Below, piece by piece: positions 1-33,177 of a stretch of DNA of 33,177 bases. Under the pieces are notes generated by a model, which worked only from the letters and a program-made list of their open reading frames with translations, made no database searches and was not told where the DNA came from. The stretch spans positions 1 through 33,177 of the forward strand of contig JAFYRX010000021.1 of assembly GCA_017546725.1 (NCBI GenBank), in the 5' to 3' direction. The stretch is from Alistipes sp. (GTDB lineage: Bacteria > Bacteroidota > Bacteroidia > Bacteroidales > Rikenellaceae). The translations under genes were made by a program, and so were the position numbers. Each line of letters opens with the position of its first letter. Position 1 is the first letter of the stretch.

Positions 1-69
1 ATAGTCGTATATAGCCCCTGGCAACAACAACTTCAACGGATCTTCTATCTTCTCGTTACGCTTTACCAT
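1..69 (-). CDS. 5' end of a gene truncated by the window edge; possibly a transposase N-terminal region
   Basis: Only the first 23 codons are visible, starting at the ATG at 69-67 and running off the left edge without a stop. The peptide begins MVKRNEKIEDPLKLLLPGAI, which reminds me of the N-terminal region of ISAon1-type Bacteroidetes transposase proteins. That is recollection only and the fragment is too short to prove it. A TATCTTTG -7 box lies just 4 nt upstream of the ATG, so a transcript would be almost leaderless. The triple 12-bp repeat at 147-182 and a tRNA-Arg gene lie upstream, a setting where mobile elements are common. I see no terminal inverted repeat that would define an insertion sequence. 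Confidence 0.45.
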   Translation of the reverse strand, partial: MVKRNEKIEDPLKLLLPGAIYDY

Positions 70-73
70 AACG

Positions 74-81
74 CAAAGATA
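74..81 (-). promoter_or_regulatory. -7 box TATCTTTG for the gene leaving the left edge
   Basis: On the minus strand this is TATCTTTG, an exact match to the Bacteroidetes -7 consensus TAnnTTTG. It ends 4 nt before the ATG at 69. No convincing TTG -33 element is seen at 19-21 nt spacing. Confidence 0.5.
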
Positions 82-146
82 CTATTTTTTTACATATCTC
101 CCCACCAGAATTTTACAGTGATCCGATGTATTCATACCGATTTTTC

Positions 147-182
147 GGTTTACACATTGGTTTACACATTGGTTTACACATC
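147..182. repeat. Three tandem 12-bp direct repeats (GGTTTACACATT)
   Basis: Units lie at 147-158, 159-170 and 171-182. The first two are identical and the third ends in C instead of T. They lie between the partial gene at 1-69 and the tRNA-Arg terminator. They could be an operator, recombinase-binding repeats or the remnant of a mobile-element end. Nothing in the window decides between these. Confidence 0.75.
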
Positions 183-218
183 TGCACTAAAACCACCCTA
201 AAACGGCTAAAATAGACA

Positions 219-253
219 CAAAAAAAAGCGGTCATCTTTTTAGATAACCGCTT
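219..253 (-). terminator. Intrinsic terminator of tRNA-Arg
   Basis: Twelve-position stem 226-237 with 242-253 (one C/A mismatch) around a TTTT loop. On the minus strand it is followed by eight T residues. It lies 10 nt beyond the 3' end of tRNA-Arg. Confidence 0.85.
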
Positions 254-262
254 CACTTTCAG

Positions 263-336
263 TGACTCCGACAGGATTCAAACCTGTAACCGCTTGATCC
301 GTAGTCAAGTACTCTATTCAGTTGAGCTACGGAGCC
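263..336 (-). tRNA. tRNA-Arg (anticodon ACG)
   Basis: A 74-nt cloverleaf reads on the minus strand. The acceptor GGCTCCG pairs with CGGAGTC (one G-U), and the D arm contains GCTCAACTGAATAGAGT. The anticodon loop is CTACGGA (anticodon ACG), the T loop is TTTGAAT, and the discriminator is A. The 3' CCA is not encoded. It is a single-gene unit with its own promoter (355-385) and terminator (219-253). Confidence 0.96.
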
Positions 337-354
337 ATTTGCTGATTGCGAGTG

Positions 355-385
355 CAAATATAGAGCAAAAATTTATTCTGTGCAA
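355..385 (-). promoter_or_regulatory. Promoter of tRNA-Arg (TTG-N20-TATATTTG)
   Basis: On the minus strand the -33 TTG is at 385-383, followed by a 20-nt spacer and TATATTTG at 362-355, then GCACTCGCAA. This matches the Bacteroidetes consensus. The same spacing and nearly the same downstream bases occur before tRNA-Asn (17590-17620). Confidence 0.85.
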
Positions 386-499
386 ATATTTTTGAAGATT
401 TTTTAATTATTTTTTACACCAAATATTTCACCATCAGCACCCGTATATACATAAACATTTGGCATACAACAATATACACCAACAAATACTAAAACGTGT

Positions 500-1564
500 T
501 TAATGCTCAAATATATGCTCTAACTCGTGTTTTAAATCTTCGCCATAGATATCTCGCGCCACAATATTGCCTTCGGGCGAAATAAGGAAATTTGACGGGA
601 TAGATTGCAAGCCGTACTTTTCTGCAATTGATGGTGCATTATCCATCGGCAAATCGATTGCATTGGTCCACAGCATCTCGTTTTGGGTAACAAATGCCTG
701 CCAACGCTCGACATCCTTATCCAGCGATACGCCACATATCTCAAAACCCTGCACTGCATATTTGGAGTATAATTCGCGCATCAGTGGAATATCCTGGCAA
801 CAAGGCTCGCACCACGTTGCCCAAAACTCTAACAGTACCCACTTACCCTTGCCACAAATTTCGGATAACGACTTCGGGCCCGACATAGTACGCATACGGC
901 AATCAATAAATGGCTTGCCGACTTCGGTCTGCTCGTAGATATCAATATATTGTTCGAAGTGGCGCATAGCCATCAAATCTCGCATTTCGGGAGAGAACTG
1001 CGCCAGACGAACTCGCATATCTCCGGCCGACATACCACGAGCCTCTTGGCTTAAAAACAACTCAACACCTATTATATTGTCAAGATTATCGGTAATCGCA
1101 GTTGAAAGTATATCGTTATATTTAATTATTAGTGACTCATACTCCTCCTCGACACTCTCCGATGCAGGATTCAGATTTTGCACCTCACGCGCCACATCAG
1201 ACAAACGGCGCAGAATAAAGTTGTATTTGTCATTGATTGGTCCACCCTCGACAACGTAGCCCTCATCGCCCGTATGGCGCAAATGCACTCGCTTACTCTC
1301 GGTCAGCAACATCGCCAGCGCGTTACCATTGTCGTCACACAGAAATGCTGTTGTGGGCTCCGCCACCTCGCCCTGCAGATGAAACGTATTGTCGCGATTA
1401 ACCGCCGCAGAGGCCAACGTATCTACGTCAGTATTCTCCACAACAAGATAGACAACACTTGCAGCGTTATCTATCAGCCGTCCCTCGATATCGAATTTGA
1501 CACTGCGGCTACAACTACACATTGCGCCGAGCAAGATTAAATATGCAAAGATTCTTCTTGTCAT
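500..1564 (-). CDS. TlpA-like thioredoxin-fold lipoprotein with DUF4369-like N-domain
   Basis: Probably a periplasm-facing thiol:disulfide oxidoreductase. The 354-aa protein starts with a hydrophobic signal and cysteines at 16 and 18 (GAMCSCS), suggesting a lipoprotein. Residues about 24-110 resemble the DUF4369 beta domain that precedes TlpA/AhpC-like folds in Bacteroidetes. Residues about 215-354 form the thioredoxin fold with W251-C-E-P-C255 and a later SIP cis-proline motif. The WCxxC and cis-Pro motifs are seen directly; a reductive role in envelope protein maturation is inferred from the family. Transcription starts from its own -7 box at 1589-1596. The esterase gene lies 138 bp upstream on the same strand. 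No strong terminator is visible downstream before tRNA-Arg. Confidence 0.9.
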   Translation of the reverse strand: MTRRIFAYLILLGAMCSCSRSVKFDIEGRLIDNAASVVYLVVENTDVDTLASAAVNRDNTFHLQGEVAEPTTAFLCDDNGNALAMLLTESKRVHLRHTGDEGYVVEGGPINDKYNFILRRLSDVAREVQNLNPASESVEEEYESLIIKYNDILSTAITDNLDNIIGVELFLSQEARGMSAGDMRVRLAQFSPEMRDLMAMRHFEQYIDIYEQTEVGKPFIDCRMRTMSGPKSLSEICGKGKWVLLEFWATWCEPCCQDIPLMRELYSKYAVQGFEICGVSLDKDVERWQAFVTQNEMLWTNAIDLPMDNAPSIAEKYGLQSIPSNFLISPEGNIVARDIYGEDLKHELEHIFEH

Positions 1565-1588
1565 AGTTGAGTATTTTTACCTGTTTTG

Positions 1589-1596
1589 CAAAAGTA
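1589..1596 (-). promoter_or_regulatory. -7 box TACTTTTG upstream of the thioredoxin-like gene
   Basis: On the minus strand TACTTTTG matches TAnnTTTG and ends 24 nt before the ATG at 1564. No clear -33 TTG is found at the usual distance. Confidence 0.6.
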
Positions 1597-1702
1597 GCGA
1601 AAAAAATTCTGACTTATACATTAATATGCAATTTTTATCATAAACGCAATATTTATGCATTTATTATTCGCCACTATAATTTTACAAAACAAAATACACT
1701 CA

Positions 1703-2713
1703 CTAATCAAAATACTTGTCACAAAATCTAGTAACAGCATCTATTACCGATTGAGTACACTCCTTATCTTGCCCCAATTCGTGACCAGAATTCGGGAATA
1801 CTATAAGCGTATAATCCACTCCATTCTTTTGCAGAGCATCGGCCATACGTTTGCCGTGTTCTGAGCGAACAAGTCCATCTTTTTCGCCATATGCCAAAAT
1901 TGCGGGAGGAGTAGCCGCAGAGACATAATGCAGAGGCGAAGCCAATTGCTTAAGATAATTCACATTTTCGAGGCATAAATCCTCGTCTGTTGCTATTAAT
2001 CCATTTATACTTTGTAAGAAATTCTTTAACTCTTGGCGTTGAGTTACTACTTCATCCGACATATCTCCCGATGCTATTCTTGCAATTGCAACCTCATCCG
2101 TAGGAAATAGAAGACTTATATCAGCAGGCCCCACACAACTAATTTGAAATTTCAAAGGAATAGGCGATGTAGCGGCACAACGAGTCGCATACAACATTGC
2201 CAGATGCCCTCCTGCCGAATAGCCGCCGATAGCCATCTGCTTGAAATCACATCCCAATTCTGCCCCTTTCGCCTTAATAGCCTCGATACAAGCACCAATC
2301 TCCCGCATCATAGATTCAAAGTTAGGTGACTCATAAGGAATATCAGCCGCCAATACATCCTTTCCCAGACGCGAATAATTCATCGTTGCAGTCGCATAGC
2401 CCATTTTCGCATATCTGTGAACTTCATACTCCATATCCTCCTTTTCGCCACTAATCCACGAGCCACCGTGCAAAAACAGAATTAAAGCATCGGGGCGTTT
2501 ATCGGTCGGGATTACCAAATTGTAAGTATTGCGGACACCCTCTCCGTAGCGTAAGTCACGGTATGTCGTACCATCTTCATCACTCCACTCTACTATTTTA
2601 CCTCCATCTTTTAATTGAGAGTAAAACTTGCAACCCAATACCGCACATATAACAGCAATCAACGTAACAATACCACACACTGCATAAATAACAATCTTCA
2701 TAAACATTTTCAT
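1703..2713 (-). CDS. Membrane-anchored alpha/beta-hydrolase (esterase/lipase family)
   Basis: The 336-aa protein has one N-terminal hydrophobic segment (residues about 5-28), which acts as a signal anchor or uncleaved signal. The catalytic domain has the HGG oxyanion motif at 82-84, the nucleophile elbow G-Y-S166-A-G, an acid at D279 (GEKDG) and H311 (NSGHE). This is the carbohydrate-esterase/BD-FAE-like layout common in Bacteroidetes, so an acyl or acetyl ester, possibly on a glycan, is the likely substrate. The exact substrate cannot be read from the sequence. The start at 2713 gives MKMFMK; the in-frame Met at residue 5 is an alternative. Upstream lies the TonB receptor terminator, whose T-run ends in TTTG. 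A near-consensus TAATTTTT sits 20 nt further on, so this gene may have its own promoter. Confidence 0.85.
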   Translation of the reverse strand: MKMFMKIVIYAVCGIVTLIAVICAVLGCKFYSQLKDGGKIVEWSDEDGTTYRDLRYGEGVRNTYNLVIPTDKRPDALILFLHGGSWISGEKEDMEYEVHRYAKMGYATATMNYSRLGKDVLAADIPYESPNFESMMREIGACIEAIKAKGAELGCDFKQMAIGGYSAGGHLAMLYATRCAATSPIPLKFQISCVGPADISLLFPTDEVAIARIASGDMSDEVVTQRQELKNFLQSINGLIATDEDLCLENVNYLKQLASPLHYVSAATPPAILAYGEKDGLVRSEHGKRMADALQKNGVDYTLIVFPNSGHELGQDKECTQSVIDAVTRFCDKYFD

Positions 2714-2786
2714 CTTACTATAAATTTAGTGTTCTATTATATTAGTCGCAAAAATTCTTAAAAAATTACACGACTTCGCTACAAAA

Positions 2787-2825
2787 AGCAAAAAACTCCC
2801 CCAATTAATACTTTTGGGAGAGTTT
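2787..2825 (-). terminator. Intrinsic terminator of the TonB-dependent receptor gene
   Basis: Stem 2795-2804 with 2814-2823 (one C/A mismatch, extendable by A-T pairs). On the minus strand it is followed by TTTTTTG. It lies about 30 bp past the receptor stop codon. Confidence 0.75.
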
Positions 2826-2855
2826 CTCGCATATTTGTGCTAATACGGCCGTTGC

Positions 2856-5171
2856 CTACATCGTAAACTTCAAGCCAAAGAAGTATGTTCGGGGCAACAT
2901 AGGGCCATAGACATAAACCGAATCGCGGAATGGACCTCGGTCAATATCACTCTGATAACTATCAAAAATATTCTTTATACCGCCGTTAATCTTCAGGTTA
3001 ATCGTATCGCTCAATGAGAACGTATAAGCGAGTTTCAAACCTGCATCAAAGAAAGCGGGCGTAAGTTCATCACGGTCTGTCTCAATGTAACCAGCATTGT
3101 GCTGCACCAACATTCGGCCTGTATAGTTACCAAATATTGAGGCTTTGAAACGCTCGGTAATATCACCCGACGCAGTAAAATAGGCATAATGGTCGGGGGT
3201 GCGGAACATACGACGCTGCGGCTCGACATTCTCTGACCACTCCTCAGGCTCATCGTAGCGGCTACGCTGGAATGTATAACCCATCTGCAACTCAAAGGCA
3301 TTGGGGATACCCATTTTAAACTCAGCCGTCAAACCCTTTACCTTTGCACCCTCGGCATTGTAACGAGTCTGGAGGATATATCCCTCCTCGTTCTCGCCCG
3401 TCTTTGCCAAAGCAAACACATCATCAAGGATGGTATAGAAACCCTCTACGAGCAGATTGGTCTGCAACCTACCGAAATTATGATAGAGGTCAGCCGAAGC
3501 GCTGAAACTATGCGAGTATTCGGGACGCAGATTCTCATCCAGCACGATTATCGAAGATTGATTATTCACCGCATCGATGTGTAAATCCTCATCGAACGCC
3601 TGCGGAGCACGGTAACCGCTCGAATAACTTACTCGCAGACCTATATCTTCAATCGGGCTATAACGCAGATTTGCGCGTGGCGAGAAGATTATCTTCTCCA
3701 TCATATTGTGCTTATCGAATCGGCCTCCTACGACAAAGTTCAACTTGTCGCTCTGCCACTCATTCTGCAAGTAAACACCAGCCGTACGCACAGTCTGCAT
3801 AATCTTGCGGTCGAAGCCTATCGAGTGGTCATCGAGGTCATTAAAAGAATACTCCGCACCGACGGTAAATTGCGCAGGCATAAATAAGCATTTGTCAAAA
3901 ACATAACTATACTGCGCACCTGCTGCAATGGTAATATCCTTGGTTAGGCCATAAGCATTAGGGTCCTTACCCGTACCGTAATAACTGTTACGCTTGATTC
4001 CTTGTGTCGATACATACACATCGGCAAAGTGGCGTGAATCGGGGGCAAAATAGTTGAATCGCAGGCTACCGCCATCAATCTGATGACGTACATCCTCGGC
4101 AATCTCGGCCATATGAGGAGGCTCCTCGATGTTATCACCACCTCGACGATACTCACCTATGTGGTGATACTCGGCCGTAAGTTTCGAGTGAGCCGAGGTC
4201 TTGTAGTACCCCCTGAAACCCAACGTCTTGGAATCCATCTTTAGGATATCCGAGAATCCGTCATCGTTGTAATCGTGTGCATCACGATTCTTTACCATAC
4301 CAAACAGATATACTCCTGCTCGATTGTTATCCGACACAAACGAGCCATTGAACGAAGTATTGAACTCGGCCGTCGTACCCTCAATCAAGTTTGTCGTATT
4401 GGCCAACGAGAGAGAATTACGCAAAGGCTCTTTGGTAATTATGTTTACCACACCACCGATAGCGTTTGAGCCGAAAAGAGCCGAGCCGCCACCACGAATA
4501 ACCTCTACACGCTCAATCATCGCTACGGGTAATTGCTCCAATCCATAAACACCTGCCAACGAACTGAATATGGGGTTTGAATCGAGGAGCACTTGAGAAT
4601 ATTGTCCCTCGAGTCCGTTTATTCGCAACTGCACGGCACCACAATTACCACAAGTATTCTCTACTCGCAAACCAGGCTGAAAAGCCATCGACTCTGCAAG
4701 ATTACTCGACGCTGTATTCTCGAACAACTTTGCCGAAGCAACGTTTACGATTGTCGCAGTATTCTTCTTGTTGGTTTCGTTACGTGTAGCCGACACAACT
4801 ACATCGTTCATCGAGAGAGCCTCCTCCTGCATCGTAAAGTTTACTTCGACGTTTTTATTGCTCACGAGTTTTACACTCTTCTCAACGGTCTTATAGCCTA
4901 TGGCTTCGGCTACCAGAGTATAAGTACCCTCGGGCAGATTCTTCATATAATAGTGGCCCGTAGCATCGGCTCCTGTGGCATAGGTTGTACCTTTGAGTGA
5001 AATCACCACATAAGGAATATGCTGATTGCTCTTGGCGTCAAGGATGTGGCCATAAACATTTGCGTCGCTTGTTTTTCGGGGTTCGGGGTTTTCATTATCT
5101 GTTACGGCGAATGCTGTGGTGCCAATAAACAACACACCACACAGCATCACCAAATGTATAAATTGCTTCAT
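2856..5171 (-). CDS. TonB-dependent outer-membrane receptor, CxxC-plug type
   Basis: The 771-aa length is typical for a ligand-gated outer-membrane transporter. It has a signal peptide (residues 1-22), a carboxypeptidase-regulatory-like domain (about 38-115), a TonB-box-like segment near 121-130 (MNDVVVSATR), a plug (about 135-250) and a beta-barrel to the C-terminal aromatic residue plus Met. The plug has C174-G-N-C177, then RINGLEG, and ends with the RGGGSALFGSNAIGG turn. It is not a SusC-length glycan receptor and has no SusD partner, so a metal, metal complex or siderophore-like ligand is more likely. The His-rich membrane protein encoded 90 bp upstream on the same strand supports a metal role. 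Substrate identity is inference. It ends in a terminator at 2787-2825. Confidence 0.93.
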   Translation of the reverse strand: MKQFIHLVMLCGVLFIGTTAFAVTDNENPEPRKTSDANVYGHILDAKSNQHIPYVVISLKGTTYATGADATGHYYMKNLPEGTYTLVAEAIGYKTVEKSVKLVSNKNVEVNFTMQEEALSMNDVVVSATRNETNKKNTATIVNVASAKLFENTASSNLAESMAFQPGLRVENTCGNCGAVQLRINGLEGQYSQVLLDSNPIFSSLAGVYGLEQLPVAMIERVEVIRGGGSALFGSNAIGGVVNIITKEPLRNSLSLANTTNLIEGTTAEFNTSFNGSFVSDNNRAGVYLFGMVKNRDAHDYNDDGFSDILKMDSKTLGFRGYYKTSAHSKLTAEYHHIGEYRRGGDNIEEPPHMAEIAEDVRHQIDGGSLRFNYFAPDSRHFADVYVSTQGIKRNSYYGTGKDPNAYGLTKDITIAAGAQYSYVFDKCLFMPAQFTVGAEYSFNDLDDHSIGFDRKIMQTVRTAGVYLQNEWQSDKLNFVVGGRFDKHNMMEKIIFSPRANLRYSPIEDIGLRVSYSSGYRAPQAFDEDLHIDAVNNQSSIIVLDENLRPEYSHSFSASADLYHNFGRLQTNLLVEGFYTILDDVFALAKTGENEEGYILQTRYNAEGAKVKGLTAEFKMGIPNAFELQMGYTFQRSRYDEPEEWSENVEPQRRMFRTPDHYAYFTASGDITERFKASIFGNYTGRMLVQHNAGYIETDRDELTPAFFDAGLKLAYTFSLSDTINLKINGGIKNIFDSYQSDIDRGPFRDSVYVYGPMLPRTYFFGLKFTM

Positions 5172-5261
5172 ATATTTAGTGCTAAAAATTATAAAATATG
5201 TAATAATACAATGAGAAATCTACACCATACTGTATATATATAGCGCAGACAAAAAGACTAA

Positions 5262-5624
5262 TTAATATAAAGCAACTGCGGGCGGGGCACGCATCGATAT
5301 GATATGCCTTAAACGCCTCTTGAATATGTGTACTACATATACAACAAATCTTCTACCTACAGGGGTCAATATCGCGCAGAAGAGCGCAATCGCAACAGCC
5401 AAAATCTTAACTGCGGACATTGCCGAGATAAGATTAATCTGCTGTTGGGTGTGGGTATGGTTCGGAGTTTCTTTAGTACCAAAGAAGATATGCGAGTGGG
5501 TAAAGGTCTGACCGTCGATAGTATGCTGGTGCAAGAACACCGTCGCACTGAGGATATACTCCATAAACAGCAGGAGCATCAGCGCTGCAAAAAGACGTTT
5601 CGATATGTTGTTTATTCTACCCAT
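5262..5624 (-). CDS. Small His-rich membrane protein, candidate metal-linked partner of the receptor
   Basis: I do not recognise a named family. Read from the ATG at 5624, the 120-aa protein has a hydrophobic segment (about 10-30), then a His-rich loop (HQH, HSH and HTH motifs between about 31 and 61), and a second hydrophobic segment (about 65-90). The C-terminus is basic (RRFVVYVVHIFKRRLRH). The loop is probably extracytoplasmic and its spaced histidines could bind Zn, Cu or Ni. I chose 5624 rather than the in-frame ATG at 5705 because 5705 lies inside the terminator hairpin of the upstream gene and before the promoter at 5634-5663. The TonB receptor follows 90 bp downstream, suggesting one transcription unit. 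Confidence 0.75.
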   Translation of the reverse strand: MGRINNISKRLFAALMLLLFMEYILSATVFLHQHTIDGQTFTHSHIFFGTKETPNHTHTQQQINLISAMSAVKILAVAIALFCAILTPVGRRFVVYVVHIFKRRLRHIISMRAPPAVALY

Positions 5625-5633
5625 CTGCGACTG

Positions 5634-5663
5634 CAAATATACGAAAAAAAACAATCCAGCAAA
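5634..5663 (-). promoter_or_regulatory. Promoter (TTTG-N18-TATATTTG) of the His-rich protein/receptor unit
   Basis: On the minus strand TTTG at 5663-5660 is followed by an 18-nt spacer and TATATTTG at 5641-5634. The ATG at 5624 is only 9 nt beyond the -7 box, so the leader is only a few nucleotides. The TTTG is the end of the upstream terminator's T-run. Confidence 0.8.
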
Positions 5664-5705
5664 AAAAATGAGGCTGCCAACAAATTCAATGTCTGGCAGC
5701 CTCAT
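5660..5705 (-). terminator. Intrinsic terminator of the GH20 gene
   Basis: Perfect 12-bp stem 5668-5679 with 5694-5705 and a 14-nt loop. On the minus strand the stem is followed by T residues ending in TTTG. It starts 24 bp past the GH20 stop codon. Confidence 0.9.
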
Positions 5706-5728
5706 CTATAGATTCTAATTATAAATCG

Positions 5729-7900
5729 TTAGAATACGGGATACACATTCGGAGCACGAACAATAACCTCATCAGCACCATTACCACTCTCGGTGCAGAC
5801 TATTCTTACGGCCTTCACCGCCTTCTTAGGAGCATCCACTACACCTGCACCCAAATGCAAGTCGCCAACACGCTCAAACTTCTCGCCATCGTAACTTACC
5901 TCAACATAGCCCGCATTGAACAACAATCGAGGCAGGTGGCTATAGCCCGTAGGCACCTCTATCTTGCGACAAACAACAGGCTCATCAAATGTATATAGAA
6001 TCCAATCGCCATCCTTGCAAGCGCGAGCCGTACGAGCCTGGCGCTTATAACCCTCGGCATTGGAATAGGGATTCTTCTCCGAAGCCTCGATTGACGATGT
6101 AATCGTCACCTTGGGTTGCAACATCGTATAGTGAGCCTCAACAGCCACATTGCCACTGCGTGCACCACCCTGCTTGCTGTAGAAGACGTACTTCGCAGGT
6201 TTGTCGGTCTTGATAGGGCCTACATAGTTATGAGAGCCTGACTCACCGTCAATATTATAATAGATATGTGAACGGTCGCTATTTGTCGCAGTCAATACCC
6301 CATCCTCATACTTCACTACGGGAGGAGCTAGACGGAAATCGATTCCCATAGCCAACATACGGTCATTATGGGCATTTGTCAAGCGAGAGTTGAACTCCTG
6401 CCACTCGCCACCCTTGCCACACCAAGCCACCTCGCTCAACGAGCAGATACGGGGATAGGTCTGATATTGCAGATAGTCGCTCTCATCCTCCAGGTGCGAG
6501 ATGTAAAGTTCGCTAAAGAACGAGGCCTGAATACCTGCCACATTTTTCATTTCCTCGGCGGTGAAGCCCTCCTTCTCGAAGTCGAACGCCAACACCTTGC
6601 TCGCATCAAATATAGCCGCCCAATTATGGCCAGGCTCACGCTGTGACTGACGCATATCGAAATAGAAGTAGTGACCAGGCATTACGATGGTTGAATAACC
6701 CTCGCGTGTAGCCTTGCGGCAAGCGTCAACGCTCTCCCAACCATATACTACGGCCTCCTTCGTGAGAGTTCCCGCATTGATAGCCTCATTCCATACACAA
6801 GGGTGCTTGCCGAGTGAAACGATAAACTTCGAGAGTCTGTTCATAAAATACTCCTGCAACTCGGCACCGCTCTGCATATTATTAGCCTTCGACAAAGCCT
6901 GACAATCGGGGCAACTCTTCCACTGCGAAGTGACTACCTCGTCGCCACCAATGTGAACATACTTCGAGGGGAATAACTTGGCCAACTCCGAGAAGATATC
7001 CTCCAGCAACTTATAATTATCCTCCTTCGATACGCACAACGCGCTACGGGTATCATAGCCGAGCGAAGCCTCCATCTTGGGGGTGAAGTTACACAGCACA
7101 TCGGGACGCACACGAGCCAAGTTATGACTGTGGCCAGGGAGGTCAATCTCGGGGATAATCTCGATATTACGCACTGCCGCAAACTCTATGATGTCGCGCA
7201 TCTGCTCCTGTGTATAGTAACCGCCATAGTGCTCCTGCCAACGGCCATAACGACCTGCAACGGGCGAATCTACACCACGGAAGCCACCCACCTCGGTGAG
7301 TTCGGGGTGTGACTTAATCTCAATACGCCAACCCTCATCGTCGGTCAAGTGCAGGTGCAACTTATTGATTTTGTGATGAGCAAGATTCTCTATAAACTTC
7401 TTCACGCCCTCGGCATCAATCCACGTACGCGATACGTCAAGCATAAATCCTCTGTACTCAAAATGGGGCTCATCCTCAACTCTGCAAGCGTTTACCGACA
7501 GGGGTAACTCAATCTTTTTGGTATAGACCTTGGCGGGCAACATCTGCAACAAAGTCTCGATACCATATACCACACCTGCGGCCGTACCACCCTCGATAAC
7601 GACTCCCTTGTCGCTCACATCGAGAGTATAGGCCTCGGCTGCCAAATTTTTATTTGTACGCAACACAATATTGCCCTCACCTCCAGCGTTTGACTCCTGA
7701 ACATCAAGCGGTAGGTACTCAGCCAAATAATTAGCCGAGGAACTTAGTTCCGCAGAGTGCGCAACCTTGGTTGTTGATAGTATAGTAAAGACACCATTCC
7801 TTTTTTCCAACTTTTTGGGTTGAGGAATGATGTCCCCCGCAAAGGCGGGCATAAAAGCAAATAAGGCCGCTATGGCCGCAAAAATTCTAACGATTTTCAT
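5729..7900 (-). CDS. GH20 beta-N-acetylhexosaminidase, exported
   Basis: Removes terminal beta-linked GlcNAc or GalNAc from glycans, using the substrate acetamido group (family mechanism). The 723-aa protein has a signal peptide (1-21), a GH20b-like N-domain (about 23-145) and a TIM-barrel catalytic domain (about 146-510). The hallmark pair D320-E321 sits in YVHIGGDEVV. Other family motifs are HLHLTDDEGWR (182-192) and EIDLPGHSH (251-259). A C-terminal beta-sandwich region (about 520-720) ends in a F5/8-type-C-like segment (HLPRLLFNAG, VEVSYDG). The protein is probably periplasmic or surface-exposed. It is divergent from mazG across a symmetric promoter region and ends in the strong terminator at 5660-5705. 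Together with the GH31 gene at 22235 it suggests host-glycan use. Confidence 0.95.
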   Translation of the reverse strand: MKIVRIFAAIAALFAFMPAFAGDIIPQPKKLEKRNGVFTILSTTKVAHSAELSSSANYLAEYLPLDVQESNAGGEGNIVLRTNKNLAAEAYTLDVSDKGVVIEGGTAAGVVYGIETLLQMLPAKVYTKKIELPLSVNACRVEDEPHFEYRGFMLDVSRTWIDAEGVKKFIENLAHHKINKLHLHLTDDEGWRIEIKSHPELTEVGGFRGVDSPVAGRYGRWQEHYGGYYTQEQMRDIIEFAAVRNIEIIPEIDLPGHSHNLARVRPDVLCNFTPKMEASLGYDTRSALCVSKEDNYKLLEDIFSELAKLFPSKYVHIGGDEVVTSQWKSCPDCQALSKANNMQSGAELQEYFMNRLSKFIVSLGKHPCVWNEAINAGTLTKEAVVYGWESVDACRKATREGYSTIVMPGHYFYFDMRQSQREPGHNWAAIFDASKVLAFDFEKEGFTAEEMKNVAGIQASFFSELYISHLEDESDYLQYQTYPRICSLSEVAWCGKGGEWQEFNSRLTNAHNDRMLAMGIDFRLAPPVVKYEDGVLTATNSDRSHIYYNIDGESGSHNYVGPIKTDKPAKYVFYSKQGGARSGNVAVEAHYTMLQPKVTITSSIEASEKNPYSNAEGYKRQARTARACKDGDWILYTFDEPVVCRKIEVPTGYSHLPRLLFNAGYVEVSYDGEKFERVGDLHLGAGVVDAPKKAVKAVRIVCTESGNGADEVIVRAPNVYPVF

Positions 7901-7922
7901 AGGTTACAAATTATTTTGACAA

Positions 7923-7930
7923 CAAAGTTA
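7923..7930 (-). promoter_or_regulatory. -7 box TAACTTTG for the GH20 gene
   Basis: On the minus strand TAACTTTG matches TAnnTTTG, 22 nt before the ATG at 7900. It is the mirror image of the plus-strand box at 7952-7959. Confidence 0.7.
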
Positions 7931-7951
7931 TTAATTTTCGGTTGAAAATCT

Positions 7952-7959
7952 TAACTTTG
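7952..7959 (+). promoter_or_regulatory. -7 box TAACTTTG for mazG
   Basis: TAACTTTG matches TAnnTTTG, 23 nt before the mazG ATG at 7983. No clear TTG lies at the consensus -33 position. Confidence 0.7.
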
Positions 7960-7982
7960 TCGAGAGAATATTTTTACGAATT

Positions 7983-8765
7983 ATGAATTACGACAAAAAA
8001 CTTAAAGCCGCAGCACGACTATTGGAGGTTATGGACACTCTGCGAGAGAAGTGTCCCTGGGACAGAGAACAGACCTTTGAGTCGTTGCGCAACAACACTA
8101 TAGAGGAGACCTATGAATTGGTAGACGCCATTGCCGATGGCAATATGGATGGTATAAAGGAGGAGTTGGGAGACCTGCTCCTGCACGTTGTATTCTACTC
8201 AAAACTCGGCGAGGAAGAGGGACAATTCGACTTTGGCGACGTGGCCGATGCCGAGTGCGACAAACTAATTTATCGCCATCCGCACGTTTATAGCGACATC
8301 CACGCCGACACTCCCGATGAGGTGATGAAGAATTGGGAGGAGTTAAAACTCCGCAAAAAGCAGCGTCAGGGCGGTATCTTGGGCGGAGTACCTCGTTCAC
8401 TACCCGCTATGGTAAAGGCTGTACGCATTGGCGAGAAGGCAGCAAGCGCGGGCTTCGATTGGGAGCAGAAGGAGGACATTTGGGCAAAGGTCAAGGAGGA
8501 GATTGCCGAGATTGAGGTCGAGATGGCTGCTGGCAATCACGAGCGCACCACAGAGGAGGTGGGCGATTTGTTCTTTGCGCTGATAAATATGTGCCGACTC
8601 TATGGCATTGACCCCGAGATGGCGCTGGAGAGATGCAACAAGAAATTTATCTCACGTTTTCAGCATATGGAGGCCGAAGCCGATGGCAAACTCTTTACCT
8701 CGATGACCGCCGAAGAACTTGATACTCTTTGGAGAAACGCAAAGAAAGACGAAGAAAAACAATAA
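7983..8765 (+). CDS. mazG: MazG nucleoside triphosphate pyrophosphohydrolase
   Basis: Cytoplasmic house-cleaning enzyme that hydrolyses (d)NTPs, including aberrant ones, to NMP and pyrophosphate. At 260 aa it matches the two-domain housekeeping MazG. The first domain has CPWDREQTFESL (24-35), the metal-binding EExxE of EETYE (41-45) and EELGDLL (60-66). The second repeats the pattern with KEEIAEIEVE and EEVGDLFFALIN. The gamma-carbonic anhydrase gene starts 6 bp after the stop, so the two are almost certainly cotranscribed. The start at 7983 gives the family-typical MNYDKKLKAAARLLEVMDTL beginning. Confidence 0.95.
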   Translation: MNYDKKLKAAARLLEVMDTLREKCPWDREQTFESLRNNTIEETYELVDAIADGNMDGIKEELGDLLLHVVFYSKLGEEEGQFDFGDVADAECDKLIYRHPHVYSDIHADTPDEVMKNWEELKLRKKQRQGGILGGVPRSLPAMVKAVRIGEKAASAGFDWEQKEDIWAKVKEEIAEIEVEMAAGNHERTTEEVGDLFFALINMCRLYGIDPEMALERCNKKFISRFQHMEAEADGKLFTSMTAEELDTLWRNAKKDEEKQ

Positions 8766-8771
8766 AAAAAT

Positions 8772-9305
8772 ATGGCACTAATTAGAAAAGTTCGTGGACA
8801 CGTTCCCGAGATTGGAGAGAATACATTTTTGGCCGAGACGGCTACTATTATTGGCGACGTTACTATCGGCAAGGATTGCTCAATTTGGTATGGCGCAGTA
8901 TTGCGTGGCGATGTAAATACTATCACCATCGGTGACCGCACCAACATTCAGGACGGCGCAGTAATCCACACGCTTTACGACAAGTCACCCAAGCCCTCGC
9001 AGACACATATCGGTAACGATGTATCGGTAGGTCACAACGCCACCATTCACGGTGCTACAATCGGCGACAGCGTATTGATTGGTATGGGTGCTACGGTTTT
9101 GGACAACGCAGTTGTTCCCGAGGGTTGCATCATCGCAGCCAACGCACTTGTATTGTCAGGTGCGCAGTTGGAGCCCAACTCGGTATATGCTGGTGTACCC
9201 GCCAAGAAGGTGAAGGAGATTACACCCGAGCAGCGCGAGCACATCGTAAAGCGCACAGCACGCGACTACCAATTGTACGCATCGTGGTACACCGAGGAGG
9301 AGTAG
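8772..9305 (+). CDS. Gamma-carbonic anhydrase-like hexapeptide-repeat protein
   Basis: The 177-aa protein is built of left-handed beta-helix hexapeptide repeats (for example IGDVTIGKDCSI, TIGDRTNIQDGAVI and SVLIGMGATVLDNAVV). The three zinc-ligand histidines of gamma-class carbonic anhydrases can be placed at H66, H88 and H93; the VGHNATIH spacing is characteristic. The C-terminal helix (PEQREHIVKRTARDYQLYASWY) fits the trimeric YrdA/CamH-like group. Many of this group have weak or no measured carbonic anhydrase activity, so the fold is certain and the reaction is not. It lies 6 bp after mazG in the same transcript. A 7-bp hairpin at 9317-9333 follows without a clear T-run. Confidence 0.9.
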   Translation: MALIRKVRGHVPEIGENTFLAETATIIGDVTIGKDCSIWYGAVLRGDVNTITIGDRTNIQDGAVIHTLYDKSPKPSQTHIGNDVSVGHNATIHGATIGDSVLIGMGATVLDNAVVPEGCIIAANALVLSGAQLEPNSVYAGVPAKKVKEITPEQREHIVKRTARDYQLYASWYTEEE

Positions 9306-9387
9306 TCGGCGACGCACGAATAGACTCTATTCGCCATTACTGCCCTAATGAATAAGAGTTTTACTTAACACAACGATTATAAGACCT

Positions 9388-10773
9388 ATGAAAAACGTGG
9401 CGAATATGAATATGTTAAGACGCAAGAAGCGTTCCACCACGGTTGTGAACGTTATGATTGCCATCGTGATTACGTTGGCAGTGAACTTTTCGTACATATT
9501 GGTAATGATTGCCGAGCAGCGCGAAAACTCAAGCAACACGACAAACAATCAACCACAACAACCACAACAACTGCCCGAAGCAGAGGGCGTATTGCATCTT
9601 TCGCGTGATGGTTACGGATATATTATCGTAGAAAATAATATATCACAAGAGGCTTCTGACCAAGGACTCGCCGACAGCATTTTTGTCAGCAATCGCAAAG
9701 TATGGCAATACCGCCTGCAAGATGGAGATGCGGTACGTTGCACACTATATCCACCGCGAGGAAACTCTAATCCGAGCCTAAACGAGGTGTTAATACATAA
9801 CGGCAACGAGATTCCCGCACCTCCCGTCTTTGACCGTCCCCGACGTTCACAAGATATGGCGTGGCAAATGCTCTATTACTTTACTTTAACACTTCTGTTG
9901 CTGACAATTATGACGGTGCGTTTTGATGTCCACAACTTTACTACACGCCGTTATTTGATACGTTGTACAGGTGTAATCCTAACAGCCTTTGCGTTCTACT
10001 TCTTCGCACCATTCATAAATTGGAAGGTGGGCGGTAAGGTGATGATGATTTTCCAGCACGAACCAAACATTATGGTCGATTATTTGGTTATTATGAAGTG
10101 CTTGGTAGCCGTCATCGTTGCTATCCTTTATGGCCGTATCTACGGAATGTTGTTCGAGCAGCAGAAGATTCAGTTGGAGAACGAGCGCCTACGTAGCGAA
10201 AACTTGCAGACACAGTACAACCTGCTGATGGGACAGATTAGTCCGCACTTCTTCTTCAACTCGCTCAACTCGCTCTCGATGCTGGTGCGCGAGCAGAACG
10301 AGGAGAAGGCGTTGGCATACATCGACCAACTATCATACACATTCCGATATATCATTCAGAACGGCCAAAATACAAACACTACGTTGGCCGATGAGATGGA
10401 GTTTACACGAGCCTATGGCGAGTTGTTTAAGGTGCGTTATGCCGACAAACTATTCTTCGACATTGACATAGACCCTAAATATAACGAGTGGACTCTGCCA
10501 GCACTCACTATGCAGCCGCTGATTGGCAATGCCGTGAAGCACAACACCATCACACGCAAGCAACCCTTCCATATATCGATTCGCACCGAAGGCTCTACGC
10601 TTATCGTATCGAATCGCAAGGCCCCGAAGTTGGAGCCAGAGCCATCAACGGGTATTGGATTGAAGAATTTGTGCAGCCGATGGAAGTTAATCACAGGCAA
10701 GGACATAGAAATCAAAGACACTGATAGCGAATTTATCGTTATACTGCCTTTGCAGCACCCCGACGGACAATAG
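9388..10773 (+). CDS. LytS/YehU-type sensor histidine kinase with a Rho-like OB-fold extracytoplasmic domain
   Basis: Membrane sensor kinase of 461 aa partnered with the LytTR regulator 25 bp downstream. TM1 spans about 18-41 after the basic RRKKR (inside). Residues 43-157 should be extracytoplasmic. TM2, TM3 and TM4 lie at about 158-177, 192-211 and 231-250. A coiled linker (255-280) leads to a His_kinase domain with phospho-acceptor H287 in ISPHFFFNSLN, an ATP N-box around N381 (PLIGNAVKHN) and a GIGLKNL G-box (422-428). Residues 66-140 strongly resemble the cold-shock-like RNA-binding domain of Rho: EGVL, DGYGY (74-78), DSIFVS (96-101), YRLQDGD (108-114) and YPPRG (121-125). The kinase call is firm. 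The Rho-like sensor is my reading by eye. Confidence 0.93.
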   Translation: MKNVANMNMLRRKKRSTTVVNVMIAIVITLAVNFSYILVMIAEQRENSSNTTNNQPQQPQQLPEAEGVLHLSRDGYGYIIVENNISQEASDQGLADSIFVSNRKVWQYRLQDGDAVRCTLYPPRGNSNPSLNEVLIHNGNEIPAPPVFDRPRRSQDMAWQMLYYFTLTLLLLTIMTVRFDVHNFTTRRYLIRCTGVILTAFAFYFFAPFINWKVGGKVMMIFQHEPNIMVDYLVIMKCLVAVIVAILYGRIYGMLFEQQKIQLENERLRSENLQTQYNLLMGQISPHFFFNSLNSLSMLVREQNEEKALAYIDQLSYTFRYIIQNGQNTNTTLADEMEFTRAYGELFKVRYADKLFFDIDIDPKYNEWTLPALTMQPLIGNAVKHNTITRKQPFHISIRTEGSTLIVSNRKAPKLEPEPSTGIGLKNLCSRWKLITGKDIEIKDTDSEFIVILPLQHPDGQ

Positions 10774-10798
10774 GACTTAACCAGACAAATTTTAACGT

Positions 10799-11581
10799 AT
10801 GAACATTCTTATAGTAGAGGATGAAACGGCTGCTGCCGTAAACCTAAAAGCAATATTGAAGAGCATCGACCCTTCGTTCAATATCATAACCGTATTGGAA
10901 AGCATCGAAGAGGGTGTAGAATATTTTGAGGACAAGAGTCAGCCCACACCGGACCTTGTATTTATGGATATCCATCTGGCCGACGGTGAGTCATTTCGCA
11001 TATTCGACTCGGTAGATATCACCGCACCCATCATCTTCACTACGGCGTATGATGAATATGCCCTGCGTGCCTTTAAGGTAAATAGTATTGATTATCTATT
11101 GAAGCCCATTAAGGTTGATGATGTACGACGTGCTATCGAGAAACTCACTCGTTTAAGTGGCAACGAGCGCACTAATTACAATAGTCGTATCAATACGATG
11201 ATTGAATCATCCAAGCAAAACAACAATAATCAGCGAGTCTTCCTTGTACATTACAAGGATAAGATTATTCCGCTTAACATTGACGATGTGGCCTACTTCT
11301 ATATCTCAAACGAACGTGTAACAGCCGTAACACTTTCGTCGGAGCACTACAATATTGACCGCACGCTGGAATCGTTGCAGGCTACCTTGCCCGAAGATGA
11401 GTTCTTCCGAGCCAACCGCCAATTTATCATTGCTCGCAAATCTGTAAAAGATATTGCAGTATGGTTTGGCAGTCGATTATCGCTTAATCTGTCGGTTGAG
11501 ATTCCCGAAAAGATTATCATCAGCAAGGCTCGAGTTCCTGAATTCAAGCAATGGCTAACGTCAGTTCACCCCCTAAATTAG
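10799..11581 (+). CDS. LytTR-family response regulator
   Basis: DNA-binding regulator of 260 aa, paired with the kinase encoded just upstream. The receiver domain (1-120) has the acidic pocket E7-D8, phospho-acceptor D57 (LVFMDIHL), T81/T82 (IIFTTAYDEYALRAF) and K102 (YLLKPIKVDD). A short linker leads to a LytTR domain (about 150-255), recognised by VHYKDKIIPLNIDDVAYFY, the FFRANRQFIIARKSV motif and the C-terminal IIISKARVPEFKQWL. The regulator should bind direct repeats upstream of its targets. The genes following its terminator (11761 and 12647) are natural candidates, but I cannot identify binding sites. Confidence 0.95.
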   Translation: MNILIVEDETAAAVNLKAILKSIDPSFNIITVLESIEEGVEYFEDKSQPTPDLVFMDIHLADGESFRIFDSVDITAPIIFTTAYDEYALRAFKVNSIDYLLKPIKVDDVRRAIEKLTRLSGNERTNYNSRINTMIESSKQNNNNQRVFLVHYKDKIIPLNIDDVAYFYISNERVTAVTLSSEHYNIDRTLESLQATLPEDEFFRANRQFIIARKSVKDIAVWFGSRLSLNLSVEIPEKIIISKARVPEFKQWLTSVHPLN

Positions 11582-11610
11582 GCGATTCGCCCTGCAAATC
11601 GAGACGTTTA

Positions 11611-11636
11611 ACCGATGCCGCGGCATCGGTTTTTTA
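11611..11636 (+). terminator. Intrinsic terminator of the kinase-regulator operon
   Basis: Perfect 10-bp palindrome arms 11611-11620 and 11621-11630 (ACCGATGCCG and its complement), followed by TTTTT and A. It lies 30 bp after the regulator stop codon. Confidence 0.92.
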
Positions 11637-11645
11637 TTTAGTCAC

Positions 11646-11653
11646 TATATTTG
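11646..11653 (+). promoter_or_regulatory. -7 box TATATTTG for the exported Gln/Gly-rich protein gene
   Basis: An exact TAnnTTTG match just after the operon terminator, giving a leader of about 100 nt before the ATG at 11761. The leader carries purine-rich GGAGG and AAGGAAA stretches. No good -33 TTG is seen. Confidence 0.6.
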
Positions 11654-11760
11654 CAATACTGAAAGTAGGCTATAAACCTTTTCTGAAGGGTGTTATAGCG
11701 GGAGGAAAGAGGAAAGTGTGAGAGAAAAGGAAACTAGTTAAACAAAAAATATTCATAATT

Positions 11761-12342
11761 ATGAAAGGATTGAGAATTATCGCATTAGCGTTTGCATTAT
11801 GCATCGGAGGCACAGCCTTGGCACAAGGTCCTCAAGGTCCACAGCGTCCTCAAGGCCCACAAGGTCAGCAGCAAGGTCAGCGTGGCCCTCGCCAGAGAAT
11901 GAATCCCGAGCAGATGGCCAAGATGCAGACAGAGCGTTATGCTAAGAGTTTGGAACTCTCAGAGGAGCAGCAGAAGAAGTTGTACGACTACAACTTGAAT
12001 AACATCAAGAAGCAGCAAGAGGAGCGTGAGAAGATGCGCGCTCAACGTGAGCAAGGTCAGCAGGGACAAGGTCAAAGACCCGACTTCCGCAATATGAGCG
12101 ATGCTGACCGTGAGGCATTTATGAAGAAGATGCAGGAGGAGCGCAAGGCTCAAGAGGCTGCACAGGAGAAAGCACTTAAAGAGATTCTCACAGAAGCACA
12201 ATATAAGAAGTGGCAGAAACTCAAGAAACAGCAGGAGATGCGCCAGCGTCAGATGATGCAGCAGCGTATGGAAGGCGGTGAAGGCGGTTTCGGTGGTCCT
12301 GGTGGACAAGGTGGTCCTGGTGGCGGCTTCGGAGGCTTCTAA
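11761..12342 (+). CDS. Exported Gln/Gly-rich, Spy-like helical protein (DUF4890-like)
   Basis: The 193-aa protein has a signal peptide ending at AQ (residues 1-21). It is followed by a low-complexity Gly-Pro-Gln stretch (22-45), a helical charged core (about 46-168) and a glycine-rich tail (about 170-193, GGFGGPGGQGG). The core has two LxLSEEQ/ILTEAQ-type motifs (SLELSEEQQKKLYDYN and ALKEILTEAQYKKWQKLKKQ). These resemble periplasmic Spy/CpxP-type LTxxQ proteins and Bacteroidetes DUF4890. A chaperone or envelope-stress role is inferred from that likeness. It sits between a two-component system and a large barrel gene whose product also has glycine-rich segments. Confidence 0.8.
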   Translation: MKGLRIIALAFALCIGGTALAQGPQGPQRPQGPQGQQQGQRGPRQRMNPEQMAKMQTERYAKSLELSEEQQKKLYDYNLNNIKKQQEEREKMRAQREQGQQGQGQRPDFRNMSDADREAFMKKMQEERKAQEAAQEKALKEILTEAQYKKWQKLKKQQEMRQRQMMQQRMEGGEGGFGGPGGQGGPGGGFGGF

Positions 12343-12354
12343 AGTGATAAAGAA

Positions 12355-12393
12355 ATGGGATTCTAACCCCGTCTTATCTTTTAAGAATCCCAT
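12355..12393. repeat. Hairpin after the Spy-like gene
   Basis: Ten-bp inverted repeat, ATGGGATTCT at 12355-12364 and AGAATCCCAT at 12384-12393, with a 19-nt loop. No T-run follows, so it may be an mRNA 3' stabiliser or a weak terminator. The 304-bp gap 12343-12646 holds this hairpin, the terminator at 12438-12470, a promoter box at 12514 and an A/T-rich leader with no gene. Confidence 0.6.
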
Positions 12394-12437
12394 AAATCCA
12401 TTCAAGGGCAGTAATGGAAATTAGGTTGTTTTTCGGT

Positions 12438-12470
12438 GGGGTGTCAACAGTCTGTTGACACCCCGATTTT
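12438..12470 (+). terminator. Hairpin terminator upstream of the barrel gene
   Basis: Perfect 12-bp stem 12438-12449 with 12453-12464 and a GTC triloop, followed by GATTTTG. The T-run is short, so termination may be partial. Confidence 0.7.
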
Positions 12471-12513
12471 GTCATTTCACCTTATATTATATATCAAGCA
12501 CAAAATATTTTCC

Positions 12514-12521
12514 TATATTTG
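12514..12521 (+). promoter_or_regulatory. -7 box TATATTTG for the large outer-membrane barrel gene
   Basis: An exact TAnnTTTG match 125 nt before the ATG at 12647. The long A-rich leader contains small inverted repeats (GTAG...CTAC near 12573-12588). No clear -33 TTG is present. Confidence 0.55.
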
Positions 12522-12646
12522 CGCGTTTTTATGCAAGTGTAAAACAAAAATCAAAAAAAAGTTTGAACCTTGTGTAGTTTTTACGCTACAAAAGCGACTA
12601 ATATTTATAGCACGCAGAAAATTAATAATAGATATTTACAGAAAAG

Positions 12647-15538
12647 ATGAAAAGATTATTTTTGACTGCAATCTTTGCACTATTGACCACTGCCCTATTC
12701 GCACAGCGTCAAGGTAACATTTCATTGACCGTAGTCGATGAAAAAACCAACGAGCCTGTAATCGGAGCAGTGTTGGAGATGGCTCCTACATCAAAAGCCG
12801 ATGACAAGAAACACTACACAACTGACATCGACGGCAAGGTTACAACCCCCAACAAACCTTACGGCAAGTACAATGCTACAATCTCATTCTTGGGTTATGA
12901 GGACTATAAGATGGAGATTCAAATTAACTCGCCGAAGCGAAATCTTGGAACAATCGCACTCAAGGAGAGTACAACACAAATCAACACCGTCGTAAAGGAG
13001 GTGCAGGCTATCCGTGCTTCACAAAAGGGCGATACTGTAAGTTACAACGCAGGTGCATATAAGGTTGCCAACGACGCCGACGTTGAGGGCCTTTTGAAGA
13101 AGATGCCTGGTATCACAATCACCAATGGCTCAGTTGAGGCTCAGGGTGAGACCGTACAGAAAATCTTTGTCGATGGCAAGGAGTTCTTTGGCGATGACGT
13201 ATCTACTGCGCTCAACTCACTTCCTGCACAGGCAGTAAAGAGTGTTGAGGTTTATAACAAGTTGAGCGATAACGCAGAGTTCTCGGGCCGTGATGACGGT
13301 AACAGTTACAAGGCTTTGAACATCGTAACGCACGAAAATATGCGTCAGGGTGCATTCGGTAAACTCTATGCGGGCTACGGATATCAACCCGATACGGACG
13401 ATATCACCAACTCTAACAAATATAACGCTGGTGGTAACGTCAATTACTTCACAGGCGCACACCGCATCTCAGCCATCGGTATGATAAACAACATCAACCA
13501 GCAACACTTCTCATTTGAAGATATCTTAAGTGTCTCTGGTGAAGGTGGCGGTATGGGCGGCCGCGGCGGCGGTGGCTTTATGACACGTCCACAGAGTGGA
13601 GTTGCCAAAGTCGGTGCGATAGGTCTTAACTATACAGCCGCTTGGGGTGAAGAGGGCGAAGCCGGTGAGGTAAAGTTGCAGGCAAGTTACTTCTTCAACC
13701 GCACTCGCACACGTAACCTCTCGGAGATGACTCGCTGGTATGAGGCTCCGTTGGAGGATTTGGGAACATTGGAGCAGAGCAGCAGTTCTGACAATCGCAA
13801 CTACAACCACCGTGTTAATGCTCGTTTGGACTGGCGTATCACAGACAATCAATCGATTATGTCGCGTACCAACTTCAGCCTTCAGTCTTACGACCCCTTC
13901 AGCCGTACAGATGGTTTGCAGGTTGGCGAGAACCTCTATAACATCATCCGAAACGGCAGCAATGGCGACAATGGTGGTTACAACTTCTCGGAGTTCTTGC
14001 AGTATCGCCTGAAGTTGAGCGAGGAGGGACGTATGATTACCGTTGATGGCCGTGTGAACTATCGTAACAACGAGAACGAGTCTCGTTCATTCTCTAACCA
14101 AGAGACAATCAAGAACGAGGATGGCACATACTCACCCTACTTGCGTTATTTGAGCAACGACTCATCGTCAGACAACTTGGGTGTAGGTGCTGCCGTAAAC
14201 TACTCGGAGCCTGTTGGCAAGTTCTCGCAGATTACTATGCGCTACGACTTCAACTATACGGGACAGAATAGCGACCGTAACACATTCAATTATGGTAATA
14301 ACAGCGATTACACTAATGGTATTCTCGACCCTGCGCTTTCTAACCGCTACACAAGCGATTACACTACCCACCGCATAGGTCCAGGTTTCAACTACTCAAA
14401 GGAGCGCAACACATTTGTTGTAAATTTGAGTTACCAGTACTCAACGCTCGATGGTCAGGTAGAGGCACTGCAGACACAACCCGTAAAGCGTTCTTACAAC
14501 GACTTTACATACTTTATGATGGGTAATTTGAATATCAACAAGCAGCACTCATTGCGCCTGTTCGTTATGTCAAATACTGACAACCCTCGCATCAACCAGT
14601 TGAACAGCATTCTCGACATCTCTGACTCGCAGTATGTATCGAATGGTAACGAAAATTTGAATCCTGCATACTCACACCGCGTGAACTTCCACTACAACTT
14701 CACCAACCTGGAGAAGGGCCGTACGTTTATGTGGATGTTCGGATTCAGCACATCACAGAATTCTATCGCACAGAGCATCTATACAGGCAGCAACATCCCG
14801 CAGAACATTGTAGATGAGGTTGGCTCACAGCCCATCCAATACACTACTTACGACAACGTAGACGGACAGTTGAGCCTGAATACATTCTTGAACTATGGTG
14901 TGCCTTTGAACTTTATGAAGTGTAACCTTAACCTGCGAGGTGGTGTTAACTACTCAAAGAATCCTTCATTGGTGAACGAGCAGAAGAATATTGCAAGCAA
15001 TATGGGCTACAATGCAGGTGTCGTATTGGGTAGTAACATCTCTGAAAATATCGACTTTACACTTTCGTGGGACGGACGTTACAACGTAGCCGAGAACTCG
15101 TTGGCATCACGCGGTGGCAAGAACGAGTATTTCAACCACTCGGCATCGGGTTCTATCAAGACTGTATTCTGGAAGGGCTTTACATTCACAGCCAGCGCAA
15201 GTTACATCCAAAATATCGGTTACACCAACGACTATAACGACTCTTATACGTTGTGTAACGCATTCCTCGGCAAGAAAATCTTCAAGAATCAGTTGGGAGA
15301 GATTATGGTCGGTGTAAACGATATATTCAATCAGAATACATCATTCGCCCGCTCAACAGGCTCTGGTTATACGCAGAACTCTTGGAACAGCGTGATTGGA
15401 CGTTACTTCACAGTACAGTTCAACTACAACTTGCGAGTATTCGGCAAGAAGGGCTCACGCAACCTCGCTGATTATGGCATTATGGAGGGCGGTCAAGGCG
15501 GACGCCGTATGGGTCCCCCGATGGGCGGTCCCCGCTAA
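12647..15538 (+). CDS. Large outer-membrane beta-barrel protein (TonB-receptor-like, Omp_b-brl_3 type)
   Basis: The 963-aa protein has a signal peptide (1-19), a carboxypeptidase-regulatory-like domain (about 23-105), a plug-like domain (about 110-235, with KKMPGITI, VDGKEFFGDD and SVEVYNK) and a long beta-barrel. A glycine-rich stretch lies at about 296-312 (GEGGGMGGRGGGGF), and the C-terminus is Gly/Pro/Arg-rich (MEGGQGGRRMGPPMGGPR) instead of ending in an aromatic residue. This is the SusC-unlinked barrel family common in Bacteroidetes. The substrate is unknown and no SusD partner is present. It lies downstream of a LytTR two-component system and a Spy-like gene; the same Gly-rich style suggests a functional link. 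It ends at a two-way terminator at 15561-15600. Confidence 0.9.
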   Translation: MKRLFLTAIFALLTTALFAQRQGNISLTVVDEKTNEPVIGAVLEMAPTSKADDKKHYTTDIDGKVTTPNKPYGKYNATISFLGYEDYKMEIQINSPKRNLGTIALKESTTQINTVVKEVQAIRASQKGDTVSYNAGAYKVANDADVEGLLKKMPGITITNGSVEAQGETVQKIFVDGKEFFGDDVSTALNSLPAQAVKSVEVYNKLSDNAEFSGRDDGNSYKALNIVTHENMRQGAFGKLYAGYGYQPDTDDITNSNKYNAGGNVNYFTGAHRISAIGMINNINQQHFSFEDILSVSGEGGGMGGRGGGGFMTRPQSGVAKVGAIGLNYTAAWGEEGEAGEVKLQASYFFNRTRTRNLSEMTRWYEAPLEDLGTLEQSSSSDNRNYNHRVNARLDWRITDNQSIMSRTNFSLQSYDPFSRTDGLQVGENLYNIIRNGSNGDNGGYNFSEFLQYRLKLSEEGRMITVDGRVNYRNNENESRSFSNQETIKNEDGTYSPYLRYLSNDSSSDNLGVGAAVNYSEPVGKFSQITMRYDFNYTGQNSDRNTFNYGNNSDYTNGILDPALSNRYTSDYTTHRIGPGFNYSKERNTFVVNLSYQYSTLDGQVEALQTQPVKRSYNDFTYFMMGNLNINKQHSLRLFVMSNTDNPRINQLNSILDISDSQYVSNGNENLNPAYSHRVNFHYNFTNLEKGRTFMWMFGFSTSQNSIAQSIYTGSNIPQNIVDEVGSQPIQYTTYDNVDGQLSLNTFLNYGVPLNFMKCNLNLRGGVNYSKNPSLVNEQKNIASNMGYNAGVVLGSNISENIDFTLSWDGRYNVAENSLASRGGKNEYFNHSASGSIKTVFWKGFTFTASASYIQNIGYTNDYNDSYTLCNAFLGKKIFKNQLGEIMVGVNDIFNQNTSFARSTGSGYTQNSWNSVIGRYFTVQFNYNLRVFGKKGSRNLADYGIMEGGQGGRRMGPPMGGPR

Positions 15539-15560
15539 TGGAATACTGAATTATAATAAT

Positions 15561-15600
15561 AAATCAGCCCGACCTTTTTGGGGTCGGGCTGATTTATTTT
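15561..15600. terminator. Two-way terminator between convergent genes
   Basis: Fourteen-bp perfect stem 15561-15574 with 15582-15595 and a 7-nt loop, flanked by T-rich sequence on the plus strand (ATTTATTTTG) and T/A-rich sequence on the minus strand. It serves the barrel gene (plus) and probably the esterase gene (minus). Confidence 0.9.
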
Positions 15601-15629
15601 GTGATGTAGTCGTAATCTATTACGAGGCT

Positions 15630-16913
15630 TTACATCTGCTTAACGAGCCAATCCATAGCCTTGCCTTCCGAATAATCGTTCAACAACGGCACCCACGAGA
15701 AATGGCTAATCATTGTAGGAATACCGTATTTCTGCATATAGGCATCATCGTAAATCTCAATCTTGTCATTCTGCGCACCAAGATGTTTGCGGGCATTGAA
15801 ATAGGCGTGAGAACTAATCACCTTACAAGTTCGGTCAGACTCGGCGTGGACGAAGAACATCGGCAAATTGCAGAATGCCTTGGTATCCATATCCTCAAGC
15901 ACCATATCCAAGCCATTCCACTTATAAACCTTACCCTGAAAAGCCTTTACGAGGTCATCGGTAAACTGTCCGTCATACTTCTCTTTCACCATATGGATAG
16001 GCACAATCGGGTCCATTGCACAGCACGGAATAGCAGCCTTGAAACGGTCAGGGAACTGCATCATAAATCGCATTGTGCAACCACCACCACTTGATGCTCC
16101 AGCGCAGAAGAGTTTACTGCCGTCAACCTTACCCTCCTTAATCAATGTATCGATAAAAGCCATTTGTAGAGCATTATTGCGGTCCACAAGTTTAATACGC
16201 TCGGGGTCCAACGAGGCACTATACGAATAGTTGGGGTTGGCAATGGCAAACATCAAAGTAGCGCAAGGCACTCCCGCCTCGGGAAGCGATACGACACAAC
16301 GGTTGGCCATAACTGCCGTCATCAAATCACGATTATACTCACCTCCGCCAATCTGCCACACGAGCAACGGAGCGTTATTGATTACATTACCCTCTGCATC
16401 CTTCGGAAGATGAAGAATATATTCACGCGTGATACCAGCATAGGTAAACGAGCCCTTGATACAATCATCCAACACCTCTACACGCTTCTCCTTCACATCG
16501 GCCATAGTCACATTGAGATTAGAGTCCGCCTTGCACACCAACTCCCAGGGCACACTCTTCCAATCACGGCCACGCATTCCGTTAGCATTAAACGGCTTGG
16601 CCTCGATACGAAGAGTATTTTTATCTCTCGACACCACAATGCCATCATCGGCATAAGGCTCCAGCGCAGCACCCGTCGCAGCATCTACAAATCCATCTGC
16701 TACGTTGTTCGTAATATCAAAGTCCTCGGCCTTAAGACCTCTTAATGATTTAGGGTTGCTAACAGTAATCTCAACGGCATTTACCATCAAGCCTCCAACA
16801 TCAGCCACTTTGGTGTAAGCCACAACATTCTCCACGACGGCAGGCTCTTTCGCTCCACCACACGACATCAGCCCCAGGGCTGCTATTCCCGCAATAATAA
16901 AATTCCTTGCCAT
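15630..16913 (-). CDS. Lipoprotein alpha/beta-hydrolase (predicted esterase/peptidase family)
   Basis: The 427-aa protein has a lipoprotein signal (GLMSC, lipid Cys 18). A beta-rich N-region (about 28-150) has an Ig-like look. A hydrolase domain (about 155-427) has nucleophile elbow G272-A-S274-S-G276, acid D360 (VHAESD) and H404 (MISHFSW). Cysteines at 270, 279, 297 and 298 surround the active-site elbow. The layout matches the polyhydroxybutyrate-depolymerase/feruloyl-esterase-like group of secreted esterases; the substrate is unknown. It has its own strong promoter at 16936-16967 and faces the barrel gene tail to tail. Confidence 0.87.
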   Translation of the reverse strand: MARNFIIAGIAALGLMSCGGAKEPAVVENVVAYTKVADVGGLMVNAVEITVSNPKSLRGLKAEDFDITNNVADGFVDAATGAALEPYADDGIVVSRDKNTLRIEAKPFNANGMRGRDWKSVPWELVCKADSNLNVTMADVKEKRVEVLDDCIKGSFTYAGITREYILHLPKDAEGNVINNAPLLVWQIGGGEYNRDLMTAVMANRCVVSLPEAGVPCATLMFAIANPNYSYSASLDPERIKLVDRNNALQMAFIDTLIKEGKVDGSKLFCAGASSGGGCTMRFMMQFPDRFKAAIPCCAMDPIVPIHMVKEKYDGQFTDDLVKAFQGKVYKWNGLDMVLEDMDTKAFCNLPMFFVHAESDRTCKVISSHAYFNARKHLGAQNDKIEIYDDAYMQKYGIPTMISHFSWVPLLNDYSEGKAMDWLVKQM

Positions 16914-16935
16914 AATTATATAGTTTTAGTCATAA

Positions 16936-16967
16936 CAAATATAGGTAATAATTCTGTCATAAACAAA
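16936..16967 (-). promoter_or_regulatory. Promoter (TTTG-N20-TATATTTG) of the lipoprotein esterase gene
   Basis: On the minus strand TTTG at 16967-16964 is followed by a 20-nt spacer and TATATTTG at 16943-16936, 22 nt before the ATG at 16913. The TTTG is the end of the T-run of the tRNA-Met terminator. Confidence 0.85.
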
Positions 16968-17002
16968 AAAATAGGCTTGCCCGACATATGTCAGACAAGC
17001 CT
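16964..17002 (-). terminator. Intrinsic terminator of tRNA-Met
   Basis: Fifteen positions, 16973-16987 against 16988-17002, all pair (including G-U on the RNA). On the minus strand this is followed by ATTTTTTTG. It starts 10 nt past the tRNA 3' end. Confidence 0.88.
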
Positions 17003-17011
17003 TTAAAATTG

Positions 17012-17085
<74 letters not shown>

Positions 17086-17123
17086 GCTCAAAATCAAGCA
17101 TCGCTTTGCTAATTTTGCGACTG

Positions 17124-17131
17124 CAAATATA
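17124..17131 (-). promoter_or_regulatory. -7 box TATATTTG of tRNA-Met
   Basis: On the minus strand TATATTTG is followed by GCAGTCGCAA, nearly the same downstream bases as at the other tRNA promoters. No clear -33 TTG is present. Confidence 0.75.
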
Positions 17132-17196
17132 GGATAAAATTTCTTAAAATAAAACTATCGCTCTAAAAAAGTATATTATAGTCCTAAAAAAGGATT

Positions 17197-17236
17197 GAGC
17201 GTGCTATATTCGCTAACCGCTTCATATCGCACGCTC
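17197..17236. repeat. Inverted repeat (GAGCGTGC...GCACGCTC) in the tRNA spacer
   Basis: Arms 17197-17209 and 17224-17236 pair over 13 positions with one mismatch and a 14-nt loop. It is part of a G+C-richer island (about 17195-17300) inside A/T-rich spacer. On the minus strand a T-run follows after AATCC, so it can also act as a terminator. The 313-bp gap 17086-17398 contains this repeat, the repeat at 17301-17357, a terminator and the tRNA-Met promoter, but no convincing gene. Confidence 0.65.
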
Positions 17237-17300
17237 TTTCCGTTGCGCTCGCCGCGGGGCTATTCAGACCTACGGCAAGCCAAAGACGATAATCGTCAAC

Positions 17301-17357
17301 TTTTGTTTTATATTGCCTTAATCCAAATAAATTTGACCAATGCAATATAAAACAAAA
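17301..17357. repeat. Perfect 16-bp inverted repeat with 25-nt loop
   Basis: TTTTGTTTTATATTGC at 17301-17316 has its exact reverse complement at 17342-17357. The right arm runs into the tRNA-Val terminator stem (17355-17367). The pair could be the ends of a small mobile-element remnant or an RNA structure. No gene lies between the arms. Confidence 0.8.
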
Positions 17358-17384
17358 AAGATGTTGAATAATCAACATCTTTTT
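17349..17384 (-). terminator. Intrinsic terminator of the tRNA-Asn/tRNA-Val unit
   Basis: Thirteen-bp stem 17355-17367 with 17372-17384 and loop ATAA. On the minus strand it ends in a T-rich tract running into TTTTTTGTTTT. It lies 15 nt after tRNA-Val. Confidence 0.88.
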
Positions 17385-17398
17385 GCTAACTTGGTCTG

Positions 17399-17473
17399 TG
17401 GGAGTTGACGGATTCGAACCGCCGACCCTCTGCTTGTAAGGCAGATGCTCTGAACCAGCTGAGCTAAACTCCC
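17399..17473 (-). tRNA. tRNA-Val (anticodon TAC)
   Basis: A 75-nt cloverleaf with acceptor GGGAGTT and AACTCCC, D arm GCTCAGCTGGTTCAGAGC, anticodon loop CTTACAA, T loop TTCGAAT and discriminator A, with no encoded CCA. It lies 4 nt downstream of tRNA-Asn in the same transcript. Confidence 0.97.
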
Positions 17474-17477
17474 GAAG

Positions 17478-17551
17478 CGCCTGAACAAGGACTTGAACCT
17501 AGGACCCCATGATTAACAGTCATGTGCTCTAACCAACTGAGCTATTCAGGC
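17478..17551 (-). tRNA. tRNA-Asn (anticodon GTT)
   Basis: A 74-nt cloverleaf with acceptor GCCTGAA and TTCAGGC, D arm GCTCAGTTGGTTAGAGC, anticodon loop CTGTTAA, T loop TTCAAGT and discriminator G, which is usual for Asn. It is the first gene of the two-tRNA unit driven by the promoter at 17590-17620. Confidence 0.97.
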
Positions 17552-17589
17552 ATTTTTAACAAGAACGTGTTTGTTTCGTTTTGCGAGTG

Positions 17590-17620
17590 CAAATATAGGA
17601 GCAATTTTTGGAACGTGCAA
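17590..17620 (-). promoter_or_regulatory. Promoter (TTG-N20-TATATTTG) of tRNA-Asn/tRNA-Val
   Basis: On the minus strand TTG at 17620-17618 is followed by a 20-nt spacer and TATATTTG at 17597-17590, then GCACTCGCAA. Layout and downstream bases equal those of the tRNA-Arg promoter. Confidence 0.87.
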
Positions 17621-17659
17621 GAAAAATCAAAAAAAAATTACAGAAAATTAAAAAAATTG

Positions 17660-17667
17660 TAATTTTG
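17660..17667 (+). promoter_or_regulatory. -7 box TAATTTTG of the DUF1573 gene
   Basis: TAATTTTG matches TAnnTTTG and ends only 8 nt before the ATG at 17676, so the transcript would be leaderless or nearly so. No clear -33 TTG is present in the A-rich upstream sequence. Confidence 0.65.
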
Positions 17668-17675
17668 CAGTCGAA

Positions 17676-18773
17676 ATGAGACGTATACTATATTATATAA
17701 TGGGATTTTTTCTGTGTTCGATGCTTGACACAGCGAATTTGTATGCCCAGAACTCAGCACTGAAGTTTGACAGCGAGAAATGGAATTTCGGAAAAATTGC
17801 TGAAGATGGGGGTAAAGTTGAACATACATTCACTTTTACCAACACTTCATCCAAGCCTGTCGTCATAATTGATGTGACGACAAGTTGCGGTTGTACTACC
17901 CCATCCTACTCCCGCAAACCTATTATGAGCGGTCAGAAGGGTGAGATTGTTGTATCCATTGACCCGATGAATCGCCCCGGACACTTCTCAAAGGTTGCGT
18001 CGGTACTAACTTCGGCTTCGGAGCAGGTGATAAATCTCTCAATTGAGGGTACGATAGAGCCGCGAGTAAAGACAATCGAAGAGCAATATCCCTTCGACAT
18101 TGGAGAGGGTGTACGCCTATCATCAAACTTCCACGCATTTGCCTATATTGGTCGTGGCGAGAACTTAGAACAGACTATAGGCTGGATTAACACTTCAAAG
18201 AGTGACGTCAAAATCAACTTTATCGAGGAGCAAGGTAGCGGACACTTTAGGCTGGAATACCCCAAAGTGTTGCCCGCAGGAGAGCGTGGCGAGTTAAAAC
18301 TCGTATATTCTGTTCCTGCTGCAAGCGACAAATATGGCACAATGAGCGATGTTTACGCTATCGAAGTAAACGGAAAAAAATCAAAGACGTCGTTCAGTAC
18401 ACACTCCATTGCGGTAGATAAGTTTGATAGCGCAAATGATGATATATCAGCACCTATTGCTGAATTATCAAAAAAATTTATTAAATTTGGCGACTTAAAA
18501 TATGGCCGCAAGGCATCAGATACATCAGTCACACTGGCAAATAATGGTGAGAAAGACTTGATTATTAGAGCGGTAGAATGGCAAGGCGAGGCTTTGGAGT
18601 GTTCATTGAAGGCAGGCGACAAGATTCGCAAAGGCCATAAAGTGACGCTGAATCTCACGCTTGATACATCAAAATGTGACTATGGGGTATGGGTTGACCG
18701 TATAAAAATCATCACCAATGACCCTGCTCACCCGATGCAGACAATGCGCATAACGGCCATAATCGTAGATTAG
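17676..18773 (+). CDS. Exported DUF1573-domain protein
   Basis: The 365-aa protein has a signal peptide (1-24, ending LYAQ) and at least two Ig-like beta-sandwich regions. The first (about 29-130) is a clear DUF1573 domain: WNFGKIAEDGGKVEHTFTF, then TSCGC (C71, C73), then the DPMNRPGHFSK loop. A second, more divergent copy lies at about 255-365 (KKFIKFGDLKYGRKASDTSV, with DLIIRAVEWQ). The middle part (about 140-245) looks like a third sandwich. DUF1573 proteins are abundant envelope proteins in Bacteroidetes with no settled function. The Met at residue 9 is an alternative start, but the first Met supplies the basic n-region (MRR). Confidence 0.87.
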   Translation: MRRILYYIMGFFLCSMLDTANLYAQNSALKFDSEKWNFGKIAEDGGKVEHTFTFTNTSSKPVVIIDVTTSCGCTTPSYSRKPIMSGQKGEIVVSIDPMNRPGHFSKVASVLTSASEQVINLSIEGTIEPRVKTIEEQYPFDIGEGVRLSSNFHAFAYIGRGENLEQTIGWINTSKSDVKINFIEEQGSGHFRLEYPKVLPAGERGELKLVYSVPAASDKYGTMSDVYAIEVNGKKSKTSFSTHSIAVDKFDSANDDISAPIAELSKKFIKFGDLKYGRKASDTSVTLANNGEKDLIIRAVEWQGEALECSLKAGDKIRKGHKVTLNLTLDTSKCDYGVWVDRIKIITNDPAHPMQTMRITAIIVD

Positions 18774-18846
18774 GATTACGGATACTCCGTAACTTAATAG
18801 TGTTAGTTTAGTTAGAGGAAACATTGAGTTCAACACCGAACTCACA

Positions 18847-19719
18847 ATGCTTATGTTTAAGATTGTAGAAAAAAGAGCGTTAGCCGATAACATTTATCTG
18901 CTACGCATCGAGGCTCCGAGAGTTGCTGCAAGTGCACTTCCCGGACAGTTTGTCATTGTTCGCGTTGACGAGCAAGGCGAACGTGTACCCCTCACGATTG
19001 CTGATTTCGACCAGGCGGAGGGTACCGTTACTATCGTAATTCAGACTATTGGCGTATCGACACGTAAATTGTGCACCTTAAACGAAGGTGATTATATCGC
19101 AGACTTTGTAGGCCCGCTGGGTAATCCTTCGGAGTTTGTACATATGTCGAGCGAGGAGTTAAAGGGCCGTCGCTACCTGTTTGTGGCAGGTGGTGTTGGT
19201 ACCGCACCTGTATATCCACAAGTAAAGTGGTTGCACGAGCACGGAGTAGAGGTTGATGTTATCATCGGTGCAAAGACCGCATCAATGCTTATCTATACCG
19301 AGGAGATGGAGAAGGTTTGTTCAAACCTCTATATCGCTACTGACGACGGAAGTCGTGGTTTCAAGGGTATGGTAACGGCTAAAATCAAGGAGTTGATTGA
19401 TGTCGAGGGCAAGAAATATGATGAGTGCGTGGCTATCGGCCCTATGATTATGATGAAATTCGTAACGCTCACTACTCGCGAGTACTCATTGCCGACTACC
19501 GTTTCATTAAACGCATTGATGGTCGATGGCACAGGAATGTGTGGTGCTTGTCGTGTAACAGTTGGTGGCAAAACCTACTTCACTTGCGTTGATGGCCCCG
19601 AGTTCGACGGTCATCAGGTTGACTTTGACGAGGCTATGCGCCGTCAGGCAATGTACCGCTCACAAGAGGGTGAGGCCAATGAAAAACATAACCATAAATG
19701 TAACTGCTATGGCAAATAA
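18847..19719 (+). CDS. nfnA: NADH-dependent ferredoxin:NADP+ oxidoreductase, subunit A (NfnA)
   Basis: Small subunit of the electron-bifurcating transhydrogenase NfnAB; homologues are also called sulfide dehydrogenase or dihydroorotate-dehydrogenase-like electron-transfer subunits. The 290-aa protein has an FAD-binding beta-barrel (about 1-100, with RVPLTI at 46-51 for flavin contact), an NAD-binding fold (FVAGGVGTAPVYPQVKWL from 112) and a C-terminal [2Fe-2S] site. The site has D227 and C232, C235 and C247 (DGTGMCGACRV, then TCVDGPEFDGHQVDFD). In the family these residues bind the cluster, an Asp replacing one Cys. The start may be the second Met (18853). It overlaps nfnB by 11 bp. The gap after the DUF1573 gene is 73 bp without an obvious terminator. 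Confidence 0.93.
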   Translation: MLMFKIVEKRALADNIYLLRIEAPRVAASALPGQFVIVRVDEQGERVPLTIADFDQAEGTVTIVIQTIGVSTRKLCTLNEGDYIADFVGPLGNPSEFVHMSSEELKGRRYLFVAGGVGTAPVYPQVKWLHEHGVEVDVIIGAKTASMLIYTEEMEKVCSNLYIATDDGSRGFKGMVTAKIKELIDVEGKKYDECVAIGPMIMMKFVTLTTREYSLPTTVSLNALMVDGTGMCGACRVTVGGKTYFTCVDGPEFDGHQVDFDEAMRRQAMYRSQEGEANEKHNHKCNCYGK

Positions 19720-21094
19720 GATTCCACGTGTAAGTGTCCGTGAGCAGGAGCCTGCTGTTCGTGCTACCAACTTCGAGGAGGTATGCTACGGTTATAATAG
19801 CGAGGAGGCACAGTTGGAGGCCTCACGTTGCTTGAATTGTAAAAATCCGCGATGCGTTGCGGCGTGTCCCGTAAATATTAATATCCCCGCCTTCATCAGC
19901 AAGATTGCCGAGGGCGATTATGCTACCGCTTCGGCCATCATCGCCGAGGATAGTTCGTTGCCGAGCATCTGTGGTCGAGTATGTCCGCAGGAGAATCAGT
20001 GCGAGGGCTCTTGCATCCTGGGTATCAAGAGCGAACCTGTCGCTATCGGCAAATTGGAGCGCTTTGTAGGCGACTGGAGCCTCGAGAATGAGTGCAAAGG
20101 ATGTGCTGATATTACCCCAAATGGTCACAAGGTTGCCGTTATCGGTAGCGGTCCATCGGGCTTGGCTTGTGCCAGCGACTTGGCAAAGATGGGTTACGAT
20201 GTAACGGTATTCGAGGCATTACACAAATTGGGCGGCGTATTGGTGTATGGCATTCCCGAGTTCCGTCTCCCGAAAGAGAAGATTGTGGCTCGCGAGATTG
20301 ACAGTCTGCGCAAGTTGGGCGTAAAGTTTGAGACTGACGTAGTTGTTGGCCGAACAATTACAATCGACAGTTTGATGGATAACGAAGGTTTTGATGCCGT
20401 ATTCATCGGTTCTGGCGCTGGTCTGCCTCGATTTATGGGTATCGAGGGCGAAAACTTCAATGGCGTAGTTTCGGCAAATGAGTTTTTGACTCGTGCTAAT
20501 TTGATGCGCGCATTTGACGAAGGATATGACACTCCAATATATGTCGGCAAAAAAGTAGTTGTTGTCGGTGGTGGTAACGTTGCGATGGATGCTGTACGCA
20601 CAGCCAAGCGTCTGGGTGCAGAATCTACAATCGTTTATCGTCGTTCGGAGGCTGAGTTACCTGCTCGACGCGAAGAGGTACATCACGCCAAGGAGGAGGG
20701 CATCGAGTTCCGTATGCTCACCAATCCTACATCTATCTTGGGCGACGAGAAGGGCTGGGTTAAAGGTCTGCGTTGCATAGAGATGGAGTTGGGCGAGCCC
20801 GACGAGAGTGGTCGTCGTTCACCCGTCAAGAAGCAAGGCTCAGATTTCGAGGTGGAGTGCGACGTAGTGATTATGGCACTCGGAACATCTCCCAACCCAT
20901 TGCTCAAGCAGACTACAAAAGGCTTGGAGACTAACCGTCGTGGCTGTATCGTAGCAACCGAGGATGGCGCAACAACTCGCGAGGGTGTATTCGCAGGTGG
21001 TGATGCCGTAACAGGTGCTGCTACAGTTATCTTGGCTATGGGCGCAGGTCGTAAAGCCGCAAAGGCTATTGACGAGTATATCAAGTCTAAGTAA
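19709..21094 (+). CDS. nfnB: NADH-dependent ferredoxin:NADP+ oxidoreductase, subunit B (NfnB; GltD-like)
   Basis: Large subunit of NfnAB, a glutamate-synthase-small-subunit-like flavoprotein, 461 aa from the ATG at 19709. Two [4Fe-4S] clusters are marked by C41, C44, C49, C53 and C88, C92, C98, C102. An FAD Rossmann motif (VIGSGPSGLA, from 144) and an NAD(P)H Rossmann motif (VVVVGGGNVAMDAVR) follow, and AGGDAVTGAATVILAMGAGR closes the FAD domain. I chose 19709 because MANKIPRVSVREQ is the family-typical beginning; 19679 is a possible alternative, and the further upstream in-frame Met lies wholly inside nfnA. In anaerobes the complex couples NADH and reduced ferredoxin to NADPH formation. It ends at the terminator at 21116-21155. 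Confidence 0.93.
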   Translation: MANKIPRVSVREQEPAVRATNFEEVCYGYNSEEAQLEASRCLNCKNPRCVAACPVNINIPAFISKIAEGDYATASAIIAEDSSLPSICGRVCPQENQCEGSCILGIKSEPVAIGKLERFVGDWSLENECKGCADITPNGHKVAVIGSGPSGLACASDLAKMGYDVTVFEALHKLGGVLVYGIPEFRLPKEKIVAREIDSLRKLGVKFETDVVVGRTITIDSLMDNEGFDAVFIGSGAGLPRFMGIEGENFNGVVSANEFLTRANLMRAFDEGYDTPIYVGKKVVVVGGGNVAMDAVRTAKRLGAESTIVYRRSEAELPARREEVHHAKEEGIEFRMLTNPTSILGDEKGWVKGLRCIEMELGEPDESGRRSPVKKQGSDFEVECDVVIMALGTSPNPLLKQTTKGLETNRRGCIVATEDGATTREGVFAGGDAVTGAATVILAMGAGRKAAKAIDEYIKSK

Positions 21095-21115
21095 AGACTT
21101 AATACCTATACACAA

Positions 21116-21155
21116 AAGAGTCCGTTTAACTTACTATCGTTAAACGGACTTTTTG
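21116..21155. terminator. Two-way terminator between nfnB and the MBL-fold gene
   Basis: Twelve-bp perfect stem 21119-21130 with 21139-21150 and an 8-nt loop, flanked by an A-run on the left and TTTTTGTATTTTT on the right. It can end both convergent genes. Confidence 0.9.
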
Positions 21156-21171
21156 TATTTTTCTAATACTA

Positions 21172-22092
21172 TTACGCCTTGAAAACAACCTCCAATCCAT
21201 CATAGGCTGCAGCAAGTGGCGCAGGGAGAGTCGCATCCAACTCCTTCTGTGTAGGGTGCATAGTGCGAGCCATATGGGTAAGATAGACGGGTTGCCCAGC
21301 AGGAGGTGTATATCTCTTAGTCTTCTGCAACACACGCACAATGCGTTCTACTCCACCAACACTCGTATGGGTGAAAATACGGAAATCGTCATCGTGGGCC
21401 ATACCCATTGTCGCCTCCATAATAAGCGCCGTGATGGGTTTACCAGCGCTATCGTGAACATCTATGCCAGCCAAACGTGCTGCAACAGCAGGTATACCGC
21501 CCGTATCGGTAGCATAAATCAATCGCGCACCATCCTTTTCCAACAAATAAATAAGCGTCTGCTCAAATGTATAACCCGTAGCGTGACTCGCAGGCAGAGG
21601 CGTAATTGTCAAATCGCCGATGCTGACCGCCTGCCCTACATATAAGGGAATTATTTCGGGCATAGCCGCCTGCACCACTTTGGCTGCTCGCTGAAAATCG
21701 GCTTTGGCAATGTCGTACCACGTCTGACTCAAATACACACGTTTTACACCCGCCTTAAGTGCCGTTGCGGGGTGGCAATGGTCACCGTGAGAGTGAGTAT
21801 AAAACACCGTATCAGGATGACAACCCTCGGGTAACATCTCGAGGTTTGTCGGAGTGAAATCTATCAAAATATGGCCATCAACAAGTATGCTCGACCAGCG
21901 ACGGTGCTCGCCTCGCTCATCTTTGCCATTCCAATCGGCAGCGCCCGTACCCAAAAAGCGGACTGCAATACCTTTATCGGATGATTGGGCAGCCTTATCG
22001 GCATCCGAATCAAAGACTTTGGCGCGAACACCCTCGGCACCAACGGCCAAAATAGATGTCGCAGCCACCTGCATAAATTGTTTTCTATTCAT
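21172..22092 (-). CDS. Exported metallo-beta-lactamase-fold hydrolase
   Basis: The 306-aa protein has a signal-like N-terminus (1-24; MNRKQF is only loosely twin-arginine-like). The MBL fold has the metal motif H100-S-H102-G-D104-H105, further ligands H170 (PASHATG), D196 (ATDTGG) and H273 (LTHMAR), and the start strand VRFLGTGAADW. The FLGTGAADW and RWSSILVDG pattern resembles the PhnP/cyclic-phosphodiesterase-like subgroup, so phosphodiester hydrolysis is a reasonable guess, but the substrate is unknown. An envelope location, inferred from the signal, is unusual for PhnP-like enzymes. It is a single gene with its own -7 box (22113-22120), divergent from the GH31 gene. Confidence 0.87.
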   Translation of the reverse strand: MNRKQFMQVAATSILAVGAEGVRAKVFDSDADKAAQSSDKGIAVRFLGTGAADWNGKDERGEHRRWSSILVDGHILIDFTPTNLEMLPEGCHPDTVFYTHSHGDHCHPATALKAGVKRVYLSQTWYDIAKADFQRAAKVVQAAMPEIIPLYVGQAVSIGDLTITPLPASHATGYTFEQTLIYLLEKDGARLIYATDTGGIPAVAARLAGIDVHDSAGKPITALIMEATMGMAHDDDFRIFTHTSVGGVERIVRVLQKTKRYTPPAGQPVYLTHMARTMHPTQKELDATLPAPLAAAYDGLEVVFKA

Positions 22093-22112
22093 AGGTTAAA
22101 AATATCAGCATA

Positions 22113-22120
22113 CAAATATA
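22113..22120 (-). promoter_or_regulatory. -7 box TATATTTG of the MBL-fold gene
   Basis: On the minus strand TATATTTG matches TAnnTTTG, 20 nt before the ATG at 22092. No TTG is found at consensus spacing. Confidence 0.7.
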
Positions 22121-22178
22121 CCAAATTATTTGTTGAAAGTCTTACACAAAACGTGAAAAGGTGGAATAATTGACTCTA

Positions 22179-22209
22179 TTTGCTATCTGAATATAATTTC
22201 GTATATTTG
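22179..22209 (+). promoter_or_regulatory. Promoter (TTTG-N19-TATATTTG) of the GH31 gene
   Basis: TTTG at 22179-22182, a 19-nt spacer, then TATATTTG at 22202-22209, 25 nt before the ATG at 22235. Both boxes and spacing match the Bacteroidetes consensus. Confidence 0.85.
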
Positions 22210-22234
22210 CCAAAACTCATATTATCATAACGGT

Positions 22235-25200
22235 ATGCTAAAAAAATTAACCCTTTTTGCGATATCATTGATGGTGATAGCATCTACACCAATGGCATCA
22301 GCACAAACTGCAGGAATCAAGTCCGCAAATAAAATCAACCCGACAACCGTAGAGATACGCTTTACCGAAGGAGAGAGTATGATGCTCGATTTCTATGGCA
22401 AGAATATATTTCGTCTGTTTCAAGATAACAACGGAGGCATAATACGCAATCCCGAAGCAAAACCCGAAGCACAGATTTTAGTTGACAAGCCACGTCGTGA
22501 GGTTGGCGACATTAGGGTTGAGGAGCAAGGTGATAATATTACTATTAAGACCGAGCAGATTAAGGTCGTTTTCGACAAGCAGACGGCTACGATGCAGGTT
22601 ACCGACCTGCGTACCGAGCGCACGGTTATTAAGCAGATAGAGCCTATAAAGTTTAGCGGCAAGGGTGTTGCCGTAAATTTCGCTACCGAGGATAACGAGT
22701 ACTTCTATGGTGGCGGTGTGCAGAATGGCCGTTTCTCGCACAAAGGCAAGATTATCGCCATCGAAAATCAAAATAGTTGGACCGATGGCGGAGTGGCTTC
22801 ACCCACCCCATTCTATTGGTCAACAAATGGTTACGGTATAATGTGGCACACCTTCAAGAAGGGCAAGTACGACTTCGGAGCAACCGACAACGCAGTCGTA
22901 GCATTGAGCCACGAAGAGAATTATGCAGATTTCTTCGTTATGGTAAGCGAAAAATCCATTGCGCTGCTTAACGACTTTTATCAGTTGACAGGCAATCCTG
23001 TTTTGTTGCCTAAGTTCGGATTTTATCAAGGTCACTTGAATGCCTACAATCGTGACTACTGGGTAGAGACCGAAGAGGGAGGTATTTTGTTCGAAGACGG
23101 CAAACGTTATAAGGAGAGCCAGCAGGATAACGGAGGCGTAAAGGAGTCTTTGAATGGCGAGAAGGGAAATTATCAATTCTCGGCTCGTGCTGTAATTGAC
23201 CGTTATGAGCAGTATGATATGCCATTGGGATGGTTGTTACCCAACGACGGTTATGGTGCTGGTTATGGCCAGACCGAAACACTCGATGGCAATATACAGA
23301 ATCTTAAAGAGTTGGGCGATTATGCCCGAAAGAAGGGAGTAGAGATAGGCCTATGGACTCAGTCGGACCTCCACCCCAAACCCGATGTAAGCGCATTGTT
23401 GCAACGCGACATCATAAAGGAAGTGCGTGACGCAGGCGTAAGAGTGCTTAAAACCGATGTGGCTTGGGTTGGCGCTGGTTATTCATTCGGTTTGAACGGT
23501 ATTGCCGATGTAGCACAGATTATGCCCTACTACGGCTCCGATGCTCGTCCATTTATCATTTCGCTCGATGGTTGGGCTGGCACACAGCGATATGCAGGTA
23601 TCTGGACAGGTGACCAATCGGGTGGCGAGTGGGAGTATATTCGTTTCCACATCCCGACATACATAGGTTCGGGGTTGTCGGGACAACCCAACATATCATC
23701 CGATATGGACGGAATCTTTGGCGGAAAGAAACCAATTATCAATACACGCGACTTCCAATGGAAGACATTCTCACCTATGCAACTCAATATGGACGGTTGG
23801 GGTGCAAACGAGAAGTATCCGCACGCTTTGGGAGAGCCAGCAACATCGCTCAACCGCTGGTATTTGAAACTAAAGGCAGAGTTGATGCCATACACATATT
23901 CTATCGCGCAGGAGTCTATTGACGGTATGCCTATGATTCGTGCAATGATGCTGGAGTGGCCTAACAAATATACGCTTGGCACGGCAACACGTTATCAGTT
24001 TATGTATGGCCCGTCGTTCTTGGTAGCACCAATCTACCAAGATACGGCAGCAGATGAGGAGGGAAACGACATCCGTAATGGCATATATCTGCCCGAAGGC
24101 GAATGGTATGACTACTTTACAGGCGAACGTTACGAAGGAGGCCGCGTGATAAACAACTATGCATCTCCAATTTGGAAGTTGCCCATATTTGTTCGTGAGG
24201 GCGCCATAATTCCGATGACCTCAAGTCACAACAACCCCAATCAGATAGATAAGCACCTGCGTATTTATGAGTTATACCCCACTGCTGACAACTCATTTAC
24301 GGAGTATGATGACGATGGTCGTACAGAGGCCTATCGTAAAGGCGAAAACACCACAACGAAGATTGAGACCGCAACGGATAATCGTAAAGTGATAATCACA
24401 ATCAATCCCACAGAGGGCGATTTCGAGGGTTTTGAGCCTATGAAACGAACTCATTTGCGAGTTAATATCTCACAAAAACCGAAACGAATATCGGCAAAGG
24501 TAAACTCTCGCAAGGTTTCGTTGAAACAGGTTGGTAGTTTGAAGGAATTGGAGCAGAACGACAATTGTTATTTTTATGAGGCTCAGCCCGATGTGACACG
24601 CCTCGCAACAAAGGGTAGCCTTTTGGAGAATTTGCAGATTACAAAGAATCCTGTCTTGCACGTTAAATTAGCCGAAGCGGATATTACTGCGACATCGCAG
24701 GTTGTAACAATCGACGGTTATGAGTTTAATATCGACAACCGTCTGCGCGTGAAAGAGGGAGAGTTGCAAAAGCCCCAATTTGCACTTGAGGATAACGGAA
24801 TCCGTCCATATGAGGTTACGCCAAAGTGGACCGAGGTAGAGAATGCCGACTATTATGAAATCGAGTTCGAGGATATGCTCTACTCGACTATCCGTAGCGA
24901 CTCATTGGCCTTTGGCGATTTGAAGGCTGACACTGAATATAGTTTCCGTCTGCGTGCAGTAAATGCCGCAGGAACATCGGAGTGGACAGAGTGCAGCGTA
25001 CACACAAAACGTAATCCGTTGGAGTGGGCCATAAAGAATATCAAGAGCGAAGCATCTACGCCTGCACAGGGAGGAGCCTCGTTGGCATTGCTTTTTGACT
25101 TCTCGGAGGCAGGAAATATATGGCATACTGCCTACGGCAAGGATGCTCTGCCGTTGGAGATTATTGCCGATTTACGCTCGGTGAATACACTTGACAAGAT

Positions 25201-26035
25201 GCACTACATACCGCGCGACAACGCTGGCAATGGTAATATCTTGGCGGGTAAGGTCTATGTAAGCGAAGATAAGCAGAATTGGAGCGAAGCGGGTAATTTC
25301 GAGTGGGAGCGCAACAACAAAACCAAAGTCTTTACATTCGAGGGTAAGCCATCGGCTCGCTATGTAAAGGTTGTTGTAAGCAAGTCTGTTGGTAACTTCG
25401 GCTCGGGTAAGGAGTTATTTATATTCAAAGTGCCCAATTCGGAGAGTTACATTCAGGGTGACATCAACAATGACGGCAAGATTGATACCAATGACCTCAC
25501 TTCTTATATGAACTATACGGGATTGCGCCGTGGCGATGGCGACTTTGAGGGTTATATCAGCCGAGGCGACATCAATGCCAATGGTTTGATTGATGCTTAC
25601 GATGTCTCTACCGCTGCTACGATGCTCGACGAGGGCGTCAGGGGCGGCAAGCCAATAGCAGGCGATATCGTAATATCAAGCGACAAGACCGATTATAAGG
25701 CTGGCGATGAGGTCGTAATCACTGTCGAAGGTAAAGCATTGGCAGGAGTTAACGCCTTGAGTTTTGCTCTGCCATATAATCAGCAGGATTACGAATATAT
25801 CGGCATAGAGCCTACGGGTATGCAGCAGATGGAGAATCTGACAAACGACCGTCTGCATACGTCGGGCGATAAATCGCTCTATCCGATGTTTGTCAACACG
25901 GGCAATAAGCCTACCGTTGAGGGTGATACGACACTTATGACTATTAAGTTCAAGGCAAAACGCAACATCAAGTTTGACCTGAAGGCCGTAGACGGATTTA
26001 TGGTCGATAAGCAACTCGGAGTAAAGCAGTTTTAG
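22235..26035 (+). CDS. Multidomain GH31 glycosidase with FN3, F5/8C, dockerin-like and cohesin-like modules
   Basis: Exported alpha-glycosidase of 1266 aa. It has a signal peptide (1-23), a GH31 N-domain (about 26-255) and a catalytic barrel (about 260-600) with probable nucleophile D408 (LKTDVAW) and acid/base D460 (IWTGDQSGG). Then come a DUF5110-like region (about 670-760), FN3 (about 855-930) and a F5/8-type-C/CBM32-like module (about 930-1066). Two dockerin-type Ca-binding loops follow (G1075-DINNDGKIDTNDL and G1111-DINANGLIDAYDV). A C-terminal cohesin-like beta-sandwich (about 1140-1266) is recognised by YKAGDEVVITVEG, VNALSFALPY and TLMTIKFKAK. The barrel sequence resembles the GH31 branch with alpha-N-acetylgalactosaminidases that act on mucin-type glycans; this is recollection, not proof. 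The esterase gene follows 39 bp later. Confidence 0.92.
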   Translation: MLKKLTLFAISLMVIASTPMASAQTAGIKSANKINPTTVEIRFTEGESMMLDFYGKNIFRLFQDNNGGIIRNPEAKPEAQILVDKPRREVGDIRVEEQGDNITIKTEQIKVVFDKQTATMQVTDLRTERTVIKQIEPIKFSGKGVAVNFATEDNEYFYGGGVQNGRFSHKGKIIAIENQNSWTDGGVASPTPFYWSTNGYGIMWHTFKKGKYDFGATDNAVVALSHEENYADFFVMVSEKSIALLNDFYQLTGNPVLLPKFGFYQGHLNAYNRDYWVETEEGGILFEDGKRYKESQQDNGGVKESLNGEKGNYQFSARAVIDRYEQYDMPLGWLLPNDGYGAGYGQTETLDGNIQNLKELGDYARKKGVEIGLWTQSDLHPKPDVSALLQRDIIKEVRDAGVRVLKTDVAWVGAGYSFGLNGIADVAQIMPYYGSDARPFIISLDGWAGTQRYAGIWTGDQSGGEWEYIRFHIPTYIGSGLSGQPNISSDMDGIFGGKKPIINTRDFQWKTFSPMQLNMDGWGANEKYPHALGEPATSLNRWYLKLKAELMPYTYSIAQESIDGMPMIRAMMLEWPNKYTLGTATRYQFMYGPSFLVAPIYQDTAADEEGNDIRNGIYLPEGEWYDYFTGERYEGGRVINNYASPIWKLPIFVREGAIIPMTSSHNNPNQIDKHLRIYELYPTADNSFTEYDDDGRTEAYRKGENTTTKIETATDNRKVIITINPTEGDFEGFEPMKRTHLRVNISQKPKRISAKVNSRKVSLKQVGSLKELEQNDNCYFYEAQPDVTRLATKGSLLENLQITKNPVLHVKLAEADITATSQVVTIDGYEFNIDNRLRVKEGELQKPQFALEDNGIRPYEVTPKWTEVENADYYEIEFEDMLYSTIRSDSLAFGDLKADTEYSFRLRAVNAAGTSEWTECSVHTKRNPLEWAIKNIKSEASTPAQGGASLALLFDFSEAGNIWHTAYGKDALPLEIIADLRSVNTLDKMHYIPRDNAGNGNILAGKVYVSEDKQNWSEAGNFEWERNNKTKVFTFEGKPSARYVKVVVSKSVGNFGSGKELFIFKVPNSESYIQGDINNDGKIDTNDLTSYMNYTGLRRGDGDFEGYISRGDINANGLIDAYDVSTAATMLDEGVRGGKPIAGDIVISSDKTDYKAGDEVVITVEGKALAGVNALSFALPYNQQDYEYIGIEPTGMQQMENLTNDRLHTSGDKSLYPMFVNTGNKPTVEGDTTLMTIKFKAKRNIKFDLKAVDGFMVDKQLGVKQF

Positions 26036-26074
26036 AATGATTAAATTAAAAATACAATAAAAAGAGCCTACACT

Positions 26075-27511
26075 ATGAAAAGATGTTTTATTTTACTTCT
26101 GTGCCTTATTATCGGGGCGGAGTGTTATGCACAAAAGATTAAAGTAGCGTGCGTTGGTAACAGTATAACCTATGGTTCGGGTATTAGCAACCGTGATAAG
26201 GACAGTTATCCCGCACAATTGCAAAAACTCCTGGGCGAAGAGTATGAGGTACGCAACTTCGGTGTTCCAGGAAAAACGGCCCTCTATAACGGACTTACGC
26301 CTTATGTCGAAACTGATAGTTATAAAGAGTCTTTGAAGTATAACCCAGACATCGTATTTATCAAGTTTGGAACAAATGATGCTGGTGTAAGAAACAACAA
26401 ATTTCGCCACGCTTTTGGCGAGGATTATCGCAAAGTAGTAGACACCTATCGCAACCTACCATCGAAACCTCGCGTGATACTGCTTACTCCAATTCGCAGT
26501 TTCTTGCCAGAATATCACCCCGATGACGTCATCGTAAAGGAGATGATTCCGATAATCAATCAGGTGGCTTATGAGCGAGGCCTCGACATTATCAATCTAC
26601 ATAACATCTACGGCGACAAATGGCAACAACCGCTTATGCCCGACAAACTGCATCCGTCGGCGATTGGTGCTGGGGAGATTGCCTTGAAACTCTATCAATA
26701 CCTAACTGTAAAGAGGGGAAAAGAGGCAGATGTTATCGAAAAGTTTGCACTGCAGCCAACAAAAGAGTTTAATTTTTATGGCTACAAAGGCTATCAATAC
26801 GATGATAACGGAGTGACATACTATATAGTTAAACCTAATCAGGTTGCCGAAGGGATGCCTTGGGTTTGGCGTGCACGTTTCTGGGGCCACGAGCCACAGG
26901 TTGATATCGATCTATTGGAGCAAGGCTTTCATTTGACTTATTGCGATGTAGCCGATTTATTTGGCTCATACAAGGCCGTTGCCCGCTGGGATAGATTCTA
27001 TAAATTAGCAACCGCTGCAGGACTGAACAAAAAGGCAGTGTTGGAGGGTATGAGCCGAGGCGGACTGATTGTCTATAATTGGGCTGTAAAGAATCCAAAG
27101 AAGGTCGCTTGCATCTATGCCGACGCTCCTGTTATGGATATCAAGAGTTGGCCGTTTGATTGGGGCGAGTTCCGCGATACAGATGGCCGTCTGAAACGAT
27201 TGATGGCATCTTATGACTTTGCCGATACGGTTGCGGCTTATGCCTGGAAGAAGAATCCCATTGACCACGCCCGCAAGATTGCCAAAGCAAAGATTCCCAT
27301 CCTGCACGTTGTAGGAGATGCCGACACTGGAGTTCCCGTTGCCGAGAATACGGCCATTTTTGAGGAGCGCCTGGCTCAATATGGCTATGAATTAAATGTC
27401 ATCCACAAGCCCAACGTAGGCCATCATCCTCACTCATTGAATGACCCCGAGCCTATAGTAACATTCATCTTGGAGGCCGTTAAAGCCAAAGGACAAAAGA
27501 CTGCAGACTAA
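26075..27511 (+). CDS. Two-domain exported esterase: SGNH hydrolase fused to alpha/beta-hydrolase
   Basis: The 478-aa protein has a signal peptide (1-19). Domain 1 (about 21-215) is an SGNH/GDSL hydrolase: S30 (VGNSIT), G64/G66 (NFGVPG), N101 (FGTND), and D190 with H193 (MPDKLHP). Domain 2 (about 225-478) is an alpha/beta-hydrolase: nucleophile elbow G-M-S327-R-G-G, acid D415 or D417 (VVGDADTG) and H450/H451 (NVGHHPH). Both catalytic sets are complete, so the protein may be bifunctional. Removal of O-acetyl groups from sialic acid or other glycan sugars is plausible, since SGNH sialate esterases occur in gut Bacteroidetes. It follows the GH31 gene by 39 bp with no terminator between, so the two are probably cotranscribed and act on the same glycan. 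Confidence 0.92.
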   Translation: MKRCFILLLCLIIGAECYAQKIKVACVGNSITYGSGISNRDKDSYPAQLQKLLGEEYEVRNFGVPGKTALYNGLTPYVETDSYKESLKYNPDIVFIKFGTNDAGVRNNKFRHAFGEDYRKVVDTYRNLPSKPRVILLTPIRSFLPEYHPDDVIVKEMIPIINQVAYERGLDIINLHNIYGDKWQQPLMPDKLHPSAIGAGEIALKLYQYLTVKRGKEADVIEKFALQPTKEFNFYGYKGYQYDDNGVTYYIVKPNQVAEGMPWVWRARFWGHEPQVDIDLLEQGFHLTYCDVADLFGSYKAVARWDRFYKLATAAGLNKKAVLEGMSRGGLIVYNWAVKNPKKVACIYADAPVMDIKSWPFDWGEFRDTDGRLKRLMASYDFADTVAAYAWKKNPIDHARKIAKAKIPILHVVGDADTGVPVAENTAIFEERLAQYGYELNVIHKPNVGHHPHSLNDPEPIVTFILEAVKAKGQKTAD

Positions 27512-27578
27512 CAACTGCATTACATAGATTCATATCGGGCAATGCACAATTTAGTTGCATTTATTCCACACATAACAG

Positions 27579-27616
27579 AAAAATCCTGCCTAATATGAGA
27601 TTAGGCAGGATTTTTT
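27579..27616. terminator. Two-way terminator between the esterase and transglutaminase-like genes
   Basis: Sixteen-bp perfect stem 27579-27594 with 27600-27615 and a 5-nt loop. The plus strand ends in six T residues; the minus strand ends in five T and C. It lies between two convergent genes. Confidence 0.93.
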
Positions 27617-27632
27617 GTTATGTATATTTACA

Positions 27633-29090
27633 CTATTTTGTTGCTATCACCTTAGCCGCGACTTCGCGATAATTAGGCATACAAATTCCAATATCAGCAC
27701 CTATATACGTAGGGTCACATATAAGATACTTTTTGCTATTAATATTCATATAATCGCCCTCAATATCGTCGTTAAAGCAGACTGCCGTAGCGATGTGTTC
27801 TGGATAATCAAGCAAAACGACATCCAGGCCCAACAGGTCCTTAACTAACGTAGCAAATAACAAAGAGCGGTCCTCGCAATCTGAATATGGATAATACAGA
27901 GTTTCATTTGCAAACAGAGTTCGCTCGCATCCAAACTGTTCATCATCGACCTTATAATCAAACGCTGATTGAACGAAATCTATCAAGATATTAGCCGCAA
28001 CCTCTTCGGTCTTATCGGCAATAGCGCTCTTTAATATAGGATACAAAGCCTGCTTTGTAAGCGTATCAAGTGATGCATTGACAAAATTCTCAATACTGCA
28101 TCGAGGGTATGAATTCAAGAACTCTATCAAATTACGATTATGATTTATCTCAACCTTCTTATCACCAAGTTTTTTTGAAACCAACTCGCGGCCTCGGATG
28201 CTATCAACGGGCAACTCTGGCAACTCATCTACACGCAACGACAACACGCTCTCACCTGGGAACTGAAAATCGCACACATAGATACTATCTGCCGCCTTAC
28301 CCATTGCATAAAATTTCATCCCATCAATTAGGACGTACGGAGTAGCATACACCGTCGTATTCGTAGACATAAGAATCAACAAACTCTCGGGCGTGCGTCC
28401 GAAGCGTATCTTATATCCAGATTGCGTCATAATAAAGGCCTGCAACACTATCGCATCGCGAGAAGAATCGCTACCATATATCTCTTTAGAAACCTGCTGC
28501 AACAACTCATAATATGCCCAGTCGCACAACTTCAGTTCTTCGCGCAAATCCAGACAGTCGTTAATCAATGCACCAACTCTTCCGTCCGATAGTTTGCTCC
28601 AGCCCTGCGAAACCGACTCCTCACTATCGTCTGCCAACTGTAGGTCTAATCTCGCCTTATCCGCTCGCAACTCACACTCTGCACCAAAGAACTTTACATT
28701 GATTTTTGCCGTCGGCACAATCGGAGTGGGGATAGGCTTCGGTGGAGCGGCCTGAGGCAAGGTAACGTGTGGCAATATATTAATTATGGGCACTTCGATT
28801 TTAGGCAATGTATTCTCTTGCGGCTTGAATACAGGCTGCACGGGCGGGTTAGGCTTGGGCTCAGGTATCTGCGGCTCTACCTTAAACTCTTTCCACGTCT
28901 TCTTCAAGAAATCCGCATATTGAGCATTTGCTTTGGCGTAGAACTCCTCATATTGCTTATTCACATTCTCCTTAAAACTCTCGAATGCAGAGTTCATACT
29001 CTTCTCATACTCCTCAAAAGATTGTCCATAAGCCCTTACGCTCGACAACAGCGCCGAGACAAAAATGGCCACCACAAAAACCTTACGCAT
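27633..29090 (-). CDS. Exported transglutaminase-like (cysteine-peptidase fold) protein
   Basis: The 485-aa protein, read from the ATG at 29090, has a signal peptide (1-22, SVRAYGQS). A charged helical, possibly coiled-coil segment (24-70) precedes a Pro-rich linker (72-128). A middle domain (about 129-330) is of unknown type. The C-terminal transglutaminase-like core has a complete triad: C405 (YSDCEDRS), H432 (EHIATAV) and D459 (ICDPTY). Such proteins in Bacteroidetes may act as peptidases or amide-modifying enzymes at the cell surface; the substrate is unknown. An in-frame ATG at 29162 would add 24 residues that spoil the signal peptide, so I reject it. It follows the BACON-like lipoprotein gene by 87 bp. 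Confidence 0.85.
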   Translation of the reverse strand: MRKVFVVAIFVSALLSSVRAYGQSFEEYEKSMNSAFESFKENVNKQYEEFYAKANAQYADFLKKTWKEFKVEPQIPEPKPNPPVQPVFKPQENTLPKIEVPIINILPHVTLPQAAPPKPIPTPIVPTAKINVKFFGAECELRADKARLDLQLADDSEESVSQGWSKLSDGRVGALINDCLDLREELKLCDWAYYELLQQVSKEIYGSDSSRDAIVLQAFIMTQSGYKIRFGRTPESLLILMSTNTTVYATPYVLIDGMKFYAMGKAADSIYVCDFQFPGESVLSLRVDELPELPVDSIRGRELVSKKLGDKKVEINHNRNLIEFLNSYPRCSIENFVNASLDTLTKQALYPILKSAIADKTEEVAANILIDFVQSAFDYKVDDEQFGCERTLFANETLYYPYSDCEDRSLLFATLVKDLLGLDVVLLDYPEHIATAVCFNDDIEGDYMNINSKKYLICDPTYIGADIGICMPNYREVAAKVIATK

Positions 29091-29177
29091 AATATCCTGT
29101 TTTATATACCCAAAATCTTTGTATCGGTTGCCGAGTGGGTTATCTCGGCAACCATATCTCAAACCCTACAATAGCCT

Positions 29178-30098
29178 TTATTCGGCCTTAATTGTCACGT
29201 TTACAGTCTGCTCGGCAATGCCATCAGAGACCTTAAATGATGCCGAAATATCCTTGCTCACCTTGCTTCTATCGACATTCACCGTAACAACCTTTCCGTT
29301 CGAGGGCTGAATCGTGCCACTTGACTCCGACACCGACAAACAGTTGTTCGAAATGCCCGAAATTACCCAATCAAAGGCCGATACGCCTGTATTCTTTATG
29401 CGGATAATCTCCTCTGTCGAAGTTGAGCCGAAATCGAGGTTTAGCGGCTCAATCTCCATATAACTTGTCTCACCCTTGTGCGCTGCACACTGCACCGAGA
29501 TGGTGTATGTGTTACCCAAAGCCGAGATGCTCACGATGGCCGACTTATCCTCGCTCATCTTGCTGCGGTCTACCGAGAATACGATAGACTGAGTCTTGCC
29601 CGACGCGATATTTCCCGACGTAGGTGTCGCCGACAACCACGAATTGTTGCCCAAATTCAGACTCCAATCAGTTGCGCGAGTACTCTCGTTGGTGAAACTC
29701 ACCGACATCTGAGTCTGCGTAGAGCCGAAATTGAGATTGGTGGGGCTAATCTTGAAAATATCCGCAGCCTGAATGGGCGTGAGGTGGATATCGCAAGAGA
29801 CGCGTGAGCCAGGGATTACAGTCACCTGACGGTAGTTGTTCTCATAGTCGTTAGCCTCAACGCTAATCTTGTACTGTCCCGCCTCGAGAGCCGTAAACTC
29901 GAAGTGGCCGTCGCTGCCCGACACGGTTGTGCGATTACCTGGCGAGAGTATAACCTCGGCATTGCGAACAGGCTCGCCCGACTTGAGGTCGGACACAATG
30001 CCGTAAACATCTCCGAAAATGGGAGCCTCATCGTTAGTTGCGCAGCCCGCCAACGCAGCGGCTGCCATAACGAAAAATCCTAATAAAAATTTTCTCAT
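29178..30098 (-). CDS. Lipoprotein with carboxypeptidase-regulatory-like and two BACON-like domains
   Basis: The 306-aa protein has a lipoprotein signal with LAGC (lipid Cys 19). A carboxypeptidase-regulatory-like beta-sandwich (about 29-107) has GEPVRNAEVILSPG and GSDGHFEFTALEAGQYKI. Two Ig-like/BACON-like domains follow (about 114-206 and 212-306), each beginning with a P-x-x-L-[ND]-F-G-S motif and containing a VDRSK motif. No catalytic residues are evident, so an adhesive or scaffold role is likely. It is a paralogue of the N-terminal part of the LRR protein encoded 55 bp upstream: the sequence EANDYENNYRQVTV matches EANGYSSNSRQVTV there. The two genes look like a tandem duplication in one transcript. 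Confidence 0.87.
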   Translation of the reverse strand: MRKFLLGFFVMAAAALAGCATNDEAPIFGDVYGIVSDLKSGEPVRNAEVILSPGNRTTVSGSDGHFEFTALEAGQYKISVEANDYENNYRQVTVIPGSRVSCDIHLTPIQAADIFKISPTNLNFGSTQTQMSVSFTNESTRATDWSLNLGNNSWLSATPTSGNIASGKTQSIVFSVDRSKMSEDKSAIVSISALGNTYTISVQCAAHKGETSYMEIEPLNLDFGSTSTEEIIRIKNTGVSAFDWVISGISNNCLSVSESSGTIQPSNGKVVTVNVDRSKVSKDISASFKVSDGIAEQTVNVTIKAE

Positions 30099-30153
30099 CT
30101 GTAATTAAATATAATGTATATTATTTTATTATTTCTATCTATCGCATCACACC

Positions 30154-33100
30154 CTAAAAGTCATAACCGACGATTGTTGAAGCAAATGTACTCCAACCTG
30201 ATGCCGATTTATATGCATCAACTGATTCCGTCGGAACGTATATTCTACGTGCAGATATATATCCGTATAGCGCTTGAGTGCCCACAGATGGAGGAGTTAC
30301 AGCCTTGCAATAAAATCCTGTAACAGAGGTACAACCATAAAATGCATAACTTTCAAGCGTAGTAACTGTACTGGGCAAAGTAACCTCTACGAGGCTTGAA
30401 CATCTATTAAATGCGCTCAAATCTATAGTCGTAACACCCTCTGGAATTACAACAGATACTAAATCACTACAATTCATAAATACTCCTGGACATATAGTTG
30501 TTATACCTTGAGGTATATTACAAGTTGTAGTTCCTGCTGGAGCGAACGCAACTAATCTGTCATTTACGACAAGACATCTATTATCATCGCTTGCAAATTT
30601 TCCTGTTATCTCTTGTAAACTAGGACATTCACTAAATACCCAATCGCCAATAGTTGTAACATTGTTTGGTATTGTGATTCGTTGCAGATTCTGACACCAT
30701 TCAAATGCGCGTTCCTCGATTGTCTCCAGATTTTCAGACAATGTGATGTTTTCAATGGAAGCACCTCCAAACGCCATTTCTCGAATGGTTGTTACACTAT
30801 TAGGCATTGTAATATTACCGAATGTGGTATAGGCAAAAGTTTCTAATCCAATAGTCGTAATACCTTCAGGAATATTATATGATGTCATTCCTAATGGAGC
30901 AATCGCCAATAGCGTGTCGCCGTCTATAAGTGATTTGCCATCTGATGTCGCAAACTTTCCACTAAAACTACCAATATTTGGACATATAGCAAAAACTTTC
31001 TCGCCTAAAGAAGTTACGCTATTAGGTATAACAACACCAGATAATAGTTGGCAATCATAGAATGCTCCCTCTCCTATAGTTGTTAAATTATTGGGGAATG
31101 TAATGGTTTTCAATGCATCACAACCCGAGAAAGCATAGCTCTCAATGGTCGTTACGCTTTCTGGCATAACAATTTCCGTCAATTTTGTACATTCTTCAAA
31201 TGTTCCCCATCCAATGGATTTAACGCCATCAAGTATGGTAACAGTTGTTAGATTAGTGCAACCATCAAAAATATATGCTTCCCAATTTGTGATACTACCT
31301 GGTATTGTAACGGTTTTTAATGTTGTACAGTTTTGGAATGCACCCCAGGTCATTGCTGTTGCGGGGCCGTCAAATGTAATCACGCCTTGACCATTTTCGT
31401 AGACATTAGACACAATATTTGCTCCAAAAGTCGCATTATTCACAGGTGTCACAATTGTACCATTTGTTGTTGTATATAAAATCTGATTGTTATTAGAATT
31501 ATCTTCTGGTTTAACAATCAAGTGCTTATAGTCCGCCCAACCCTCTGCATTGACATAGGCGTCGTATGTTCCCGCAGGCACATAGATTTTACAATCAGCC
31601 GAAACGTATTCAAATTGATTATATTCTGAGTAATACTCATCAAAGCCCAAAGTAGGAGGTGTTTGGGGATAACAATCAACACGAGTCATACTGCGACAAT
31701 GAGAGAATGCACGCTCTTCGATTGTCGTAACACCTTTAGGAATATTTATGGATGTTAAACTACTACAATGTACAAATGCGCCAGGGCCAATTGACACCAT
31801 ACTTTCAGGAATAACTATTTCACTTAGATTGCTACAGCCTACAAAAGTTTGCTCCTCTATTGCAGTTACACCTTCTGGAATATTAATAGATGTCAAATTG
31901 GTACAATCTCCAAATGCGCCACCGCCAATATATGTCACACTTTCGGGAATAATCAAAGATGTTAAATTTACACAATCTTGGAATGCCATCGCCCCAATTG
32001 ATGTTACACCATCGGGGATTGTAACTTCTGATAAACTGCCACAATAAAAGAAGGTTTGGGATTCTATTTTTGTTACATTATTAGGAATATTTACTGACGT
32101 TAGACTACTGCAATAAGCAAACGCCGTATCACCTATAGAGGTAACACTTTCTGGTAGAATGATTGAAATCAAGTTACTGCAATCACTAAACGCAAGTCTT
32201 CCAATTGATGTAACGGAATTTGGTACATTCACAGAAATTATATTCCCACATTTATAAAAAGATTGTTCTCCAATGGTAGTCACACCATTTGGTAAATTGA
32301 TAGACTGTAAATTCTCACACTCTTGGAACGCAAACTTTCCTACCGATGTTATATCTCCGTCGAAGGTGATAATACCCTGACCGTACTCATAAGTATTTGA
32401 GACGATGTTTGCACCAAAGGCTGACGGGTCGTAAGGCTCAACGATGTTGCCATCGGTAGATGTGTAGAAAATCTTGTTTGTAGTGGTTGCGCCCTCGGGA
32501 GTCGGGTACGCAATCACGTTGACGGGCTGGTCAACCGTGCCGTCAGAAATCATAAACGTAGTTGCCAACACCTCGTCGAGGCCCTCGCGGTCGAGTGTGA
32601 TTGTCACAATCTGGCTGCCGCCCGGGGCAACAATACCGTGAGTCGCAGACATCGACAAACGCTCGCTCTGCACCTTATACAAAGTCCAGTTTACGTCGGT
32701 CTCGCTGACGTTGCGGATGCGGATAATCTGCTCGGTCGCCTCCTCTCCGAAATCGACGTTCAACGACTCGACAACCATAACGCTCGACAACTGAACGCTC
32801 TGCTTACACTTCAATGACAGCGGATGAGTATTTCCAAAAGCCGAGATATTCACTACGCTCGACTTATCCTCGTTCATACGCGCACGGTTGGCTGTGAAGA
32901 CTATCGAATGAGTCTTACCGCCACCGATACGACCCGTCGTAGGATAGGCGTACAACCAGGGTGTATCGCCCAAATCCAAGAACCACTCGGTCTCCGTGTC
33001 ACTCTCGTTCGTAACCGTTGCTGCAATCTGCAACTCGTTGGTACCGAAGTCGATACTTGTTGGATTAATCGAAATCACATCGTTGTCAGCCTCGGGCGTG

Positions 33101-33177
33101 AGGTGAATATCGCACGAGATTCGTTGGCCCGCAACGACCGTCACCTGACGGCTATTGCTCGAGTAACCATTGGCCTC
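30154..33177 (-). CDS. BspA-like leucine-rich-repeat surface protein, 5' end beyond the window
   Basis: The reading frame is open to the right edge: 1007 residues are visible. By comparison with the neighbouring lipoprotein about 80 N-terminal residues, including a probable lipoprotein signal, are missing. Visible order: the end of a carboxypeptidase-regulatory-like domain, two BACON-like domains (about 20-215), a linker (FYTSTDGNIVEP... GQGIITFDG) and ten LRR_5 repeats of about 23 aa. A YVPAGTYDAYVNAEGW cap follows, then a second copy of the linker (LYTTTNGTIVTP... GQGVITFDG), a second LRR_5 block and a second cap (YVPTESVDAYKSASGW). BspA-like proteins commonly bind host proteins or other bacteria. 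Repeats are A/T-richer than the BACON-encoding part. Downstream cotranscribed genes are the lipoprotein and the transglutaminase-like protein. Confidence 0.93.
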   Translation of the reverse strand, partial: EANGYSSNSRQVTVVAGQRISCDIHLTPEADNDVISINPTSIDFGTNELQIAATVTNESDTETEWFLDLGDTPWLYAYPTTGRIGGGKTHSIVFTANRARMNEDKSSVVNISAFGNTHPLSLKCKQSVQLSSVMVVESLNVDFGEEATEQIIRIRNVSETDVNWTLYKVQSERLSMSATHGIVAPGGSQIVTITLDREGLDEVLATTFMISDGTVDQPVNVIAYPTPEGATTTNKIFYTSTDGNIVEPYDPSAFGANIVSNTYEYGQGIITFDGDITSVGKFAFQECENLQSINLPNGVTTIGEQSFYKCGNIISVNVPNSVTSIGRLAFSDCSNLISIILPESVTSIGDTAFAYCSSLTSVNIPNNVTKIESQTFFYCGSLSEVTIPDGVTSIGAMAFQDCVNLTSLIIPESVTYIGGGAFGDCTNLTSINIPEGVTAIEEQTFVGCSNLSEIVIPESMVSIGPGAFVHCSSLTSINIPKGVTTIEERAFSHCRSMTRVDCYPQTPPTLGFDEYYSEYNQFEYVSADCKIYVPAGTYDAYVNAEGWADYKHLIVKPEDNSNNNQILYTTTNGTIVTPVNNATFGANIVSNVYENGQGVITFDGPATAMTWGAFQNCTTLKTVTIPGSITNWEAYIFDGCTNLTTVTILDGVKSIGWGTFEECTKLTEIVMPESVTTIESYAFSGCDALKTITFPNNLTTIGEGAFYDCQLLSGVVIPNSVTSLGEKVFAICPNIGSFSGKFATSDGKSLIDGDTLLAIAPLGMTSYNIPEGITTIGLETFAYTTFGNITMPNSVTTIREMAFGGASIENITLSENLETIEERAFEWCQNLQRITIPNNVTTIGDWVFSECPSLQEITGKFASDDNRCLVVNDRLVAFAPAGTTTCNIPQGITTICPGVFMNCSDLVSVVIPEGVTTIDLSAFNRCSSLVEVTLPSTVTTLESYAFYGCTSVTGFYCKAVTPPSVGTQALYGYISARRIYVPTESVDAYKSASGWSTFASTIVGYDF

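Follow-up and report, generated by a model that had tools for sequence, protein, structure and literature searches.

The locus described here raises the question of whether the RNA-binding domain of the transcription terminator Rho has been taken up as the sensor of a membrane-bound histidine kinase and, if so, what such a sensor would recognize. The initial annotation of the window, i.e., the whole analysed stretch of 33,177 nucleotides, had placed a Rho-like OB domain outside the cytoplasm, as the sensor of a LytS-type kinase, a placement that profile matches and the predicted topology support. At the level of sequence, neither of the findings named in advance as refuting it, a lack of significant matches to Rho or cold-shock folds and a cytoplasmic segment, was obtained. 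The kinase and its neighbors are summarized in the table.

Features of the kinase locus (positions in the window; residue numbers refer to the kinase)
Feature	Position	Strand	Basis
LytS-type sensor histidine kinase, 461 aa, with Rho-type OB sensor domain	9388..10773	+	ORF, PF06580 E 1.6e-21, PF07497
TM1, residues 23-41	9454..9510	+	hydropathy and charge
Rho_RNA_bind-type OB domain, approximately residues 64-140, predicted extracytoplasmic	9577..9807	+	PF07497, profile and hhalign comparisons
TM2, residues 161-179	9868..9924	+	hydropathy
TM3, residues 189-207	9952..10008	+	hydropathy
TM4, residues 228-246	10069..10125	+	hydropathy
Kinase region PF06580, residues 276-355, with SPHFFFNSLN	10213..10452	+	Pfam and motif
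Response regulator, receiver and LytTR DNA-binding domain	10799..11581	+	PF00072 E 9.6e-13, PF04397 E 1.8e-20
Candidate LytTR operator, direct repeat CGATTCGCC-N13-CGTTTAACC, 31 bp	11583..11613	+	repeat comparison across loci
Terminator-like hairpin 3' of the response-regulator gene, abutting the repeat	11610..11631	+	pattern scan only
DUF4890 protein, signal-like start, two L[ST]xxQ motifs, probable target	11761..12342	+	PF16231 E 3.5e-11, motifs
Outer-membrane beta-barrel protein (OMP_b-brl_3), probable target	12647..15538	+	PF14905 E 1.3e-25

Homology of the sensor domain to Rho and its predicted topology

The kinase region scored 76.8 bits against PF06580 (cut-off 25.2), and the LytTR domain of the adjoining regulator scored 73.4 bits against PF04397, identifying a histidine kinase with its cognate regulator beside it. 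Motif reading 3' of the PF06580 region revealed an N-box-like LIGNAVKHN (residues 378-386) and GIGLKNL (422-428); we take SPHFFFNSLN to carry the phospho-acceptor histidine and the other two to be ATP-binding motifs. The kinase region, a multi-TM anchor and a nearby LytTR regulator are shared with LytS/YehU-type kinases (PF06580, PF04397), whereas the window kinase has an OB-type domain in its first extracytoplasmic loop where these have a short loop. Four TM helices were predicted, and no Pfam match to 5TMR_LYT was obtained on the window kinase at E up to 1. The remaining Pfam matches (ArsP_1 at E 1.5e-4, DUF2298 and weaker ones) fell below cut-off, mostly in the TM part. The nearest named record belongs to an Alistipes sp. 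MAG (L033), with 86% identity over the kinase, so that the source is most likely an Alistipes-type member of the Rikenellaceae. Upstream of the kinase are genes for a MazG protein and for a protein with hexapeptide repeats. Elsewhere in the window, positions 22235-26035 encode a GH31 glycosidase with F5/8 type C and fn3 domains, near the end of which a dockerin match lies just above, and a cohesin match just below, the Pfam cut-off.

The motifs originally quoted for the sensor domain are found at the residues given for them, e.g., DGYGY at 74-78 and DSIFVS at 96-101. The stretch first delimited, 9580-9810, corresponds to residues 65-141, with the best Pfam stretch at residues 66-134. There, PF07497 (Rho_RNA_bind, cut-off 27) matched the whole kinase at E 3.9e-6 with 27.0 bits, exactly the cut-off, rising to 32.1 bits (E 9.9e-8) when the 78-aa domain was searched alone, and it scored 30.5 bits on the domain in a six-frame search. 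The N-terminal domain of Rho (PF07497; PDB 1a62, 2a8v) and the kinase domain share the order of the motifs GVL, DGYGY, DSIFVS, LQDGD, PPRG and NG over ~70 residues. Unlike Rho, the kinase domain lies between two TM helices and is followed by the kinase region instead of the RNA-dependent ATPase domain, which was not found. The NCBIfam models for Rho matched the kinase partially, with 22 of 315 and 18 of 509 bits, far under their whole-protein cut-offs, and a Rho-type match scoring 114 bits is encoded separately in the source genome. The kinase domains further differ from Rho in that a variable insert separates the DGYGY motif from the DS motif. Five of them (L048, L049, L050, L069 and L076) carry inserts of ~30-60 aa in this segment of the OB domain, often of low complexity.

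Although phmmer, run against the PDB with one sequence, returned Rho only and weakly (E 0.02 to 0.4), a profile of the kinase-domain family (26 rows, 25 of them distinct, as row 2 duplicates the window) retrieved 13 distinct Rho sequences at E 4e-12 to 2e-6 ahead of everything else. Among these was E. coli Rho at E 4.2e-12; the best non-Rho protein was a DARPin at E 0.0026. PF07497 was matched individually by all 26 rows at E up to 0.01. Profile-profile comparison by hhalign gave a probability of 99.1% between the 26-row family and 10 Rho sequences, and of 99.2% (E 3.7e-19) between 46 kinase domains shorter than 106 aa and 32 Rho sequences. Controls consisting of five column-shuffled profiles and one reversed profile yielded 0.1-1.1%, and this failure rules out a chance likeness. 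Significant profile matches were obtained with PF07497, the family profile in the PDB, hhalign and the individual rows. It was also considered whether this could be a generic cold-shock or OB domain, kin to RNase R or CspA and merely Rho-like. Four RNase R-like OB domains do align with the family, as a distant cousin fold (90%, E 1.7e-6), and OB_RNB was matched by 5/26 rows; set against the far better Rho alignment, the uniform PF07497 matches and the 13 Rho sequences that precede any other PDB protein, such kinship is highly improbable. An origin from RNase R was rejected, being weaker than Rho in both hhalign and per-row Pfam comparisons. Based on sequence comparison, the likeness of the kinase domain to the RNA-binding domain of Rho is homology, and it is on this homology that the predicted OB fold and its cleft rest.

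The topology was examined by hydropathy and charge. Residues 1-22 of the window kinase, ahead of TM1, contain six K/R and no D/E, which predicts an inside N-terminus, and the OB domain falls between TM1 and TM2. Among 53 OB-bearing homologs, the 14 residues before TM1 were net positive in 48 and not positive in five, and the TM2-TM3 loop (loop 2) was net positive in 51, in agreement with an N-in arrangement. Loop 1, with the OB domain, was net zero or negative in 38 of the 53 and net positive in 15. Mean net charges over these homologs were +2.2, -3.0 and +2.0 for the 14 residues before TM1, loop 1 and loop 2, respectively. Since the kinase is necessarily inside, the four helices and this charge bias together predict that the OB domain lies outside the cytoplasm, in the periplasm. 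An inverted topology, with a cytoplasmic OB domain that binds RNA there, would suit the fact that the cytoplasm is rich in nucleic acid and that the Rho domain is itself cytoplasmic. It is very unlikely, however, given the three predicted TM helices that separate the domain from the kinase, the positive N-termini and second loops, and sister kinases lacking the domain, which align over the same TM plan.

The former RNA-binding site

We aligned 53 kinase domains with 31 Bacteroidales Rho sequences and E. coli Rho, whose numbering is used here; L033, a duplicate of L039, was omitted, and kinases without the domain were not included. Framework positions were largely kept in the kinase domains: G53 in 51, D60 in 52, G63 in 53, D77 in 51, N120 in 48 and G121 in 52 of the 53. 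Aromatic residues also persisted, with Tyr or Phe at position 64 in all domains, an aromatic at position 80 in 52, and Tyr or Phe at position 62 in 40. The polar positions differed: R66 was kept in one domain (V, I or L in 49), D78 in none (Ser in 51), E108 in five, and Y110 in none (His in 30, Asn in 23), the alignment being least sure around 106-110, where a gap lies nearby. In the Bacteroidales Rho proteins, R66, D78, Y80 and E108 were invariant (31/31), and position 110 was Tyr in 30 and Phe in one. Mean net charge, -1.8 for Rho and -1.0 for the kinases, does not separate the two groups.

In Rho, Y80 is reported to contact nucleic acid (PMC1950744), an F62S variant is described as defective in RNA binding (PMC4150792), and R66, D78 and Y80 are listed among the six residues that read pyrimidines (PMC9908020). 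The kinase domains keep the aromatics at 64 and 80 out of a base-reading set that is otherwise broken. We presume F64, E108 and Y110 to be the other three members of this set. The initial annotation had held that the aromatics contacting RNA are retained as Y76, Y78 and F99; all three stand in the window kinase, while the polar base-reading positions around them have been replaced. Among 67 columns ranked by conservation within the kinases, column 78 was 6th, column 64 was 8th and column 110 was 14th, whereas columns 66 and 108 ranked 27th and 44th; these two being poorly conserved, the former site is not wholly under constraint. A cleft that is partly conserved, yet with residues other than those of Rho, suggests a site rebuilt for a new partner, as far as can be judged from sequence.

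Does the domain still bind single-stranded nucleic acid or short oligonucleotides, so that the kinase would sense extracytoplasmic nucleic acid? The persistence of aromatic positions 64, 80 and 62, two of them (Y80 and F62) tied to RNA binding in the reports on Rho, speaks for it. In addition, the Rho of Thermus thermophilus, a true Rho, is reported to differ at R66, D78 and Y80 (PMC9908020), so loss of these residues alone does not exclude RNA binding. Nevertheless, the near-complete loss of R66, D78, E108 and Y110, set against the uniform retention of R66, D78, Y80 and E108 in Bacteroidales Rho, makes this reading improbable. We regard as similarly unlikely a scenario in which the Rho-derived cleft would sense extracytoplasmic nucleotides, dinucleotides or short oligonucleotides, reading nucleic-acid debris in the gut and remodeling the outer membrane in response. 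Of the two possibilities first raised, nucleic-acid sensing and re-use of the fold for another ligand, the evidence leans towards re-use, as most kinase domains have other residues at R66, D78, E108 and Y110, and at two of these positions the exchange is nearly uniform. It is more likely that the ligand is not C-rich RNA.

Distribution and origin of the OB domain

A search of Bacteroidetes kinases for the same domain had been suggested, and our searches found it in the genus of the window and in genera g199 and g200. Among 200 genomes of the family, strong matches (family profile, E below 1e-17, counted by hand) occurred in 98 of the 112 that belong to the genus, in 9 of the 11 from g199 and in the single g200 genome, whereas the 76 remaining family members had none; part of the profile came from these same genomes. 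Another five genus genomes (G391, G423, G425, G427 and G473) do not reach the threshold, and four of these, G391, G423, G425 and G473, have long inserts in or before the OB domain. Nine genus genomes gave no domain match, some assemblies being incomplete. Of the two g199 genomes below the threshold, G367 and G377, the former contains the domain with an insert (L069). Beyond the family, the profile found only the genome of the window among 296 genomes of the phylum at E up to 1e-17, which rules out a wide spread of this architecture, and nothing above 60 bits apart from that genome among 198 genomes of the order.

PF07497 itself gave an over-cut-off match in 276 of 295 order genomes, and more than one match in 13 besides that of the window. 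A re-search of these 13 revealed 13 extra places with 17.5-21.5 bits, below cut-off, and a second strong match in G293; four of seven weak loci examined encode an RNase R-like domain. Across 118 phylum genomes, a second over-cut-off match (30.7-46.6 bits) was present in 28 besides the genome of the window, all outside its class. The Rho ATPase was found in 12 of 13 that were fetched, which identifies them as a divergent second Rho. Such a second Rho, with an altered RNA-binding domain, was seen in other classes of the phylum (L183-L194). Over-cut-off Rho_RNA_bind matches examined outside the kinase were Rho or Rho-like, at 31 Bacteroidales loci and in 12/13 from other classes. In a search of open-access journal papers, no report was found of Rho_RNA_bind in a histidine kinase. 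Judged by title and abstract opening, none of the papers listed on cold-shock or OB sensors and on OB-fold/LytS combinations (20 of 135 for the latter) deals with this architecture, the sole match for Alistipes LytTR kinases concerns Crohn's disease, and a review of kinase sensors gave no match to the terms OB fold, cold shock or LytS.

Orthologous kinases are present in sister genera. In 17 of them, which lack the OB domain, the TM1-TM2 stretch measured 15-25 residues in 14 and held unrelated inserts in three, all from genus g2 (L078, L080 and L081; L079 of the same genus lies outside all counts). In L078 and L080, the OB domain is replaced by an insert of ~100 aa that is helix-like by eye and has no clear Pfam match (weak ones only for L078); this position can therefore house modules of different kinds. 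In four domain-less loci (L125-L128), the neighbors on the regulator and OMP sides were unchanged. In a quick tree restricted to the kinase part, with 71 rows, 297 columns and a single distant outgroup, the 53 OB-bearing rows fell on one side of a branch with SH-aLRT 98, which requires one change. Most simply, the OB domain would have been gained once, in the ancestor of the Alistipes-type genus and two sister genera. Nine pairs were tried for dN/dS of the OB segment and two were saturated; values were 0.07-0.22 in six of the seven computable pairs and 0.44 in the seventh, which has long inserts, all of them rough since several dS exceed 1. These values point to purifying selection on the OB segment.

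Output genes and the proposed circuit

In all 22 other loci, the strand that encodes the kinase also encodes a LytTR regulator downstream of it, within ~1 kb in 20; in L109 (8455-10854) and L128 (4633-6978), a 780-800-aa ORF with a signal-like start by eye lies between the kinase and regulator genes. An OMP gene follows on the same strand in 20/22 loci, and DUF4890 was detected in 12/22. The interval between regulator and OMP contains a direct repeat with the consensus CRWTTHRCC and a spacer of 12-13 bp. In its strict form, the repeat occurred nine times, in 8 of the 23 regions that run from regulator to OMP (18.3 kb; 900 bases were used where no OMP was found nearby), with no occurrence elsewhere in the same loci (717 kb, both strands) and none in 200 shuffles. 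A leave-one-out matrix at a score of 20 or more found it in 17 of the 23 regions with one match elsewhere. As the 23 regions belong to related genomes, they do not count as independent tests; nor do the window, L109, L110 and L111 give independent support, since the pattern was derived from these four. In the window alone, with up to one mismatch, a match arose in 5/100 shuffles, so the case for its repeat is comparative. Its layout agrees with that of canonical LytTR sites, described as paired 9-bp repeats 10-13 bp apart (PMC11347149), a similar layout being reported elsewhere (PMC4847170). The lone repeat outside these regions is a strong one in L127 (8950, minus strand), in the stretch from the hexapeptide gene to the kinase. 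It probably lies ahead of the kinase gene of this sister genus, whose start is estimated, and suggests autoregulation there. The repeat is also present in L125, L126 and L128, where the kinase has no OB domain, so the output seems older than the sensor.

We consider it probable that the locus encodes a two-component membrane sensor whose Rho-type OB input module was acquired, by a single simplest gain, in the TM1-TM2 loop of an older four-TM LytS-type kinase. Beyond this anatomy, every step of the mechanism is one that we infer. A periplasmic ligand or protein partner would bind the OB domain in the former RNA cleft, lined by the conserved Tyr78, Phe/Tyr99, Ser97 and Asn/His128 (window numbering). 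Binding would shift TM1/TM2 and change the phosphorylation of His287, and the LytTR regulator, bound to the tandem repeats, would then control the DUF4890 and beta-barrel outer-membrane genes. Such a circuit might guard the envelope much as Cpx-type systems do, an analogy in layout only: the Cpx system (CpxA/CpxR, CpxP/Spy) likewise joins a sensor and a regulator to a small LTxxQ-like protein. The DUF4890 protein is presumably CpxP/Spy-like in its LTxxQ-like motifs. The window kinase, however, is of another class, with DUF4890 and beta-barrel genes as presumed targets, and the sensor of CpxA is described as PAS-like (PMC11078701). Counted against the proposed circuit are the sister genera that keep it without the OB domain, the 15/53 positive first loops and 5/53 N-termini that are not positive, the detection of DUF4890 in only 12/22 loci and the nine of 112 genus genomes without a domain match.

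CpxA works with CpxP, and the OB domain may, by analogy, serve for docking or dimerization in the periplasm and bind no small ligand, its partner being, e.g., the DUF4890 or beta-barrel protein. This alternative, possible if rather doubtful, fits the adjacency of the DUF4890 and OMP genes to the kinase-regulator pair, the tolerance of the OB domain for inserts of up to ~60 aa, the unrelated ~100-aa insert in the same slot of two genus-g2 kinases, and the reported control of CpxA through contacts between sensor-domain monomers (PMC11078701). The high conservation of the former RNA-contact columns 78, 64 and 110, beyond that of glycines and core, and the 10/22 loci in which DUF4890 went undetected argue against it. 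The ligand, the fold and the target are directly testable, as the domain comprises ~80 residues and the predicted operator 31 bp.

Judged from its sequence, a gene-regulation module of Rho seems to have become, in this gut bacterium, an extracytoplasmic receptor for some signal, its nucleic-acid cleft altered at the same positions through most of the genus. Relatives that have the same neighborhood without the domain lend themselves directly to comparison, which could show how new inputs are acquired by sensors.
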